64,000 nt of DNA from positions 4,524,001-4,588,000 of the forward strand of contig NC_019682.1 of the NCBI RefSeq assembly GCF_000316575.1, written 5' to 3'. Positions 1 to 64,000 of the stretch are shown here, piece after piece. The DNA is from Calothrix sp. PCC 7507 (GTDB lineage Bacteria > Cyanobacteriota > Cyanobacteriia > Cyanobacteriales > Nostocaceae). Position 1 is the stretch's first letter. The number at the start of each line of letters is the position of its first letter. The notes beneath the pieces were generated by a model. That model was not told where the DNA came from. It did no database searches and saw only the letters and a list, made by a program, of their open reading frames with translations. The translations under genes and the position numbers were made by a program.

Positions 1-1
1 C

Positions 2-970
2 ATGGCATATCTACGTTATAATAGGTGCTTGATTGTGCTAGATTCTTGGCAAGAAATAATAGATGATAAGAGCGAAGACTATAAAGGTTATAGCGCCTTT
101 CTAGAAAGAGTGGGTAAAGAATCTCATAAAAGCTGTTTATTATTACTGAGTAGAGAAAAACCCGCAAATATTAAAATATCAGATGAACAATGTGTCCAGT
201 TTTTAAAATTGAGAAGTTTAAGTTTTGAAGATACGAGAGAGTTTTTTAACAAAACAGAGGGTCTTTCTTATAAAGAAAGCGAATTAGACTACCTGAGCAG
301 AAACTACAGTAACCCGTGGATAATAAAAAAAATTGCGGGGTTAATTAAAGAAGAATTTGACGGTGAAACCGCAGAACTATTGAGAATAGGTACAATCTAT
401 ATTGATGAACTAAAATTCTTTTTAGACTGCCAATTTACCAAAATACTACAACTAGAAGCAGAAAAAAATACTATTTACTGGATTGCTATCAGACGCAACT
501 CAGCTACATGGGAACAACTGGCAACAGATACTAATACAACTCTTAATGATACTTTGAAAGTTTTACGCCCTTTAACAGAAAGATATGCGCTTGTTGATAT
601 TCGTAAAGAAAACCGTCCATTTCAATATACCTTAGACCCTGTAACACTAAAATATATTACGAACAAATTTGTAGAAAATACTTGTAATGATTTTAAGAAA
701 GTAATTGACAATCTAGTTATAGAAGGTTCTGAGCTTTTCATAACTCATAGCTTAATAACAGACAACCCAGACAATGAAGAACTCACTCAAGAGCAAATTA
801 AACGGATAGTCAAACCTATCCATCAGCAATTATTGGCTAAATTAGGCAGTCAGCAGCGAGTTGAGCAAGAACTGAAGAAGATTCTGTCTTTGTTAGAAGA
901 TAGAGGATTTTCACAAGGGTACGCACGTCAGAATATTTTGACTCTACTCTCACAAGACAATCATATCTAG
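2..970 (+). CDS. NB-ARC-type ATPase, C-terminal part (5' end outside window)
   Basis: The reading frame is open from the window edge, so only the last 322 residues are visible and the true start lies upstream. Early in the fragment RCLIVLDSW looks like the hydrophobic Walker B strand of an AP-ATPase, followed by SCLLLLSRE, the sensor strand. A winged-helix-like and helical region follows (IYWIAIRRNSATWEQL onward). The fragment aligns by eye with the middle of the NB-ARC/WD40 protein at 50.4-54.0 kb (RCLLIFDNVETIL, SCLLLTSRVQPPE, VIYWLAIYRDAATFSEL). It stops exactly where that paralogue begins its WD40 repeats, so this protein either has no propeller or lost it. NB-ARC proteins act as signalling or defence switches; the ligand is unknown. 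Confidence 0.75.
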   Translation: MAYLRYNRCLIVLDSWQEIIDDKSEDYKGYSAFLERVGKESHKSCLLLLSREKPANIKISDEQCVQFLKLRSLSFEDTREFFNKTEGLSYKESELDYLSRNYSNPWIIKKIAGLIKEEFDGETAELLRIGTIYIDELKFFLDCQFTKILQLEAEKNTIYWIAIRRNSATWEQLATDTNTTLNDTLKVLRPLTERYALVDIRKENRPFQYTLDPVTLKYITNKFVENTCNDFKKVIDNLVIEGSELFITHSLITDNPDNEELTQEQIKRIVKPIHQQLLAKLGSQQRVEQELKKILSLLEDRGFSQGYARQNILTLLSQDNHI

Positions 971-1017
971 CGATCGCTGTTTCTCTAGCAGATTGTACAA
1001 AACCCTAGGCGATCGCA

Positions 1018-1416
1018 TTAAAATAAAATTTTAAAACCTTCTTGGGTAAAGTGGTGATCGTGCGTAAGAATTTCAATAATATTATTTTGTTTCATCACGA
1101 CCATTGAGATACAGTCGGTCATGCTATAACCTTTATCGAGTCGATTTTTATAGAGTTCTTTTGCCGCATTACGAATCAGAGGTGTTGTTGAAATAACCAC
1201 TACTTGAGAATCAATTTGAATACTTTCATATAGCGAAACGGCTTTAAGCCGCATAAAGTTTCCTTTTTGTGAAAAAAAGTTGAGGGTTTCATCTAAAACC
1301 ACATCTGTAGTAATTAAGTTGAAAGATGGTCGATAGTGGCTGACAACTTCATACCAACTATCTTGAGGATTGAGTAAGGCAATCCAATAAAAAGCATCAG
1401 CGAAAATAGCATCCAT
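1018..1416 (-). CDS. PIN-domain (VapC-like) ribonuclease toxin
   Basis: A 132-residue single-domain protein. The N-terminus MDAIFADAFYWIALL carries the first PIN aspartate, DETLNFF a conserved acidic residue, MTDCISMVVM the central Asp, and LTHDHHF the C-terminal acidic site. PIN proteins are metal-dependent RNases that usually cleave tRNA, rRNA or mRNA as the toxin of a type II pair. Its ATG overlaps the stop codon of the upstream gene by one base (TAATG), which indicates translational coupling with the putative antitoxin. The family assignment is confident; the target RNA is unknown. Confidence 0.8.
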   Translation of the reverse strand: MDAIFADAFYWIALLNPQDSWYEVVSHYRPSFNLITTDVVLDETLNFFSQKGNFMRLKAVSLYESIQIDSQVVVISTTPLIRNAAKELYKNRLDKGYSMTDCISMVVMKQNNIIEILTHDHHFTQEGFKILF

Positions 1417-1655
1417 TAGTGTTTAGGTGTGCCATACAAATAATGGTCATGTTGTTCCGCACCATCTGTCGGCAAGGTTTCTAAAATTTCGGGGGGAATA
1501 TCCTGAGTCAAATCGGCAGCGACTTCCCATATCGGTTTATAATCCGCTGGGGTTTGGCGACGCTGTTTGGTAAAGAGAATAAAGTCTAGAAATTCTTCTA
1601 GGAGAATATCTGAAGAATGTTCGAGTTCTTGTAAGATGCGTTCTTTGATATTCAT
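1416..1655 (-). CDS. putative antitoxin partner of the PIN toxin
   Basis: A small protein of 79 residues starting MNIKERILQELEHSSD. The frame extends upstream to 1739, but that extension is encoded by common intergenic repeat DNA (GTAGGGTGCGGCG type), so I prefer the internal ATG. The N-terminal half is helical and acidic (LLEEFLDFILF), and the C-terminal part is proline-rich and ends next to the toxin start with a one-base overlap. This resembles small cyanobacterial DUF2281-like antitoxins. The antitoxin role is inferred from gene order and overlap, not from a recognised DNA-binding motif. Confidence 0.6.
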   Translation of the reverse strand: MNIKERILQELEHSSDILLEEFLDFILFTKQRRQTPADYKPIWEVAADLTQDIPPEILETLPTDGAEQHDHYLYGTPKH

Positions 1656-2085
1656 AAGGTTTTTCTTGATCTTAAAGTTAGTTTTTAGCCTAGACACGAC
1701 AGTAGGGTGCGGCGTAGCAATGGGATTTGCGTAACTCACGATTAGTGCGATCGCTCAAATTTATCCTTTGTACAGAACCCTAGGCGATCGCATTATCTCT
1801 GACAAACTGCTCCACGAAAAATCTGATACTGTCGCGAATTCGGTAAACTGACGTAACCGGGGTGGATGAAAGGACAATATCTTCACGAGGCAATCCAGCC
1901 TGTAGCAACCTCCTAGGCTGGCTCAGAAACCAAGGCGTAGGTTGGGTTGAGGCAATGCGTTACCCAACAATCTTACGTTAATTATGAGTGTTTAGCGATC
2001 GCTCTATTCTGCTCAAGGGATCTAAATCCAGCGATCGCCGGAAAATAAAAGTGCCAAAACGGGAGGTAAATAAAATCATGGAAAC
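1656..2085. other. intergenic region with dispersed repeat fragments
   Basis: No convincing gene. It contains several HIP1 octamers and fragments of the common cyanobacterial intergenic element of the GTAGGTTGGGTTGAGGCAAT / GCGTTACCCAACA type, near 1937-1970. The duplicated phrase ACCCTAGGCGATCGCATTA occurs near 1001 and 1783, on either side of the toxin-antitoxin pair. That bracketing may mark where the pair was inserted, but no longer duplication is seen. Confidence 0.5.
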
Positions 2086-3105
2086 TTAACCCAGGGAGAT
2101 TCTACCTGCTATCTGGTAAGCTTTGGGATTAATGCCAAATTTACGCCGGAAAGCGGCACAAAAAGCTGTGGGACTAGCATAACCCACTCTGGCTGCAACG
2201 CCTGCAACAGTCATTTTTTCTTCTAGGAGTAGCCTTTGTGCTTGCTGCATTTGGTAATCATGCAAGTAGCCAAAGACGGTATTCCCGAATACATGACGAA
2301 ATCCTTGCTTGAGTTTGCGTTCATTCAGTCCCACTTGTTGCGCTAAAGTGATTAATGATGGTGGGTTATGGAGATTATTGATTAAAATTTCTCTAGCTTG
2401 ATAGATGCGATCGCACTCGTCCCGTTTTAAACTAACGTACTGATATCTAGTAGGCTGCTCAGTTTCCACCAATTGGCTGAACTGCAAAGCTATTAGTTCT
2501 AATGTCTTTGCTTCTAGATAGACACGTCTCATCATTCCTTGGTAAGGACAGTGCATGATTTGTCGCACTGCTAGATGCATTGCAGATGTCATCTTGCCGA
2601 TATCTTGATGAAATAAAGGCACTGAGTCAGCTTCCATAAATGGCTTTAGTAGATCTGGAAGAGAGTTTTCTTGTCCCGTAGTTAAAGTCCGCAGCAAATG
2701 AGACTCAACTCGAATGCGGATATTTTGCAAAAGTCCAGTAGGATGTACTTCAATTTCGCGAGTTCCAGGTAGAAAAAACAAATAATTTTCCCCGGCTTTT
2801 TCGCAATTATCCTCTTTAATTCCGTAAATTTGCTCTCTGCAACCACCTGTGACTATAAAGGCTAAAGTCAAAGGAAAAGACTCAGAATGTTGAGCCTCAT
2901 CTCCCCAAGTTATGGGAGTTTCATAATTACCAATCTGTAAGCACAGTCCAGGACGTAACTCCAGGATTTGAATAGACCCTTTTTTAAGTGCATGTTGCCA
3001 CGTTTCCATATATTCAAAATCATTGAATTTACAAGCAATTTCACCTGTTTGTAAACCCTCTTGCCATAGTTCATCAAAGTCAGCTTCTGTAAAAATTATT
3101 GTCAT
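2086..3105 (-). CDS. AraC-family transcriptional regulator (PchR-like)
   Basis: A 339-residue regulator with ATG start. The C-terminal 100 residues form the double helix-turn-helix of AraC/XylS proteins: SLITLAQQVGLNERKLKQGF, then the linker VFGYLHDYQMQQAQRLL, then AGVAARVGYASPTAFCAAFR and the closing FGINPKAY. The N-terminal 230 residues are a ligand-sensing region without a recognised fold. The motif NERKLKQGFRHVFG is typical of PchR-type regulators, which in other bacteria sense ferric siderophore and activate uptake genes. No siderophore gene adjoins it here, so the regulon is unknown. Confidence 0.85.
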   Translation of the reverse strand: MTIIFTEADFDELWQEGLQTGEIACKFNDFEYMETWQHALKKGSIQILELRPGLCLQIGNYETPITWGDEAQHSESFPLTLAFIVTGGCREQIYGIKEDNCEKAGENYLFFLPGTREIEVHPTGLLQNIRIRVESHLLRTLTTGQENSLPDLLKPFMEADSVPLFHQDIGKMTSAMHLAVRQIMHCPYQGMMRRVYLEAKTLELIALQFSQLVETEQPTRYQYVSLKRDECDRIYQAREILINNLHNPPSLITLAQQVGLNERKLKQGFRHVFGNTVFGYLHDYQMQQAQRLLLEEKMTVAGVAARVGYASPTAFCAAFRRKFGINPKAYQIAGRISLG

Positions 3106-3138
3106 AGTTGAATAAGAAATATTTTGAGAGCCGATTTT

Positions 3139-3489
3139 TTATTGCACAGAAATTTCCTTCAGTGAAGCTATCCACATATCGGGAGGATCTGAATAGTAAT
3201 CAATTTGCTCAACTTGATATCGATAATATTTGCCCTCCTTTTGCAAAATAATGTAATCGTGAATTTTGATTCCTTTGCCGATTCCCGTCATGTACCCACC
3301 CTTTCCTAAATTTATCGGCTCAAAAATGTAGTCAATTCCCCAATCTAATTGGCTATAATCATGTGCTTTCTGCTGATTTTTTTTAGGCAGGTTCTCGGAA
3401 AAGTTTCCTGGTAGTAACCCTTTGATAAAAATCAAACTTGATTTAATACTCTTTTTTATAAAATACATAATTAATAAGCTGTTACGCAT
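3139..3489 (-). CDS. conserved hypothetical protein
   Basis: 116 residues from the first ATG; an internal ATG at 3468 (MYFIKKSIKSSLIF) may be the real start, because the first codons lie in a sequence similar to that upstream of the cobA-hemD gene near 5855-5890. The C-terminal half (KGIKIHDYIILQKEGKYYRY, then DMWIASL) looks like a small beta-rich domain. There is no signal peptide or recognised catalytic motif. It lies downstream of coaE on the same strand with a 100-bp gap. Function unknown. Confidence 0.5.
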   Translation of the reverse strand: MRNSLLIMYFIKKSIKSSLIFIKGLLPGNFSENLPKKNQQKAHDYSQLDWGIDYIFEPINLGKGGYMTGIGKGIKIHDYIILQKEGKYYRYQVEQIDYYSDPPDMWIASLKEISVQ

Positions 3490-3588
3490 TGAGCTTGTAT
3501 ATTTACCAGATGACGGTTAACAGTGAACAGTCAATCCTCACCAGTCAACAATTATAAAGAGTGTTGATGTAATTTAGACATTAGGTTA

Positions 3589-4185
3589 CTAATCTGGATC
3601 TCCTATTTTTACTGCTGCATCAATTTGTTTCATCAGTACTTCAATAGTAAAAGAGTTGTCTAAAACAATATCCGCAAGTGCTATTTTTTTCTCTATAGAT
3701 AATTGGCTATTGATGCGTGCTTGTGCTTGCTCTTGATTTAAGTGATTTCGCTGGATCAATCGTCGTAACTGTTCTGACTCTGAACAACGCACTACCCAGA
3801 TTTCTGTAACTAAGTTGGTCATCTGAGCTTCAAATAGTAAAGGTATGACTAAAACTAGGGTTTGTGAAGGTGTTTCGCTAATTGCTTTGAGAAAGCGATC
3901 GCCCACAAAAGGATGAATTAAACTTTCTATCCAATTACGTTCATCTTGGTAATTAAAAATAATTTCGCCTAATTTTTGGCGATTGAGACTACCATCATCT
4001 AATAAAATTTGTTCTCCATAACGTTGGGCGATCGCACTTAGAATAGGTGAACCCACAGATACCGCATCTCTTGCATAAATATCTGCATCTAAAATTGGTA
4101 GATTGTAAGCACTAGCTAAATAATTAGCCACAGTGGTTTTTCCTGTAGCAATACCTCCAGTTAAGCCGATGATGCGTTTTGTCAT
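3589..4185 (-). CDS. coaE: dephospho-CoA kinase
   Basis: Phosphorylates the 3' hydroxyl of dephospho-CoA with ATP, the last step of coenzyme A synthesis, in the cytoplasm. The protein is 198 residues, the usual length. The P-loop GLTGGIATGKTT lies at residues 7-18, followed by LDADIYARDAV (substrate-binding DAD motif), PLLFE and the lid region RLIQRNHLNQEQAQARI. The start is the ATG just before TKRIIGLTGG. Two other CoA-synthesis steps, coaBC, lie on the far side of the window at 56.1 kb. Confidence 0.95.
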   Translation of the reverse strand: MTKRIIGLTGGIATGKTTVANYLASAYNLPILDADIYARDAVSVGSPILSAIAQRYGEQILLDDGSLNRQKLGEIIFNYQDERNWIESLIHPFVGDRFLKAISETPSQTLVLVIPLLFEAQMTNLVTEIWVVRCSESEQLRRLIQRNHLNQEQAQARINSQLSIEKKIALADIVLDNSFTIEVLMKQIDAAVKIGDPD

Positions 4186-4263
4186 TTGTCAAGGGTCAAG
4201 GGTCAAGAGTTAGGAATTGTTCCCCAGTCAACAGTCAACATATTATTCTCTATATTTCAGACT

Positions 4264-5850
4264 TCATCCTTCATTTGACCATTTGATAATTGCTTGAGTT
4301 AATCCGTCTAAAGTATATTCTTCAGCTTCTACATCTACACGCCCAAATAAATCATGGCAAGTTTTGGAGGTTTGGGGTCCGATAGAAGCAATGCAAACTG
4401 CATCTAGGAAAGATTTTTCTGATAGTATACTATTTGTGAGTTGACAGAAAAATTGTACAGTTTTGGAACTGGCAAAGGTAATTATATCTACGGCGCTATT
4501 CCTGAGAGCTAACTCTGCTGATTCTGGTATACTACTGGGACAGCGAGATTGATATGCTGGCACCTCAATTACCTCTGCTCTCTTAGCTGTGAATTCTTTA
4601 ACTAAAACTTCTCTTCCCCCACTTTCAACTCGGGGAAATAAAAGCTTTTTATTTGTTAATTCTTCTGGGAAGTTTTCTACTAAAGAATCTGCAACAAAGC
4701 TAGGAGGAATAAAATCTGGTAGCAAATTGTGTCGCTTCAAACTTTGGGCTGTTTTCTCACCAACAACAGCAATTTTCACGCCAGCCAATGCACGGGAATC
4801 TTTACCTTGTGCTGTTAATCTAGCGAAAAAGTAGTCTACCGCATTGGTGGAAGTCAGAATTAACCAGTGAAAATCAGATAAATTGGCGATCGCACGATCC
4901 AACGCTTCCCAGCTAGAAGGTGGGCCAATTTCTAAGGTAGGCATTTCAATGATTGTTGCACCTGATGCCGCCAGGCGATCGCTAAATTGACTCGACTGTC
5001 CCACTGAACGGGTAACTAAGATGGTTTTACCAGCTAGGGGAGGTTGGGAAAATAGGTTGAGGTTGCTAGTCACTGTTTGCAGATGAAGATTTGCGGGTGT
5101 TGGAGAATCATTTAAATCTATTTTCTCAGGTTGTAAGTACTTGCGTAGCCCCACCACTTCGCCAATTACAATTACCGCTGGTGAAAGGGATAAGCCAGCG
5201 GTTTGTTCCAGAATATCCCCTAATTGAGCAGTCCAAATTTCTTGACTGGGAGTTCCTGCCCAACGGATGATGGCAATGGGTGTTTTGGGCGATCGCCCCT
5301 GCCGCATTAGTTGGTGTATAATTTCAGCCAAGTGTTGCCCTCCCATCAAAATTACCAGTGTCTCTAACCGTGACAGCGCCTCCCAGTCTAAAACATCTGG
5401 TTCATGAGCTGTAAACACTGCAAAACAACGACTCAAAACCGGATCTGTGAGGGGAATTCCTGCTAGCAATGGTGCTGCAAAAGCCGAAGAAATTCCCGGT
5501 ACTACTGCAAACTCACAACCAGATGCTTTTAAGGCTTCAATTTCGGAAGTACAACGCCCAAAAATAAACGGATCACCCGATTTCAGCCGCACAATTTGTT
5601 TCCCTTGCTGACAATAATTTACCAGTAACTTGTTAATATCAGCTTGGGTGGTGCTGGGTTTACCACCTCGTTTACCCACATCTAATTTTAGGCAATTATG
5701 TGGTACGCACTGCAATAATTGGGCATCTACTAAAGCATCATAAACTAGTACCTGGGCCTGTCCCAAAAGATTATAAGCCTGCACCGTCAGGTATGCCACA
5801 TCTCCTGGTCCCGCACCGACAAGGTAAACTCTGCCCTTGTTTTCACTCAT
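4264..5850 (-). CDS. cobA-hemD: uroporphyrinogen-III C-methyltransferase / uroporphyrinogen-III synthase fusion
   Basis: A 528-residue bifunctional enzyme. Residues 1-245 are the SAM-dependent methyltransferase that converts uroporphyrinogen III to precorrin-2: VYLVGAGPGD at the N-terminus, LVYDALV, VGKRGGK, VRLKSGDPFIFGR and VVPGISSAFAAP. After a linker, residues from about 275 form uroporphyrinogen-III synthase (ILVTRSVGQSSQF, FTSTNAVDYFF-like LTSTNAVDYF, ASIGPQTSKTC), which closes hydroxymethylbilane. The fusion places the branch-point enzyme and the first siroheme/cobalamin step on one chain. It lies just upstream of coaE on the same strand, with a 78-bp gap that contains a short repeat. 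Confidence 0.93.
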   Translation of the reverse strand: MSENKGRVYLVGAGPGDVAYLTVQAYNLLGQAQVLVYDALVDAQLLQCVPHNCLKLDVGKRGGKPSTTQADINKLLVNYCQQGKQIVRLKSGDPFIFGRCTSEIEALKASGCEFAVVPGISSAFAAPLLAGIPLTDPVLSRCFAVFTAHEPDVLDWEALSRLETLVILMGGQHLAEIIHQLMRQGRSPKTPIAIIRWAGTPSQEIWTAQLGDILEQTAGLSLSPAVIVIGEVVGLRKYLQPEKIDLNDSPTPANLHLQTVTSNLNLFSQPPLAGKTILVTRSVGQSSQFSDRLAASGATIIEMPTLEIGPPSSWEALDRAIANLSDFHWLILTSTNAVDYFFARLTAQGKDSRALAGVKIAVVGEKTAQSLKRHNLLPDFIPPSFVADSLVENFPEELTNKKLLFPRVESGGREVLVKEFTAKRAEVIEVPAYQSRCPSSIPESAELALRNSAVDIITFASSKTVQFFCQLTNSILSEKSFLDAVCIASIGPQTSKTCHDLFGRVDVEAEEYTLDGLTQAIIKWSNEG

Positions 5851-6109
5851 AAACTGTTACACATTTAACTTGTAAATTTACTTGATGACGCTTCATCTGC
5901 TTAAATCAAATATTTTCGCTTTAGGCTTGTCCAAGGTCAAGAGTCAAAAATCCTAGCTAGTACGCCACGGCGTAAATAAAGCTACTATTCTAAAAGCACA
6001 AAAAGCTTACAGTGTATACCTCTTGCTTTCATACTTCAGCCTTTTTGTACTAGCCTTTTCTCGTCGTCGATGATATTTTTGATCATAGATGAGTTAATTA
6101 GAGGTTGAT

Positions 6110-6687
6110 ATGACAGCACTTACATTAAACCTCAATTCTATAATTAAACTGACACGAGAGCAGTTTTATCAATTGTGTGAAGAAAACCCCGATTTAAAAT
6201 TAGAACGCAATGACCAAGGAGAATTGATTATCATGCCACCAACAGGAGGAGAAACAGGGAGAAGTAATGTTAATTTAATTCTTCAAGTAGCATCATGGAA
6301 TGAACAAAATCAACTTGGCGAAGTTTTTGATTCATCAACTGGATTTACTTTACCTTCAGGGGCTGACCGTTCTCCCGATGTTTCTTGGGTAGAAAAATCT
6401 CGGTGGGATGCTTTGACTAAAGAACAAAAAGAAAAATTTATTCCCCTATCTCCTGATTTTGTGATCGAGATACTTTCACCTAATGACAGCTTGAAAAAAC
6501 TCAGAATAAGATGCAAGAATATATCGAAAATGGTTGTCTTCTAGGTTGGTTTATCAACAGAAAAAAACAGGAAGTAGAAATTTATCGCCCAGGACAAGAT
6601 ATAGAAGTTTTAAAATTACCTCAAACTCTTTCCGGGGAAAATGTCTTACCTGGTTTTATACTAAACATGCAACGAATTTGGGGATAA
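6110..6687 (+). pseudogene. Uma2-family (PD-(D/E)XK) protein, frameshifted
   Basis: The first 130 residues match the Uma2/DUF820 family, a restriction-endonuclease-like fold widespread in cyanobacteria: LTREQFYQLCEENPDLKLER, the PTGG turn, PDVSWV and FVIEILSPND. At about 6500-6503 one base appears to be missing (AAACTCAGAATAAGATG). The frame then closes early at 6544, while the shifted frame continues with the family's usual C-terminus (MQEYIENGCLLGWFI, then VEIYRPGQ, ending MQRIWG at 6687). The gene is therefore almost certainly inactive, unless the missing base is a sequencing error. Confidence 0.8.
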
Positions 6688-6730
6688 ATATTCAGGATGA
6701 AGAATAATAGATCATAGTAAGTATTTTAGC

Positions 6731-6963
6731 TATAAGACTAATATTTGATTTCTGAAATATACGTAGGGTGGGCAATGCCCACCAAAACCATGATACGGTG
6801 GGCAATGCCCAACGCTACTCCTCTCAACGCGGGAAACTCCTCCGGATTCGGCAGTCCACTCGGTGCTTCAGACGCACCGCACGTGTGGCTGCGCTCACCG
6901 CGCACAAGGGTGGCTCCCCTACAGATACTGAGATTTTTTCAATAATCAAATCGGATTCCTATA
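6731..6963. mobile_element. MITE-like element (TIR type CTATA...ATTTGATTTCTGAA), copy 1
   Basis: About 233 bp bounded by imperfect terminal inverted repeats. The left end carries AATATTTGATTTCTGAA and the right end reads, on the other strand, TATAGGAATCCGATTTGATT. Inside, GGTGGGCAATGCCCACC-type palindromes and a short segment rich in CGCACC occur. Two short frames cross it but show no codon signature. Related copies lie at 46.7 and 62.4 kb. Confidence 0.6.
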
Positions 6964-7054
6964 TGTAATTACTAAGAATACGTGGATATGAATTTTCACC
7001 AATGATTTAGACTTACCATATAATAGACATATATTTAAAACTTCTCTGGCAGTT

Positions 7055-7693
7055 ATGGTACAAACAATTCAAGCCAAAGATGTCACCTTACTAGAATTAG
7101 AAACTCTATTTGGATTACAGCTAATCCGGGATAGGCAATTTTTTCAAGAATGGCAAGCTAATTTAGCTGAAATTACCGAACTAGAAAAACAACAATTAGA
7201 CAAAGTTCAGGCAGGATATTTTAATTTGCTAAGGTATCCACCTATGCTGGAAAATGTTGTCAAAATGTCAGTATTAGACCCACTTTTATTTATTGGGGAT
7301 TTTTATTTATCTCCGTTTTATGTTAAGTCGGAAAAATCTATAGAAATTTCTGCAGTAGATGAAAATATTGTCATCAAGGGTAGCTTAGATGCGTTGGTTT
7401 TGAAAGACCAATTTTGGGTAATGGTGATTGAATCCAAACAAGCAGCTTTTTCTATAGAAGTTGGACTAGCTCAAATCCTCACTTATATGTTAGCCAATCC
7501 TTACCCAGAGAAGCCTAGCTTTGGCATGATTACTACGGGAGGAAGTATTATATTTATTAAATTAGTGCTAGGAGAAAATCCACAATATGCTACTTCTAAA
7601 ATTTTTGAACTTCGTAATCCTGACAATGAATTGTACGATGTGCTGGGTATTTTAAAACGCCTTAGTCAATTAGTGATTTCTGCAAATAATTAA
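7055..7693 (+). CDS. PD-(D/E)XK nuclease-fold protein (HsdR-N-like), paralogue 1
   Basis: 212 residues, ATG start. The core IEISAVDENIVIKGSLDALV followed by FWVMVIESK gives the pattern E98...D112...E126-x-K128, the active-site layout of PD-(D/E)XK nucleases related to the N-terminal domain of type I restriction R subunits. The following helix (LAQILTYML) also fits. It is about half identical to the protein at 8089 with the catalytic residues at identical positions. These stand-alone proteins are common in cyanobacteria; whether they cut DNA is not known. Confidence 0.65.
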   Translation: MVQTIQAKDVTLLELETLFGLQLIRDRQFFQEWQANLAEITELEKQQLDKVQAGYFNLLRYPPMLENVVKMSVLDPLLFIGDFYLSPFYVKSEKSIEISAVDENIVIKGSLDALVLKDQFWVMVIESKQAAFSIEVGLAQILTYMLANPYPEKPSFGMITTGGSIIFIKLVLGENPQYATSKIFELRNPDNELYDVLGILKRLSQLVISANN

Positions 7694-7719
7694 CATCAGC
7701 ATCTCCATAATGAGAACAA

Positions 7720-8010
7720 ATGACTAATAGCGATACTGACATACTTTACGAAGCTATAGTGATACGACAAGAACAAAACTATAAAGGCTGGATATGTGAA
7801 ATCTCTATGGGTTATCCAACAGGTGTAATTTGCTTGAAATTTACTAAACAAATGATAATAGAAAAACGCAGTGATCCAATTAAATCTACCACTGATTCAA
7901 AATTAATTTACATTGGTAATACTCAACGTCATCCCAACTGGCAATATGAAGCTTGGCTACGCGCTAAATCTGATATAGATGCGCTGGAAAAAAATCAGCC
8001 AGAGGGTTAG
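7720..8010 (+). CDS. hypothetical protein between two nuclease-fold paralogues
   Basis: 96 residues, ATG start, 26 bp after the preceding gene and 78 bp before the next, all on the same strand. No recognised domain. It is a compact, soluble, mixed alpha/beta-looking sequence with a charged C-terminus (AKSDIDALEKNQPEG). Position suggests it is co-transcribed with the two paralogues; its role is unknown. Confidence 0.45.
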   Translation: MTNSDTDILYEAIVIRQEQNYKGWICEISMGYPTGVICLKFTKQMIIEKRSDPIKSTTDSKLIYIGNTQRHPNWQYEAWLRAKSDIDALEKNQPEG

Positions 8011-8088
8011 TGAATCTAATAATTGACAATCCCTGGCGGACTCTAAACCGTTATAATACGTATGTATTTGTATTTCTCCTGGTAAATT

Positions 8089-8715
8089 ATGGTGCAAACA
8101 ATACAAGTGCGGGATATTAGTCTTTACGAACTAGAAGAAAAATTCGGTTTGCAATTAGTTACAAATGCTGATTTTTTCACAGAATGGACAGATAATTTAC
8201 CATCGTTGAATGATGTCGAAAAATTGTCTTTAGAACGAGTAAAAAGCAACTATTTAAACTTAACTAAATACCTTCCAATGTCAGAAGAAACAGTGAAGAT
8301 GGTAGTGCTATCTCCACTGCTAGATTTAGCTGGTTTTTATCAGCTACCCTTTGCAATTGAAAATGAAAAATCTACTGAGATCTCTGCTGTAGATGAAAGC
8401 ATAATAGTCAAAGGTAATATTGATGTTTTGGTAATTCAAAAACATTTTTGGCTATTGGTTGTTGAATCGAAAAACACTAAATTTGATGTCTTAACCGCAC
8501 TCCCCCAAGCACTTGCTTATATGCTTGATACTCCCAATATTGAACAGCCAACTTTTGGGTTACTTGTCAATGGTAGAGAGTTTGTTTTTGTCAAGCTAGT
8601 TCAGCAAGAAAAGCCAAAATATGCTCGTTCTTATGCATTATCAATTGAACGCGATGCAGAATTCCAACAGGTACTAAGTGTATTAAAATGCCTTAGTCAA
8701 TTAATTTTGTTGTAG
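8089..8715 (+). CDS. PD-(D/E)XK nuclease-fold protein (HsdR-N-like), paralogue 2
   Basis: 208 residues, collinear without gaps through residue 130 with the protein at 7055. The catalytic pattern is repeated: E98 (TEIS), D112 (GNIDVLV), E126 and K128 (VVESK). The two proteins also share the N-terminal MVQTIQ and the C-terminal SVLKCLSQL/GILKRLSQL. This points to a tandem duplication that kept the small gene in between, or duplicated around it. As with paralogue 1, the fold is supported but the biochemical activity is inferred. Confidence 0.65.
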   Translation: MVQTIQVRDISLYELEEKFGLQLVTNADFFTEWTDNLPSLNDVEKLSLERVKSNYLNLTKYLPMSEETVKMVVLSPLLDLAGFYQLPFAIENEKSTEISAVDESIIVKGNIDVLVIQKHFWLLVVESKNTKFDVLTALPQALAYMLDTPNIEQPTFGLLVNGREFVFVKLVQQEKPKYARSYALSIERDAEFQQVLSVLKCLSQLILL

Positions 8716-8755
8716 TAACAAAGGCTAGTGCAGACTGGCAGAAATAACTAAACTG

Positions 8756-9886
8756 TCAACTGGCATGAGAATGTCCCCATATTTGAGCTAAATCTAAAAG
8801 TTCTTGTATGGTAAGACTACGTTTTTTCTGAGTTGACTCTTGTCGCACTGCATCCAAGACAGACTGGGTTGCTTCTGGGTTAAGAATGATACCATGCTGC
8901 TGCAGTAAGCTAGATAATAAATGCCGCCCAGAATGCTTACCTATCACTAAACTCCGCTCTCGTCCTACTTCTTCTGGGGCAAATGGCTCGTAAGTGCTGG
9001 GGTTTTGCAATACACCATGTGCATGAATACCTGATTCATGGGCGAAAGTATTTTCACCTACAATTGCTTTCCAGGGGGGCACATCATAACCTGATGCTGA
9101 GGCGACAATTTGTGATATTTCTAACAAACGGGGAGTATCAATCCCTAAGTGGATACCATGAATACATTTGAGAGCCATCACAACTTCTTCTAGAGGTGCA
9201 TTTCCAGCCCTTTCGCCTAGCCCATTGACTGTTGTATTAACTGATAAAGCTCCGGCTTTGATTCCTGCAAGTGCGTTAGCAGTTGCTAAACCAAAATCAT
9301 TATGAGTGTGCATTTCTACAGGAATCGTTAAAGACATCAATAATTGTTTGACTTTGCTGTAGGTAGCGAAAGGATCGAGAATACCGACTGTGTCACAAAA
9401 GCGAAACCTGGATGCACCCAATTCTTGGGCGTAGAGTGCTGCATCTAAAAGAAAATTTTCCTCGGCTCTGGAGGAATCTTCACCTCCCACAGAGACAAAC
9501 AGTCCCTGATCGACAGCGAAGCTCACACTATCTTTGAGTTTTTGGAAAACTACCTGCCATTGTCCCTGAAATTTAGCAGCAATTTGGATTGCAGAGATGG
9601 GAATGGAAATATGCACTCGCTTCAAACCACAAGCGATTGAGGCCTGAATATCTGAGATGACGGCACGGTTCCAACCTAATAGATTAGCTCGCAAATCCAA
9701 GTTGATAATTGCGGCGATCGCTTTTTGTTCTGCTTTACCCATTGCTGGGGTGCCAATTTCTAATTCGTGGACACCAATAGCATCAAGAATTTGAGCGATC
9801 GCTAATTTCTCTGCCAAATTGAAGGCAACACCCGCTGCTTGTTCGCCATCACGCAGTGTAGTGTCATTAATCAGAACTTGATCCAT
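8756..9886 (-). CDS. nifV: homocitrate synthase
   Basis: Condenses acetyl-CoA with 2-oxoglutarate to homocitrate, the organic ligand of the nitrogenase iron-molybdenum cofactor. The 376-residue enzyme starts [19 protein letters not shown], the DRE-TIM metallolyase signature; [16 protein letters not shown] gives the metal-binding His pair and [15 protein letters not shown] the C-terminal signature. A longer frame reaches 9973, but the internal ATG at 9886 is preceded by GGAGG ten bases upstream and matches the family start. No other nif gene is in the window, so this is a solitary nifV copy, as some heterocystous cyanobacteria have. Confidence 0.9.
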
Positions 9887-10087
9887 TGCCAAAATGCCTC
9901 CAAGAACAGTTAGGTATATTAATAACTTGAGCTTTGTGAAACTCCAAGGTAATCTCAGATATAATTTTCCCAAAGCTGAGGAAAATCAAACCCTTATTTA
10001 GCTAGATTTTCTAAGTTATTTAACTGAATTCATATTCCCATTGATGTACCGCTTTTCATAGTCAATAAATTTGTCCACTGTTGTCAA

Positions 10088-10101
10088 GTTATCAAAGTTA
10101 C
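10088..10101 (-). promoter_or_regulatory. weak NtcA-like site upstream of nifV
   Basis: On the minus strand GTAACTTTGATAAC fits GTA-N8-AAC, one mismatch from the NtcA consensus GTA-N8-TAC, about 200 bp upstream of the nifV start. A clear -10 box at the class II spacing is not seen, so this is only a weak candidate. Confidence 0.2.
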
Positions 10102-10164
10102 ATTTACTTACTTTTATTTACCATAATAGACCTCTAGCAAAAGTATTTTCTACCAGATATGAAA

Positions 10165-10200
10165 AAAGGTGAAAAGGAAAAATCTATCCTTTTCACCTTT
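10165..10200 (-). terminator. Rho-independent terminator of the PsiE-like gene
   Basis: Perfect 14-bp stem AAAGGTGAAAAGGA / TCCTTTTCACCTTT with an 8-base loop. On the minus strand it is followed by a T-run. It sits 90 bp downstream of the PsiE-like gene; on the plus strand ATTTTT also follows, so it may work in both directions. Confidence 0.8.
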
Positions 10201-10289
10201 ATTTTTACCGCTTGCTCGACTTATGCCAAGAAGTCTCATGATTGATGATCCGGGTTCAGGGGTGAAGACATAAAAAAGAATCAAGAGTT

Positions 10290-10760
10290 TTACTCCTGTT
10301 CTTTGATTGTTTCAGGATTAGTGATTTTCACATGTTCAAAAAGACGAGACATCCAAGGTAAAGCAATCAGAATTCCTGCTAAAACTATTAAAAATACAGA
10401 GATACCAAAAATTTGGTCGCGAGGAATTTCGAGAACGCCGCGCAAAATTACCTCTCGCAAAGCAGAAACAATAGTGATTTCCACTGCTGCCCCTACTGAT
10501 ATACTCTGTGCTTGTAGGTAGTCAATTAACAGGCGAAATAATTCTACTAGAATCAAGATGAACAAAATATCAGATGTTACTTGTCGTAAATCTAGTGGAT
10601 GGAGAAAAGAGGAGAACATATCCACTAGGCGGATCAGCATCACACAGAATAAACCCAGACAGAGAGAGATGATAATAAAATCTTGAAAAATCTCCAGGTT
10701 ACTGACAATTCTATCTCGCTGGAACCAAGTATTTATCTCTGTAATTATCCGTTTTGGCAT
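10290..10760 (-). CDS. PsiE-family membrane protein (phosphate-starvation-inducible)
   Basis: 156 residues from the ATG at 10760, preceded by GGAG at good spacing; the frame extends 12 codons further to 10796. Four hydrophobic segments are visible (FIIISLCLGLFCVMLI, DILFILILVELFRLL, IVSALREVILRGV, GISVFLIVLAGILIALPW), in line with the four-helix PsiE family. The function of this family is not settled. It is not in an obvious operon: strong terminator downstream, HAD gene upstream. Confidence 0.75.
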   Translation of the reverse strand: MPKRIITEINTWFQRDRIVSNLEIFQDFIIISLCLGLFCVMLIRLVDMFSSFLHPLDLRQVTSDILFILILVELFRLLIDYLQAQSISVGAAVEITIVSALREVILRGVLEIPRDQIFGISVFLIVLAGILIALPWMSRLFEHVKITNPETIKEQE

Positions 10761-10882
10761 GGGATCTCCGAGCAGCCTAGAGTCATTGATCCCCATGATA
10801 AGGAATTGAAATAATAAAAAATGTGAGCAACGTTTCTGTTAACTGCGTTAATACTTGAAATGGCTAAAATGTTATGTAATTT

Positions 10883-11560
10883 CTATAAAATCGCCCTCAA
10901 ATCTTGTTCTATGCTGGAGTTAAGCAACGTCCATAGCTGTAAATCTGTAAAATCGGGAATGGCTATCAATGCACCGACTTCTAACAAAGCTTTTGGATCG
11001 TGGGTAGAGGCTACGCCGACGGTGGTGATTCCAGCGCCAACGGCTGCACGAATTCCAGAGGGAGAGTCTTCTAGAGCGATCGCCTGTGCTGCTACAATCC
11101 CTAAATTGTCCAGCGCTGCTTGGTAGGGTGACGGATCTGGTTTACCTGCTATACAATCTTCTGCTAAAACAACTGTGTGGAAAGCTTCTTTAATCTGCAA
11201 AACTTCTAGCATAAATTCGGCATTTAATCTAGGAGCATTAGTTACTAAAGCACGTTTTAGCTGATGTGTCTCTGTCCACTCCAGTAGTTCAAAAAATCCA
11301 CTTAGGGGTTTTAGCTGTGGTGCGAGTTGGCGAAAAAGCGCCTCTTTGTCGTCTGCAAATTTTTGACCTGCTGCTGGTGATAACTGTGGTAGGATGTCTT
11401 TGACTATTTCTGGATTTAGCCCCCCACTAATCCGGGATTGGTAGAAAGTTTCATCGATATCTATGCTGTAACTCCCTAGCATTTGCTGCCAAGCTTGGTA
11501 GTGTATGGGGTCAGTATTGACAATAGTACCGTCTAGGTCAAAGAGAATTGCAGATAGCAT
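10883..11560 (-). CDS. HAD-superfamily phosphatase/phosphomutase (beta-phosphoglucomutase-like)
   Basis: 225 residues from the ATG at 11560 (MLSAILFDLDGTIVNTDPIH); a TTG five codons earlier is less likely. HAD motif I is FDLDGT with its nucleophile Asp, followed by the beta-phosphoglucomutase-like cap domain. Motif II is VTNAPRL, motif III the Lys in IAGKPDPSPY, and motif IV LEDSPSGIRAA. Probable substrates are sugar phosphates, which fits the divergent neighbour, a glucosamine-6-phosphate deaminase-type gene. The exact substrate cannot be read from sequence. Confidence 0.85.
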   Translation of the reverse strand: MLSAILFDLDGTIVNTDPIHYQAWQQMLGSYSIDIDETFYQSRISGGLNPEIVKDILPQLSPAAGQKFADDKEALFRQLAPQLKPLSGFFELLEWTETHQLKRALVTNAPRLNAEFMLEVLQIKEAFHTVVLAEDCIAGKPDPSPYQAALDNLGIVAAQAIALEDSPSGIRAAVGAGITTVGVASTHDPKALLEVGALIAIPDFTDLQLWTLLNSSIEQDLRAIL

Positions 11561-11571
11561 AGTTGTTGAGG

Positions 11572-11615
11572 ACAATGTAAATAATTGTTAACTTTATTTA
11601 CACAGTTTACATTGT
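11572..11615. promoter_or_regulatory. inverted repeat in a divergent promoter region
   Basis: Perfect 10-bp arms ACAATGTAAA and TTTACATTGT separated by 24 bp, within the 200-bp region between the divergent HAD and nagB-type genes and just upstream of the HAD start. Spacing and symmetry fit an operator for a dimeric regulator, or a hairpin in the leader. The regulator is unknown. Confidence 0.4.
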
Positions 11616-11759
11616 TTTGTGTCCTCAGTCATTATCCCGGCGGTAATATTCAGTTAACAGTTATCATTTCCGACAAGCATAGCTGGGTTATGGTGTGTAT
11701 AGGTGTGAAAGTGTTGCCCTACAAATTAGCCCCGTATTGATCACCATCTGTGTAAGCAA

Positions 11760-12533
11760 ATGTTAGCCGCTACAAAATTTTTTCGGGTTGATGAATTGAC
11801 AGTACAGATTTACAACACTGAAGCCGAAATGTCCCAAAACGTTGCAGAAATCGCCAATCGATATTTACAAAAACTTCTGCAAGCACAAGATACAGCCGCC
11901 GTATTATTAGCAACAGGGAATTCCCAACTCAAATTTCTTGATGCTTTGATGACCTTGGGTGGTGTAGATTGGTCAAGGATTATCTTGTTTCATTTAGACG
12001 AATATTTAGGAATTACTCAAGACCATTCTGCTAGTTTTCGGCGCTATATGCAAGAGCATGTAGCAAAAAGAATCAGTCCTAAAGACTTCCACTATATCGA
12101 AGGTGATGCACTGCAACCTTTGTTAGAATGCGATCGCTATAGCAAACTGTTGCAAGCACAACCAATTGACTTATGCTGTCTCGGTGTTGGCGAAAACGGA
12201 CATTTGGCTTTTAACGATCCATCTGTGGCAAATTTTCAAGATCCTTACAGTGTTAAACTAGTGAAACTTGATGTTATGAATCGTCAACAACAAGTAAATA
12301 CTGGTCACTTTCCCCATCTTGATAGTGTTCCCCAATATGCCTTTACTGTCACCATCCCATTAATTTGTTCAGCCAAAAAAATTCTCTGCCTTGCACCGAC
12401 AACACGTAAAGCAAAGGTAGTGCAACAAATGTTGCAAGGGTCAATTAGTCAAGAATATCCTGCTTCTATTCTGCGCCAGCAACCACAAGCAACACTATTT
12501 TTAGATGTAAATTCTGGTAGTTTGTTGTCTTAG
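11760..12533 (+). CDS. nagB: glucosamine-6-phosphate deaminase / 6-phosphogluconolactonase-family protein
   Basis: 257 residues. The fold markers of NagB are LLATGNSQLKFLDAL (phosphate-binding loop), ILFHLDEYLGI (catalytic Asp) and LGVGENGHLAFNDPS with the active-site His. GHLAFNDP and the DEYLGI motif favour glucosamine-6-phosphate deaminase over 6-phosphogluconolactonase. The enzyme releases ammonia from glucosamine-6-phosphate to give fructose-6-phosphate in the cytoplasm. It is divergent from the HAD phosphatase and shares the region with the inverted repeat at 11572-11615. Confidence 0.85.
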   Translation: MLAATKFFRVDELTVQIYNTEAEMSQNVAEIANRYLQKLLQAQDTAAVLLATGNSQLKFLDALMTLGGVDWSRIILFHLDEYLGITQDHSASFRRYMQEHVAKRISPKDFHYIEGDALQPLLECDRYSKLLQAQPIDLCCLGVGENGHLAFNDPSVANFQDPYSVKLVKLDVMNRQQQVNTGHFPHLDSVPQYAFTVTIPLICSAKKILCLAPTTRKAKVVQQMLQGSISQEYPASILRQQPQATLFLDVNSGSLLS

Positions 12534-12692
12534 ATTCGCGATAAGCAGAATAAAATCAGAGTTTTTATCTATCTATGGATATAGATTTTAGCCTGTAGTT
12601 AATCTAAAATTAACCTTTTGATAGAGAGTTGATTTTTTTCTACAAAGCCTCCATTTTTACAATAAAATCTGATAGATTATCGGTATTGAGTT

Positions 12693-13280
12693 TTGCATTG
12701 TCAGTCTCACCTGGGAGAATTTCCTAAACTCGATTCCCTATCATTAAATCAGTTGTTGCATATGGATATCTTGTTTGTTCGCGGTGAAGAAAGTAAAAAC
12801 ATCATCGGATGTTATGGCAATACCGAAGGAATTGCGGCTGTGGTGGTCACAGTGTTCCAAGACAATAGTAAATATGAGATTATTGATTCTGTATTCCGGC
12901 GTCGTCTGGGGTTGAAGCCCACTGCTGATGATTTGCTAGGACTGGCTGAAATCCATAAAGTCAAATATATTATCGGCAATCAGCTGGTTGAAAATGTCTA
13001 CCGTGGCGGAACATTAGAAAAAAATTATGAGTTTCCTGTTGAGATTCAATGGGAAACTAACGAAATCAATGTTGAGAAACTCCTGTTTTTGACCGAATGT
13101 TATCTCAATGAAGGTAGGTTAAATTTATCTGCTGATGTCGAAGACGTGATAGAAAAAGAATTACGGTCTTTTGATCTACAACAATACCGGGATGATAGTC
13201 GAGCTAGCCATAGACTATTTGCATTCTTTCATGCGATCGCAGCTGCACATCCATCCACTCCCACCTGGGCAAAATCTTAA
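12693..13280 (+). CDS. conserved hypothetical protein
   Basis: 195 residues from a TTG; the ATG at 12762 (MDILFVRGEESKN) is an alternative start, but the residues before it also read like protein. It is a soluble, mixed alpha/beta sequence without known motifs. Notable segments are GCYGNTEGIAAVVVTVFQDN, resembling the strand-helix of a small ligand-binding or enzyme fold, and an acidic C-terminal helix (DVEDVIEKELRSF). It stands alone between nagB and the large hybrid kinase on the same strand. Function unknown. Confidence 0.55.
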   Translation: MHCQSHLGEFPKLDSLSLNQLLHMDILFVRGEESKNIIGCYGNTEGIAAVVVTVFQDNSKYEIIDSVFRRRLGLKPTADDLLGLAEIHKVKYIIGNQLVENVYRGGTLEKNYEFPVEIQWETNEINVEKLLFLTECYLNEGRLNLSADVEDVIEKELRSFDLQQYRDDSRASHRLFAFFHAIAAAHPSTPTWAKS

Positions 13281-13458
13281 GAAAAGTTAAGCTGTCGCGC
13301 CTGTCGGATATACACAAATCAGACAAATTGGCTTCTAGCAAAAGGAATTTATTAACGCTGGATGAGTATCTATCCGGAGATAAATTCCTAAACTCTGCAA
13401 ACTAGCTTAGGGTATTAACAGCCTATGCAATAAGTATTGCTTGTTTTCAAACACTTTC

Positions 13459-16400
13459 ATGCCCCATATCAATAATTCTCAGTTACGGAGTTACGGCATC
13501 GCTGTATTAGTTGTTGCAGTAGCCCTAGCGCTGATGCTAATGCTAGACACTTGGCTAGGCATGAGTAGCACGCCTTTTCTACTATTTTTTAGTGCTGTCA
13601 TGGTGAGTGCTTGGTATGGTGGTTGGAAATCGGGATTGTTAGCAACCTTCTTATCCGTAATCCTGAGCCATTACTTTTTTCTAGCCCCAACTCATCACCT
13701 GACGATTAACCTACCCAATCTTGTGCGCCTGGGATTGTTCGCATCACAGGGATTACTCTTCAGTTTCCTGTGTGAGGCTTTAAGAACCGCTAAACGACGA
13801 ACTGAGGTGAATCTGCAAAAGCTGAAAGTGAGTGAGGCGCGATTTCGATTAGCATTAACCAGTTCAGACATCTTTGTTTTTCAACAGGATCGAGATTTGC
13901 GGTATCAGTGGATTCATAATTCTCAGGGTGAGGATGTCGCAGAAGCGTTGGGTAAGTCTGACTATGAATTATTTCCGCCGACAGAATTAGAGCAACTGAT
14001 AGCAATTAAGCAGAAGACACTAGAAACAGGCGTTTCTAACCGTGAAAAGATTTGTCTGACAGTTCGTGGCGAAGTCCGTTATTATGATTTGCTGGTGGAA
14101 CCGCTCAAAGAGATGGGCGATGTCCAGGGTATTATCTGTGTAGCTGTGAATATTACCCAACTCAAGCAAACTGAGCAAGCATTGCGAGAAAGTGAAGCGA
14201 AGTTTCGCAGTGTGGTGGAGTCAAATATGATTGGTATTGGTTTCTGGGAGCGGGACGGTAAGATTACAGGCGCGAACGATGCTTTACTAGATGTACTCGG
14301 TTATACCCTTGAAGAATTAGTTAACGAAAAACTTAATTGGGTAGACTTGACACCGCCAGAGTATCTATCACTGGATGAACAGGCATTAACTCAACTCCAA
14401 GATAGCCCCTTCTTAACCCCTTTTGCGAAAGAGTATATTCGTAAAGACGGCTCACGCATCCCAGTTCTAGTAGGTGGTAGTCACTTTGAGGGGACTGTAG
14501 ATCGAGGAGCTTTCTTTGTGCTTGATATGACAGAGCGCCACCAAGCTGAGGATGCACTGCGCGAAAGTGAAGAAAGATTCCGGGCCATGTTCAACCAGGC
14601 GGCTGTGGGTATTAGTTTAGTAGGGTTGGATGGGCAATTTCTCCAAATTAATCGGGCTTTGTGCGAAATTACTGGGTACAGTGCAGCAGAATTAATGCAG
14701 ATGAATTTCCGGGAAATTACTCACCCTGATGATTTGGCAGTTGATTTGTCTTATGCTCGACAAGTATTAGCTAGGGAAATGAGCGGTTATTCTTTAGAAA
14801 AACGCTACATTCGCAAAGATGGTAGCACCGTTTGGGTAAACCTGACCTCATCAGTGGTTTGGGATGCTAACGGCCAACCAAAGTATGCATTAGGTATTAT
14901 TGAGGATATTAGCGATCGCAAACAAGCAGAAACAGCACAACAATTTTTAGTAGAAACCAGTACTCTTCTAGCTGCCTCATTAGATTATGAAGTCACTCTA
15001 GCCAACGTGGCCAATCTGGCAGTTCCCACCCTCGCAGACTTTTGTATTGTCGATATTTTCAGAGCAGATAATTCTATTCAACAAATAGCGATCGCTACAG
15101 CTGATCCGCTCAAAAAACAGACTTTACAAGAATTACGACGGCGTTATCCACCTAATACCGAGCAAGAACACTATTTTTTACCGAAGTTACAACAGGGACA
15201 ATCCGTCTTTTATCTCCAAGTGTCCGACTCGTTCCTCACAGAGTTAGCCCAAGACGAAGAACATCTGCAATTACTCCGCAGCTTGGGTGTTCGTTCTCTG
15301 ATGGTGATTCCCCTCTACTCCCGCCAGCAATTATTCGGTGCCATCTCTTTTGTCACAGCCGAGTCAAGTCGTTTCTATGGACAAGCAGACTTGGCTTTAG
15401 CAAACGATATTGCTCGACGAGCGGCGACCGCAATCGATAATGCTAGACTTTACCAAGAAACTCAGCAGGCAAAACAGGCAGCAGAGAAGGTTGTGAGTCG
15501 CATCATGCGCTTACAAAAAATTACAGCCGCCTTCTCCGAAGCATTGACTCCACAAGAGGTAGCAGATGTAGTGGTGAGCCAAGGAATTGCTGCTTTGGGT
15601 GCGACATCGGGTTCTGTTGTCTTGCTAGCTGATGGAGATACTTCCCTCAAGGTTGTCAAGGCAATTGGCTATCCGCAATCGATTATAAATGTATGGACGA
15701 GTTTCCCCTTAAAAGCCGATGTCCCCATAGCAGAGACAGTCAGAACTGGACAATCGATTTTTTTAGAAAATCCAGAAGCGCTGATTAGCAAATATCCCAG
15801 CTTAGAGAATTCTGTCGAAATTACAAACAATCAAGCCTTTGCTAGCATTCCCCTCATAGTTGAGAACAAAGCCATTGGGGCGCTGGGATTAAGCTTTGCC
15901 ACAGCACAGGTATTTAGTCAAGAAGACCGACGATTTATGTTGACTTTAGGACAACAGTGTGGTCAGGCGATCGCCCGCGCTCAACTTTACGAAGCCGAAA
16001 AAACTGCACGTGCGGAAGCAGAAACAGCCAACCGCATTAAAGATGAATTCCTCGCTGTCCTTTCCCATGAAATTAGAACTCCCCTGAATCCTATTCTGGG
16101 ATGGGCGAAGTTACTCCGCACCCGCAAGCACGACGCAGCTACTACCCTCCTGGGATTGGAAACCATTGAGCGCAATGCCAAGTTGCAAACTCAACTAATT
16201 GAAGACTTGCTTGATGTTTCCCGAATTTTACGAGGTAAGTTGAGCCTCAATATCTATGCGGTGGATTTGAAAGCTACAATCACCGCAGCCCTGGAAACAG
16301 TGAGGTTAGCAGCCGAAGCCAAATCTATTCAACTGCAAATAGCGCTAAGTGACAATACTGTACAAGTGATGGGTGATGGCAATCGCTTGCAGCAAGTAGT

Positions 16401-17151
16401 CTGGAATCTGCTCTCTAATGCCGTTAAATTCACACCCACAGGCGGACGGGTAGAGGTAAGCTTATTACAGATTGAGAATGATGCCCAAATCCAAGTGATT
16501 GATACAGGTAAAGGTATCACCCCAGAATTTTTGCCTCATGTCTTTGAATACTTCCGCCAAGCCGACGGCAAAACCACCAGAGTCTTTGGTGGATTAGGAT
16601 TGGGATTAGCAATTGTGCGCCATTTAGTAGAACTCCACGGTGGCACGATTGAAGCAGAAAGTCCCGGAGAAGGACAAGGCGCAACCTTTAAAGTTAGGCT
16701 ACCGTTGCTCAAAAATGCTAATTTACCAGATGAAAGTATTGAGTCTCCAATCTGCACAGAAGACTCAATACTTTGTGGAGTGCAAATCTTGCTGGTGGAC
16801 GATCAGGCTGATGTGCGGGAGTTTTTTAGCTTTGCTCTAGAACAGTATGGGGCAATTGTCAAGACAGTAGCATCAGCAAGTGCAGCATTGAAAGCACTAG
16901 CTGAGTCAAAGCCAGATATCTTATTAAGTGATATTGGGATGCCTGAGATGGATGGGTATATGTTGCTACGCGAGGTGAGAAAATGGTCAGTAGCAGAAGG
17001 TGGGCAAATTCCGGCGATCGCCCTAACTGCCTATGCCGGAGAAATTGACCATAGACAAGCACTAGCAGCAGGATTTCAAAAACATATTCCCAAGCCTGTC
17101 GATCCTATCGAGTTAGCTGTGGCGATCGCTAATCTTCTCGGACGCAAATAA
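13459..17151 (+). CDS. membrane hybrid histidine kinase: DUF4118-PAS-PAS-PAS-GAF-GAF-HisKA-HATPase-REC
   Basis: About 1230 residues. The N-terminus has a KdpD-like cluster of membrane segments (YGIAVLVVAVALALMLMLD, TPFLLFFSAVMVSAWY, LLATFLSVILSHYFFLA). Three PAS domains follow, each introduced by a LRESE-type coiled linker, then two GAF domains. The kinase core has LSHEIRTPLNPILGW (His at about residue 870-876), the N-box LLSNAVKFTP, DTGKGI and GLGLGLAIV. The C-terminal receiver has VDDQ and LSDIGMPEMDGY with the phospho-acceptor Asp. All catalytic motifs are intact. A TTG at 13441 is an alternative start. The signal sensed is unknown. Confidence 0.92.
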   Translation: MPHINNSQLRSYGIAVLVVAVALALMLMLDTWLGMSSTPFLLFFSAVMVSAWYGGWKSGLLATFLSVILSHYFFLAPTHHLTINLPNLVRLGLFASQGLLFSFLCEALRTAKRRTEVNLQKLKVSEARFRLALTSSDIFVFQQDRDLRYQWIHNSQGEDVAEALGKSDYELFPPTELEQLIAIKQKTLETGVSNREKICLTVRGEVRYYDLLVEPLKEMGDVQGIICVAVNITQLKQTEQALRESEAKFRSVVESNMIGIGFWERDGKITGANDALLDVLGYTLEELVNEKLNWVDLTPPEYLSLDEQALTQLQDSPFLTPFAKEYIRKDGSRIPVLVGGSHFEGTVDRGAFFVLDMTERHQAEDALRESEERFRAMFNQAAVGISLVGLDGQFLQINRALCEITGYSAAELMQMNFREITHPDDLAVDLSYARQVLAREMSGYSLEKRYIRKDGSTVWVNLTSSVVWDANGQPKYALGIIEDISDRKQAETAQQFLVETSTLLAASLDYEVTLANVANLAVPTLADFCIVDIFRADNSIQQIAIATADPLKKQTLQELRRRYPPNTEQEHYFLPKLQQGQSVFYLQVSDSFLTELAQDEEHLQLLRSLGVRSLMVIPLYSRQQLFGAISFVTAESSRFYGQADLALANDIARRAATAIDNARLYQETQQAKQAAEKVVSRIMRLQKITAAFSEALTPQEVADVVVSQGIAALGATSGSVVLLADGDTSLKVVKAIGYPQSIINVWTSFPLKADVPIAETVRTGQSIFLENPEALISKYPSLENSVEITNNQAFASIPLIVENKAIGALGLSFATAQVFSQEDRRFMLTLGQQCGQAIARAQLYEAEKTARAEAETANRIKDEFLAVLSHEIRTPLNPILGWAKLLRTRKHDAATTLLGLETIERNAKLQTQLIEDLLDVSRILRGKLSLNIYAVDLKATITAALETVRLAAEAKSIQLQIALSDNTVQVMGDGNRLQQVVWNLLSNAVKFTPTGGRVEVSLLQIENDAQIQVIDTGKGITPEFLPHVFEYFRQADGKTTRVFGGLGLGLAIVRHLVELHGGTIEAESPGEGQGATFKVRLPLLKNANLPDESIESPICTEDSILCGVQILLVDDQADVREFFSFALEQYGAIVKTVASASAALKALAESKPDILLSDIGMPEMDGYMLLREVRKWSVAEGGQIPAIALTAYAGEIDHRQALAAGFQKHIPKPVDPIELAVAIANLLGRK

Positions 17152-17159
17152 CTTTCTTG

Positions 17160-17235
17160 GTCATTTGTCAACAATCAACAGTCATCAGTCATCAGTTATC
17201 AATATTTTGCTCTGATAACTGTTCACTGATTTAAT
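17160..17235. repeat. heptanucleotide tandem repeat tract (STRR type)
   Basis: Degenerate tandem units of the CAACAGT/CATCAGT family between the kinase and the channel gene. Heptamer STRRs of this sort are characteristic of heterocystous cyanobacteria and recur throughout the window. Confidence 0.7.
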
Positions 17236-17262
17236 GAAGAATTAGTAATTATTTATTGCCGT

Positions 17263-19260
17263 ATGGGACAGAATGCAACAACAAATACAAACTCTTTCTT
17301 AGTTTGTGGACTGGGTAATTTGGGGCAATATTGTGTATCTGTACTCAAAGAATTTGGGGTAAAAGTAAATGCTATTGAAATTGAAAATATGCAAAAATGG
17401 GAGATTCCCGACTTACCAGATTTAGTAGACAAACTGGTAATTGGTGACTGTCGCCAAACCAAGATATTAGAACAAGCAGGAATTCGCCAGTGTCGAGCAA
17501 TTCTCATTGTCACCAGTGATGAGCGGATTAACATTGCAGCTGCATTTGCGGCGCGATCGCTTAATTCCCATGTGCGCCTAGTTATTCGTTCAGCACAGGA
17601 AAATTTAAATGAGTTACTCAGCGAAAACCTTGGTAATTTTGTTGCCTTTGAAGCCACTCAATTACCAGCCAAAAGCTTTGCACTCGCAGCATTGAGCAGT
17701 GAAACTAGGGGATTCTTCACCTTAGAAAATCGCTTACTGCGAGTTGTGAGAATCACAATCGATGCTTCCCATCATTGGAGTAATTACTCTCAACTTTCCG
17801 CAATTAACACTCCAAACCGAAGAGTGATTGCTCACACTAAAGCCAGAAAACCCGTACCAAAAGGATTCTATCAATGGGAACCAGATACTCAAGTGCTTCC
17901 AGGGGACACCATCGCCTACATTGAAGCCACCGAAAACTTAGTCGCTTCCCCAAGGAAACCCGTCAAAAATCTCCGGCAATTGTGGCAGGCGATCGCTACT
18001 GAGATAAAGTGGACAAACCTCCGCCACAAGCTGACCCAGTTTTGGGAAGAGAGTAGCCAAACCCGTCGCGTAGCCTTAGTTTCCGCGTTGTTGATGGTGA
18101 GCCTCTACTTATGTGGAACATTGCTATATAAGCTGCAATATCCCAAAATCACCTGGCAAGATGCCCTAAACGTATCCCTAGTCCTCAGTATCGGTGGCTA
18201 CGACAACCTCTTTGGACAGCTACAAATGCCCTTCGAGATTCCCTGGTTGCTACATGTATTTAGCATCAGTCTCACAGTGGCTGGGACAGTTTTTGTCGGT
18301 ATCCTCTATGCTGTCATGACTGAACGCATCTTAGCTGCGAGATTCCAGTTTTCCAGGCGGCGTCTCCCAGTACCCAAAGCCGATCATGTAGTGGTGATTG
18401 GTTTAGGGAGAGTTGGTCAACGAATCGCACAACTGCTGCAAGAATTCAAACAACCTTTAATCGGTGTTCACGCCACTGACTTGGAACTAGGGATATTATC
18501 CAGAATCCCCTTGATTACAGGAAATATCAAAAATGCTTTGAGCCGAGTCAATATTGCTACCGCCAAAAGCGTCATTGTCGTCACCGATGACGAGGTAGCA
18601 AACCTAGAAATTGCCTTGAGAACCCACACAGCTAACCCTACAGCCAACATAGTCATCCGTACCTTTGACCCCCGTTTCAGCGAGAACGTAGCGCGCCTAC
18701 TTCCCTACGCCAGAGTTTTAGGTGTTTATGCACTAGCCGCGGAAGCATTTGCAGCGGCGGCGTTTGGCGAAAATGTCTTGAATGTGTTTCGATTAAATAA
18801 CCAAACTACCCTCGTAACTGAATATCAAATTGAAGCCGATGATACCCTAAATGGACTATTGCTAGCGGAGATTGCTTACGGCTATGGAGTAGTACCAATT
18901 CTTCACTCCAAAGTTAGCCAGCAAACCCCTAAATTTATGCCCACCGATGATATCAAATTAACCGTAGGCGATCGCTTAGTAGTTTTAGCAACCATCGAGG
19001 GACTGCAGCGAGTAGAACACGGTACTTTCATAGCTCGTCAATGGCTGATAGAAGTAGAGAAAGCTTTTTCATCAGAAGCCGCCTTTGAAGGTGCAGCAGT
19101 AATATCACGAGTTTCTGGCTGTGATATGCACCTAGCTAGAACCCTCATGAGTCAACTCCCAGGAACCCTACAATATCCACTTTATAAACACCAAGCACAT
19201 CGTTTAGTCAGTGAATTAAGTAAATCCCAAGTTTCGGCTCATATTATTCAGAGTAATTAA
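17263..19260 (+). CDS. two-TM ion-channel protein flanked by two TrkA-N (RCK) domains
   Basis: 665 residues. Residues 5-120 form a TrkA-N/RCK Rossmann domain (FLVCGLGNLGQYCVSVL). A hydrophobic helix lies near residues 268-290, a pore-like segment LSIGGYDNLFG near 305-315, and a second helix (FSISLTVAGTVFVGILYAVM) near 328-350. A second TrkA-N domain (VVVIGLGRVGQRIAQLL) starts near 370 and a TrkA-C-like region ends the protein. The layout suggests a ligand-gated potassium channel. The filter differs from the classical TVGYGD, and an RCK domain in front of the membrane part is unusual. Confidence 0.8.
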   Translation: MGQNATTNTNSFLVCGLGNLGQYCVSVLKEFGVKVNAIEIENMQKWEIPDLPDLVDKLVIGDCRQTKILEQAGIRQCRAILIVTSDERINIAAAFAARSLNSHVRLVIRSAQENLNELLSENLGNFVAFEATQLPAKSFALAALSSETRGFFTLENRLLRVVRITIDASHHWSNYSQLSAINTPNRRVIAHTKARKPVPKGFYQWEPDTQVLPGDTIAYIEATENLVASPRKPVKNLRQLWQAIATEIKWTNLRHKLTQFWEESSQTRRVALVSALLMVSLYLCGTLLYKLQYPKITWQDALNVSLVLSIGGYDNLFGQLQMPFEIPWLLHVFSISLTVAGTVFVGILYAVMTERILAARFQFSRRRLPVPKADHVVVIGLGRVGQRIAQLLQEFKQPLIGVHATDLELGILSRIPLITGNIKNALSRVNIATAKSVIVVTDDEVANLEIALRTHTANPTANIVIRTFDPRFSENVARLLPYARVLGVYALAAEAFAAAAFGENVLNVFRLNNQTTLVTEYQIEADDTLNGLLLAEIAYGYGVVPILHSKVSQQTPKFMPTDDIKLTVGDRLVVLATIEGLQRVEHGTFIARQWLIEVEKAFSSEAAFEGAAVISRVSGCDMHLARTLMSQLPGTLQYPLYKHQAHRLVSELSKSQVSAHIIQSN

Positions 19261-19263
19261 TAA

Positions 19264-19560
19264 CACGGATTAAACGGATTTAAAGATTGCACGGATTTTT
19301 AGATGACAACACCATTCCATCATCAGTGTCATCCCATAATCATATTTAAATTGACGCTAATATTTCAATCACGGATTAAACGGATTTAAAGATTGCACGG
19401 ATTTTTAGATGACAACACCATTCCATCATCAGTGTCATCCCATAATCATATTTAAATTGACGCTAATATTTCAATCACAGATTAAACGGATTTTCAGATG
19501 GCAACACCATTCCATCATCAGTGTCATCTCATAATCCTTCTAATCCGTGATCCCGACAGT
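19264..19560. repeat. 106-bp tandem direct repeat, 2.8 copies
   Basis: Two complete copies begin at 19264 and 19370 and a third, shortened copy begins at 19476. Each opens with CACGGATTAAACGGATTT and includes ACACCATTCCATCATCAG. The first two copies look identical; the third has a deletion and ends AATCCGTGAT, so the block also has inverted ends. Related sequence reappears at 19981-20090 on the other side of the GxxExxY gene. Confidence 0.85.
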
Positions 19561-19568
19561 TTTCCGCG

Positions 19569-19946
19569 TCACCTTACCAACCTCTTAAAACTCATACTCT
19601 TACTCCCAAAATTAATCAACAAACCAACTTCCAGCTTATACACCTTCAGATAATTTAAAGCTTGAGCTAAATGCACATCATCAAGCTGAATAACAGCTTT
19701 CAACTCAACCAAAACCTTTCCCTCCACCACAAAATCAGCCCTACGAGTCCCAATCGGTTTTTCCAAATCCTTATAAAAAATAGCCTGTTCAATTTCACGC
19801 ACAAACTCCAGCCCCACTTGACTCATCTCATAAGCCAAGGCCCTTTGATAAATTACTTCCTGAAACCCATTACCCAAAAATTTATGAACTTCAAAACTAG
19901 CGCCGATAATTTTCTGAGTAATATCAGCATACTTCAAACCCTCCAT
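19569..19946 (-). CDS. GxxExxY protein (PD-(D/E)XK nuclease-fold)
   Basis: 125 residues from the ATG at 19946; a GTG three codons upstream is also in frame. The naming motif is present (GNGFQEVIY). RADFVVEGKVLVELKA carries the Asp and the E-x-K of the PD-(D/E)XK_3 family. The typical closing HLAQALNYLKVYKLEVGLLINFG follows. These small proteins are scattered across bacteria, often in isolated positions; a nuclease activity is suspected from the fold. The gene lies between related ATTAAACGGATT repeats, which points to mobility as a cassette. Confidence 0.88.
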   Translation of the reverse strand: MEGLKYADITQKIIGASFEVHKFLGNGFQEVIYQRALAYEMSQVGLEFVREIEQAIFYKDLEKPIGTRRADFVVEGKVLVELKAVIQLDDVHLAQALNYLKVYKLEVGLLINFGSKSMSFKRLVR

Positions 19947-20104
19947 ACAAAACACTCATATAGATAACTGAAATATATCTTGAACACAGATTAAACAAAC
20001 TCAATGATTACACTGATTTTTTCTTCCAAAATGATCCCAAAAATCAGTGGCATCCCATAATCCCTAAAATCCGTGATTCAGACATTTTCCGCATATAGCT
20101 AAAA

Positions 20105-20134
20105 AACAGGACTTACACCATCGTAAGCCCTGTT
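20105..20134 (-). terminator. terminator of the BON lipoprotein gene
   Basis: Stem AACAGGACTTAC / GTAAGCCCTGTT with one mismatch and a 6-base loop. On the minus strand it is followed by a T-run. It lies 87 bp downstream of the lipoprotein gene. Confidence 0.7.
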
Positions 20135-20220
20135 GATAACTACAAAATTTTTGACTAAAAAAGTATCAAGGATTGTAGATACCTAGAGGTTGCCTTGAGG
20201 TAATTTCAGACTTCATACTT

Positions 20221-20670
20221 CTATTGTGGTTTTGCTGATGCAGCTTTTGCTTCCACTTTAACGCTCTTAACACCTTTGAGTTGTTTAACTAGGGGTTCGA
20301 TTTTCTTAATATCCGCCTCAGTAGGAACTGTGCCTTTGATGGTGACAGCACCAGCTTTATCTTCAACTTCTAACTTGCTACCTGGAATTTTTTGCTCTAA
20401 CTTGCTAAGAATTAAGCTTTTAGTATTGCCAGTTGCACTTGCAGGTGCTGTTTTGGTTGTGTCTGCAGCAGCTTTGGTAGTGGTTTTAGTTTTGTCAGTA
20501 TCAGCAGCACCTTTGGTGGCAGTTTCAGTTTTTTGAGTTGCATCTTTTGCTGGTTTAACAGCTTCATTGGTAGTGCCAGGAGTTTCAGAACCCGTTTTCG
20601 TAGCATCTTGGCAACCAAAGATACCGACAACTAGAATACCACTAACTAAAAAAGGAATTAGCTTTTTCAT
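20221..20670 (-). CDS. BON-domain lipoprotein
   Basis: 149 residues with a lipoprotein signal (MKKLIPFLVSGILVVGIFGC, Cys at position 20 in a lipobox-like context), so it is probably anchored in the outer or plasma membrane. A long low-complexity linker of Thr, Lys, Ala and Asp follows. The C-terminal 65 residues form one BON domain (LEQKIPGSKLEVEDKAGAVT, IKGTVPTEADIKKIEPLVKQ, VKSVKVEA), a fold thought to bind phospholipid or to stabilise envelopes under osmotic stress. A good ribosome site (GGAGA) precedes the ATG. It is monocistronic, with its own terminator. Confidence 0.88.
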   Translation of the reverse strand: MKKLIPFLVSGILVVGIFGCQDATKTGSETPGTTNEAVKPAKDATQKTETATKGAADTDKTKTTTKAAADTTKTAPASATGNTKSLILSKLEQKIPGSKLEVEDKAGAVTIKGTVPTEADIKKIEPLVKQLKGVKSVKVEAKAASAKPQ

Positions 20671-20774
20671 TTCTATCTCCGAATTGAGTACTTGAAGCGA
20701 TTAACTGAGCGGTGTGTCATGTTGAGGAGCGAATGTCAAAAAACAATGAAAGGTGAAATCACAGAACAGCTAAA

Positions 20775-20875
20775 GTAGGCACTAAGGTTACTGAAAATTA
20801 AAATTGGTATAGATTCCAAAGGTGAAATTTTCAAGTGATCACCAAAAGTACCAATTATATTTCAGTAACGCCTAC
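20775..20875. repeat. long imperfect inverted repeat in a 600-bp non-coding region
   Basis: Arms GTAGGC...GTTACTGAAA...ATTGGTA and TACCAATT...TTCAGTAACGCCTAC can fold into a roughly 30-bp interrupted stem with a loop of about 36 bases. It lies in the 618-bp gap between the divergent BON lipoprotein and the histidine kinase at 21289. It could be a MITE remnant or a structured RNA. The rest of the gap holds no gene that I can see. Confidence 0.55.
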
Positions 20876-21288
20876 TGAAAAGTACGGCTTTGTAGAAAGT
20901 GGGTGACATCCTATCAACTTGACCTAAACGCTAAGTGGTTTGTCCAGAGATAGGGGATATTCCCACAATGGTCAGTCGATACTATCAGATTTGAAGATAA
21001 TTCGCACGGATTTTCTCAAAATTTTATGATTTTTCGCAACCAAACTTCAAAAATCCCGTGAGGTGTCAAAGTATGAGGGGGCTGCTTTTCTCAGAGTGCC
21101 TGTAGCAAGATTGCCTTTCATGAAATAATGAAAACTGGAGGTTAATAACTAATGTCAGGGGAAATTGCGCCTATATTGTTCGGTTCTACGACTGTCATGA
21201 GTACACAAATGACTATACGCTCGTAATTAATAGTGGAGTGCCTCACCTAGAAGCTGTTAGTCGCTATGGAATTAAGGGGTGAAAACCT

Positions 21289-22707
21289 GTGTACGAATGG
21301 ATCTTGCCAAGTCTGAGCGAAGTTTTAGTTGCAAGCCAATCAGCCGTAGCTGAATGTTCACCAGCTAAAGCAGAACAGCAATGGCGTGTCAGTCTAGCAG
21401 CAACAGAACATCTGCTGATCAATAATTTAGGGAATGCTGCATCTGACGGAACCCAAGGATTAGTTTTAGCAGCACCAGCACCCCTATTTAGTCAGCCAAA
21501 GCTGACTCAAAGCTTACGGAGAGTAACTTTTACGGCCAAGCCATTTAACCCTTTGGCACTGATGCCCTTTCAGATGCCAATAGCGATCGCTACAATAGAT
21601 GAAGTTACTCCTCATGAATCGGTACTGCCTCTACTACCTGCCGATCCTCTAGGAAGAGAGCAGTTTTGCCTAGTATTTACAGATAAATTTACTCTAGTTT
21701 TAGTCTTAGCTGCACACAAAAACGGCCAAAAAACGTTTTCGTTTTCTTTTGAGCCAGAGGTTGTACAGCAGGCTTGGCGAGCATTAGGAGCCAGGGTGAT
21801 GCTGACTAATCCAGATTTTTTCGCTGAACTGGATACAATAGTCCAAAAGTATTTCCCAATAACGCCTGATTACCGCACTGTAATTCAGTTTAGTCAATTG
21901 TTGCTGCAAGAATTCACAGAGCCAGAAGCGGATAGGGGAAATGTTCCTTACTCTCCCCCTCTCCCTGTCTGCCCTTCCGTCTCTCCCCGGCCTGATGTAG
22001 AATTGCTGCAAGCCTTTGCTCACGAAGTCCGGACTCCTTTGACAACGATTCGCACGATGACGCGGTTGCTGCTAAAACGGCGGGACTTACCTGCTAATGT
22101 GATTAGTCGCTTAGAAGTTATCGATCATGAGTGTACTGAGCAAATTGATCGGATGGAGTTGCTGTTTAAGGCGGCAGAATTAGAAACATCCACCTCAGTG
22201 AAATTTACACGCACGCAACTGACACCAATGTCTTTGGATCAGGTGTTACAGCAAAGTATTCCCCGTTGGCAACAAGCAGCCAATCGGCGAAACTTAACTT
22301 TAGATGTGGTTTTACCGCAGCAACTACCAACGGTGGTGAGCAATCCTAGTATGTTGGATCAGGTGTTGACTGGTTTGATGGAAAACTTCACTCGCAGCTT
22401 ACCTCCTGGTAGTCACATTCAAGTACATGTCATCCCGGCTGGAGACCAATTAAAGTTACAATTATCACCACAACTCCAGTGCAAAGATACTAGTAAAGCC
22501 CCTACGCCTGCAAAACCGCCAATTCGTAAAGCGCTTGGTCAATTACTGATGTTTCAACCGGAAACGGGTACGATTAGTCTTAATCTGGCTGCTACTAAGC
22601 ATTTATTTCAGGCGATCGGTGGCAAACTGATTGTGCGTCAGCGTCCCCACGATGGGGAAGTATTGACTATTTTCCTGCCTTTGGAAGTTAGTCCAAGCAA
22701 AAGTTAG
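21289..22707 (+). CDS. histidine kinase with degenerate ATPase domain
   Basis: 472 residues from a GTG preceded by a purine-rich site. Residues 1-215 are a sensory region of the type found in cyanobacterial kinases (REQFCLVFTDKFTLVLVLAA). Next comes a short proline-rich linker (VPYSPPLPVCPSVSPRP), then the H-box AFAHEVRTPLTTIRTM with His245. An N-box-like LTGLMENFTRS is visible, but the DxGxG and GxGLG loops that bind ATP are missing or unrecognisable, although the terminal strand (GEVLTIFLPLE) remains. It may be a phosphotransfer partner or pseudokinase. It borders the accessory island on its left. Confidence 0.8.
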   Translation: MYEWILPSLSEVLVASQSAVAECSPAKAEQQWRVSLAATEHLLINNLGNAASDGTQGLVLAAPAPLFSQPKLTQSLRRVTFTAKPFNPLALMPFQMPIAIATIDEVTPHESVLPLLPADPLGREQFCLVFTDKFTLVLVLAAHKNGQKTFSFSFEPEVVQQAWRALGARVMLTNPDFFAELDTIVQKYFPITPDYRTVIQFSQLLLQEFTEPEADRGNVPYSPPLPVCPSVSPRPDVELLQAFAHEVRTPLTTIRTMTRLLLKRRDLPANVISRLEVIDHECTEQIDRMELLFKAAELETSTSVKFTRTQLTPMSLDQVLQQSIPRWQQAANRRNLTLDVVLPQQLPTVVSNPSMLDQVLTGLMENFTRSLPPGSHIQVHVIPAGDQLKLQLSPQLQCKDTSKAPTPAKPPIRKALGQLLMFQPETGTISLNLAATKHLFQAIGGKLIVRQRPHDGEVLTIFLPLEVSPSKS

Positions 22708-22806
22708 GAGTGAGGCATCCGTGAGGGGTTAAGATAAAGCGCTTTTTGTCAATCAGCTAAAATACTCAAAACGGTTCACGGTTAACCGAAACAATACAGT
22801 CACCAG

Positions 22807-25800
22807 TCAATAATCAACTGCTTGCAGCATTTTTTCAAACAAGGGATCGCCAAAATTCATTAATCGTAGTGAAGGCATTTCATCAAAAATATTAGGGTAA
22901 AAAGTAACCATGTAATTCTGCCCTTTATAATTCAGTTGCCAAGTACGTTCGCTCCTTCTCTCAAACTGCACACCACTGGCTTTTAAAATTGTTGAGTCGG
23001 TGAATAACTGCTCAATAGTTTCTGGCGTAAAAGGGGTAGAGGTGATTGGTTTTTGAATTTCTACTAAGTCAGCTTCTAAATCCATTGCTACCATTTCTTC
23101 AATAGCTAGACGAGGCGGTGGGCTGTCTAACACAGAATCGAATTGAGACATTAAAACATCCTCTTCTTCTGGATCAGCACTCATAACAGCCCGTTCAATA
23201 AAGGTAGGGACTTGGGCTAGAATCGGCTGAAGATTACCAACAACAGTGGCAAAGGCATTAATGCGATCGCGCAATTTTCGATAAACTTTCGCCTCTACCG
23301 TGCCATCATAGTAAAAATTGTGAATTCGCACAGTCGGGTATCTTTGTCCAATGCGGTCAATTCTCCCAATACGCTGTTCGACCCGCATAGGATTCCAAGG
23401 CATATCATAATTAATCAACACACCGCAATTTTGTAAATTCAACCCCTCAGAAGCAGATTCAGTACAAAGGAGAATTTTGATTTCATCTTGGCGAAATCGG
23501 CGTTTAATTTCTTCCTTGGGAACTAGACACCAATTTGGTTGACTGTTGGCTGTTGACTGTTGACTGGATTGTTCAGTCAACGGTGAACTGTTAATTGTCA
23601 ACAATTCTCCGCCACGACCGGAGTAACAAGCCACTTGACTACCGTACAATTCCTTCAATGTATCGCGTAGATAGTCCATCGTGTCAGTGTACTGGGTGAA
23701 AACGATCGCACTTTCTCGGTCAGTTAATTCTTGGCGTAAAATTTGAATAAAGCGAGAAAGTTTGCTATCTTCCCCAGTGTTTTCAAATTGGCGTAGTAAT
23801 TCTTCAAGATATTGAATTTCCTGGGGGTCTACTGGTTCAAAGAAAGATTCCAGCCCAGCAATCACTGCATCATCCTCATTATCCACATCTACTAAATCGT
23901 CGTCACTTAAAACGCTTCCCCGTTGAGTTAACAAATAATCCAAACGACGTTGCAGAGATGACTTGATAGCATAAAATGAACTGGTCAAACGTTTACGGTA
24001 AAGGGTCATCAAAAAACCCAAACAAGAACGCTGATCTATTTGTGCCAGTCGGTAAAAGTGACGTACATAGTCGCTGACAGCTACATAAAGCGGTACTTCC
24101 CGTTGGGGTTCCAGCGTAATAGCATTATCCTGCACAACTCTAGTAGGAATATCCCGCTCTAACAGTCCCCTCTGATAGTATTGTCGGAGAGTGTCGCGGG
24201 TGTGGCGGAACATCAAGTCTTTTAGGGGAGTATTCACTGTCAAGTATTGGCGTGAGGTGTCGATAAAGTCTTCATCTGCCAATAATTGTTTGTGATTAGA
24301 GATTTTCTTTCCCCGTTGCCAAGTATCCTGCATTTTGTAAGCGAGGATGCGATCGCTCTTGGTCAAAAACTGCTCTAATCTAGAACAAGGTTGTCCGCCG
24401 CGCTGAAAATAATCGCTAGACATGACTTGCCAAAAATTAATTACTTCCTGCTTGACAGCACCTTGTAGCGAGGCGAAATAATCGCAGAAGTTATCGCCAT
24501 AACTCCAATGCCCTTGCAATCCCAGCAGGTTTAACAAGTCGAAAACTTCTATGGCATCAATTTGCATAGGAGTTGCTGATAAAAGAATCAGGGATTTTGT
24601 CTTCTCCTTCAACTGTGTCATTAACTGTAACAAGCGATTGGGTGTTTCCTTGCGGTCTTGGGGACTCTTGCGACGTGCATGATGGGCTTCGTCTAAGATT
24701 ACTAAATCCCAAGGTTCTGCTGATAGTAGCTGGTGCATTCTGTCAGTTCTTCGCACCAAATGAGAAGAAGCCAGAATTAAATCTTGGGTATTCCAGGGAT
24801 TAGCTGCTGCGGGGATAGTACGCTTGTAGGGGTCTTTAAATTCTGTAGATGTGTAACTCCAAAAATGCAGATTAAATTTTTCCCGCAATTCTTCTTGCCA
24901 CTGGGGTTGAACGCTAGCAGGTGCTAAAATCAGTACCCGCTTCACTTTTTTGGACAACAGCAGATAACGCAGAATTAAACCAGTTTCAATTGTCTTACCT
25001 AAACCAACTTCGTCAGCAATGAGAAAACTTTGGGGAAAATTTTGAGCAACGCGGCGCAGGATTTTAATTTGGTGTGGCCAGGGGTGAATGGGAATTGATT
25101 TTAAACAAAAGTCCAAGCAGCCGGGATGTTCATGAATATTGGCAAGTTGAGTAAATGCCAACCGTTCTTGTTCACTGATTACGGTTGACGGTTGACTGAT
25201 GACTGATGACTGTTCACTGTTTATTTCAGTTTTCGTAGTGGGAGCATCTTGCTCCCTACTGATATCTCTATCTTGCTCCCTACTGGTAGTAGCGGGCAAG
25301 ATGCCCGCACTACTCCAGGTTTCCAAACCAACAACGTTTAATTCTTTTGTCAGAGGTCGAGTATCAAATTCTATTTGAGAGTTCCAATCAGGTTTAGTAG
25401 ATTTTGCGTAACGCAACAGCTTTTTCTGTACCGCCTCTGGAACTTCAAAAACTCGCACGTTAGGCGATACGTCATACCAAAGTTGCTCAAATCTCGCTAC
25501 TTCTTCTTCAACTCTATCTAGTTCCCTTCCTCCCTCCCAAGAACAATAAACGTGAAAGGATTCTACATTCCTCTCCCAGCCACCGATAGATTCATTGTTG
25601 GAACCGTTAAATGCTAATTTCTCGCCCTTGCTATCAGTAAAAATGCCAACTTTTTCGTGAAATATATGCTGTGGGTCTAGTTGCTGTGTACTATCTTCTG
25701 GTAGTCCATTTTCTTTGAGAGGAATAGCAATTTTAATATCGAGATACTGGTTTTAAATTAACCAACTGAGAATTTCTAAGTGTTTGAGTTGGGCAAAACT

Positions 25801-26109
25801 TTCTGGTGGCTTTAAGTCCGCGTCTAGACGAGATAGCAATGCGTCTCGCAGTTCGTATCCCTGTTGAATTGCTTGTAAATCTTGGGGGCTAAACTGACAG
25901 CCCATGATTAACCGCATTCGCCCTTTGTTGTGCAGCATTGCACCTAAACCCCGTGCAACTTTACTCAGGATAGCACTGCTAAAAAAACCTGCTTTCCGGT
26001 CATATTGAATGGCACACTCTAAAGCAGGAATATAGAAATCAGTGATAGTGTTATGGGTGTTGCTGGTGTAACTAATTTTCCAAGGATATTCACGTAAAAT
26101 TTTCGGCAT
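22807..26109 (-). pseudogene. PLD-nuclease/SNF2-helicase fusion, split by an in-frame stop
   Basis: A single frame from the ATG at 26109 to the stop at 22807 (1101 codons), broken only by TAA at 25753-25755 (codon 119). Codons before and after it read as one PLD-type domain: ALECAIQYDRKAGFFSSAIL before, and HEKVGIFTDSKGEKLAFNGS after, with the HxK motif. The SNF2 motor follows: DEVGLGKTIETG (Walker A), DEAHHAR, LSATP and QRIGRIDRIGQ (motif VI). Expressed pieces would be a 118-residue N-terminal fragment and an 883-residue helicase from an internal GTG at 25458. Two repeat-derived stretches are inserted in frame. It is the effector gene of the DUF499/DUF1156 operon. Confidence 0.85.
25165..25318. 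repeat. REP palindromes plus STRR tract inside the helicase coding sequence
   Basis: Palindromes at 25235-25259 (core GGGAGCATCTTGCTCCC) and about 25287-25313 (core GCGGGCAAGATGCCCGC) lie next to degenerate TGACTGA heptamers at about 25170-25215. The block adds about 51 codons in frame between VVGLET and RLAFTQL. These are the same REP families that fill the intergenic spaces of the island. Confidence 0.85.
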
Positions 26110-26144
26110 ATTATGCGGTTGTTTATATCCTTTGAAAATTAATA

Positions 26145-26435
26145 CTAACGAGGTCGATTTTCTCGCCCGTGATAGACACGTAAAATAACAACATCATCCT
26201 CAAGAATAACGTAGTGAATTATAAAACCGTATTTACCAAAAGAAACTAAAAGTTTTCGCAGCCCTGCTATTTCATCTACAATTGCGCCTCGACGAGGATT
26301 TTGCTGTAAACTCTCGCCTGAAGAGACAATTGCTTGTACTGCGCGGGAAGCTGCATCAGGATTATTAAGTTTGATAAAATCATAATGACGATTTAAGTCA
26401 TTAACTGCACTTTGTGTCCAAACTATCTGGGACAT
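26145..26435 (-). CDS. ParE/RelE-type toxin
   Basis: 96 residues in the RelE/ParE fold. VWTQSAVNDLNRHYDFI is the first helix, NPRRGAIVDEIAGLRKLL the central strand with basic residues, and YGFIIHYVILEDDVVILRVYHGRENRPR the C-terminal strand ending in the family's His-Gly-Arg pattern. Toxins of this fold inhibit gyrase (ParE) or cleave mRNA on the ribosome (RelE); the HGREN ending favours the ParE side. Its start overlaps the upstream antitoxin gene by 13 bp, so the two are translationally coupled. Confidence 0.85.
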   Translation of the reverse strand: MSQIVWTQSAVNDLNRHYDFIKLNNPDAASRAVQAIVSSGESLQQNPRRGAIVDEIAGLRKLLVSFGKYGFIIHYVILEDDVVILRVYHGRENRPR

Positions 26436-26770
26436 GGGCGTTCTTGTTCAGTTCCTAAACTGTCTGCCCATTCGCGCACACGGTCATGCGCCACTCCTGA
26501 ACCTGTCCGACGGTACGCTTCGAGAGCGGATTGGCTCTGCTGAACCATTTGGGCTTCAGTAAGAGGTTGAAAATTTAATGCTGTGTCTATCTCACCTACC
26601 TCAAATGATTCTTCTGTCGTTTGAGTAGCTTGATTTATAAGTAACTGCTCAAAATCTTCTAAATCCCCAGATGAATTAGTCAGCCATGTTAACAGGAGAG
26701 TTTTTACCTGTTCTCCTGGTAATGTTTCAAGATGTTCTAAAATTTGCTGTCTAAGATTGCTTGCTGTCAT
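26423..26770 (-). CDS. antitoxin partner of the ParE-like toxin
   Basis: 115 residues, ATG start, ending inside the toxin gene. The N-terminus (LRQQILEHLETLPGEQVKTL) looks helical. The C-terminal part (LEAYRRTGSGVAHDRVREWADSLG) resembles the toxin-embracing tail of ParD-like antitoxins (the GxxVxHDxVxxW pattern). Gene order antitoxin then toxin is the usual type II layout. Confidence 0.7.
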   Translation of the reverse strand: MTASNLRQQILEHLETLPGEQVKTLLLTWLTNSSGDLEDFEQLLINQATQTTEESFEVGEIDTALNFQPLTEAQMVQQSQSALEAYRRTGSGVAHDRVREWADSLGTEQERPCPR

Positions 26771-26790
26771 AAGCTTTTAATTTTTGTAGT

Positions 26791-26937
26791 AAACTTCCTC
26801 CATTTTAAAACCTAGAGTAGTGCGGGCATCTTGCCCGCTACTACCACCAGGGAGCATCTTGCCCGCTAATACTACCAGGGAGCAAGATGCTCCCACTACG
26901 CATGAAAAACTATGGTTCTCAAAATAGATGTGGTTTA
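26791..26937. mobile_element. REP-containing MITE-like composite, copy 1
   Basis: Imperfect inverted ends (left CTCCATTTTAAAACC; right, read on the other strand, AAACCACATCTATTTTGAGA) enclose three REP palindromes of the GCGGGCATCTTGCCCGC and GGGAGCAAGATGCTCCC types. Copies 2 and 3 lie at 32887 and 37292. A 62-codon frame crosses the element, but it is only the repeat read as protein. Confidence 0.65.
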
Positions 26938-27075
26938 GTTCTGCTATAAGTACAACGTTTTTCACTTAATTCTTATCTAACTTGAGCTAAAACACTGTAA
27001 TTTACTAAATGTAGCATATCTTGACTTTTGACGATTCACTGTAATTTTTAATAATCAATAATTATGTTCTTCTAT

Positions 27076-27294
27076 TTATTTAAAGATTTCTATTAAATCA
27101 GGTTGGTCTTTCCACGCCCCGAATAATTTGTTGAGTCTTGCTAATCTCTCTGAATCTGTTAAGGAATGTTTTGTTTGCTCAATTGAAGTTGCACTAATTT
27201 TTAAATCAACAATAATTTCTTGACCATCAGGAATCTCGTTAATTTGTTCTAATAATTCTATAATCTGACCACGTTTAACTCCTCTAATTCTCAT
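27076..27294 (-). CDS. small hypothetical protein (possible antitoxin)
   Basis: 72 residues, ATG start. The N-terminus MRIRGVKRGQIIELLEQINE resembles the short cyanobacterial proteins that sit upstream of, or unpaired with, toxins; the C-terminus ends LFGAWKDQPDLIEIFK, similar to the tails of Phd-like or DUF2281-like antitoxins. No toxin gene follows it directly, so it may be an orphan. Confidence 0.5.
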   Translation of the reverse strand: MRIRGVKRGQIIELLEQINEIPDGQEIIVDLKISATSIEQTKHSLTDSERLARLNKLFGAWKDQPDLIEIFK

Positions 27295-27364
27295 TTGCTA
27301 TTTACTCCTATATTTGCTAAATAATAGTTAACTGTTAACCATGAACTGTCAACTGTCAACAAAA

Positions 27365-28027
27365 TTAAAGTGTATTTGGGTCGATTCCTTGCTGTTGTAA
27401 TCTGGCTAATAAATTTTGCAATTGTTCTTCTGGGGTTTGGTATCTATTACCATTTTCGTCATACCAAAATAACCATTCTCTTGTTCGCCCTTGATAAGTA
27501 CCCTGTTCTCGTCCAATACCTAAACCAATTTCGGGTATCCAAATTTTATCCCCTGGTTGTAAAATGTATTCACCATTAATTAAGCGATAAACTTCTAAAC
27601 GTTGACGCTTACGACGTAGCCGTGTTGGTGCATAAATGACATAATACAAAATGCCTAATTCTGCATAATCAATTTTTTTCTGTTCATATTCGCCATTGTA
27701 AGTTTGAGAAACAACTTCTAAAGCTAAAATTGGTGGAATCCCCTCTTCTTCCCACAAAACGTAACTAGAACGTCCATTTTCTCCCACAAAACGTTCAACA
27801 CCCAAACTCAGGAATCCATCCGGGACTATGGCTCCTTTATTGGGTGTATAGTAAACTCCCATGTTAATGCCGAAAAACCAGTCATCGCGGTTTTGCCAAA
27901 TAGCGGCTAAGATAGCTAACAATAAGTTGGGAATTAATATTTGCAGTTCGTTATCCACAGGGGTATCATCTGAATCTGGTAATTCTGCCGATGAAGGTAG
28001 GCATTCTAACGGATTGTAGTTATACAT
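27365..28027 (-). CDS. Uma2-family (PD-(D/E)XK) protein
   Basis: 220 residues from the ATG at 28027; a GTG ten codons upstream is in frame. The family marks are GAIVPDGFLSLGV, PPILALEVVSQT (acidic active-site region) and the YAELGILYYVIYAP helix. The tail (GLGIGREQGTYQGRTREWLFWYDENG) is usual for the cyanobacterial branch of the family. Uma2 genes occur in many copies per genome and their role is unknown. Unlike the copy at 6.1 kb, this one is intact. Confidence 0.85.
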   Translation of the reverse strand: MYNYNPLECLPSSAELPDSDDTPVDNELQILIPNLLLAILAAIWQNRDDWFFGINMGVYYTPNKGAIVPDGFLSLGVERFVGENGRSSYVLWEEEGIPPILALEVVSQTYNGEYEQKKIDYAELGILYYVIYAPTRLRRKRQRLEVYRLINGEYILQPGDKIWIPEIGLGIGREQGTYQGRTREWLFWYDENGNRYQTPEEQLQNLLARLQQQGIDPNTL

Positions 28028-28246
28028 AACTTTTAAGCGAAGACAGAATACTGTCACTACAGGCTAACGCCTACATCAAATTTTATCAAATAAATACTAC
28101 TAAATACTACAATGGTTGAAGAAGCAATCATTTGGTGTAAGCTGATGTGCAGCTAAATTGTATAACACGAAAACGTAAAATTATTGTAGTGCGGGCATCT
28201 TGCCCGCCTCGCATATACAAATTAAATACGCAACAGCTTAATTGTG

Positions 28247-28519
28247 ATGCAATCAATTTTCTGGAGTGTAGAAGAAGTAGCCCTAAGAGCTAAACAGTTT
28301 TATGAAAACGGTATTCGTCAAAATGTCGAGTCGGGTGACAATATCGGTAAGATGATTGTGATTGATGCAGAAACGGGTGAATATGGGATTGATCCTACTG
28401 GTGTAGAGACAGCGTTGAAGTTAAAACAGAAAAACCCTAATGCTAGATTGTTTACTATACGGATTGGTTATGATGTTGCTGTAAGTTTTGGTGGTGCAAT
28501 GGAGCGTACTGTTGAATGA
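28247..28519 (+). CDS. conserved hypothetical protein
   Basis: 90 residues from the ATG at 28247. It is predicted soluble, with an N-terminal helix (VEEVALRAKQFYENGI) and a beta-rich rest (KMIVIDAETGEYGIDPTGVE, RLFTIRIGYDVAVSFGG). I recognise it as a small protein type common in cyanobacteria but cannot name a function. It is the only plus-strand gene in this part of the island besides the IS, and REP palindromes lie on both sides (28186 and 28619). Confidence 0.55.
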   Translation: MQSIFWSVEEVALRAKQFYENGIRQNVESGDNIGKMIVIDAETGEYGIDPTGVETALKLKQKNPNARLFTIRIGYDVAVSFGGAMERTVE

Positions 28520-28618
28520 TTTCTGGAAAACTTTCATTAGAAAAACTCTAATCTATTAGTTGTAGTTGCTAGATTAAGTAGAAATATTGGGAAAATTGCT
28601 ATTCTTAGAAAATATTAG

Positions 28619-28706
28619 GTAGTGGGAGCATCTTGCTCCCTGGTGTATTAAAAACGCGCGAAACATATTATACATAACACAAACGCGGGCAAGATGCCCG
28701 CACTAC
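28619..28706. repeat. REP palindromes at the broken end of the methyltransferase
   Basis: Two palindromes, at 28619-28640 (GGGAGCATCTTGCTCCC) and 28684-28706 (GCGGGCAAGATGCCCGC), about 45 bp apart. The coding sequence of the DUF1156 methyltransferase stops just beyond them, at 28739, so they mark the place where the rest of that gene was lost. Confidence 0.75.
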
Positions 28707-28738
28707 AATTAAAATCAAAAATAATTATCAGAATAAGT

Positions 28739-29224
28739 TCAATTGTCCACCTTCATTAATTTAATGCGGCGTTGCGGATCTGCTGCCGCCTTCATCGTCA
28801 CCACCGCCACAGGATTTAAATCAGAAGCCAGCACATTTAACCCATATCTCGCCGCTTCAAACGGGATACTTCCACCACCTGCAAAGGCATCTAATACAGT
28901 GGGTGTGCGCGTTCCCCAAACCTTCTCACAATAATCCTGCACCTTCTTAATTTGCACAGAATTTGGCGGCGTTTTATATAGCTTTACCTCCTTTCCCGGT
29001 ACTAACCCCAGCAAATATTCAAACTCTTGCATTGTGATATCTGCTGGTAATAAAGAAGCCAACACACTGGCGCGACTAAAAGATAATGGCTTACGCGAAT
29101 ACCAGCGATGTAATCCTTTAAATGGATTTCCCCCGTGTTCAAAATTCACTTGCTCGTTTAATACCTGCACAGGCATCATTTTTTCAATAAATACAGCAGG
29201 GCATTTGGGGGTTGGTTTATCCAT
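28739..29224 (-). pseudogene. DUF1156-type DNA methyltransferase, N-terminal fragment
   Basis: Only 161 residues of a protein that normally has roughly 900-1000. It keeps the DUF1156 start (FIEKMMPVQVLNEQV, then GLHRWYSRKPLSFSRASVLA), the SAM-binding motif I (VLDAFAGGGSIPFEAARYG) and SDLNPVAVV. The catalytic NPPY-type motif and all later parts are missing. The frame ends after KLMKVDN next to REP palindromes, and I find no sign of the missing part elsewhere in the window. In intact operons this protein probably modifies host DNA as the self-marking component. Confidence 0.85.
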
Positions 29225-29273
29225 CAGGGATTGTAGGAGATTGAAAATTTCATTTCATGTATATTGTAGTGCG

Positions 29274-29388
29274 AGGATTGCGTAGTGCGGGCATCTTGCC
29301 CGCTACCAGCAGGGGGCAAGCCCGTTACCAGCAGAGGGCAAGCCCGCTATCAGCAGGGAGCAAGATGCTCCCACTACCAGCCTCTACC
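29274..29388. repeat. REP array upstream of the insertion sequence
   Basis: Four degenerate palindromes in tandem, beginning with GCGGGCATCTTGCCCGC and ending with GGGAGCAAGATGCTCCC, separated by TACCAGCAG-type spacers. The array sits in the promoter region of the truncated methyltransferase gene and ends at the IS target duplication. Confidence 0.75.
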
Positions 29389-29470
29389 TAGGGTGTTGAC
29401 TTTGTTGGTTTTTAGGCGAAATTATTTCATACAATAATAATGTCGTTGATATCTAGCAGAGTCAAAACCA

Positions 29471-29722
29471 ATGCAAGAGTTCAAAAGCCCAGTTAGTAGA
29501 TTAGCAAGGTTATTTGAAAAAGGTCGAGATAACTGGAAAGAAAAAGCTCTATTGAGACATAAAAAGATTAGGGCATTAGAAATAAAGGTGAGAGATTTAT
29601 TAGATTCAAGGGAAGAATGGAAAAACCGTGCGCTGGCAGCAGAGTCAAAACTGAAATCACAAAATATTGAAGGAGGGTCATCAGAAAAAAAGAAGATTGG
29701 TCAGCCGAAGGAGAAAACATAG
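29471..29722 (+). CDS. IS upstream frame (OrfA), coiled-coil protein
   Basis: 83 residues from an ATG, highly charged and probably coiled-coil (LLRHKKIRALEIKVRDLLDS). Near its end the codons form A_AAA_AAG at 29686-29692, with GGAGGG eight bases upstream. A -1 slip there enters the frame of the transposase below, which is open from that point. OrfA is therefore likely both a short protein and the N-terminus of the full transposase. Confidence 0.75.
   Translation: MQEFKSPVSRLARLFEKGRDNWKEKALLRHKKIRALEIKVRDLLDSREEWKNRALAAESKLKSQNIEGGSSEKKKIGQPKEKT
29686..29692 (+). promoter_or_regulatory. programmed -1 frameshift site A_AAA_AAG with upstream SD-like GGAGGG
   Basis: The heptamer is in the correct register relative to OrfA (GAA AAA AAG). 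The SD-like GGAGGG at 29672-29677 is at the distance known to stimulate -1 slipping in dnaX and IS elements. After the slip, reading continues from 29692 in the frame of the ORF that ends at 31029 with no stop. No clear downstream pseudoknot was worked out. Confidence 0.8.
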
Positions 29723-31029
29723 AGACTACAGAATTAAATATCAAAGGTCACCATTATGACGCGAAAACAATTCAGCAATCATTAGAACTTTTGATGAAAT
29801 GCGGTATAAGTCTTAGAGGAGCGGAGAAAGTATTTGAGTTATTTAACAATTCGGAATCCCAGACAAATCCTACTTTCACATGTATCAGAAAATGGTTAGG
29901 AAGAATCGGGATATATGAGTTAAAAAGGGAAAAAGAATATCGAGATGATTGGATATTTATTGTCGATTTAACTGTGGAATTAGGGAAACAAAAAGCTTTA
30001 GTGGTTTTAGGAATTTCACAGCAGAATCTTCAGTCAAATGTGATTGATAAAAAAAGAGGAGTGTCACACAAAGATGTGGAAATTCTCGGATTAGAAATTA
30101 TGGATTCTACCAGAGGAGAACTCATAGAACACCAGCTAGATAAAATAAGTAAAAGAGTGGGTGTGCCAGTGCAAATAGTTGCGGACAATGGTAGCGACTT
30201 GGCTCGTGGAATCAAGCTATATCAACAAAAATATCCGGAATTAATTTACACTCATGATGTAACTCATGCAATGGCTTTGCTTTTGAAATGTCAGTTAGAT
30301 ACGGATGATAGATATCAGTCATTTATTCAAAAGTGTAATATTTCGAGGCAAAAACTACAACAGACAGAATTATCTTTTATATCTCCTCCTTCCCAACGTT
30401 CTCAGTGTCGTTATTTTAATGTGGAAATCTTGACAGATTGGGCAATCCATCTGTTAAATGCCCCGACAGAAACTCTCTTAAAATTAATGCCAGATGCCGA
30501 GCCTTTGATGATTACTCAGAAAATAAGAGATAAATTAGGATGGTTAGCTGATTATGAATTAGACGTAATGAAGTGGCATCAAATGGTGTCATTAACACGC
30601 CGGGTTGAAGCCCAACTAAAACAATCAGGACTTAGTCATCAATCTCTGGACTATTTTCAGCAGAATCAATCTATATTTCTTGATAATTGTCTCTCTGATT
30701 TTCAACAGAATATTTTTGATTACTTGGCTGTTCAATGTAACAAAATCACAGGACATGGTACTTTTTTAGCTACTTCTGATGTCATTGAATCATTGTTTGG
30801 AAAATATAAGCATTTTTCTGCACGCTGTCCATTTAAAGAGATGGGTCAGATGTTACTAACCATCTGTTTATCTACTATCGATCTAACCACTGCTGTTGTT
30901 AAAAATGCACTCTCAACAATTAGTTTTACTTCGGTTGAAGCATGGCTAGATGAAGTTTTTGGTCAATCTACACTCTCAAAACGAAAAATGTTATTTTCGG
31001 CTGATTATGAAGACACAAAAACTGTATGA
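29692..31029 (+). CDS. IS transposase (DDE type), main frame after -1 frameshift
   Basis: About 445 residues when read from the frameshift point; the frame contains no earlier good start, the first ATG being at 29794. The sequence has the pattern of a DDE transposase: Asp in FIVDLTVELG, Asp in VADNGSDLARG and Glu in DVIESLFGKYK, with the long insert expected between the second and third. The protein cuts and joins the element ends. The fusion of OrfA with this frame is the probable active enzyme. Confidence 0.8.
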   Translation, partial: EDWSAEGENIETTELNIKGHHYDAKTIQQSLELLMKCGISLRGAEKVFELFNNSESQTNPTFTCIRKWLGRIGIYELKREKEYRDDWIFIVDLTVELGKQKALVVLGISQQNLQSNVIDKKRGVSHKDVEILGLEIMDSTRGELIEHQLDKISKRVGVPVQIVADNGSDLARGIKLYQQKYPELIYTHDVTHAMALLLKCQLDTDDRYQSFIQKCNISRQKLQQTELSFISPPSQRSQCRYFNVEILTDWAIHLLNAPTETLLKLMPDAEPLMITQKIRDKLGWLADYELDVMKWHQMVSLTRRVEAQLKQSGLSHQSLDYFQQNQSIFLDNCLSDFQQNIFDYLAVQCNKITGHGTFLATSDVIESLFGKYKHFSARCPFKEMGQMLLTICLSTIDLTTAVVKNALSTISFTSVEAWLDEVFGQSTLSKRKMLFSADYEDTKTV

Positions 31030-31082
31030 ACTTTTACCCCGAAAAAAGGCACAGAGTCAACACCCTAGCCTCTACCCAAACG

Positions 31083-31341
31083 CGGGTTTTTCAATCTCCA
31101 CACGATTTTGCAGATGAACGCGGGGTTTTCATATCGGTGCATCCCGATTTGCCAGATTTATTTTGTAGTGCGAGCATCTTGCTCGCTTTTATCGATTACG
31201 CGCTTTTATCGATTACGCGCTTTTATCGATTACGCGCTTTTATCGATTACGCGCTTTTATCGATTACGCGCTTTTATCGATTACGCATTTTTATTCATTA
31301 CGCATTTTTATTCATTACGCGAGCGAGACGCTCGCACTACA
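31083..31341. repeat. REP/BIME module 1 with eight 17-bp tandem units
   Basis: A 100-bp lead (GATGAACGCGGGGTTTTCAT and further) is followed by a REP half at 31165-31185, eight tandem 17-mers from 31186 to 31321 (five CTTTTATCGATTACGCG, one end variant, two TTTTTATTCATTACGC variants), and the closing REP GCGAGACGCTCGC. Two overlapping frames read the 17-mers as repeated peptide, which is an artefact: 17 is not a multiple of three. Confidence 0.9.
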
Positions 31342-31367
31342 TAATCCCTTTTCATACATATTAATAT

Positions 31368-31593
31368 CGGGTTTTCAATCTCAACTTCGGGTTTTAACTC
31401 TCCACGCGATTTTGCAGATGAACGCGGGGTTTTCATATCGCTGCATCCCGATTTGACGAATTTATTTTGTAGTGCGAGCATCTTGCTCGCTGTTATCTAT
31501 TACTCGCTTTTATCCATGACGCGCTTTTATCCATGACGCGCTTTTATCCATGACGCGCTTTTATCCATGACGCGAGCGAGACGCTCGCACTAC
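31368..31593. repeat. REP/BIME module 2 with five 17-bp tandem units, abutting the RAYT gene
   Basis: The same lead as module 1 (about 90% alike) is followed by a REP half at 31469-31489 and five 17-mers from 31490 to 31574, four of them CTTTTATCCATGACGCG. The module closes with the same REP. It ends 9 bp before the RAYT stop codon. The units are uniform within each module but differ between modules, showing local homogenisation. Confidence 0.9.
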
Positions 31594-31602
31594 AGGATGT
31601 TA

Positions 31603-32052
31603 TCAAAATGTTTCCCATAAAAAGGGATATTCTTCAGGGGTAATCGATAAACCTGCTTTTACGGGATTTTGTCGAATATATTCCCATTTATTATTAAATT
31701 CTTCTTCGGTTTTCATCATTTCGTCGTATCTACCATCTTGCCAAACTTTCCCAATATGTAACATTGCTTTCGGAATTTGTTTGGAGCTATAACTTTTTAT
31801 ACTATGCAGAATACTCCCAATTGACCAATATTCTGTTTCAGATTTGGGAAAGGGTTGAATCAGAATATGTACGTGATCTGGCATTATTACAACGGCGAAA
31901 AGCTCATATCTTTGTTCATGAAAAAACTTACAAGCATCTAATACAATTTGTCTGGCTTCTGGTGTGAGTTCTAATCTTTCCCAAGTTACAAATGTAATAA
32001 AATATCTACCTTTTGGCTTTTCTAATTGTGGTAATTGCTTTTTATATTTCAA
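31603..32052 (-). CDS. REP-associated tyrosine transposase (RAYT, Y1/IS200-like)
   Basis: 149 residues from a TTG (no ATG in frame nearby). Features of the Y1 family: FITFVTWERLELT at the start, MPDHVHILI with the metal-binding H60-x-H62, SIKSYSSKQ with the probable catalytic Tyr88, and KWEYIRQNPVKAGL near the end. RAYTs nick single-stranded REP DNA and are held responsible for spreading REP palindromes. BIME module 2 adjoins its 3' end, and REPs crowd the surrounding 12 kb, so this is the likely source enzyme. Confidence 0.9.
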   Translation of the reverse strand: MKYKKQLPQLEKPKGRYFITFVTWERLELTPEARQIVLDACKFFHEQRYELFAVVIMPDHVHILIQPFPKSETEYWSIGSILHSIKSYSSKQIPKAMLHIGKVWQDGRYDEMMKTEEEFNNKWEYIRQNPVKAGLSITPEEYPFLWETF

Positions 32053-32138
32053 TTTTATGGATGAAATTAGTATCGTTTTTTAAAACTCTGCCAAAGTTTA
32101 TATAAGTTTAATTTACAAAAGTTACCAGTTTACAATTG

Positions 32139-32570
32139 TCAGTTAATCGTCCAATCTTCGGTAATCAAATCTCGCACTTGGTTAAAATCACGAGTATTTC
32201 TAGTTAACAAAATTAAACCCCTTGCAAGAGCGATTGAGGCGATTCGCAAGTCCATTGTAGCTATACGAACACGTTGCGCTCTTAGTCCATCAAAAATTTC
32301 TGCGGCTCCTGCGTCAAATGGTAAAACTGGAGCAACAGAGAAACCTTGAAGAATTTCTAGTAGTGTATTATATCCTCGAATTGTGCCAGATGATGTTTGA
32401 GCGCGATTAATAAAAGCGTTTGCACCCAAAACCTGCTCGTGAAGGCTAATAACAGAAAAAGCAAAATCTCCTGGTGAAGATGTGGCAATTCGAGCCGCTA
32501 AACTTGCGTATTCAGAACCAGAACGCCGTTGTAAAAAACTGATATGGTCAGTATCAAACAGGTACTTCAC
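32139..32570 (-). CDS. PIN-domain (VapC-like) toxin
   Basis: 143 residues from a GTG. FDTDHISFLQR gives the first catalytic Asp, SVISLHEQVLGA the Glu, RIATMDLRIASIALARG the third acidic site and TRNTRDFNQV the last. Its GTG overlaps the TGA of the upstream small gene (GTGA), so expression is coupled. The substrate RNA is unknown. Confidence 0.85.
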   Translation of the reverse strand: MKYLFDTDHISFLQRRSGSEYASLAARIATSSPGDFAFSVISLHEQVLGANAFINRAQTSSGTIRGYNTLLEILQGFSVAPVLPFDAGAAEIFDGLRAQRVRIATMDLRIASIALARGLILLTRNTRDFNQVRDLITEDWTIN

Positions 32571-32785
32571 GCTGGCTCGCTCATCTCGTCTGTGGGTTTA
32601 TCTGCGTAACGCAAAGATTTACCATACTCCAAAATTTCGAGAAAAGTTTGCTCGTCAGAAATAGAACCCGTGACTTGTTCGAGCCAATTATTTTTTGTTG
32701 GAGTTATTAACATCTGGCGCTTGAGTTCGGCTACTGTCTTTTCAAGACTTACTAAACGTTGTTCTAAGGTGGTTTCATCCAGCAT
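32567..32785 (-). CDS. putative antitoxin upstream of the VapC-like toxin
   Basis: 72 residues from the ATG at 32785 (MLDETTLEQRLVSLEKTVAE); a frame extension reaches 32824. The N-terminal half is a heptad-like coiled coil, and the C-terminal half (SISDEQTFLEILEYGKSLRYAD) resembles the toxin-binding tail of similar cyanobacterial antitoxins. The antitoxin role is inferred from the overlap with the PIN gene. Confidence 0.65.
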   Translation of the reverse strand: MLDETTLEQRLVSLEKTVAELKRQMLITPTKNNWLEQVTGSISDEQTFLEILEYGKSLRYADKPTDEMSEPA

Positions 32786-32886
32786 GGCTTGATTCAGAAA
32801 GAGGTGGCATAAATAAAATATCAAATTTAGTCAACTGTCATCAAAGGTGGCGGGAAACCCATTCCTTCAAGGGGTGGCAGGGATAA

Positions 32887-33198
32887 TAAACCGCTCGTCC
32901 ATTTTCAATCCTAGAGTAGTGCGGGCATCTTGCCCGCTACTACCCCACAGGGAGCTAATACCAGCAGGGGGCTAACCGCGTCTTGCCTGTAAGGGAGCAA
33001 GATGCTCCCACTACCTGCGTCTTGCCCGTAGGGGGCTACCTGCTACTGCCGGTAGGGGGCTACCTGCTTCTACCCGTAGGGAGCAAGATGCTCCCACTAC
33101 CTGCATCTTGCCCGTAGGGGGCTACCTGCTACTGCCGGTAGGGAGCAAGATGCTCCCACTACTTTTTAAACTATGGTTATTAAAATAGATGTGGTTTA
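32887..33198. mobile_element. REP-containing MITE-like composite, copy 2 (expanded)
   Basis: Ends as in copy 1: left CTCGTCCATTTTCAATCC, right AATAGATGTGGTTTAA. The interior is expanded to about 310 bp by tandem amplification of REP units and GTAGGGGGCTACCTGCT-type spacers. Confidence 0.65.
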
Positions 33199-33233
33199 AC
33201 TTTATTTGTTAACTGTTCACCGTCAACCGTCAA

Positions 33234-33662
33234 CTAATCACCCAATAATACTCTAATCGCTTTCAAAGCCTGATTACGTTTACCATTGCTAATCTTGGCA
33301 AACCAGTAGTGCGATTCTTCATAACTCATGGCTCTAATCCCTTGGGCAATATTCGCAATGCGTTCTATTTTAGAAAGCGGTTGCAAAGTCTGAAACAATA
33401 ATGCCAGATTTATCCCTGATTCCTCATTCAAAACATAAGGAGTTTGGCGATTGTGACTTAGGGTTTTGGGGTCATAATTATTCGCCTTCAAAGAATCATA
33501 AATTGCCTGTTTCACCTGAATTAAAGCATTGCCCTTTAAACGCCCAATTCTTTTAGCAGAAGGACGCTTTTTTTCACCGGCTTTTTTATAAGCACATTGA
33601 TACAACTCCAGGGCAAAGTTATTGTTGTCTGTAGGAACCACTCGCAATTGAAACTCTTGCAT
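33234..33662 (-). CDS. small protein of the DUF499 operon, unknown function
   Basis: 142 residues, ATG start, same strand and directly downstream of the DUF499 ATPase gene (188-bp gap filled with STRR and a REP). It is basic, with a nucleic-acid-binding look in its first half (KKAGEKKRPSAKRIGRLKG) and a helical second half (YWFAKISNGKRNQALKAIRVLL). Similar operons commonly carry a small accessory protein at this position. I cannot name the family with certainty. Confidence 0.6.
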   Translation of the reverse strand: MQEFQLRVVPTDNNNFALELYQCAYKKAGEKKRPSAKRIGRLKGNALIQVKQAIYDSLKANNYDPKTLSHNRQTPYVLNEESGINLALLFQTLQPLSKIERIANIAQGIRAMSYEESHYWFAKISNGKRNQALKAIRVLLGD

Positions 33663-33850
33663 ATTTGTTAACTGTTAACTGTTGACTGCGATGCACTGAG
33701 AAGCTCACAGAAGTGTTAACTGTTGACTGTCAACCGTCAACTAATACGGGAGCATTCCAATGCAAGCAAAAAAGACAGTAGTGGGAGCATCTTGCTCCCT
33801 ACATTATTGTCTACAAAATCAAATATATTTGTACGTTTGGGATGCTCACA
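33663..33850. repeat. STRR tract and a REP palindrome
   Basis: TTAACTG/TTGACTG-type heptamers at about 33666-33740, then a REP (GGGAGCATCTTGCTCCC) at 33779-33802, between the DUF499 gene and the small gene of the operon. Confidence 0.7.
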
Positions 33851-36800
33851 CTAATACGTTACTTTCGCCGTCAAAGAAAGCCTGTCAACCGGATTACGAT
33901 TCAGGGCTTGTTTGATATTACTGATTTCTGCGCCGTTTGGTTGCACTGGAGATGAAAATTCAAATACTAGCTTCAGCGATACGTCAGCTTTTACATCCGG
34001 GCTACTTAGCAAAGTGTTAACAGCCCCCTGAAAACTTTGAAATCCTTTGACTGGCCCTTGATACTCTAACCTGATAAACTGTTCATTAACAGTAATAGTT
34101 GCCGTTTGGTCGATTTGCAAGGGTAGCTTGATCAACATAGGGAAAGCCGTCATCAACTTACGGTAGTCCATCACTTGCCCAACGGAGATTTCCAGCGACT
34201 GGATACCCTGAACTTGATTATCTTGAATGCGATCGCCTAATTCATTAAACACCCGATCTAATGTTCCCTCCAAATCAAATTCTTCCGGTTTGGCTTTAAA
34301 TAGAGGTGAATCATCCCACGAACCATTCCCATCTTCGCCTGCGCTTGGTGTGCTGGGTGTTCCAGTACCATAAGCCAATATCTTCGCTAGGGTTTCCCTT
34401 TCCTCTACTTCGCCATTGCCGTAGTCAGCTACAATTTTGAAAGTTGTGGTTTTAGCGATCGCTGTCTCATGTTCATCACTAGGGCGAAACTCCCCTGTAA
34501 CCAAATTCCCATCCTGATACAGCTTAATCGTCAAAGCCCCCGATGCTTTCCACCGTATCCGCACAGGTTTTACCGATTCTGTACTGGACAAGACTTGAGC
34601 ATTCAGTTCAATTTCTCGCGGTTTCGGTGGTTCCAGAATTCCCCGGCGGTAGAGTTCCATCCGTTCAGAAAATTCTATGGAGTCAGGTAGGGTAATTTTA
34701 CCGTCATCGGTTTTTATAAACAGCTTTTCTCCTACTTTCATATCCCAGTTACCAGTCTGCAACCCCTGGCGGATGGTATCTCGCAGCTTTGAGATTTCGG
34801 CATCGACAAATATATTTAAACTCAAATCTTTGGCGAAAGCTTCTTTTAATGCTTTAGTTGTCCAATGGTTTAACCCAGACAGCCATACCTTCTGCAAAAT
34901 ATAAGCAGGGGCGTAGGATGGTGCATCATCAGCACGAATTTTCTGACAATCTTTCAGTGCTTTTAAGATGACATCTTGTTGATTATTTTTACCCTTCACA
35001 TCGCTAGAATCTTGGGCAGGAAGGGTATAGTGCATCAAACCCTTGGGAGCTTTTACTGGGTCATTAGCAGGGTAAAATAAATGGCGGTACGCATTTGTTA
35101 AAGATACTCTTACTCCTAAATCAAGAGAACCTTTTTTATCTTTGAGTTGTTTTTGCTGATTTTCTGATAAATCTTGCAAGCGATTGGGAGAATTTAGAAT
35201 ATTTTGAATAGCCCGAAACTCCCTAGCATTGTCAATTGCTCGTTCTAATTCTTGCCTGTTGGCAACTAAAAATAACAAACGATTTCTAAAAGTACGGAAT
35301 TTACCCGACTCACCTGTTTCATTAAAAATTTTCTCCACCATTGGCGGTGGCCCTTCGGTAGTTACAGAAATAGTCGCCTCGTTAAAGTCAATTAAACACA
35401 GGGCAATACTATCGGACACGTCATCCACATCTGCTGGTGATTCCGGTGCAATAACTAACGTCAGTAGTCTATTAGCAAAAATGGCATCGCGGCGACTTCG
35501 TAAATCATCCTTCGCCTCGGTAATTCCAACTTGAGCTTTTTCTTCGGCAATAATTTTATTGATTGATGGTTCTTCCTTGAAACGAGCCAAAGTTGTCATT
35601 GGATCATTTTCCAAGTACCAAGCAACTTCACTCAACCTTTCTAAGGCAGTATCAACAAAACCAATTTCTAGCCCTGGTGTCAACAAAGATAAATTTAATT
35701 CGGCGCGACGAATCCCCGCCGATATACCTTGAGTGATGGAATGCAAAAAAATAGTCCGAGCTACCCAGGTTGAAAAGGGAGGTTTACCAGCAGCTTTCCA
35801 TTCTGCATCTTGTAACTGAGCGTGTGCCTCTCTACCATCTTTGTTGTAAATGTCTGCTTGGATCGTAATCCGCATCAAAGGACGTTCCAAACGGGTAGTT
35901 AAATCGCTGGTGATTTCTTCTTCAATACCAACAGGGATGTGGTGAGAATGAATTAGCGGTATCCATGCAGTAGTATCGTCCCACAGATAACGTATAACTC
36001 TAGCAAATAACCGCAAAGCGCCTCTGGTGCGTTGGAAGTTTGGGATGGAGGCAATCTTTTTAGTCAGTAGATCAAATAATTCCGGGTTGAAGGGATAACT
36101 CTGCTCGATACTGTCGGCATAGCGTGCATCTTTGCAACCATCTGGTAAATTAATCCGACTAGCTTTATAAGTTTGTAAATATTCTTTTGAAGCATTATTG
36201 GCAGCGTTAGCTTCAATGCTGCTGAACATCCTCTGTTTAACTATATTGTAAATTTCAATATCAGTGCTGGGTTTAATGATCCGCTCTTGCCTCGCGGTAG
36301 CGGAAATGGTTTCCCGGATTTCGGTGGTTTCTTCGCCAAAACTGTCAGTGGAGGAAGCCAGCGTGTAAACAAATACTAAATTATTACAAGATGCTGCTAA
36401 ATCCATGAGGGCGAATAAAAAAGCAACTACCTGTCCGGCTAAGTTGCTGTTACCAACTAGAGTAGCCTTGGCTTTTCTCAGGTATGAGGCAATTTCGTCG
36501 ATGATAATGACTGTGGGTTGCCCTTGGATTATCCTTTCTAAAACCACTGTGCCTGGACTGACTCGCTGTTCATCAGAACCTTTAAGCAAGCTATAACCTG
36601 CTACACCATTAATTTGATAGGCAATTTCTCCCCAAAGGGTATAAGTGGTAACGCCAGTATCCGTATGATAAACACCGTTAACTGGATCAAGGTCTTGGCA
36701 AGCGATCGCAGCTGCTTGAATGGGTCGGTCTGGAATAAAATTAATATTATCAGTAAAACGGTCTAGTCCAGGAATCTCTCGTCCATTTTTGGCAATATGC

Positions 36801-37087
36801 CACAAAGCAATTTCATCATGGGTTTTACCGCCACCAAAGCTGGTTTCCAGTCGAATAATAGGAGAACCAACAACTTCTCCCATTAAACGCCCGAACACTT
36901 CAGAAATTAAAGTTTTTAAACCATCGGTAGCAAATGTATTGGCGAAAAAGGCTGTCGGTTCTTGGTAGACTTGCGGCGCTTTCCCTTCCACAACCAGTCG
37001 TAGCTTGGCGGCGAATAATTCGGGGGAGAGTTCCCCTGCTAAAATTTCTTCTCTAGGAATGCAAGTTTTAAATACTGAGGGGAGCAT
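33851..37087 (-). CDS. DUF499-family ATPase of a defence-type operon
   Basis: 1078 residues with ATG start, apparently complete. The P-loop SFGGGKTH lies at residues 83-90 and the Walker B strand VIIIDEIASYL at about 193-203, the large AAA-like ATPase layout shared with BrxC-like proteins. The N-terminus EEILAGELSPELFAAKLRLV and the long C-terminal region fit the DUF499 family. Members occur side by side with DUF1156 methyltransferases and PLD/SNF2 helicases in predicted anti-phage operons. Here it is the first gene of that operon and the only large one still intact. It probably works as a regulator or motor in the complex; that is inference. Confidence 0.88.
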   Translation of the reverse strand: MLPSVFKTCIPREEILAGELSPELFAAKLRLVVEGKAPQVYQEPTAFFANTFATDGLKTLISEVFGRLMGEVVGSPIIRLETSFGGGKTHDEIALWHIAKNGREIPGLDRFTDNINFIPDRPIQAAAIACQDLDPVNGVYHTDTGVTTYTLWGEIAYQINGVAGYSLLKGSDEQRVSPGTVVLERIIQGQPTVIIIDEIASYLRKAKATLVGNSNLAGQVVAFLFALMDLAASCNNLVFVYTLASSTDSFGEETTEIRETISATARQERIIKPSTDIEIYNIVKQRMFSSIEANAANNASKEYLQTYKASRINLPDGCKDARYADSIEQSYPFNPELFDLLTKKIASIPNFQRTRGALRLFARVIRYLWDDTTAWIPLIHSHHIPVGIEEEITSDLTTRLERPLMRITIQADIYNKDGREAHAQLQDAEWKAAGKPPFSTWVARTIFLHSITQGISAGIRRAELNLSLLTPGLEIGFVDTALERLSEVAWYLENDPMTTLARFKEEPSINKIIAEEKAQVGITEAKDDLRSRRDAIFANRLLTLVIAPESPADVDDVSDSIALCLIDFNEATISVTTEGPPPMVEKIFNETGESGKFRTFRNRLLFLVANRQELERAIDNAREFRAIQNILNSPNRLQDLSENQQKQLKDKKGSLDLGVRVSLTNAYRHLFYPANDPVKAPKGLMHYTLPAQDSSDVKGKNNQQDVILKALKDCQKIRADDAPSYAPAYILQKVWLSGLNHWTTKALKEAFAKDLSLNIFVDAEISKLRDTIRQGLQTGNWDMKVGEKLFIKTDDGKITLPDSIEFSERMELYRRGILEPPKPREIELNAQVLSSTESVKPVRIRWKASGALTIKLYQDGNLVTGEFRPSDEHETAIAKTTTFKIVADYGNGEVEERETLAKILAYGTGTPSTPSAGEDGNGSWDDSPLFKAKPEEFDLEGTLDRVFNELGDRIQDNQVQGIQSLEISVGQVMDYRKLMTAFPMLIKLPLQIDQTATITVNEQFIRLEYQGPVKGFQSFQGAVNTLLSSPDVKADVSLKLVFEFSSPVQPNGAEISNIKQALNRNPVDRLSLTAKVTY

Positions 37088-37240
37088 AGAAATTTATAGA
37101 TGGTTAGTAGTTGACAGTCAACAGATTTGTTGACGGTTGACAATTCACTAGTTGACAGAAAAACACCACCAACAGTCAACAATCAACAATCAACAGTCAA
37201 CAGTCAACAGTCAACAACTGATTAAAACTATTTTGAATAT
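37088..37240. repeat. STRR tract (CAACAGT heptamers)
   Basis: Many perfect and near-perfect copies of CAACAGT or its complement upstream of the DUF499 gene, especially 37180-37220. Such a tract in the presumed promoter region could have displaced or replaced native control sequences. Confidence 0.8.
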
Positions 37241-37291
37241 CTTAGCTGATTGACAAAAGGCACTTTATTTTAACCTCTCATGGATGGGAGC

Positions 37292-37405
37292 TAAACCTCG
37301 TCCATTTTGAAACCTGGAGTAGTGCAGTCCGAAAAGCCCGCTACTACCATCAGGGAGCAGGATGCTCCCATTACGCATGAAAAACTATGGTTCTCAAAAC
37401 AGATA
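37292..37405. mobile_element. REP-containing MITE-like composite, copy 3
   Basis: Left end TAAACCTCGTCCATTTTG, interior of two degenerate REPs, and right end AACTATGGTTCTCAAAACAG. The last bases of the right end are missing compared with copies 1 and 2. It lies at the right border of the accessory island, next to the 3' end of a histidine kinase gene. Confidence 0.65.
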
Positions 37406-37432
37406 GGGAAGTGCAGTCCCCAGTCCCTATTT

Positions 37433-38851
37433 TCATGCTCCTGGTGTGTCACGGGCGATCGCCAACTGGACGATAAAGCTTGAACCTTCATAGGGCTTAC
37501 TTTTCACCGAAATCAAGCCACGAGAACGCCACAGCAACTGCTGTACAATCGTTAACCCCAAACCAGGCCCGCTAGATTCTTCAGTTGCGCCTGAACGCAC
37601 GCGATAAAAACTGTCAAAGATTTTGGGAATCTCGCTTTCCGCAATCCCCATACCTGTATCGCGGATTTCCAATTGGACATAATCACCGTGAACACGTGCG
37701 CGCACCCACACTTGACCACCATTGGGGGTAAATTTAATGCTGTTGTGTAGTAAATTAATCACAATCAGCCTGACTCCACCACTGACACACCAAACAGGAG
37801 GAAGTTCGGTGGGTACTGTATAGGCGAGCATGATACCTTTTTCTTGGGCTACAGGCTGGTAGGTACTGACTATCCCCGGCACAATCTCGGAGAGACGTAC
37901 CGATTCCAAGGACATCCCCTCCAAATTCCGCTCTAAATTTACCAAATCCAATAGACCAGTGATCAGCGAATTTTGGCGATCGCACTCTGCATTCAGCATC
38001 TGTAAGTAACGTTGACGCTGGGGGGGTTTCAGGCTAGGGGAATTTAACAACGAAAGTGCTGTTTTCATGTGTGTCAAAGGGGTACGTAACTCTTGACACA
38101 CATTGCTTAAGTATTCATCTTTAAGTTGCTCTTTTTTATGCAATTTTTGATTTTGCTGCTGCAACTTGGCTATTTGCCGAGTCGTGATTTGATGATTAAT
38201 TTCGTTTTGTCGTTGGAGTTGTTTTGCTAACAACTGACTTAAGAGCGCTGGTTCAGGTGTACTGGAGCAAATAAAATTAGTAGATGCAATTGTAGATAAT
38301 GCTGGCGTTCTCACTTGTTGTTTGACGCCATCTAACGCACGCTGAATAACTTTTACTTCAATGCTACTCGTTGTTAGCAAGGGCAAAGCTTGATGGGGAT
38401 TAACCCTGGGTAAAAGTCTTGTCTTGCGCCTTTTTAGTGGTCTGTGAGCGACAATTAAACTACTAAATTGTGGCGACAAAACTATCAAAAAATATTCTCG
38501 TTGTAGTGTCCTATTTGGTAATAATTGCACGCCAACATGATGGAAGGTGGGAACCGGAGAAGGCAAAGCAGATGAACTTCTGTCTTTTCGTCTCTCCGCT
38601 AGGTGACAACTATAAATGTCGCCAGAAACATCTACAGAGGATTGATAACGCACTAATTCTGAGTGCCAAATTTTTCCTGGTGGTAGCTTCACCCATAAAG
38701 TAGCTGCAATTTGCTGCTCAATCAGTAAGTCAATTTGTGATCGAACTAGTGATAGCAGGGTAGCAGGACTGAGGCGCAATTGTTGGGGAGACACTTGCAC
38801 TCCCAAAGCCAGCTGATAAATGGACAAATCCTGAGCCAGAGAATCATTCAT
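37433..38851 (-). CDS. histidine-kinase-like protein lacking the phospho-acceptor histidine
   Basis: 472 residues. The N-terminal 200 residues are a sensory region similar in style to that of the kinase at 21289 (QREYFLIVLSPQFSSLIVAHR). A coiled coil follows. The dimerisation box reads LSNVCQELRTPLTHMKTAL: Gln253 replaces the usual His. The ATPase domain is complete (LLHNSIKFTPNGG, RDTGMGI, GPGLGLTIVQQLL). It can probably bind ATP but not autophosphorylate at the normal site. It may act as a pseudokinase or regulate a partner kinase. Confidence 0.85.
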   Translation of the reverse strand: MNDSLAQDLSIYQLALGVQVSPQQLRLSPATLLSLVRSQIDLLIEQQIAATLWVKLPPGKIWHSELVRYQSSVDVSGDIYSCHLAERRKDRSSSALPSPVPTFHHVGVQLLPNRTLQREYFLIVLSPQFSSLIVAHRPLKRRKTRLLPRVNPHQALPLLTTSSIEVKVIQRALDGVKQQVRTPALSTIASTNFICSSTPEPALLSQLLAKQLQRQNEINHQITTRQIAKLQQQNQKLHKKEQLKDEYLSNVCQELRTPLTHMKTALSLLNSPSLKPPQRQRYLQMLNAECDRQNSLITGLLDLVNLERNLEGMSLESVRLSEIVPGIVSTYQPVAQEKGIMLAYTVPTELPPVWCVSGGVRLIVINLLHNSIKFTPNGGQVWVRARVHGDYVQLEIRDTGMGIAESEIPKIFDSFYRVRSGATEESSGPGLGLTIVQQLLWRSRGLISVKSKPYEGSSFIVQLAIARDTPGA

Positions 38852-38869
38852 GAGTCAAGCACAAGAATT

Positions 38870-39022
38870 ATGAATTATGAATTATGAATTATGAATTATG
38901 TTTTGTAAAACTAATGGAGTGTATCATTTAGCATAGACTGTGGCAAGCTAATGTGAATTTTATGGGGAATGGGGAATGGGGAATAGGCAATAGGTTATTC
39001 TCCCCCTGCCCCCTGCCCCCTG
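38870..39022. repeat. three different heptamer tracts (STRR)
   Basis: GAATTAT units at about 38874-38898, GGGGAAT units at about 38962-38985 and CTGCCCC units at about 39003-39022 lie in a row between the kinase-like gene and murE. All have a seven-base period but different sequence. Confidence 0.8.
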
Positions 39023-39024
39023 CC

Positions 39025-40521
39025 TTAGATGCTGAGTCTGGCTTGCAAAGCCTCTCGTGCTTGTTCTCGGTCGTCAAAGTGGATTTTTTCGGTGCCGAGG
39101 ATTTGGTAATCTTCGTGACCTTTACCTGCTAGTAATATCCCATCGCCAGGTTGTGCTTGTAAGATAGCAGTGCGAATGGCGGTAGCGCGATCGCTAATCA
39201 CAATTGGTGTAACTGTATCAGGAATTCCCGCCAACACATCTTGTAAAATCCTTTCAGGGTCTTCGGTGCGGGGATTATCTGAAGTCACTACCGCTACATC
39301 AGCTAATTCAGCAGCGATTTTACCCATTTTGGGGCGCTTAGTGCGATCGCGATCGCCTCCACAGCCAAATACACAAATCACCTTACCAGGAATAAACGGC
39401 CGGGCAGCTTTGAGCAAGTTCTCCAAACTATCCGGCGTGTGAGCATAATCGACAATCACGCTGATATCTTGGTTAGGGACGATTTGCACCCGTTCCATTC
39501 TCCCTGGAACTCCGGGAAACTCAGGTATAGCAGTCGCCACCAACTGCAAATCTAGTCCCAAATGTAAAACTGCACCTACCGCCGCCAAGAGATTTTCTAA
39601 GTTATATTGACCGACTAGAGGCGACCTAAAAGCCACATCACCCTTTGGTGTATGCAACGTACCGCTGACACCATTAGGCTCATAATTCAAGTCACTCATC
39701 CATAAATTAGCGTCAGCATTGTTGACACTGTAACTCCAAACTCTGTCTGGACTCAACGCTGCAATTAACCTCTCACCATAAGCATCATCAGCGTTAATTA
39801 TTGCCCGTCCTTTGAGATAATCAGGACTAAACAACAACGCTTTCGCCGCAAAATAATCTTCCATATCGCGGTGATAGTCCAGATGGTCTTGGGTAAGATT
39901 GCTAAACACTCCCACCTCAAACTGACAACCCAGAACTCTACCCTGAGCCAAAGCATGGGAACTTACTTCCATCACCCCAAATTCACAACCAGCATCCACG
40001 GCTTCCCCTAGCTGCTGTTGCAATTCCACAGCAAACGGCGTTGTGTGGACAGCAGTTTGCTCAAAACCAGGCCAACGAGTGTAGAGTGTCCCCATCAAGG
40101 CTGTTGGTAGTTCTGCTTTTCCTAGGAGAAATTCAATCAGGTGAGTGGTGGTAGTTTTGCCATTAGTCCCAGTCACACCCACTAATTTCAGCTTTTGCCC
40201 AGGATAACCATAAAAAGCACTGGCTATCTGTCCACAAGCTTGAGTCATATTCACCGCACTAATGACCAAAGCCTCAGAGGTGGGGGGCTGTTTTTGTACA
40301 GCTTCGGGGGAGACAATTGCTGCTACCGCACCAGAGGCGATCGCACTCGGCCAAAATTCCCCACCATCTACCCGCGTTCCTGGCATCCCAATAAACAAGT
40401 CTCCCACACCGCAAGCATGGGAATTCGTCTTCAAGCCTGTCACCTCTGCATCCGCAAAGCCAGGATTGCTAGGCAATTTCTCAACACCATCTACCGCAGC
40501 TATTAATTCCCGCAATTTCAT
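39025..40521 (-). CDS. murE: UDP-N-acetylmuramoyl-tripeptide synthetase
   Basis: Adds the third residue, normally meso-diaminopimelate in cyanobacteria, to UDP-MurNAc-L-Ala-D-Glu in the cytoplasm during peptidoglycan synthesis. 498 residues, typical length. The ATP loop is GVTGTNGKTTTTHLIE, with LTQDHLDYH (metal-binding), VDYAHTPDSLENLL and CVFGCGGDRDRTKRP as further Mur ligase marks. The motif SDNPRTEDP is the signature of DAP-adding MurE. No other cell-wall gene adjoins it. Confidence 0.95.
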   Translation of the reverse strand: MKLRELIAAVDGVEKLPSNPGFADAEVTGLKTNSHACGVGDLFIGMPGTRVDGGEFWPSAIASGAVAAIVSPEAVQKQPPTSEALVISAVNMTQACGQIASAFYGYPGQKLKLVGVTGTNGKTTTTHLIEFLLGKAELPTALMGTLYTRWPGFEQTAVHTTPFAVELQQQLGEAVDAGCEFGVMEVSSHALAQGRVLGCQFEVGVFSNLTQDHLDYHRDMEDYFAAKALLFSPDYLKGRAIINADDAYGERLIAALSPDRVWSYSVNNADANLWMSDLNYEPNGVSGTLHTPKGDVAFRSPLVGQYNLENLLAAVGAVLHLGLDLQLVATAIPEFPGVPGRMERVQIVPNQDISVIVDYAHTPDSLENLLKAARPFIPGKVICVFGCGGDRDRTKRPKMGKIAAELADVAVVTSDNPRTEDPERILQDVLAGIPDTVTPIVISDRATAIRTAILQAQPGDGILLAGKGHEDYQILGTEKIHFDDREQAREALQARLSI

Positions 40522-40573
40522 CTTGTGAACCTCGGCACACGTTCCTCTTGCGCTTATTCTGCATTATTTTTTT

Positions 40574-40858
40574 CTAATTGGATAAATACTTACGCAGCAT
40601 TTGCTCTAATTGTTGCACACTAGCACGTGGTGAAGGACGGGGCAAGGGTTTTTCAATCGTCTCTGGTTCTTCTTTAGCGCCTTGGCGGTGGGATAAAAAC
40701 AAAACCGGCACTTCATACTGATATGCTAACAACCAATCTTCACGAGTCGTAATATCCCGGACTTCTAACTCAAAGTCGATATTTTGGATTTGTGCTAGCT
40801 TTTCGTGCAAACCCTCACACAAATGACATCCCGGCTTACTGTATAAAATTAATCGCAT
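40574..40858 (-). CDS. glutaredoxin-like thioredoxin-fold protein (DUF836 type)
   Basis: 94 residues from the ATG at 40858, preceded by GGGAGG; an upstream TTG at 40912 would add 18 residues. MRLILYSKPGCHLCEGLHEKL carries the redox-active CxxC (CHLC). The cis-proline appears in YEVPVLFLS. A small thiol oxidoreductase role is likely, but the partner is unknown. It lies 50 bp upstream of murE on the same strand and may be co-transcribed with it. Confidence 0.8.
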   Translation of the reverse strand: MRLILYSKPGCHLCEGLHEKLAQIQNIDFELEVRDITTREDWLLAYQYEVPVLFLSHRQGAKEEPETIEKPLPRPSPRASVQQLEQMLRKYLSN

Positions 40859-41031
40859 TTGTTCTATTGCCTCCCTACTTAAATACTGAATTAAAATTTG
40901 GGGAATGTGCAAAAATATGCAAATAAACAGTTCAGCTAACTAATCTCAATTAGTACAATTAGCGACCTGCATTACTTACATTTGTTATCAGCATCTACTT
41001 TTCATACATTATATATGCGTATAAATACAGA

Positions 41032-43278
41032 ATGGAATTTTTCGATAACCCCACTGTGCTGGAGTCAGGAATTGCTGAGGCAAGTTTACTATATCGGATC
41101 ACAACCCGAATTAGGCGATCGCTAGACCTGCAAGAAATATTAACAGCTACTGTTGCGGAAGTTCGTGCATTTTTGGGTACAGACCGGGTGATGATGTATC
41201 GGTTTGATAGCGACGGTAGTGGAGAAGTTATTGCCGAATCCATAGATCAGCAGCGTCTACCCTCACTGTTAGGGCTACACTTCCCCGCTGATGATATTCC
41301 TCCAGAACACCGAGAAATGTTTCTGTGGGCGCGGCAGCGTTCGATTGTGAATGTGGCTAGTGGGCGGATTGGCTTATGGCCGCTAGAGAGTTCAGCAACT
41401 GGTAACTCTCTCAAAATTGAAAATCTCTACTACCGAGCGGTAGACCCATGTCATATTCAATACTTAACGGCAATGGGTGTACAATCTTCATTGGCAGTGC
41501 CAATTGTACACCAAGACCCCATAGAGGAATCAAATAAACCTCGACTATGGGGATTGTTGGTATCGCACCACAGCACACCGCGCCCAGATATGAAACGAGA
41601 AGTGCAAGTGGTGCAACAAGTTGTCGATCAAGTATCAATAGCGATCGCTCAAAGTTACCTACTTACCCAAACCCGTGCCGAACAACAGCGACAAGCGATC
41701 GTTAACCGAGTTACCACCCTATTGCATTCACTACCCACAATTCAGTTGCAGCCAGCCTTAGAAGCAACGATTGCGGCATTTGATGGGGTAGGTGGCAGAC
41801 TCTACATTGAACAGAGTGCGGAACTATACACCTGGGGCGAACAACCAACACTGGCAAATGACTTAGAAAACACCATCATCGAACAGCATCTGCTGTGGCA
41901 AGATTGGCTAGCTGAGTGTAAACAAGGTAACATTTGGGCAATCACAGACCTCTACAAAGAGCCGCACTGGGAAGTTTTAGCTCCCCTATTCCCATCAACT
42001 CGCATTCGGGGAATGTTGATCATTCCCCTCAATTTCCGGCAACAGTTCATCGGTGTTTTCAGCATTTTCCGGACAGGATTTGATACTGAAATATTGTGGG
42101 CAGGACAGCGCGATCCTCATGAGCGCCAACGGCTACCCCAACTTTCGTTTACGGCGTGGTTAGAGCAGAAAAAACAGCAAGCACCAGAGTGGAAGCCTGA
42201 AGAAATCAGCATGGGACGGGCTTTAGCAGAGCAATTTGCGATCGCCATTCAGCAGCAGCAAATGTATCAACAGATGCAGGTATTAAATACTAAGCTGGAA
42301 GGTATGAGCCGAGAACGCGCCGAGTTGCAGCAATCTTTAGATTTAAACAAAGTAATCAAGCAAGTTTCAGACCAGATACGTAGCAATTTAGACTACAAAA
42401 TTACGCTGCAAACTATTGTCCAGGAGGTGCGAAAACTCCTCAAAACAGACCGAGTATTAATTTATCAGATTCTCGACGATTTAAGAGGTGAAGTAATCGT
42501 TGAAGATGTGGACGCTCAGTTTGGCTCTATTCTGGGCATGATCACACCATTAGAATGCTTTCCTGATGAATATGCCCACCTTTACTTGCGCGGAAGAGTC
42601 CGAGCCATCAACAACACAACCTCCCCAGATTTGAGTCTCTGTCATCGACAGTTTTTGCAGACTCTGCAAATTCAAGCAAATTTAATTGTCCCAATTAAGA
42701 TGGGTACGCAATTATGGGGGTTAATCATTGCTCACGAGTGTCGTGCTACCAGAAATTGGCAAGATGCAGAAATTGATTTGTTGCAACGTTTAGCAGATGA
42801 AGCAGTCCTAGCCATCCAGCAAGCACAATTATACGAAACCAGTCGGGCGGCGGAATCACTAGCCACGGGACAAGCTGAACAACTGACACAAGCCCTCAAC
42901 GAAATTCAACAAGCACAGATACAACTCATCAAAACTGAAAAAATGTCCAGCTTGGGGTTGTGGGCGCTGGGTGTAGCCCAGGAAATAAAAAACCCAGTTA
43001 ATTTCATCTACTGTAATCTGTCCTACACCAACGACTATACCAAAGAACTGCTCGAGCTTTTGCGTCTCTACCAGTTGCACTATCCTTACCCAAACATTGA
43101 AATCAGACGCCAAGCAGAAGCAATTGATTTAGATTTTCTTACAGAAAACTTACCTCAAATCCTCTTAGCTATGAAAGCACAGGCCGAGCGGATCAACTCC
43201 ATGATGTTCTCATTGCGTAACTTTTCTGGACTTGATCGGGCTGCTATTAAATCTGTTGATCAGCACGAAGCTCAATAA
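41032..43278 (+). CDS. phytochrome-type two-GAF photoreceptor protein without kinase ATPase domain
   Basis: 748 residues. GAF 1 (about 20-215) contains VDPCHIQYL, with Cys140-His in the bilin-attachment position, and FPADDIPPEHR, the phytochrome-like DIP motif. GAF 2 (about 435-610) contains LSLCHRQFL (Cys537-His). A coiled coil and a dimerisation box follow: LGVAQEIKNPVNFIY, with Gln650 where kinases have His. The conserved NFS-type segment (MFSLRNFSGLD) is still there, but the protein stops at KSVDQHEAQ, before any ATPase domain. It looks like a C-terminally truncated light sensor, or a regulator without output. A strong terminator follows. Confidence 0.85.
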   Translation: MEFFDNPTVLESGIAEASLLYRITTRIRRSLDLQEILTATVAEVRAFLGTDRVMMYRFDSDGSGEVIAESIDQQRLPSLLGLHFPADDIPPEHREMFLWARQRSIVNVASGRIGLWPLESSATGNSLKIENLYYRAVDPCHIQYLTAMGVQSSLAVPIVHQDPIEESNKPRLWGLLVSHHSTPRPDMKREVQVVQQVVDQVSIAIAQSYLLTQTRAEQQRQAIVNRVTTLLHSLPTIQLQPALEATIAAFDGVGGRLYIEQSAELYTWGEQPTLANDLENTIIEQHLLWQDWLAECKQGNIWAITDLYKEPHWEVLAPLFPSTRIRGMLIIPLNFRQQFIGVFSIFRTGFDTEILWAGQRDPHERQRLPQLSFTAWLEQKKQQAPEWKPEEISMGRALAEQFAIAIQQQQMYQQMQVLNTKLEGMSRERAELQQSLDLNKVIKQVSDQIRSNLDYKITLQTIVQEVRKLLKTDRVLIYQILDDLRGEVIVEDVDAQFGSILGMITPLECFPDEYAHLYLRGRVRAINNTTSPDLSLCHRQFLQTLQIQANLIVPIKMGTQLWGLIIAHECRATRNWQDAEIDLLQRLADEAVLAIQQAQLYETSRAAESLATGQAEQLTQALNEIQQAQIQLIKTEKMSSLGLWALGVAQEIKNPVNFIYCNLSYTNDYTKELLELLRLYQLHYPYPNIEIRRQAEAIDLDFLTENLPQILLAMKAQAERINSMMFSLRNFSGLDRAAIKSVDQHEAQ

Positions 43279-43355
43279 AACGAAGGTGTTGCTGATAAAG
43301 AGGGATTGGATACTGACATTCTTCCCTATCCTCAATTTTGCAGCATCCATTCTCA

Positions 43356-43391
43356 AAACCTCCACCCACCAGGGGATGGAGGTTTCATTTT
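43356..43391 (+). terminator. terminator of the photoreceptor gene
   Basis: Perfect 9-bp stem AAACCTCCA / TGGAGGTTT, followed by CATTTTTTC, 78 bp after the stop codon. The stem plus the CCCACC...GGGGA loop resembles the ends of the structured element at 46251-46450. Confidence 0.8.
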
Positions 43392-43855
43392 TTCTGAGTA
43401 GTAAATACAAACCAGATAATCAATACCGTAAACCCTAAATAGCCAAACACAGTCACCCACTCTTGCCAGTTACTCAATATATCGTTCATCAGCATCAACT
43501 CAGCTTAACCTTGCTCATGTCTCTAAAATCTTTGTCTGAATTTTCCGGAACTGATCATCTCAGTGTGGTAGTCCTTATTGTGATGTCAAGATTATGCTAA
43601 CCTCCTATAACTAAACCTGCGGGGAATATCCCTACTATTCAAAAGCCCGGTCAAAACGACTGGGTTTTTGATTAGGAGCTTTTTCACCTAAATTCCTACT
43701 TCTAATACATGCAACTTGACTGGGAGTGAGTCAGCATAGGAAAACATAGCTTTCTCTGCTGATGTGATACCTGCATAATCGTGGGTTGAGTCATAGCACC
43801 CACGCACGAGAAGCATTGTTAAATAGATTAACCATAGACTACCTGAGAGACCATT
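43392..43855. other. non-coding region before the NAD(P)-binding protein
   Basis: No gene of note. It contains a second hairpin at 43641-43670 (AAAGCCCGGTC / GACTGGGTTTTTG), terminator-like on the plus strand, and then AT-rich DNA leading to the gene at 43856. A short, membrane-like frame complementary to 43400-43490 was not convincing. Confidence 0.4.
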
Positions 43856-44674
43856 ATGACTTCTTCATTTGAGGATTTGGTGTTAGTTGCGGGTGGAACT
43901 GGTGGAGTAGGGCAGCTTGTGGTAGGCAAGCTTTTAGAAAGAGGCTTCCGGGTTCGCGTCCTCACACGCAATGCGGCAAAAGCCACAAAGATGTTTGACA
44001 ACAGAGTGGAAGTTGCTGTTGGTGATATCCGCTCTAGCAATACACTCCCAGCCGCAATGCTGAATGTCACCCATATCATCTGTTGCACGGGTACTACTGC
44101 CTTTCCTTCGAGTCGATGGGAGTTTGACTCAGAACCTAACTTGATTGAATGGGTGCAGTTGTTTTTCGACCCCAAATATAGTATCAGCAGGGCAAAGAAC
44201 AGTCCGATTAAGACTGATGCTGAAGGTGTGAGCAACTTAGTAGCAGCAGCACCAGAGAATCTCAGGCGATTCGTTTTCGTCTCTTCCTGCGGGATTTTGC
44301 GTAAATATGAGTTTCCTTGGAAACTTCTCAATGCATATGGGGTGTTAGATGCCAAACAAAAGGGCGAGGAAGCGATCATTGGTTCCGGATTGGCCTACAC
44401 TATTATTCGTCCGGGACGCTTAATTGATGGCCCTTATACTTCATACGACCTCAACACCCTACTCAAAGCAAAAACCGGAGGTAAGTTTGGTGTGGTACTG
44501 GGCAAGGGCGATACACTCCAAGGTGATGCCAGCCGCATTGATGTGGCAGCAGCTTGTGTGGAGTCTATTCTTTATCCATCAAGTGAAGGCCAAGTTTTTG
44601 AGATTGTCAATCAGGGCACAAGACCACCTGTGATTGATTGGGATAACCTGTTTTCTCAGCTAACGTCTGATTAA
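43856..44674 (+). CDS. atypical SDR / NmrA-like NAD(P)-binding protein
   Basis: 272 residues. The Rossmann signature VLVAGGTGGVGQLVVGKLL is at the N-terminus, with VRVLTRNAAKA as the NADP-recognition strand, VEVAVGDIRS, and FVFVSSCGILRK; there is no classical YxxxK, as in atypical SDRs. YTIIRPGRLIDGPY is the usual family segment after the active site. Members act as reductases, epimerases or redox sensors; in cyanobacteria relatives serve in chlorophyll or quinone metabolism. The substrate is unknown. The RBS is not strong. Confidence 0.8.
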   Translation: MTSSFEDLVLVAGGTGGVGQLVVGKLLERGFRVRVLTRNAAKATKMFDNRVEVAVGDIRSSNTLPAAMLNVTHIICCTGTTAFPSSRWEFDSEPNLIEWVQLFFDPKYSISRAKNSPIKTDAEGVSNLVAAAPENLRRFVFVSSCGILRKYEFPWKLLNAYGVLDAKQKGEEAIIGSGLAYTIIRPGRLIDGPYTSYDLNTLLKAKTGGKFGVVLGKGDTLQGDASRIDVAAACVESILYPSSEGQVFEIVNQGTRPPVIDWDNLFSQLTSD

Positions 44675-44691
44675 CAAACATCTAAATAAAA

Positions 44692-44713
44692 ACCCCTGGT
44701 CAGTACCAGGGGT
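44692..44713 (-). terminator. hairpin at the distal end of the small-RNA array
   Basis: Perfect 9-bp stem ACCCCTGGT / ACCAGGGGT with a 4-base loop. On the minus strand it is followed by TTTTTATTT, so it would terminate transcripts of the array before the SDR gene; it may also stop plus-strand transcription from the SDR gene, 17 bp after its stop codon. Confidence 0.7.
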
Positions 44714-44958
44714 ATTCATCTTTATTCCCATATATGAGAATCGCATTTGCGAGCCTCTATGAAACCTCACCCTATGCAGTAATTGCATAGTATTTATTTA
44801 AATAATGCAATTACATAGTCAGATTATCCGGAAGTCTACGCATCATGAGTCCTGACACCAAAGATAAATGAGCGTAGTTGCCCTATTTCTTTCAGACATC
44901 CGAACTATCACACTCTCCAAGATCAATACTGAAAACAGGGAATTATATCTGCATTTAG

Positions 44959-45075
44959 AAAAAAAAGGTTTAGCTGAGTGCTAAACCTCTATATATCCTA
45001 GTGCTTAAACAGACATCTTCAATTAATTTAGACTTACTCATCTTACAAATCATCTCCCTAGAGGATGTGTGTAAA
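44959..45075 (-). ncRNA. small-RNA array unit A
   Basis: Block at 45051-45070, conserved TAATTTAGAC (plus-strand reading) at 45024-45033, and terminator stem AGGTTTAGC / GCTAAACCT at 44966-44988 with eight following T on the minus strand. Confidence 0.55.
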
Positions 45076-45114
45076 TTTTCTAAACCCTGCTAGAGAATTA
45101 CTTAATTACTCATA

Positions 45115-45220
45115 AACACAGTTTTACTAAAGCAAGCATTTATATGTACTAAGCATTTACTGCACTACGATTAATTTAGACTTGTCATAACTGTGTCATC
45201 CTCCTAGCGGATGTGTGCAA
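45115..45220 (-). ncRNA. small-RNA array unit B (terminator lost)
   Basis: Block at 45197-45216 (CATCCTCCTAGCGGATGTGT in plus reading) and TAATTTAGAC at 45172-45181 are intact. The terminator hairpin expected near 45115-45137 is not recognisable, so transcription from here would run on into unit A. Confidence 0.4.
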
Positions 45221-45261
45221 ATCATTTCAAAACTGAACAAAAATAATTTGGTTACTCACAA

Positions 45262-45375
45262 GAAAAAGGTTTGGTCATGAACCAAACCTCGATCATTGCT
45301 GTGCTTAACAACGTACTAGATTAATTTAGACATACTTTTTTTACAGATCATCTTCCTAGAGGATGTGTCCCAATA
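45262..45375 (-). ncRNA. small-RNA array unit C
   Basis: Block at 45349-45368, TAATTTAGAC at 45322-45331, terminator stem AGGTTTGGT / ACCAAACCT at 45267-45289 followed by a T-run on the minus strand. Confidence 0.55.
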
Positions 45376-45434
45376 TTCTAAAAACTGGTAGCACTTTATT
45401 TAGTCAAAATATTAACTAGCTTTAATAATGGAGA

Positions 45435-45538
45435 TATAGCATTTCCCGACAAGCGTGACGTACACCCGGGTACGGCACTGCTGTGCTACTACACCTCGCG
45501 ATATAATGTTGTACTCCATCTAAATGGGAACCGCTATA
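45435..45538. mobile_element. 104-bp MITE inserted in the small-RNA array
   Basis: Inverted ends TATAGCATTTCCCGAC and, on the other strand, TATAGCGGTTCCCATTTAG. It lies between units C and D, explaining their wider spacing. No coding capacity. TA at both outer edges may be the target duplication. Confidence 0.65.
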
Positions 45539-45566
45539 TAAAAATTTCTCAGTATTTAACTTAGAA

Positions 45567-45682
45567 ATGAAAAAGGCTTGGATGTTAGCCAAGCCTCCAG
45601 ATATACCAGGTGTTTACCATATCTAACTAATTTAGACTGACTCTGCTGACAAAGCATCTTTCTATCAGGTGTATACAAAAAT
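45567..45682 (-). ncRNA. small-RNA array unit D
   Basis: Block at 45656-45675, TAATTTAGAC at 45628-45637, terminator stem AGGCTTGG / CCAAGCCT at 45574-45596 followed by a T-run on the minus strand. Its stem changed C-G for T-A relative to units A and C at matching positions. Confidence 0.55.
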
Positions 45683-45832
45683 TCTCAAAGCTGATATGGC
45701 ATGATTTTGCCAGATACATATATAAAACAAGGCTTGTTTCAACAGCAACCCTTTATTAATAAAGTGTATACAAACATCATGATTTATAATTAATATTTAT
45801 GTATAGAGGAAATATTCTATATATTCTTGTGA

Positions 45833-45940
45833 AAAAAAGACCCTAGATTTTATTCCAGGGTATATACATGTTTCTCAGGCATTTATATACCGCATATTAA
45901 ATGTAGAAAAATTTTATTGCCCCTATCTATTGCATGATAT
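45833..45940 (-). ncRNA. diverged small-RNA array unit E
   Basis: Weak hairpin ACCCT / AGGGT at 45840-45861 with a T-run on the minus strand, and a block-like CCTATCTATTGCATG at about 45920, in the right register (154 bp before the block of unit F). The TAATTTAGAC motif is lacking. Confidence 0.3.
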
Positions 45941-45987
45941 AAATATTGCAAGTTTATGGTATTGCTTAATTGGCATAATTCAGCTAT

Positions 45988-46100
45988 AAAAAAGGCTTGG
46001 GTGTCAGCCAAGCCTACAGATATACCAAGTGTTTACCATATCTAATTAATTTAGATTTGCTTTTACTACATTACATCTATCTATAGGGTGTATCCAAATA
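45988..46100 (-). ncRNA. small-RNA array unit F
   Basis: Block at 46074-46093, TAATTTAGAT at 46047-46056, terminator stem AGGCTTGG / CCAAGCCT at 45993-46015 followed by six T on the minus strand. Nearly identical to unit D from the hairpin through TTTACCATATCTAA. Confidence 0.55.
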
Positions 46101-46250
46101 TGATGAAAGCTGGTAACACCCAAATATCAAAAGTAACGCAGGAACAAACAACTGGGAATAAGCGACTGCGGCATTTAAGTTGCATATTTCATCGTATAGA
46201 GCGTTAACTGTTAACCGTCAACAAAGAAAAATGATTGATTGTGCAATGAA

Positions 46251-46450
46251 AAACTCCACCCACAATTCGATTGAGTTTTTGGGCATGGGGAAGAGTTACC
46301 TGTTTGCCCCAAGTCGGCGGGCAGCTATCCCTCTTCACCCACAATTCGATTGAGTTTCCTGCCGACTTCCAGGAATAGGCGTTTTAGCTTAAGCTGTTAT
46401 CCCTCTCCACCCACGTTCGTGCAGCGTCACGCTTTCTAGGGGATGGAGTT
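46251..46450. repeat. structured 200-bp element with nested inverted repeats
   Basis: Outer arms AAAACTCCACCCA and AGGGGATGGAGTTT, an inner stem AGTCGGCGGG / CCTGCCGACT, and two copies of CACCCACAATTCGATTGAGT, 80 bp apart. This resembles the non-coding ends of IS200/IS605-type elements in cyanobacteria, perhaps a remnant without a transposase. It splits array units F and G. Confidence 0.45.
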
Positions 46451-46480
46451 TCTCATCGCTTTCAATGAATAAGTGATTGA

Positions 46481-46592
46481 CAAAAAAGGTTTAGCATTTA
46501 GCTAAACCTTTATAGAAAGCAGTTATTCGACACACCAAAATAAATTTAAACTTACTACTAAATCTGGTCATCATCCCATAGGATGTATACAA
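46481..46592 (-). ncRNA. small-RNA array unit G
   Basis: Block at 46569-46588, TAAATTTAAAC at 46541-46551, terminator stem AGGTTTAGC / GCTAAACCT at 46487-46509 followed by six T on the minus strand. Stem matches unit A while the rest has diverged. Confidence 0.5.
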
Positions 46593-46694
46593 GCAAGCCC
46601 TCGTATGTTAGTTCAACGAAGTCGTTCTCGTTTGCAATGACATATATTTTGCATGAATTATCACTCCCGAAAAATACACAGAGTTAACAGCCTA

Positions 46695-46870
46695 GGTATT
46701 GCCCACCAAAACCATGATACGGTGGGCAGTGCCCACCCTACGTGTATTTCATAAATCAAATACTAATCCTATAGTAGGCAGGGCTATGTCTTACAAAAGC
46801 CGGATATGTTGGGCATTGCCCAGCCTACCAATACTTAAATGTGTTTGAAAATCAAATTAGATTCCTATAT
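46695..46870. mobile_element. MITE-like elements (ATTTGATTT type), second locus
   Basis: GGTGGGCAGTGCCCACC palindromes and the end sequence (on the other strand ATTAGTATTTGATTTATG) match copy 1 at 6.7 kb in reverse orientation. A second end (ATCAAATTAGATTCCTATA) follows 90 bp later, so two copies may be fused or nested here. Confidence 0.5.
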
Positions 46871-47097
46871 TTCTCATAGTATCATTGAGTCTTATTTTTA
46901 TGTAATCTAGTTTACCCGACCTCAGCATTCTGGTTTACCGTACCTTTCACAGGTACATATTTAGGTTCGGTAATCATCACGAGCCAGGTGATAAAAACCG
47001 AATTTACACTAATCTTAATTCTCAATACTATAAGAACAAAGCAAGGAATTAATCCTGCATTGATTGAAAAAAAGCAAGTCAATATACGAGGTAGGAT

Positions 47098-47538
47098 ATG
47101 ACATTAATTCGTTGGAATCCTTGGCAAGAATTTACAACTTTACAACGTCAAATTGACCAGCTATTTGATGAAAATCTATTACCATCCAATTTAGTTGAAC
47201 GAGGCTTTTCTAGAGTTCCTGCTGCTGAGTTACAAGAAACCTCTGAGGCTATTCATCTGAAACTAGAGCTACCAGGAATTGATGCTAAAGATGTAGACTT
47301 ACAAGTCACAGAAACATCTGTTTACATCAGTGGTGAGCGGAATTCTAAAACGCAAACTGAAGATAAAGGTGTGTTCAAGAGTGAATTCCGCTATGGCAAA
47401 TTTCAGCGCGTAATCCCTTTACCTACTCGCGTTGAAAACACCAAAGTCATAGCAGAATATAAAGATGGAATCTTGAATCTAGTTCTCCCTAAAGCTGAAG
47501 CAGAAAAGCACAAAGTCGTGAAAGTTAATCTGCAATAA
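47098..47538 (+). CDS. small heat-shock protein, Hsp20/alpha-crystallin family
   Basis: 146 residues; ATG preceded by GAGGTAGG. It is an ATP-independent chaperone that holds unfolding proteins in oligomers. The alpha-crystallin domain spans about residues 40-135: PAAELQETSEAIHLKLELPG, VYISGERNS, FQRVIPLPTRV and the signature YKDGILNLVLPKAE. The N-terminus MTLIRWNPWQEF is standard for bacterial class A proteins. The 500 bp upstream contain MITE sequence and no obvious CIRCE operator. Confidence 0.93.
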   Translation: MTLIRWNPWQEFTTLQRQIDQLFDENLLPSNLVERGFSRVPAAELQETSEAIHLKLELPGIDAKDVDLQVTETSVYISGERNSKTQTEDKGVFKSEFRYGKFQRVIPLPTRVENTKVIAEYKDGILNLVLPKAEAEKHKVVKVNLQ

Positions 47539-47588
47539 GGGCATTGGGGACTGGGGGCTAGGTAATTTATTTATTGCCCCCTGCCCCA

Positions 47589-49445
47589 TTACTTTGATGG
47601 GTTAAGTGATTTATATAGAAAGTCAAATCTTGCTTGGACAGCAGGAGGTTTGGTGGTGAAATGGATATAAAAATTTCCTAGCTCTGCCGATTTTTCTAAT
47701 ACTTTGGCATAAACATCTTCACTACGCCATGCTGGGTCTTGAGGTGTCAATAAGTTGAGTTTAATATTTGTCAATGCCGAGGGCAAGCAATTATTTTCTA
47801 TATTCTCGGTGCAAATCTTCGCTCCTTTGTGAGATATCTGAACTATATTTCCTGAGAACACAGTTTCACCAATCTGCTTTTCATTGAGAATCATGTATTG
47901 GATGGGAATTGGTTTAGGAATGTTAAAAAATACCTCTTCTTCTCTAGGCAAAAATAGATTGTAGAATCCACCGATACCGTAAACTTCATAGATGGTAACT
48001 GGTTCTTTAATTCCTTTCATTTGTTCTTGTCTTTGCCCGCCGACTCTCACAATTGCACCTGCTGCTTTTAAAGTCGGTTCGGAAATGAGAATTTGTCCTC
48101 CTGTTGTGTAGGATTCAATGCGGTAAGTTAAGTTGACTTGGCTACCAACAATGCCGTATTTAGCACGTTTGTCTGAGCCAATATTTCCCAGAACTACGAG
48201 TCCTGTATTAATACCAATACCCATTTCTAGTTGCGGGAAGCCGAGATTTTTCAGCCTTTCATTGACAGCACCCATTGCTAATTGCATAGCACAAGCACAG
48301 GCTACAGCCCTAACAGCGTCATCTTCTCTTGGTGTTGGGGCCCCAAACAGAACCAAAATCCCATCACCCATGAATTCATTAATCGTTCCTTGGTATTGAG
48401 CGATCGCATCTGCCATATATTCAAGATAGATATTGAGGACATGGATTACCTCTTCGGCAGATAATCGCTCTGATGCGGCAGTAAATCCTCTTAAATCAGA
48501 GGTAAGAATGGTAACTTTACGTCTTTCGCCACCAAGTTTTAATGCTTGGGGGCTTTCAAGTAAGTTGGCGACGATTTCATCGCTCAGATACCGTCCAAAT
48601 ACCTGGCGAATCAGCACATTCCTTTTTTCTAAATCTGTGTTGGCTGCGGCTAAATCTGCTGTACGTTCTCGCACACGCCCTTCTAACTCTTTAGCAGTTT
48701 GGCGTAACCTCCCAGTCACCAAAGTAATCCCAGAGATTCCCAATATGGATAATCCCCCCAACATAAAAGATGTTGTTTTTATACTCTTGTTAGTTTGATC
48801 AGTGAAGTTGTCTAGGGACTGAGTAATGGTTAAAACACCCCTCACGTCTCCCACTTGCCAGTCTTTTTTGGGACTATCAGGACGGGTATTATGACAAGTA
48901 ACGCAAGTGGGCTTCATGATTACAGACTGCCCATATTGCAATAAGCCATGATTTTGGGATTTCTCTAAACGATAAAATTTTTTTTCTTCAGGATGTGTTC
49001 TCAAGTAGCTGAGGGCTTCCCGCTCAAAGTCATTTCTGGGGCCGCCTTCGGCTTTGCGCCAGGGAAACGGGTAATCACTATACATCCGGACTGACATCCC
49101 TGTCTGGTTTTCGCTGAGGATTTTTCCCAATTCAATCGCATAAGTTGCAGGGATAGGAATTGCTCCCTCCTTGATCAGGTAGTCATGAGTCAAGTTAATC
49201 CCTTTAACTTTCTTGATCCGATCGGAAACAGTAGTGCTGTATTGGCTCCATGCATCAATAATGGCTTTGGCTTGCAATTCTGCATTGGTGACCGCTTGTG
49301 ATTCAATCAAGCTAGACGAGAGACTAGACATATTTGACAAAGCTATGCCCACCCCAACGCAAAACATGAGTGTGAGAATTAGAACGGTTTGTTTTAAAAG
49401 TATCCGTAGAAACCAGTTCCAGATTTGAGAAATTAACTGCAACAT
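47589..49445 (-). CDS. membrane adenylate/guanylate cyclase with heme-type DUF3365 sensor
   Basis: 618 residues. A transmembrane helix (LLKQTVLILTLMFCVGVGIAL) near residues 17-37 precedes a periplasmic DUF3365-type sensor with PTCVTCHNTRP, a CxxCH heme-attachment motif (Cys181, Cys184, His185). A second helix (MLGGLSILGISGITLVTG) leads to a coiled linker and a class III cyclase domain: VTILTSDLRGFTAASE (metal Asp) and NEFMGDGILVLFGAP. A PilZ-like C-terminal region may follow (IVQISHKGAKI). It probably converts a redox or gas signal into cAMP or cGMP. It stands alone. Confidence 0.88.
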   Translation of the reverse strand: MLQLISQIWNWFLRILLKQTVLILTLMFCVGVGIALSNMSSLSSSLIESQAVTNAELQAKAIIDAWSQYSTTVSDRIKKVKGINLTHDYLIKEGAIPIPATYAIELGKILSENQTGMSVRMYSDYPFPWRKAEGGPRNDFEREALSYLRTHPEEKKFYRLEKSQNHGLLQYGQSVIMKPTCVTCHNTRPDSPKKDWQVGDVRGVLTITQSLDNFTDQTNKSIKTTSFMLGGLSILGISGITLVTGRLRQTAKELEGRVRERTADLAAANTDLEKRNVLIRQVFGRYLSDEIVANLLESPQALKLGGERRKVTILTSDLRGFTAASERLSAEEVIHVLNIYLEYMADAIAQYQGTINEFMGDGILVLFGAPTPREDDAVRAVACACAMQLAMGAVNERLKNLGFPQLEMGIGINTGLVVLGNIGSDKRAKYGIVGSQVNLTYRIESYTTGGQILISEPTLKAAGAIVRVGGQRQEQMKGIKEPVTIYEVYGIGGFYNLFLPREEEVFFNIPKPIPIQYMILNEKQIGETVFSGNIVQISHKGAKICTENIENNCLPSALTNIKLNLLTPQDPAWRSEDVYAKVLEKSAELGNFYIHFTTKPPAVQARFDFLYKSLNPSK

Positions 49446-49539
49446 ATAATATCAATACGCAATAAATATATTTTTCTCATCTGCTCCCCTCCGTTCCGTC
49501 CGCACTAGGGTAGTGTTAGGTGGCGACAACTACCAGCGT

Positions 49540-49893
49540 TTATCGTAAGGGGAGAAATATTACTTGTCCTTCCCACTCTCCTTCAATGCTGCACTCAGCA
49601 ATTAAGATAATTTCCTCAATCGCCAGTCCTACTGGGACACGACGACTCACCTCAAATAATCCAGGCATAGATAATCCTGCTTGAATGCGCTGGTATGCAA
49701 AAGTTGTCATCGTAGCAACATCATGAGTCAAAACAATTCGCCCTTCTTGAGATGCCCATGCTAAAACAGTTGGGTCATCGGCTCCCGACAAGTCCACATC
49801 TTGAACACGCACAATATCAATATCTGGACTTTGACGAAGAATCCCCCGCACAATTTGGTTATTAAAATTCTCATCAGCCAGGAATCGAGCCAT
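49540..49893 (-). CDS. DUF5615 PIN-like toxin component
   Basis: 117 residues. MARFLADENFNNQIV gives the first acidic cluster of the family, DIVRVQDVDL and RIVLTHDVATM the other conserved acidic sites. DUF5615 proteins are PIN-like and are regularly encoded beside DUF433 proteins, as here, with a 6-bp gap. The pair is regarded as a probable toxin-antitoxin system; activity has not been read from sequence. Confidence 0.88.
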   Translation of the reverse strand: MARFLADENFNNQIVRGILRQSPDIDIVRVQDVDLSGADDPTVLAWASQEGRIVLTHDVATMTTFAYQRIQAGLSMPGLFEVSRRVPVGLAIEEIILIAECSIEGEWEGQVIFLPLR

Positions 49894-49899
49894 TCTAGA

Positions 49900-50232
49900 T
49901 TACCTGGATTGATTGCGTCTAGCAAGTAAGCGATCTCGTATTCCAATAGGACTAAAACGTTGTTCAGCCTCTTGCTGAATCAAGTTTGCTTGAAGTTGAC
50001 GTTCTGCAAGATAAGTATTAACTTCATCCCGATGTCTGAGGTAGTAACCGATAACTAGGTAGATATCCGATAATTGTAGCGATGGATACTGCTCTCTTAC
50101 TTCCTCTGGTGTGCATCCTTCAAGAAAAGCAGTAACAACAGTGTCTAGGGTAACGCGAGTTTTAGCAACTCTTACAATACCGTAAGCATCAGTCTCTATA
50201 GGTGTGGGTTCCAGAGCAATTGCTAGAGTCAT
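49900..50232 (-). CDS. DUF433 antitoxin component
   Basis: 110 residues, ATG start. RVAKTRVTLDTVVTAFLEGCTPEEVREQYPSL is the DUF433 core, a winged-helix-like DNA-binding unit. The C-terminal tail (EQRFSPIGIRDRLLARRNQSR) is variable. Position upstream of the DUF5615 gene and the short gap support a two-gene operon, probably self-regulated. Confidence 0.88.
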   Translation of the reverse strand: MTLAIALEPTPIETDAYGIVRVAKTRVTLDTVVTAFLEGCTPEEVREQYPSLQLSDIYLVIGYYLRHRDEVNTYLAERQLQANLIQQEAEQRFSPIGIRDRLLARRNQSR

Positions 50233-50399
50233 GATTTTATCCGGTTTCTACTTCATATAGTAAATCAGTCTGAAGCTTATTACACCGTATACTTGTAGCG
50301 ATCGCAGAAAATACAGTTCCTCTCAAGTAGGGAGCTGACCGTACCGTAGAACTGAGAAGATTGTCGTATTATGCTACTCAAAGACCGGAAATCGCACTT

Positions 50400-53300
50400 A
50401 TGGATATTGAGCAAGCACTCGCATTTACTGATACGCTGGTTTTTACCAAAACAGGGATGCATTTAAGTGACCTACAACAGTCGATGTTGCGGGAGTCTTG
50501 GTCTTTGGAGCGTCAAAGTTACGATCGCATTGCGGATACATATGGCTATTCTCCAACTTATTTAAAGCATGATGTCGGGCCTAAGTTATGGAAACTCCTT
50601 TCAGAAATTTTAGGCGAAAAGGTCACTAAAACCAGTTTTCGTTCTGCAATTGAGCGGAGATTTCAGTTGGAGGGTGGGACGAATATACAGCCTGTTGTTA
50701 TCCAGAAAACGCCATCAAATCTCCCCAACAGTCCGGTGACGACTTCCCATCAAGATTGGGGTGATGCGATTGATGTGGATTTTTTCTATGGACGACAAGC
50801 AGAAATAGCGCAGTTACACCAGTGGATTGTGGTTGAACGGTGTCGGCTATTGAGTTTGTTGGGTATGGGAGGAATGGGTAAGACTTCCCTGTCAATCAAG
50901 GTTGCACAACAATTACAGGATGATTTTGTGTTGGTGATTTGGCGATCGCTACGCAATGCACCACCCGTACAAGAAATGCTAACAGATTTACTCAAATTCT
51001 TGTCCAATCAGCAAGAAATTGAGTTTCCCGAAACTGTTGCGGGCAAAATTTCGCGGCTATTACATTATTTGCGATCGCAGCGTTGTCTGTTAATTTTTGA
51101 TAACGTTGAAACCATCTTACAAGAAGGCGAACCCACGAAGTTATCCTACGCTGATGGCTATGAAGCTTATGGCGAAATATTTAGACAAATCGGAGAAATT
51201 CGTCATCAAAGTTGTTTATTATTAACAAGTCGAGTTCAACCCCCAGAAGTTCACCTGTTAGCAGGGGAAATTTTACCTGTGCGGGCTTTGCAATTGGAGG
51301 GATTGAATCAAACAGATGGACAAGAACTTTTAGGGTTGAAGGGCACTTTCCAGGGTTCAGAAGACGAATGGCGGCGGTTAATTGCGGGTTATGCAGGTAA
51401 TCCCTTAGCATTAAAAATTATTTCCACCACTATTCAAAACTTGTTTGATGGCAGCATTACTGATTTTCTCAACCAAGAAACCTTTGTTTTTGGCAACATT
51501 CGGAATTTGATTGACCAACAATTTCAAGGGCTTTCTGAATCTGAAAAAACAGTGATTTATTGGCTGGCTATTTATCGTGATGCGGCGACATTTTCCGAGT
51601 TGCGTGCTGATATTTTTCCGCCGATATCACCACAAAATTTAATTGACGCTTTAGAATTGCTGGAACAGCGATCGCTGATCCTGAAGACTAAGCCTACACA
51701 GTTTTCACTCCAGCCTGTGGTGATGGAATATATCACAGATAGATTAGTTAGTCAAGTAAATCAGGAAATTCAGGCAGCATTAGAAATAATTCCTAGTCAG
51801 AAAAATCTCTTATTTAAAACTCATGCCTTACTCAAAGCACAAGCTAAAGATTATGTGCGAGAGACGCAAATACGTTTTATCCTCAAACCTATCCTGGAGC
51901 GGTTATTAATAGCATTTCCTGAGCGGAATGCAATTGAAAAATTACTAAGTCAATGCCTCAACAACCTGCGAGGTAAATCGTCAATTGAAATTGGCTATGC
52001 TGGCGGTAATATTTTAAATTTACTTTGTCAATTGCAACCGTGTTTAACTAACTATAATTTTTCTGATTTAAGGATTTGGCAAGCATATTTACAACAAGTA
52101 AATTTGCATGATGTTAATTTCACATCTGCTGATTTGAGTCAGTCTGTTTTTGCGGAAACCTTTGGCATTGTATTTGGTGGTGTTGCCTTTAGCCCGGATG
52201 GTAAATTATTAGCTACGGGGGATGCAGAAGGTGGGCTACGTTTGTGGCAAGTTGCCACTGGGCAACTATTATTAAATTTTAAAGGACATTTAGGCTGGGT
52301 TTGGTTAGTTACCTTTAGTGGCGATGGTCAAACTTTAGCAAGTTGCAGCAGTGATAAAACGATTCGCTTATGGGATGTCAGCACAGGTGAATGCAAAAAG
52401 ATTTTAACAGGACATCGGAGTTCAATTTGGGCGATCGCTTTTAGTGCCGATGGTCAAACTTTAGCCAGTGGTGGCGATGAACCAACGGTGAGATTGTGGG
52501 ATATCCACACTGGGGAATGTCAAAAAATCTTGTCTGGTCACACAGGTAGGATTCTCTCTGTCGCCTACAGTCCAGATGGTCAAATTTTAGCAAGTGGCAG
52601 TGACGATCGCACTATTCGCCTCTGGAATCACAACACAGAATGCAATCATATCTTCCAGGGACACTTAGAGCGAGTCTGGTCAGTCGCCTTTAGTGCTGAT
52701 GGTAACACCTTAGCCAGTGGTAGTGCTGACCATACCATTCGCCTCTGGGAGGTGAACACAGGACAATGTCTGAATATCTTACCAGAGCATAGCGATCGCG
52801 TCCGGGCGATCGCCTTTAGTCCCGATGCCAAGACACTGGTGAGCGCCAGCGATGACCAAACCGTCAGAGTTTGGGAAATCAGTACTGGACAATGCCTCAA
52901 CGTCCTCCAAGGGCACGCTAATTCCGTGTTTTCAGTGGCATTTAATGCCGATGGTCGCACTATCGCCAGTGGTAGCATCGACCAAACAGTAAGGCTATGG
53001 GATGTAACTACAGGTCGATGTTTCAAAACCTTCAAAGGCTATAGAAGCTCAGTATTTTCGGTAGCATTCAATGCCGATGGTCAAACTATCGCCAGTGGTA
53101 GTACTGACCAAACCGTGAGGCTGTGGGATGTGAATACAGGGACTTGTCTGAAAACCTTAACGGGACATCGTGGCTGGGTGACTTCCGTAGCCTTTCACCC
53201 AGATGGAAAGTTGCTAGCGAGTAGCAGTGTTGACCGCACCGTCCGCATCTGGTCAACTCACACTGGGAAATGTCTGCAAACTTTGCCAGGTCATGGCAAT

Positions 53301-54035
53301 TGGGTACAATCAGTTAGCTTTAGTCCTGATGGAAAAGTTTTAGCTAGTGGTAGCGACGACCAAACCATTCGCTTATGGTCAGTGAATACAGGTGAATGTC
53401 TGCAGATATTATCAGGTCATGCTAGTTGGATTTGGTGCGTGAGATTTAGTCCCGATGGGCAAATTCTCGCTAGCAGTAGCGAAGACCATACTATTCGCCT
53501 GTGGTCAGTGAATACAGGTGAATGTCTCCAAATTTTAGCAGGACATAACAGCCGAGTCCAGGCGATCGCTTTCAGTCCCGATGGGCAAATCTTAGCCAGC
53601 GCCAGCGAAGATGAAACAGTACGCCTGTGGTCGATGAATACAGGTGAATGTCTGAATATCTTTGCTGGACATAGTAATAATGTTTGGTCGGTAGCCTTTA
53701 GTCCCGATGGGGAAATAATCGCCAGCAGTAGCTTAGATCAAACAGTGCGACTTTGGCACCCGCAGACAGGGACTTGCTTAAAGATTTTATCTGTTCTCAC
53801 TCATTCTATGCGATCGGCGATCGCCTTCAACCCCCAAATCAGCCCTACGAAAAATTACACCATCGCCAGCGGTAGTCAAAACGGCACCATTCAGATTTGG
53901 GATACCCAAACAGGTGAATGTTTGCAAACCCTCAATCCTGACAGACCTTATCAGGGAACCAATATTACAGGAGCGACTGGAATCACAATAGCTCAAAAAG
54001 AAGCCCTGAAAGCCTTAGGTGCATTCGAGTTATGA
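50400..54035 (+). CDS. NB-ARC ATPase with 14 WD40 repeats
   Basis: 1211 residues from the ATG at 50400 (a TTG at 50361 is in frame). Residues 1-100 are a vMAP-type N-terminal helical domain (MDIEQALAFTDTLVFTKTG). The NB-ARC ATPase follows: LLGMGGMGKTSLSIKVA (P-loop), RCLLIFDNVETIL (Walker B) and CLLLTSRVQPP. From about residue 588 fourteen WD40 repeats of some 42 residues form two seven-bladed propellers. Repeats 10-12 are nearly identical in DNA, a sign of recent duplication. In defence and signalling such proteins sense a ligand through the propeller and oligomerise with ATP. The effector is not obvious. Confidence 0.92.
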   Translation: MDIEQALAFTDTLVFTKTGMHLSDLQQSMLRESWSLERQSYDRIADTYGYSPTYLKHDVGPKLWKLLSEILGEKVTKTSFRSAIERRFQLEGGTNIQPVVIQKTPSNLPNSPVTTSHQDWGDAIDVDFFYGRQAEIAQLHQWIVVERCRLLSLLGMGGMGKTSLSIKVAQQLQDDFVLVIWRSLRNAPPVQEMLTDLLKFLSNQQEIEFPETVAGKISRLLHYLRSQRCLLIFDNVETILQEGEPTKLSYADGYEAYGEIFRQIGEIRHQSCLLLTSRVQPPEVHLLAGEILPVRALQLEGLNQTDGQELLGLKGTFQGSEDEWRRLIAGYAGNPLALKIISTTIQNLFDGSITDFLNQETFVFGNIRNLIDQQFQGLSESEKTVIYWLAIYRDAATFSELRADIFPPISPQNLIDALELLEQRSLILKTKPTQFSLQPVVMEYITDRLVSQVNQEIQAALEIIPSQKNLLFKTHALLKAQAKDYVRETQIRFILKPILERLLIAFPERNAIEKLLSQCLNNLRGKSSIEIGYAGGNILNLLCQLQPCLTNYNFSDLRIWQAYLQQVNLHDVNFTSADLSQSVFAETFGIVFGGVAFSPDGKLLATGDAEGGLRLWQVATGQLLLNFKGHLGWVWLVTFSGDGQTLASCSSDKTIRLWDVSTGECKKILTGHRSSIWAIAFSADGQTLASGGDEPTVRLWDIHTGECQKILSGHTGRILSVAYSPDGQILASGSDDRTIRLWNHNTECNHIFQGHLERVWSVAFSADGNTLASGSADHTIRLWEVNTGQCLNILPEHSDRVRAIAFSPDAKTLVSASDDQTVRVWEISTGQCLNVLQGHANSVFSVAFNADGRTIASGSIDQTVRLWDVTTGRCFKTFKGYRSSVFSVAFNADGQTIASGSTDQTVRLWDVNTGTCLKTLTGHRGWVTSVAFHPDGKLLASSSVDRTVRIWSTHTGKCLQTLPGHGNWVQSVSFSPDGKVLASGSDDQTIRLWSVNTGECLQILSGHASWIWCVRFSPDGQILASSSEDHTIRLWSVNTGECLQILAGHNSRVQAIAFSPDGQILASASEDETVRLWSMNTGECLNIFAGHSNNVWSVAFSPDGEIIASSSLDQTVRLWHPQTGTCLKILSVLTHSMRSAIAFNPQISPTKNYTIASGSQNGTIQIWDTQTGECLQTLNPDRPYQGTNITGATGITIAQKEALKALGAFEL

Positions 54036-54101
54036 CACTTCCCTGGTACTTGAAAAATGTGATATTCTCTGAATATGACCAGGGTCATGACTAGGAACAT
54101 T

Positions 54102-54332
54102 ATGAAAAGCATTTCCAAAAGTAAACTTAAAAGCAAACTGCTGGAGTTCTTGCGACTTGTAGAGTCAGAAGGGGAAGAAATTGTAGTTACTGATCGAGGG
54201 AAACCAGTAGTAAAAATTTCTAAATACGCCAATTCACCCTCAACAGAACAGTTATTTGGGCAAATGCGCGGCAAAGTGAAGTATTTTGAGGATTTAACAA
54301 CTCCCACAACAGAAGAATGGGGAGAACTGTGA
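54102..54332 (+). CDS. Phd/YefM-family antitoxin
   Basis: 76 residues from the ATG at 54102 (MKSISKSKLKSKLLEFLRLV); an upstream ATG at 54075 is less likely. EEIVVTDRGKPVVKISKY is the Phd/YefM signature, the DNA-binding beta unit. The C-terminal tail (EDLTTPTTEEWGEL) is the toxin-binding part. It overlaps the following PIN gene. Confidence 0.88.
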   Translation: MKSISKSKLKSKLLEFLRLVESEGEEIVVTDRGKPVVKISKYANSPSTEQLFGQMRGKVKYFEDLTTPTTEEWGEL

Positions 54333-54721
54333 AGATTGTCCTCGATACTTGCGCTCTGATTTGGTGGAGCCTAGATCCAGATCAACTTTCTCAAGGTGCG
54401 AAAGAAGTCTGCAAGCAAATGGAAAAGGAAAAAAATGGTCTTGTTCCATCCACTGCTATCTGGGAAATCGCCATCAAAATCAAAAATAAAAAACTAGATT
54501 TAGGAGTTGATATGAACGAGTATGTCGCTTCTTTGAAAAAGTCCAGCGTTGTCAGCATTGTCCCCATTGATGAAGATGTGTGGTTAGAAAGTGTCAAACT
54601 AGAATGGGGTCATCGAGATCCTGTTGATCGAGTTGTTGTCGCCCTAGCCAGGAGTAATCAAGCTTCAATTCTCACAGCAGACAGGGAAATCAGAAATTTT
54701 TACTCAGATGTGATTTGGTAG
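54317..54721 (+). CDS. PIN-domain (VapC-like) toxin
   Basis: 134 residues from the ATG at 54317; a GTG at 54329 overlaps the antitoxin stop (GTGA) and may be the real start (130 residues). IVLDTCALIWW has the first Asp, PSTAIWEIAIK the Glu, RDPVDRVVVALA the third acidic site and LTADREI the last. The W(E)IAIK and HRDPVDR motifs put it in the PIN branch usually paired with Phd-type antitoxins, as here. Confidence 0.88.
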   Translation: MGRTVKIVLDTCALIWWSLDPDQLSQGAKEVCKQMEKEKNGLVPSTAIWEIAIKIKNKKLDLGVDMNEYVASLKKSSVVSIVPIDEDVWLESVKLEWGHRDPVDRVVVALARSNQASILTADREIRNFYSDVIW

Positions 54722-54962
54722 ATTGAGGTATCACATCCACGCGATCGCCATCCAAGGGATTTTGCAACAGGTACAAACCTCGATAATGTTGGGTTTCGTT
54801 TGTTTTAACCATTTTAAGGGAATGGAGTGGCATATAGAACCCTCCAATAGCGGCGACAAAAGGGCTATTCGTTCCGCACTAAGCTATAAGTACTTTTGTT
54901 GCTCGTTTAAAGAGATAGAATCTACCCAGAACAGTTAGGATTCTAGGAGTAGACCTCTGTCT

Positions 54963-55577
54963 TTGCAATTCGTTGATATTTCCCCCTCAACTTCTCAACC
55001 TCCCACAGGTTTAATAGTCTGCTTACACGGTTGGGGCGCTAACGCTGACGATGTCACATCTCTGTTGCCATTTTTCCACTTACCTGATTACCATTTTGTG
55101 TTTCCGAATGCGCCTTTTCCTTATCCCTATTCCCCAATGGGTAGGGCGTGGTATGACTTAAGACAAGAAAACATGTATCAAGGATTAATAGAAAGTCGGC
55201 AAATACTGACAGATTGGTTGGAATCTTTAGAGGGTAGTACTGGTGTGCCTCTATCACGCACAATTTTGAGTGGTTTTTCTCAAGGTGGGGCGATGACTTT
55301 AGATGTAGGATTAAATTTGCCCCTGGCTGGTTTGGTCTCCATGAGTGGTTATTTGCATCCTGATGCTGGCAAGGTAAAAAAAACTAGTTATCCGCCAACC
55401 TTGATCATGCATGGTAGACAAGATGAAGTTGTGCCATTGTTAGCTGCTTTAAAGGCAAAAGAAACTCTAGAATCTCTAGCAGTTGTCGTCCAGTACCAGG
55501 AATTTGAAATGGGCCATGAAATTAGTCCGCAAATGTTAGAAGTGATCCGAAATTTCGTGAAGAATGCCATTGGCTAG
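54963..55577 (+). CDS. alpha/beta-hydrolase, carboxylesterase/phospholipase family
   Basis: 204 residues from a TTG. The oxyanion loop is CLHGWGANADD, the nucleophile elbow GFSQGG, and the acid and base of the triad lie in MHGRQDEVVP and EFEMGHEIS. The close of the gene folds into its terminator. Relatives hydrolyse short-chain carboxylic or lysophospholipid esters; the natural substrate is unknown. It is monocistronic. Confidence 0.88.
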   Translation: MQFVDISPSTSQPPTGLIVCLHGWGANADDVTSLLPFFHLPDYHFVFPNAPFPYPYSPMGRAWYDLRQENMYQGLIESRQILTDWLESLEGSTGVPLSRTILSGFSQGGAMTLDVGLNLPLAGLVSMSGYLHPDAGKVKKTSYPPTLIMHGRQDEVVPLLAALKAKETLESLAVVVQYQEFEMGHEISPQMLEVIRNFVKNAIG

Positions 55578-55596
55578 TAGTGTTGGCATTTTTTTT
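55563..55596 (+). terminator. terminator of the esterase gene
   Basis: Stem AATGCCA / TGGCATT followed by six T. The 5' arm lies inside the last codons of the gene. Confidence 0.75.
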
Positions 55597-55732
55597 GTAA
55601 ATTCTGGTACAAATCCGGAAAAATTTTACAAAATCTACGCCATCTAATGAGTAATATAGATTGGGTGGTTGCGTTAAGCGCAACTTTAACCCTTGCTGAA
55701 TGCGAATACTGCAAAAGGGAGGGGCAAGCATT

Positions 55733-55945
55733 ATGAAAACTCTAAGCATTTCCAAAAAAGAAATTGCTGCCATGACTGCAGCAGAGGTAGAAGAGTTAGC
55801 TACACGTCTGGAGCTAGATAATTATAGCAATGCTTTTGAGGGTTTAAATGATTGGCATCTACTGCGAGCGATCGCGTTTCAGCGTCCAGAGTTAGTTGAA
55901 CCCTATATCTACCTCTTAGATTTGGAACCCTATGATGAAGCTTAG
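55733..55945 (+). CDS. small conserved cyanobacterial protein (DUF2555-like)
   Basis: 70 residues from the ATG at 55733, which follows a strong site GGGAGGGG; a frame extension starts at 55700. The sequence (AAMTAAEVEELATRLELDNY, then DWHLLRAIAFQRPELVEPYI) is helical, acidic and of a type found only in cyanobacteria as far as I know, most like DUF2555. No function is established to my knowledge. Confidence 0.75.
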   Translation: MKTLSISKKEIAAMTAAEVEELATRLELDNYSNAFEGLNDWHLLRAIAFQRPELVEPYIYLLDLEPYDEA

Positions 55946-55951
55946 GGAAAT

Positions 55952-55985
55952 TATGAAGTATGAAGTATGAAGTATGAAGTATGAA
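55952..55985. repeat. heptamer STRR tract (GAAGTAT)
   Basis: Four tandem GAAGTAT units between the small conserved gene and coaBC. Confidence 0.8.
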
Positions 55986-56074
55986 ATTGTTTAACCTTCA
56001 ATACTTCGGCTACGCTCAGTCTTAAAGCTGAATGGAGTCGAGCCTTCAACCTTTATTCTTCATTCTGTTCTCTA

Positions 56075-57307
56075 ATGTCTCACCCTCTACCTCAAACTAA
56101 AAATCTGAAGCCAAGGGTTCTGGTTGGTGTAGGCGGCGGGATTGCTGCTTACAAAGTTTGTGAGGTGGTTTCGCAGTTGTTTAAAACGGGTGTAGAAGTC
56201 CGAGTTATTCTCACACGTTCTGCACAAGAATTCATCACACCTCTGACTTTAGCCACTCTTTCCCGTCATTCCGCCTACACAGATGATCTATTTTGGCAAG
56301 CAAATCACTCTCGTCCGTTGCATATTGACTTGGGTGAATGGGCAGATTTATTAGTGATTGCGCCAATGACTGCGAATACGTTAGCAAAGTTAGCTTGTGG
56401 TATGGCTGACAATTTGTTGACAAATACTGTCCTGGCTTCTACTTGTCCTGTGTTGTTAGCGCCAGCAATGAACACGGATATGTGGGAGCAGCTAGCAGTG
56501 CAGCGAAATTGGCAACATCTATTGACAGATAGCCGATTTCATGGTATGGGTACTGCGTCGGGGTTATTAGCGTGCGATCGCGTTGGCAATGGCAGAATGG
56601 CAGAACCCCAAGAAATTCTAGCTTATATCCAATCACTGTTGCACACCAAAGGACAGCGCGATTTATTAGGTAAGCAGGTGTTGATTAGTGCTGGGGGAAC
56701 AAGAGAGTATCTTGACCCAGTTAGATTTATTGGTAATCCTGCCACAGGAAAAATGGGACTAGCTTTAGCACAAGCTGCACTCCATCGAGGGGCAAATGTC
56801 ACCTTGGTGCATGGCGTTACTAATTGGGATGCACCTTTGGGGGTGCAGGCGATTCCTGTGATCAATGCGGAGGAAATGCAGCAGGTAATGTGGGAATATC
56901 TCCCCAGCGCTGATGTGATTGTCATGTCAGCAGCGGTAGCGGATGTCAAGCCTCAAGATTATAGTCCAGAGAAATTGCCTAAGCGATCGCTTCCCACAGC
57001 CTTACCCCTAGAACCTGTACCAGATATTTTAGCCAGTTTGGCACAACTCAAACAACCACATCAGCGGTTGATTGGATTTGCCGCCCAGACGGGAGATATT
57101 ATCACGCCGGCTTTAGAGAAGTTGCAGCGGAAAAAATTAGATGTGATCGTTGCTAATCCCATCGATCAACCTGATAGTGGTTTTGGCAGCGACAATAATC
57201 AAGCCATATTTTTAGACAATCAAGGGCGGCACGAAAAAGTCCCCCCTTGCTCTAAATTGCAAATGGCACATCATCTATATGATTTTGTCATCTCAAACCT
57301 GAGTTAG
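56075..57307 (+). CDS. coaBC: phosphopantothenoylcysteine decarboxylase / phosphopantothenate-cysteine ligase
   Basis: 410 residues, bifunctional. The N-terminal flavoprotein half ([20 protein letters not shown], the active-site His in [12 protein letters not shown], and PAMNTDMWE) decarboxylates phosphopantothenoylcysteine. The C-terminal half ([39 protein letters not shown]) is the CTP-dependent ligase that joins 4'-phosphopantothenate and cysteine. These are steps 2 and 3 of CoA synthesis. coaE, the last step, is at 3.6 kb. Confidence 0.95.
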
Positions 57308-57655
57308 AAGATGCATTTTTAGTCAGGACTTTTAATCTTTTTGTCTATACCTTGCGAAAACACGCAAAGACACTCAGCAAACAATCCTGCTTTTGCGTCT
57401 TTGCGCGAAATTTTGTGTCAGTCTTAATATGCAAGGGTGATTTACTTAATGTGTTTGTTACGTATGGGTATAGATTCCCACATTTAAGCAAAAGAGTACC
57501 AAAAAAAGAGTAAATTTGTCAACCTACCTCTCCCCTGGCGCTACTTTTCCCATATCCAATTTGGGTAGACTACAAGCCGTTATAGATTAGTTATATATAA
57601 ACGCTTTCTAGTCTAGGGCGTATTTTCCAGGTAGGTCTAATGTATCTGCAAAGGT
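57308..57655. other. non-coding region between coaBC and the M50 protease gene
   Basis: No gene visible. At 57357-57415 there is an inverted repeat of the common CGCAAAGAC / GTCTTTGCG type found between genes in cyanobacteria. The rest is AT-rich leader DNA of the protease gene. Confidence 0.4.
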
Positions 57656-57661
57656 TTGAAG

Positions 57662-59146
57662 ATGTTGACATCAGAAACTTCTATCATTGCTACAGTTCTG
57701 TTGGTAGCTTTCGGCATTTTGAGTTGGGGCTTTTATCGCGCCAGACCATTTGGTAAACTGGGCGTATTAGCCTGGTTACAGTCAGTGGTGTTGATGGCTC
57801 CTTGGCTGTTGTTTTTTGGGTTGTTTGCCACAGGAATTTATATCAACATAGTTGGTATATTGTTCTTGGTGGTGGCTTCTGCTGGATTGTATATCTTCTT
57901 GGGTAAAAAATTGCGTGCTGAGGGGCAAGAGGCAATACTCAAGGAGCGAGCAACGGCAAGACTTGCGGCTAACTCCTCAGATGAAGCAAATCCCGCAGAT
58001 TCAGCAGTCATCGCCGAGATCAAAGCCGAAGCACCGCCAATCCCAGAAGACGATTTGAATGCCATTAAAAGCATTTTCGGTATTGATACATTTTTTGCCA
58101 CAGAAACGATCGCTTACCAAGAAGGAGCCATTTTCAAAGGTAATCTCCGGGGAGAACCAGAAGCGATTCACAACCGACTCAGCGCCAGTTTGCAAGAACG
58201 TTTGGGTGATCAATATCGCCTGTTTTTAATCGAAAACACAGACGGAAAACCCGTGGTGATTGTCTTACCAAGTCGCAATGACCCGCGTCCGACATCAGCA
58301 TCCCAAAAAGCATTTGCGGGCATCTTGCTGGTTGCAACCATTGCTACAAGTCTAGAAGCATCAGGTATTCTGCTGAATTTTGATTTATTTTCTCAACCAG
58401 AACGATTTTTAGAAGCTTTGCCCATAGCCTCCGGAATATTAGCAATTTTGGTGGGTCACGAAATTGGTCATTGGTTACTTGCTCGTCGCCACCAAGTCCG
58501 TCTGAGTTGGCCTTTCTTTCTCCCGGCTGTGCAAATTGGCTCCTTTGGGGCGATTACTCGCTTTGAGTCACTGTTACCCAACCGCAAAGCACTATTTGAT
58601 ATTGCTTTAGCCGGGCCAGCCACTGGGGGAATTCTTTCTTTGTTGATGCTAATTGCTGGTTTGCTGCTTTCCCATCAAGGTAGTTTGTTTCAAGTACCAA
58701 ATCAGTTTTTCCAAGGTTCCATCTTGGTAGGTAGCTTGGCGCGGGTTGTCCTGGGTTCGGCTTTACAGTCGCCCTTGGTGAATGTCCATCCGTTAGTAAT
58801 TATTGGTTGGTTGGGGTTAGTCATTACTGCTTTAAACTTAATGCCAGCCGGACAACTAGACGGTGGGCGCATTATTCAGGCGATTTATGGACGCAAAACT
58901 GCAGGAAGGGCAACTCTAGCAACTTTAATTTTGTTGGGAATAGTGTCACTGGCTAACAATCTGGCGATGTATTGGGCGATCGTGATTTTATTATTACAAC
59001 GGGATCTAGAACGTCCCAGTTTGAATGAAGTCAGTGAACCCGATGATGCTAGAGCCGCTTTAGGTCTTTTAGCCTTGTTCTTGATGATTACCACCCTGTT
59101 ACCTCTAACTCCTGGCTTGGCTGGGCGCTTGGGAATTGGAGGATGA
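57662..59146 (+). CDS. site-2-type membrane metalloprotease (M50, EGY1-like)
   Basis: About 494 residues; a TTG two codons earlier is an alternative start. Two hydrophobic helices lie at the N-terminus, followed by a soluble domain of about 200 residues (IKSIFGIDTFFATETIAYQEG, EGY-like), then a block of six or so membrane helices. HEIGH (VGHEIGHWLLARR, His near 266) binds zinc, with NLMPAGQLDGGRII supplying the third ligand Asp. Such intramembrane proteases cleave membrane-bound regulators or process thylakoid proteins; the plant homologue EGY1 is needed for chloroplast development. The natural substrate here is unknown. Confidence 0.88.
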   Translation: MLTSETSIIATVLLVAFGILSWGFYRARPFGKLGVLAWLQSVVLMAPWLLFFGLFATGIYINIVGILFLVVASAGLYIFLGKKLRAEGQEAILKERATARLAANSSDEANPADSAVIAEIKAEAPPIPEDDLNAIKSIFGIDTFFATETIAYQEGAIFKGNLRGEPEAIHNRLSASLQERLGDQYRLFLIENTDGKPVVIVLPSRNDPRPTSASQKAFAGILLVATIATSLEASGILLNFDLFSQPERFLEALPIASGILAILVGHEIGHWLLARRHQVRLSWPFFLPAVQIGSFGAITRFESLLPNRKALFDIALAGPATGGILSLLMLIAGLLLSHQGSLFQVPNQFFQGSILVGSLARVVLGSALQSPLVNVHPLVIIGWLGLVITALNLMPAGQLDGGRIIQAIYGRKTAGRATLATLILLGIVSLANNLAMYWAIVILLLQRDLERPSLNEVSEPDDARAALGLLALFLMITTLLPLTPGLAGRLGIGG

Positions 59147-59293
59147 GGGGGATAAAACAGCAAGCAGTAAAAAATCTCCCTTAAAATATAGAGATTAGAG
59201 ACTAGGACGTGTTTTCTCTCCTCGCCAATACCTTCAAGGGTGCGAATATGCAAACAAAGTCCGGATTGTGTCCATAGACTACAAAAAATCAAC

Positions 59294-59321
59294 TTTTCAG
59301 CCCACGCAGGTGGGCTGAAAA
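59294..59321. terminator. perfect hairpin after the M50 protease gene
   Basis: 12-bp perfect stem TTTTCAGCCCAC / GTGGGCTGAAAA with a 4-base loop, 148 bp after the stop codon. No T-run follows on the plus strand, so the terminator role is only likely; the minus-strand reading is followed by GATTTTTTG. Confidence 0.5.
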
Positions 59322-59497
59322 TAGCCTAAAATCCTTGTTATTCTCATACGATTTTGGATTGGGAATCACATAAAAAGCATCTCAGTTCCGTCAATCCATT
59401 TGTCTCACTCTTTTTTGAAACGCAGATTCAACAATATTACTGATGTTAAAAAGTACATCTACATAGAAACTAGAGAAGGTGAGTTTCGTGTGCATCT

Positions 59498-59797
59498 ATG
59501 AAATTAACTCAAATTATTAAAGCTTCTGTAATTCCTATTTTGACTGTATTTAGCCTTTTGCTTACATCAAATGCGGCGTTAGCTGATTACTTGATCGGCG
59601 AGGGATCAGGTGGTAATTACCGCTATGAATTATGGTCTGATGATAACAATAATTACTATTTAAAGATTTGGACAAGGGAAGCCAGTGAAAATAGTGATAG
59701 ATACACCATAACTACAGGGTTTGCCTCTAGTAGGGACGCATTAATTCATTTTGATTGTAATTATGCTGGTAAAAGTTTGCCAGAATGTCCCCGATAG
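59498..59797 (+). CDS. small secreted protein, unknown function
   Basis: 99 residues with a clear signal peptide (IIKASVIPILTVFSLLLTSN, then AALA|DYL cleavage), giving a mature protein of about 70 residues rich in Tyr, Asn and Ser and containing two Cys (CNYAGKSLPEC), which may form a disulphide. It has no recognised domain. It is followed by a GAGACGT hairpin repeat (59828-59854). Confidence 0.6.
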   Translation: MKLTQIIKASVIPILTVFSLLLTSNAALADYLIGEGSGGNYRYELWSDDNNNYYLKIWTREASENSDRYTITTGFASSRDALIHFDCNYAGKSLPECPR

Positions 59798-59827
59798 TTA
59801 AATAGTAGATATATCCAAAAATCAATA

Positions 59828-59854
59828 TAGAGACGTTGGATTGGAACGTCTCTA
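59828..59854. repeat. short palindromic repeat
   Basis: TAGAGACGTT and AACGTCTCTA around a 7-base loop. This GAGACGT palindrome type is dispersed in cyanobacterial genomes; it might also end transcription of the small secreted protein gene. Confidence 0.6.
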
Positions 59855-59935
59855 CAAGGGTTTCAGACAAAGCAGGATTAATTTGTGGATATGTCTAATA
59901 GAGGAAAGTTAGGTTCAGCATAGCCCAACCTAATT

Positions 59936-61189
59936 TTAAGGTTTCCAACCTGCGAGTAGATTGGGGTAAGCCGTTGGCGTGGGGAAGATTTTCTGCAAGC
60001 CAGCTTGACGCTCTTGGGGCTTTTCTTTGCTAATATTCCAGAGAGATTCATAGAAAAAGAATGATACCCCAGCAAACCGGCGATCGCGTACTTTTTGCAC
60101 TTGTGTCTGAATTTGTTGTATGGGTATAGATCGACCCTTTAGTCCAGCTAAAATCCCCACACTCACGGGAATATGGCGCTGTGCAGCTTTCACTTCTGGG
60201 TATTCTAATTCGCTGATGAAGACATTTAAGTCATCCCGATAGATTTGCAAAACTAAATCTTCCACAATTCCCAGACGTTCCCACTTTTGCCAGTCTGCTA
60301 AAAAGTAGTCGTATGAGAAACGCTGCGGATTGGGTGCAACAGAGACTATACAATTTTTCTTAGTGACTTTAATGGCTGTGAATACCCGTTTCATGAAGTC
60401 GGTGATTTTGTTGGCTCTCCAGCGTAACCATTCTGGGTTTTTAGAATCTGTGGAAGGTGATTGTCCCCGGTGTTCTTTTTTGTAGAGTGCCACTGTATAG
60501 GCATCGTAGCCCAATTCCGAGGGCAAACCGAAGTGGTCATCAAATTGAATGCCGTCGATGTCGTAGTTTTTGACGATTTCAATGATTAAATCTTGGATGA
60601 ATTGTTGCACTTCTGGACGAAAGGGATTCAACCAAACGCGATCGTCTTTACCTTCTTTGACGATGCGGCTACCGTCGCGGCGATTGGTGAGCCATTGGGG
60701 ACGATTTTTCGCTAGTAGGGAATCAGCAGGGGCCATAAAGCCAAATTCAAACCAGGGAATGACTGTTAAGCCTTTTTTATGTCCTTCCTCAACAATTTCT
60801 TTGAGCATATCTCGCCCTTGCAGCCCCGGTGTGGGATCGATCGCTCTCCCAGTTACACTTGCTGCTACTTTGCTTGGGTAGAGTGTGTGCCCCCAATTCC
60901 AAACCGCCGGATATACAGTATTAAAGTTGAGTTCACTCAAGCGTTGTAAAGAGTTTTTCAGGCGATCGCGCTCAAACAACACATCACTATCAATATTTGT
61001 TAACCACACCCCCCTTAATTCCGCTACAGTAGACCTCGCCGGAGGATTTTGAGCATTCAAAGGCAACGATAGCATCACATTCGTGACAACGCTTAAAGAT
61101 GCGATCGCCGCAAATAATCCCCACCTGCGGCTTTGGTGAACCTTCCACCCAAAAAACTCAACACACCACTTTATAATTCTGTACATCAT
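59936..61189 (-). CDS. secreted glycoside hydrolase-like protein (GHL10 / DUF187 type)
   Basis: 417 residues. The N-terminus has a hydrophobic segment (LFAAIASLSVVTNVMLSLPL), so it is exported or membrane-anchored. The catalytic-like domain begins AELRGVWLTNIDSDVLFERD and continues with FNTVYPAVWNWGHTLYPS, HKKGLTVIPWFEFGFMAP, YDIDGIQFDDHFGLPSELG and VSVAPNPQRFSYDYFL, the GHL10 (TIM-barrel) family pattern. In this family acidic residues at the strand ends (here FEFGF and QFDDHFG) are the likely catalytic ones. It may act on cell-wall or exopolysaccharide; no substrate is known. Confidence 0.85.
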   Translation of the reverse strand: MMYRIIKWCVEFFGWKVHQSRRWGLFAAIASLSVVTNVMLSLPLNAQNPPARSTVAELRGVWLTNIDSDVLFERDRLKNSLQRLSELNFNTVYPAVWNWGHTLYPSKVAASVTGRAIDPTPGLQGRDMLKEIVEEGHKKGLTVIPWFEFGFMAPADSLLAKNRPQWLTNRRDGSRIVKEGKDDRVWLNPFRPEVQQFIQDLIIEIVKNYDIDGIQFDDHFGLPSELGYDAYTVALYKKEHRGQSPSTDSKNPEWLRWRANKITDFMKRVFTAIKVTKKNCIVSVAPNPQRFSYDYFLADWQKWERLGIVEDLVLQIYRDDLNVFISELEYPEVKAAQRHIPVSVGILAGLKGRSIPIQQIQTQVQKVRDRRFAGVSFFFYESLWNISKEKPQERQAGLQKIFPTPTAYPNLLAGWKP

Positions 61190-61559
61190 TGGCTACAGGC
61201 ATCATCAAATATCCATCATGACTAGAATACCTGCATTGAAGTTGCAAGTTGGTCATCAAAAAAGGCAATAGGCAATAGGCAATAGGAAACTTCCTAATTC
61301 CCCAGTCCCCAGTTAACACTCAACAGTCAACAGTCATCAATCCCCAACATGGCATTTTAATCACCACGCTAATATGCATTTACCGCAAATGCGGGGTTAT
61401 ACACTACACCCTCATTCTTGGAATCATGCGTAGCATTACTGTAGGACTCCCAATCAAAGTGTTATTGAAAGTTACTTAGAAATACCTTTGATAAAAACTA
61501 TACCGGAGAACTAAACTAATATCACTAAGCTAATTTTAAAACCAAAGGCAGGATTTTAA
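61190..61559. repeat. non-coding region with heptamer STRR tracts
   Basis: GCAATAG units at 61265-61285 and AACAGTC/AACACTC units at 61315-61340, then AT-rich DNA. No gene recognised. Confidence 0.6.
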
Positions 61560-62057
61560 ATGATCAACAGCTTAAGTAGTCAACAAGAAAGCGTGGTAAA
61601 CACCGTCGCCGCTACCAAGCGGCTAGCAAGGGCGTTGATGGTTTCTGCCGGAGAGTTTTCATTAATTTTGGCTTCTTGCAATTCTATAAATCGTCAACAG
61701 CAAATCCTCAGTTTACTCACAGAATTCTCATCGGTGGATATCCAAGAAATTCATCTCACCCCAGAGACTGAAACACTATACACCACTATCGCCACAAACA
61801 TAAATGCCGTTCAACCCGGTGCTTTAATGGTGCGAGGTTTAGAGTCTGTAGTGGAGATTAATCAACTGATCATCAGCACCAACCTGATGCGAGACGAGTT
61901 TCGCAAGAAGTTTCATTGTCCCCTGGTGTTGTGGGTAAACGACGAAACTCTCCGCAAACTAGTCTGGCTAGCACCTGATTTGAAAGACTGGGCATCTAGT
62001 ACTATCAGATTTGATACGCCTAATACTACAGTTGAACGAAAAGCACTCATTGCTTGA
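61560..62057 (+). pseudogene. N-terminal remnant of a larger cyanobacterial protein
   Basis: 165 residues. EFSLILASCNSINRQQQILSLL and FHCPLVLWVNDETLRKLVWLAPDLKDWA resemble the N-terminal region of large cyanobacterial repeat proteins (ATPase/TPR or pentapeptide types), where this segment is followed by several hundred residues more. The frame stops soon after WASSTIRFD. Beyond the stop, at 62079-62126, the DNA again reads like VSDLKNWIASAIKLN, a degenerate copy of the preceding stretch. I take it as a truncated gene; a real short protein is possible. Confidence 0.5.
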
Positions 62058-62413
62058 GTATCTCTCTGCACAGGCGTTTGGCTGGTATCTGATTTGAAAA
62101 ACTGGATTGCTAGTGCTATTAAATTAAATATAGCTAACATCTAGTTAAGTAAACTGCAACTATTCATTGCTTAATACTATTTTAAATTTTGATCTACAGG
62201 TTTGGGAATTCTGATCCTCAAAAAGCCTAAAACCAGCCAATTAATTGATTTAGTAGGGTGATTACTGGTAAAAATATATAAACTTTTGGTAAAAGCCTAG
62301 GAACAATTAATAAACACATTAGCGTCTATCTTCAAATCTGCTTCAGAAGACAGACGCTTATTTAATTCTATATGCCTAGGCTTTAGGATTATATTCTTTT
62401 ATATATAGAACTT
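62058..62413. other. non-coding region with decayed coding remnant
   Basis: Begins with the degenerate duplicate of the preceding gene's end (about 62079-62126). Beyond it there is AT-rich DNA with short direct repeats of AAGCCTA / AAAAGCCT; no gene is recognised. Confidence 0.45.
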
Positions 62414-62542
62414 CTATAGGACTCATATTTGATTTCTGAATAGACTATTTTAGTCTAGACAGGGGTTTGGTGCGTTACGCGAAACGCTAACGCACCCTAC
62501 AAATACCTAATTTTGTTCAAAAATCAAACCTGATTTCTATAG
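62414..62542. mobile_element. MITE-like element (ATTTGATTT type), copy 3
   Basis: 129 bp. Left end CTATAGGACTCATATTTG, right end (other strand) CTATAGAAATCAGGTTTG; the arms pair over about 27 positions with mismatches. The interior holds GGTGCGTTACGCGAAACG / CTAACGCACCC, a second palindrome. Same end type as the elements at 6.7 and 46.7 kb. Confidence 0.7.
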
Positions 62543-62590
62543 TTATCTGTCTTGTAACTAGTAAATAATCATCAATCTTGTCATTTAACT

Positions 62591-63724
62591 ATGAAAAATC
62601 TGCTAAAGAATTATTGTGCTGCTTTAGTTTTAACTGGGATTTTATCTGTTGGTAGTGGGTTAACACTTGTCAAAAGTGCTACTGCTGCGGCTGTGACAGT
62701 TTCGCCTGAGACGACAAATGAATTTACTAAACAAAACCTGAGACAAACCCGATTACCGCGCTCAGTAATTAATGCGGTACTGCGGGATTTATCGGCAAGA
62801 GAAGGTATTTCTCGACAAAAACTGCAAGTTATTAATTACAACCAACAGACTTGGCGTAATGGTTGTTTGGAATTACCTCAAAACAATGAACTTTGTACCC
62901 AAGTGTTAGTTCCTGGCTGGCTGGTTGGAGTGTCTGATGGTAAGCAAAACTGGATTTATCACACCAATAGCAACGGGCGTTCTGTGCGTTTAGCTGCTGC
63001 AAAGACTCCCACAAATAACCTACCAACAAAATTACCACAATCTATCAAAAATGTGGTTTTGCGAGATGCATCTGCACGCTTGCAGCAGCCAGTTGCTCGG
63101 CTAAATATTCTTGATAGCCAACAACGGACTTGGAGAGATGGCTGTTTAGAATTAGCGGATGCTAATCAAGTTTGTACAGCCGCTTTGGTATCAGGTTGGC
63201 GGGTGGTTGTCGGCGCAGTTAATCAAACTTTGATTTATCACACTAATCAAACAGGTACTGTGGTTAGGGTAAATGAAAAGGCTAGCGAAATTAATGATCC
63301 TAAACCAAGTAGCCTGAAGCCTGTACCCATTCCCGCCAATCAGTTACCGCCACCTTTGGATAGAAATGTACTATTTCGTCAAATCTCCAGTGGTGGCTTG
63401 ACTGGCAGAACTTATGAAACCGTTTTACTTAATGATGGGCGTTTGATTCGTGTGCGGATTGGTGATGCTAATGATTCTGAGCGTACTATACGCCAGATTT
63501 CTTCGCCACAGGTACAACAGTTTCAGCAATTGCTAGAACGCTCAAGATTCGGTGAATTTAAAAATTTAAGCTACCCAGCACCTAATATTGCGGCTGATTA
63601 CATCACCTACACACTCACTAGCCGAGAAGGTACGGTTCAGTATAACGATATTTCTCAAAATAATCTGCCACAGAATTTACAGGTAGTAGTGAAAGCTTGG
63701 ACTCGGATTAACACGAGGCTGTGA
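62591..63724 (+). CDS. secreted protein with two copies of a Cys-containing domain
   Basis: 377 residues. The signal peptide (LVLTGILSVGSGLTLVKS, cleavage near ATAAA) directs export. Two homologous domains of about 80 residues follow: residues 55-132 and 144-220, each with NAVLRDLSAR/NVVLRDASAR, QTWRNGCLEL/RTWRDGCLEL, a second Cys (ELC/QVC) and IYHTN. The Cys pair in each could form a disulphide. A distinct C-terminal domain (FRQISSGGLTGRTYETVLLN, then LLERSRFGEF) ends the protein. No catalytic motif is recognised; similar proteins are typical of cyanobacteria. Confidence 0.7.
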   Translation: MKNLLKNYCAALVLTGILSVGSGLTLVKSATAAAVTVSPETTNEFTKQNLRQTRLPRSVINAVLRDLSAREGISRQKLQVINYNQQTWRNGCLELPQNNELCTQVLVPGWLVGVSDGKQNWIYHTNSNGRSVRLAAAKTPTNNLPTKLPQSIKNVVLRDASARLQQPVARLNILDSQQRTWRDGCLELADANQVCTAALVSGWRVVVGAVNQTLIYHTNQTGTVVRVNEKASEINDPKPSSLKPVPIPANQLPPPLDRNVLFRQISSGGLTGRTYETVLLNDGRLIRVRIGDANDSERTIRQISSPQVQQFQQLLERSRFGEFKNLSYPAPNIAADYITYTLTSREGTVQYNDISQNNLPQNLQVVVKAWTRINTRL

Positions 63725-63874
63725 GGCTTTCATTTTTGCATCTTGACAGAGCTATGGTGTACACACAAGGCTTTCTCAATGCAATTGACGATTTATCCCA
63801 CACGCAGTTCAAAAAAGCCTCTCCCTGATTGTGCTGTGCAAAATCAGTCTCTACGGTGTACATACGATTGAATT

Positions 63875-63903
63875 GTACAGTGACAAATAATTAGTCACTG
63901 TAC
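63875..63903 (-). terminator. hairpin downstream of the tRNA-Leu gene
   Basis: Perfect 10-bp stem GTACAGTGAC / GTCACTGTAC with a 9-base loop, 37 bp beyond the tRNA 3' end on the minus strand. No strong T-run follows, so it may be a processing or terminator signal. Confidence 0.5.
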
Positions 63904-63939
63904 ACGTTCTTTGAGGATTGCTATAACTTAATTTAAAAA

Positions 63940-64000
63940 TGGGCAGGAGGAGAATCGAACTCCTATGACCGCAAGGCCGCCACATTTTGAGTGTGGTGCG
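63940..64000 (-). tRNA. tRNA-Leu (CAA anticodon), 3' part
   Basis: Read on the minus strand, the window ends within the gene. The anticodon arm is CACACTCAAAATGTGG with CAA as anticodon. A long variable arm (GGCCTTGCGGTC), typical of class II tRNAs, follows, then the T-arm AGGAGTTCGATTCTCCT, acceptor strand CCTGCCC and discriminator A. The CCA end is not encoded. The 5' half lies outside the window. Confidence 0.9.

Follow-up and report, generated by a model that had tools for sequence, protein, structure and literature searches.

A conserved, ordered cluster of predicted small-RNA genes in Calothrix sp. PCC 7507

Which described small RNAs come closest to the locus analysed here? It is already known that heterocystous cyanobacteria carry tandem arrays of small-RNA genes with promoters of their own: the ~60-nt NsiR1 RNAs (RF02399), each with a promoter and a terminator, are encoded in an array before hetF. 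In PCC 7120, 7 of the 12 NsiR1 copies are identical; sibling copies have different targets, repressing hetF and alr3234 (PMC9045159), and their promoter is marked by the DIF1 motif TCCGGA at -35 (PMC6133370). Also close is 4547237r of Nostoc PCC 7120, a 51-nt RNA that was positive in Northern and primer extension experiments, has 12 homologs in heterocystous strains only, and is induced when nitrogen deficiency is prolonged and when cultures are dense (PMC4734099). NsiR8 (4547556r), likewise an sRNA of heterocystous strains only, shares the strand of 4547237r and starts 319 nt upstream of it, but its length of 171 nt and its dependence on HetR set it apart, by description, from the array reported below (PMC4734099). 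The accessible portion of the latter paper does not describe an ordered multi-class cluster, and in the open-access literature, as far as main texts were accessible, we found no description of eight or nine different RNAs clustered in a fixed order, most of them under one promoter type.

Such an arrangement is what we find in the window, the whole 64,000-nt stretch analysed, which is part of a genome of 7.02 Mb in a single contig. Units, classes, order, promoter-like geometry, terminators and family range are all read directly from sequence. With a probability of roughly 70%, we interpret the stretch as a conserved, ordered cluster of about eight separate small-RNA genes, one of them decayed, most of which use one promoter type while each has its own 5' segment. 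The cluster looks like an undescribed regulatory toolkit.

Layout of the cluster

The array occupies the interval between an SDR-like gene and hsp20, the neighbours named in a preliminary description of this DNA and confirmed here by domain matches. That description had recognised five complete minus-strand units (A, C, D, F and G), and each of them indeed comprises a block, a TAAATT motif and a hairpin with a T-run; including the promoter, they extend over 44959-45070 (A), 45263-45368 (C), 45570-45674 (D), 45988-46093 (F) and 46482-46588 (G). It overlooked two elements, here called H (45887-45832) and J (about 44750-44686). Along the array, the features are as follows.

47098-47538: hsp20 (PF00011)
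46541-46588, minus strand: promoter of G (block and TAAATT)
46482-46536, minus strand: unit G, predicted class III small RNA, running from a predicted +1 at 46536 through the terminator to the T-run, which ends at 46482
46046-46093, minus strand: promoter of F
45988-46041, minus strand: unit F, predicted class Ia small RNA
45832-45887, minus strand: predicted class H small RNA, matched in 62 of 88 loci
45627-45674, minus strand: promoter of D
45570-45622, minus strand: unit D, predicted class Ib small RNA
45321-45368, minus strand: promoter of C
45263-45316, minus strand: unit C, predicted class II small RNA; its 22-nt core is found exactly in 66 named contig stretches
45171-45218, minus strand: promoter-like part of B (promoter model E 0.034)
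45120-45166 (end approximate), minus strand: unit B, decayed class IV small RNA that has lost its terminator
45023-45070, minus strand: promoter of A
44959-45018, minus strand: unit A, predicted class V small RNA (RF02596 match of 38.6 bits, cut-off 35.7)
44686-44750 (start approximate), minus strand: element J, a probable further small RNA; matched stretch 44827-44677, terminator 44713-44692
43856-44674, opposite strand to the units and downstream of them: NAD(P)-binding SDR-like gene (PF13460)

The window thus presents the classes in the order III(G)-Ia(F)-Ib(D)-II(C)-IV(B)-V(A), and the unit spacing of about 150 bp noted earlier holds for A-B-C. The block CATCCNNTAGGNNGATG occurs six times in the window with at most two mismatches, against 1.05 expected and with none of 100 shuffles reaching six, and five of these occurrences fall in the array (A, B, C, F and G). 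The motif GTCTAAATTAAT is weak alone: with two mismatches, it is found 17 times against 11.1 expected, a number reached by 5 of 100 shuffles. Terminator-like sites number 10 over both strands of 44600-47100, where 1.2 are expected.

A further unit, E, had been proposed as a diverged member. The best unit-profile match in 45700-45790 reaches an E of only 0.043, and apart from L048, a close relative that aligns co-linearly over a longer stretch, the 86 other loci gave a single 30-nt match; E was therefore dropped as a unit. Between G and F, at 46254-46414, lie related direct repeats (CTCCACCCACAATTCGATTGAGTTT twice and a diverged third), and an insertion there may have replaced class VII, which other genomes carry at that place. 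Beyond hsp20, an adenylate/guanylate cyclase gene with a Tll0287-like domain (PF00211, PF11845) is found at 47589-49445.

Predicted promoter, RNA and terminator of the units

The shared block had previously been taken as part of a 108-nt RNA that also included GTCTAAATTAAT. Several features argue against this. The block CATCC..GATG and the TAAATT motif keep a fixed spacing, with GATG at -36 and TAAATT at -12; among 326 distinct units, 281 have GATG exactly 24 nt ahead of the -10 box (212 of 312 in a cruder first-match count). Near-invariant, class-specific sequence then starts within 1-2 bases of the predicted +1, 12 nt after the start of TAAATT: this offset is seen in class II (69 of 73), class I (63 of 73), class III (51 of 56) and class IV (41 of 41), while class V prefers 13 nt (11 of 16) and class VII 11 nt (8 of 8). 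As the fixed spacing is joined to conservation that sets in by class near +1, promoter DNA is a better reading of the block and GTCTAAATTAAT than RNA, so that each unit would consist of a promoter, an RNA of 53-60 nt including the T-run (A, C, D, F and G) and a terminator.

A comparison of 280 units with standard spacing is in line with this division. The first 24 nt of the RNA are 0.90 identical within a class between loci (8778 pairs), a value that is partly circular because the class-assigning motif sits inside the RNA core, and 0.30 identical between classes within a locus (390 pairs); the cores of V and VII are less uniform (0.62 and 0.69). For the promoters, the corresponding values are 0.69 within and 0.65 between classes. 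By promoter alone, the nearest unit belongs to the same class in 264 of 280 cases, a measure that is not circular, though helped by close relatives.

In A, B, C, D, F and G, the promoter comprises an imperfect palindrome, ACACATCCTATAGGAAGATGA, whose centre lies near -41 and which overlaps -35; TAAATT follows at -12. In this genome, the promoter model finds sites with E < 0.05 only in the array and at one lone copy elsewhere, the next site having an E of 0.059. The sequence bound by NtcA is GTAN8TAC; the palindrome ACACATCCTATAGGAAGATGA matches neither this nor DIF1.

At the 3' side, the terminator stems had been described as changing in compensating pairs. The changes are real and compensatory, but most of them are fixed differences between classes rather than variation within them, and the loops are variable. 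In a structure-fitted alignment, pairing is seen in 96.0% of cells and both sides change in 5 of 9 pairs, the covariation that had been anticipated; five double-changed pairs are reached by 17 of 500 shuffles and the other four measures by 0 of 500, and in slid controls the paired fraction falls to 15-60%. GGCTTGG/CCAAGCC is used by classes I (mostly), IV and VII, GGTTTGG/CCAAACC by II and VI, GGTTTAGC/GCTAAACC by III, and either GGTTTAGC/GCTAAACC or GGCTTAGC/GCTAAGCC by V. Since stems are common to several classes, the stem alone cannot carry class specificity, which makes the earlier suggestion of a specificity-defining stem unlikely; with 24-30 nt at the 5' end being near-invariant and class-specific, specificity probably lies in this segment. 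Folding of six RNAs (z -3.1 to -4.2) recovers every terminator, together with a hairpin at the 5' end of A, C, D and F; the 5' folds of G and of the lone copy, the latter folded without its first three bases, are weak.

Classes, order and distribution among genomes

Searches with a whole-unit model (R1) give six strong matches in this genome, five in the array and one at the lone copy. R1 matches were obtained in 135 of 217 genomes of the same family, covering 31 of 56 genera, each positive genome having between 1 and 9 of them. Of 388 genomes drawn from across the order, 57 are positive, every one a member of the same family. The heterocyst formers belong to this family, in agreement with the genera named below. 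For comparison, we assembled 88 loci: 20 array regions, 66 named contig stretches retrieved by exact identity to the 22-nt core of class II, and in addition the window and, from the same genome, the region of the lone copy, several of the 20 stemming from the same genomes as named ones. The named stretches come from Nostoc, Anabaena, Dolichospermum, Aphanizomenon, Nodularia, Cylindrospermum, Calothrix, Tolypothrix and others.

These loci hold 359 units, on one strand per locus. Classes, assigned by short motifs within the RNA core, comprise 116 (I), 86 (II), 63 (III), 47 (IV), 28 (V), 15 (VII) and 1 (VI) units, with three unassigned. Of 268 adjacent pairs, none violates the order III-VII-I(-I)-II-IV-V, nor does any of 198 in the 66 named loci alone; unlike the 0.90 identity, this order is not circular, though close relatives contribute to it. 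In the 66 named loci, which were selected by class II, class I is present in 59, III in 45, IV in 38, V in 21 and VII in 10. The original proposal of several related small-RNA genes, with a terminator to each unit, is thus right, but the locus is not a tandem repeat of one RNA: it holds different RNAs in order. From its place between II(C) and V(A), B can be identified as a class IV gene that has lost its terminator; that it lacks one had been observed before, and it is the sole such case among 42 distinct class IV units.

A separate check places H and J in the full order, III-VII-Ia-H-Ib-II-IV-V-J. H, between F and D, is a weak match to the NsiR1 model (24.4 bits, cut-off 39), the best in 44300-47100. 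After one of its 62 matches, overlapping a unit, was left out, the remaining 61 all lie on the array strand and upstream of class II. In all 30 loci holding two class I units, H stands between them; where there is a sole class I unit, H follows it in 20 loci and precedes it in 9, and two loci are without class I. For J, downstream of A, the profile search was positive at 23 of 88 loci; every match shares the strand of the units and follows them. The shared-promoter model gives no match at H or J, the upstream sequences of which differ in type from the shared promoter. A lone DIF1-like TCCGGA, the only one in 44601-47100, is found at 44827, about 77 nt ahead of the predicted start of J and not at -35.

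The cluster occurs in different neighbourhoods, so that the neighbours in the window tell little about function. The SDR gene is present in 4 of 86 loci, and a link to hsp20 was discarded, as no hsp20 match was found in the DNA of the 86 loci, of which some stretches end early and some genomes are counted twice.

A comparison with Rfam, suggested in the preliminary description, returned one match above cut-off within the array, that of A to RF02596 (cyano_het_sRNA); G (29.6 bits), C (29.3), D (24.8) and F (23.0) remain below. Among the 14 loci given for other genomes, 5 have one class II unit above the cut-off, and no other class reaches it. The lone copy (class VI, 1679056-1679111) scores 86 bits with RF02596 and has the same promoter, the block with TAAATTAATTC upstream, and a related terminator stem; Rfam treats RF02596 as one family. 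The RF02596 model starts within one base of the +1 we placed in the lone copy, and the RNA start GGGATGTTGTTATGCACTGGATTTA follows the same promoter in 18 of 19 regions read (17 chosen as long R1 matches, plus locus L008), the exception being the ileS region. Class VI, and with it RF02596, is probably the 4547237r of Nostoc PCC 7120, judging from size, range and the Rfam name, PCC 7120 itself lying outside our loci: the published length is 51 nt (PMC4734099), against 52 nt predicted here. If the two are the same RNA, 4547237r would start with GGATGTTGTTATGCAC. In Nodularia spumigena CCY9414, starts are predicted at 104948 (class I), 104531 (II) and 104378 (IV) on the minus strand and at 1886825 (VI) on the plus strand; the published main text on that strain mentions none of these. 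A diverged unit with a terminator, possibly a further family member, stands directly ahead of an ileS-like gene, named by eye, at 1522018-1522130 (E 0.0017).

Possible regulatory role and alternative readings

How might such a cluster work? Transcription, a common inducer and a base-pairing function are what we infer. A, B, C, D, F and G would be under one promoter type, H and J under other upstream sequences, and each gene except the decayed B would yield an RNA of 53-65 nt ending at an intrinsic terminator. The geometry of the promoter suggests a single activator or one alternative sigma factor, which would switch on the shared-promoter RNAs jointly, and by analogy with 4547237r, induction would probably occur under lengthy nitrogen starvation or at high culture density. 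The near-invariant 5' segment of 24-30 nt would then be the acting part of each RNA; by analogy with the NsiR1 siblings, it would most likely pair with mRNAs that differ from one RNA to the next. Carried further, the cluster could be a private RNA regulon, in which one dedicated regulator acting on near-identical promoters turns on as many as eight sibling RNAs simultaneously (from seven positions of the array and from the lone copy), which silence different gene sets via their 5' segments, fanning out a single signal in nitrogen-fixing filaments alongside the HetR/NsiR1 pathway and independently of it; this extension we put forward tentatively, with somewhat less confidence than an even chance.

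Complement searches in the same 10 genomes with classes I, II and III, controlled by the reversed pattern, gave no convincing mRNA targets, the recurrent matches lying in coding regions. For class II with one mismatch, 10 of 31 matches are the RNA genes, leaving 21 against 18 for the reversed pattern; in the 20 of 21 that were read, a sense site recurs in a NAD-kinase-like gene of 7 genomes, 68-74 nt past the assumed start, and another early in the coding region of a lipoprotein-like gene in 3 genomes. Both may reflect coding conservation, and pairing is also possible. For class III with two mismatches, 30 matches include 8 RNA genes, leaving 22, all read, against 38 reversed, with one site recurring mid-gene in 3 genomes (QQLFDPLRNF). 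Class I shows an excess, its 40 matches at two mismatches including 18 RNA genes and leaving 22 against 13; it is accounted for by prmA-like start codons on the wrong strand, which make up six of the 12 matches read with their loci. The names NAD kinase, PrmA and ileS were read from protein starts and not from family searches.

This outcome would also suit RNAs that are made together but bind a protein, for instance as decoys, instead of pairing with mRNAs. In favour of such a role, A, C, D and F have, in addition to the terminator, 5' hairpins whose A-rich loops resemble one another (AAGCAC, AACACC). The cores of different classes, however, are only 30% identical, which is more divergence than one shared site would seem to need, and neither G nor the lone copy folds well at its 5' end. 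We consider protein binding unlikely, and base-pairing the better account of the 5' segments.

A displaced NsiR1 array is very improbable. Tandem ~60-nt units with their own terminators and the score of H would fit it. However, the genome has NsiR1 elsewhere, in three copies at 6114254-6114664 (53.5-70.3 bits) with further matches at 842664 and 5862563, and TCCGGA is present upstream of both NsiR1 array copies that were read. No array unit reaches the NsiR1 cut-off and no unit promoter contains TCCGGA, which rules out A-G as members and contradicts this reading for the shared-promoter units. Sequence, locus and promoter all differ, the array lying here between the SDR-like gene and hsp20, and in place of identical copies there are distinct classes per position, kept across genera; the original view of a locus and an RNA distinct from NsiR1 is thereby upheld.

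We likewise give hardly any credence to very short peptides, such as one from ATG GTA AAC ACN TGG TAT in class I. Its ATG lies two bases into the RNA, the commonest reading is MVNTWYI (32 of 116 class I units), and the C/T exchange that separates Ia from Ib is synonymous. Yet there is no room for a ribosome site ahead of the ATG, stop positions and lengths vary within class I, and in the consensus sequences an ATG is missing from the core of class II, and a stop follows the third codon in class V. It is equally hard to see the array as a leader or attenuator of the gene behind it. Of 86 loci, 15 have an arginase-family gene (PF00491) downstream on the same strand, in 14 cases at a distance of 36-240 bp, with several genomes counted twice; in the window, however, the downstream gene is the SDR gene on the opposite strand, and the stretches of the other 71 loci, some of which end early, contain no arginase-family match. 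Loci with the arginase-family neighbour include L050-L053, L055-L057 and L066, and in L150 and L152 a lone class VI copy lies near such a gene.

Multi-copy sibling sRNAs are redundant in most described cases (PMC9045159), whereas the cluster has eight or nine different RNAs in one order across a bacterial family, most of them with a promoter type that within this genome is exclusive to the cluster and the lone copy. If expressed, they would constitute an unstudied regulon in the group containing the heterocyst formers, with a clue as to its expression, late nitrogen starvation and dense cultures, and a clean case for the division of targets among sibling sRNAs. Functionless mobile or palindromic repeats, for which the differing neighbourhoods of the cluster might speak, can practically be discounted, given an order and class identity fixed across genera, a single strand, so few matches per genome and the confinement to one family.
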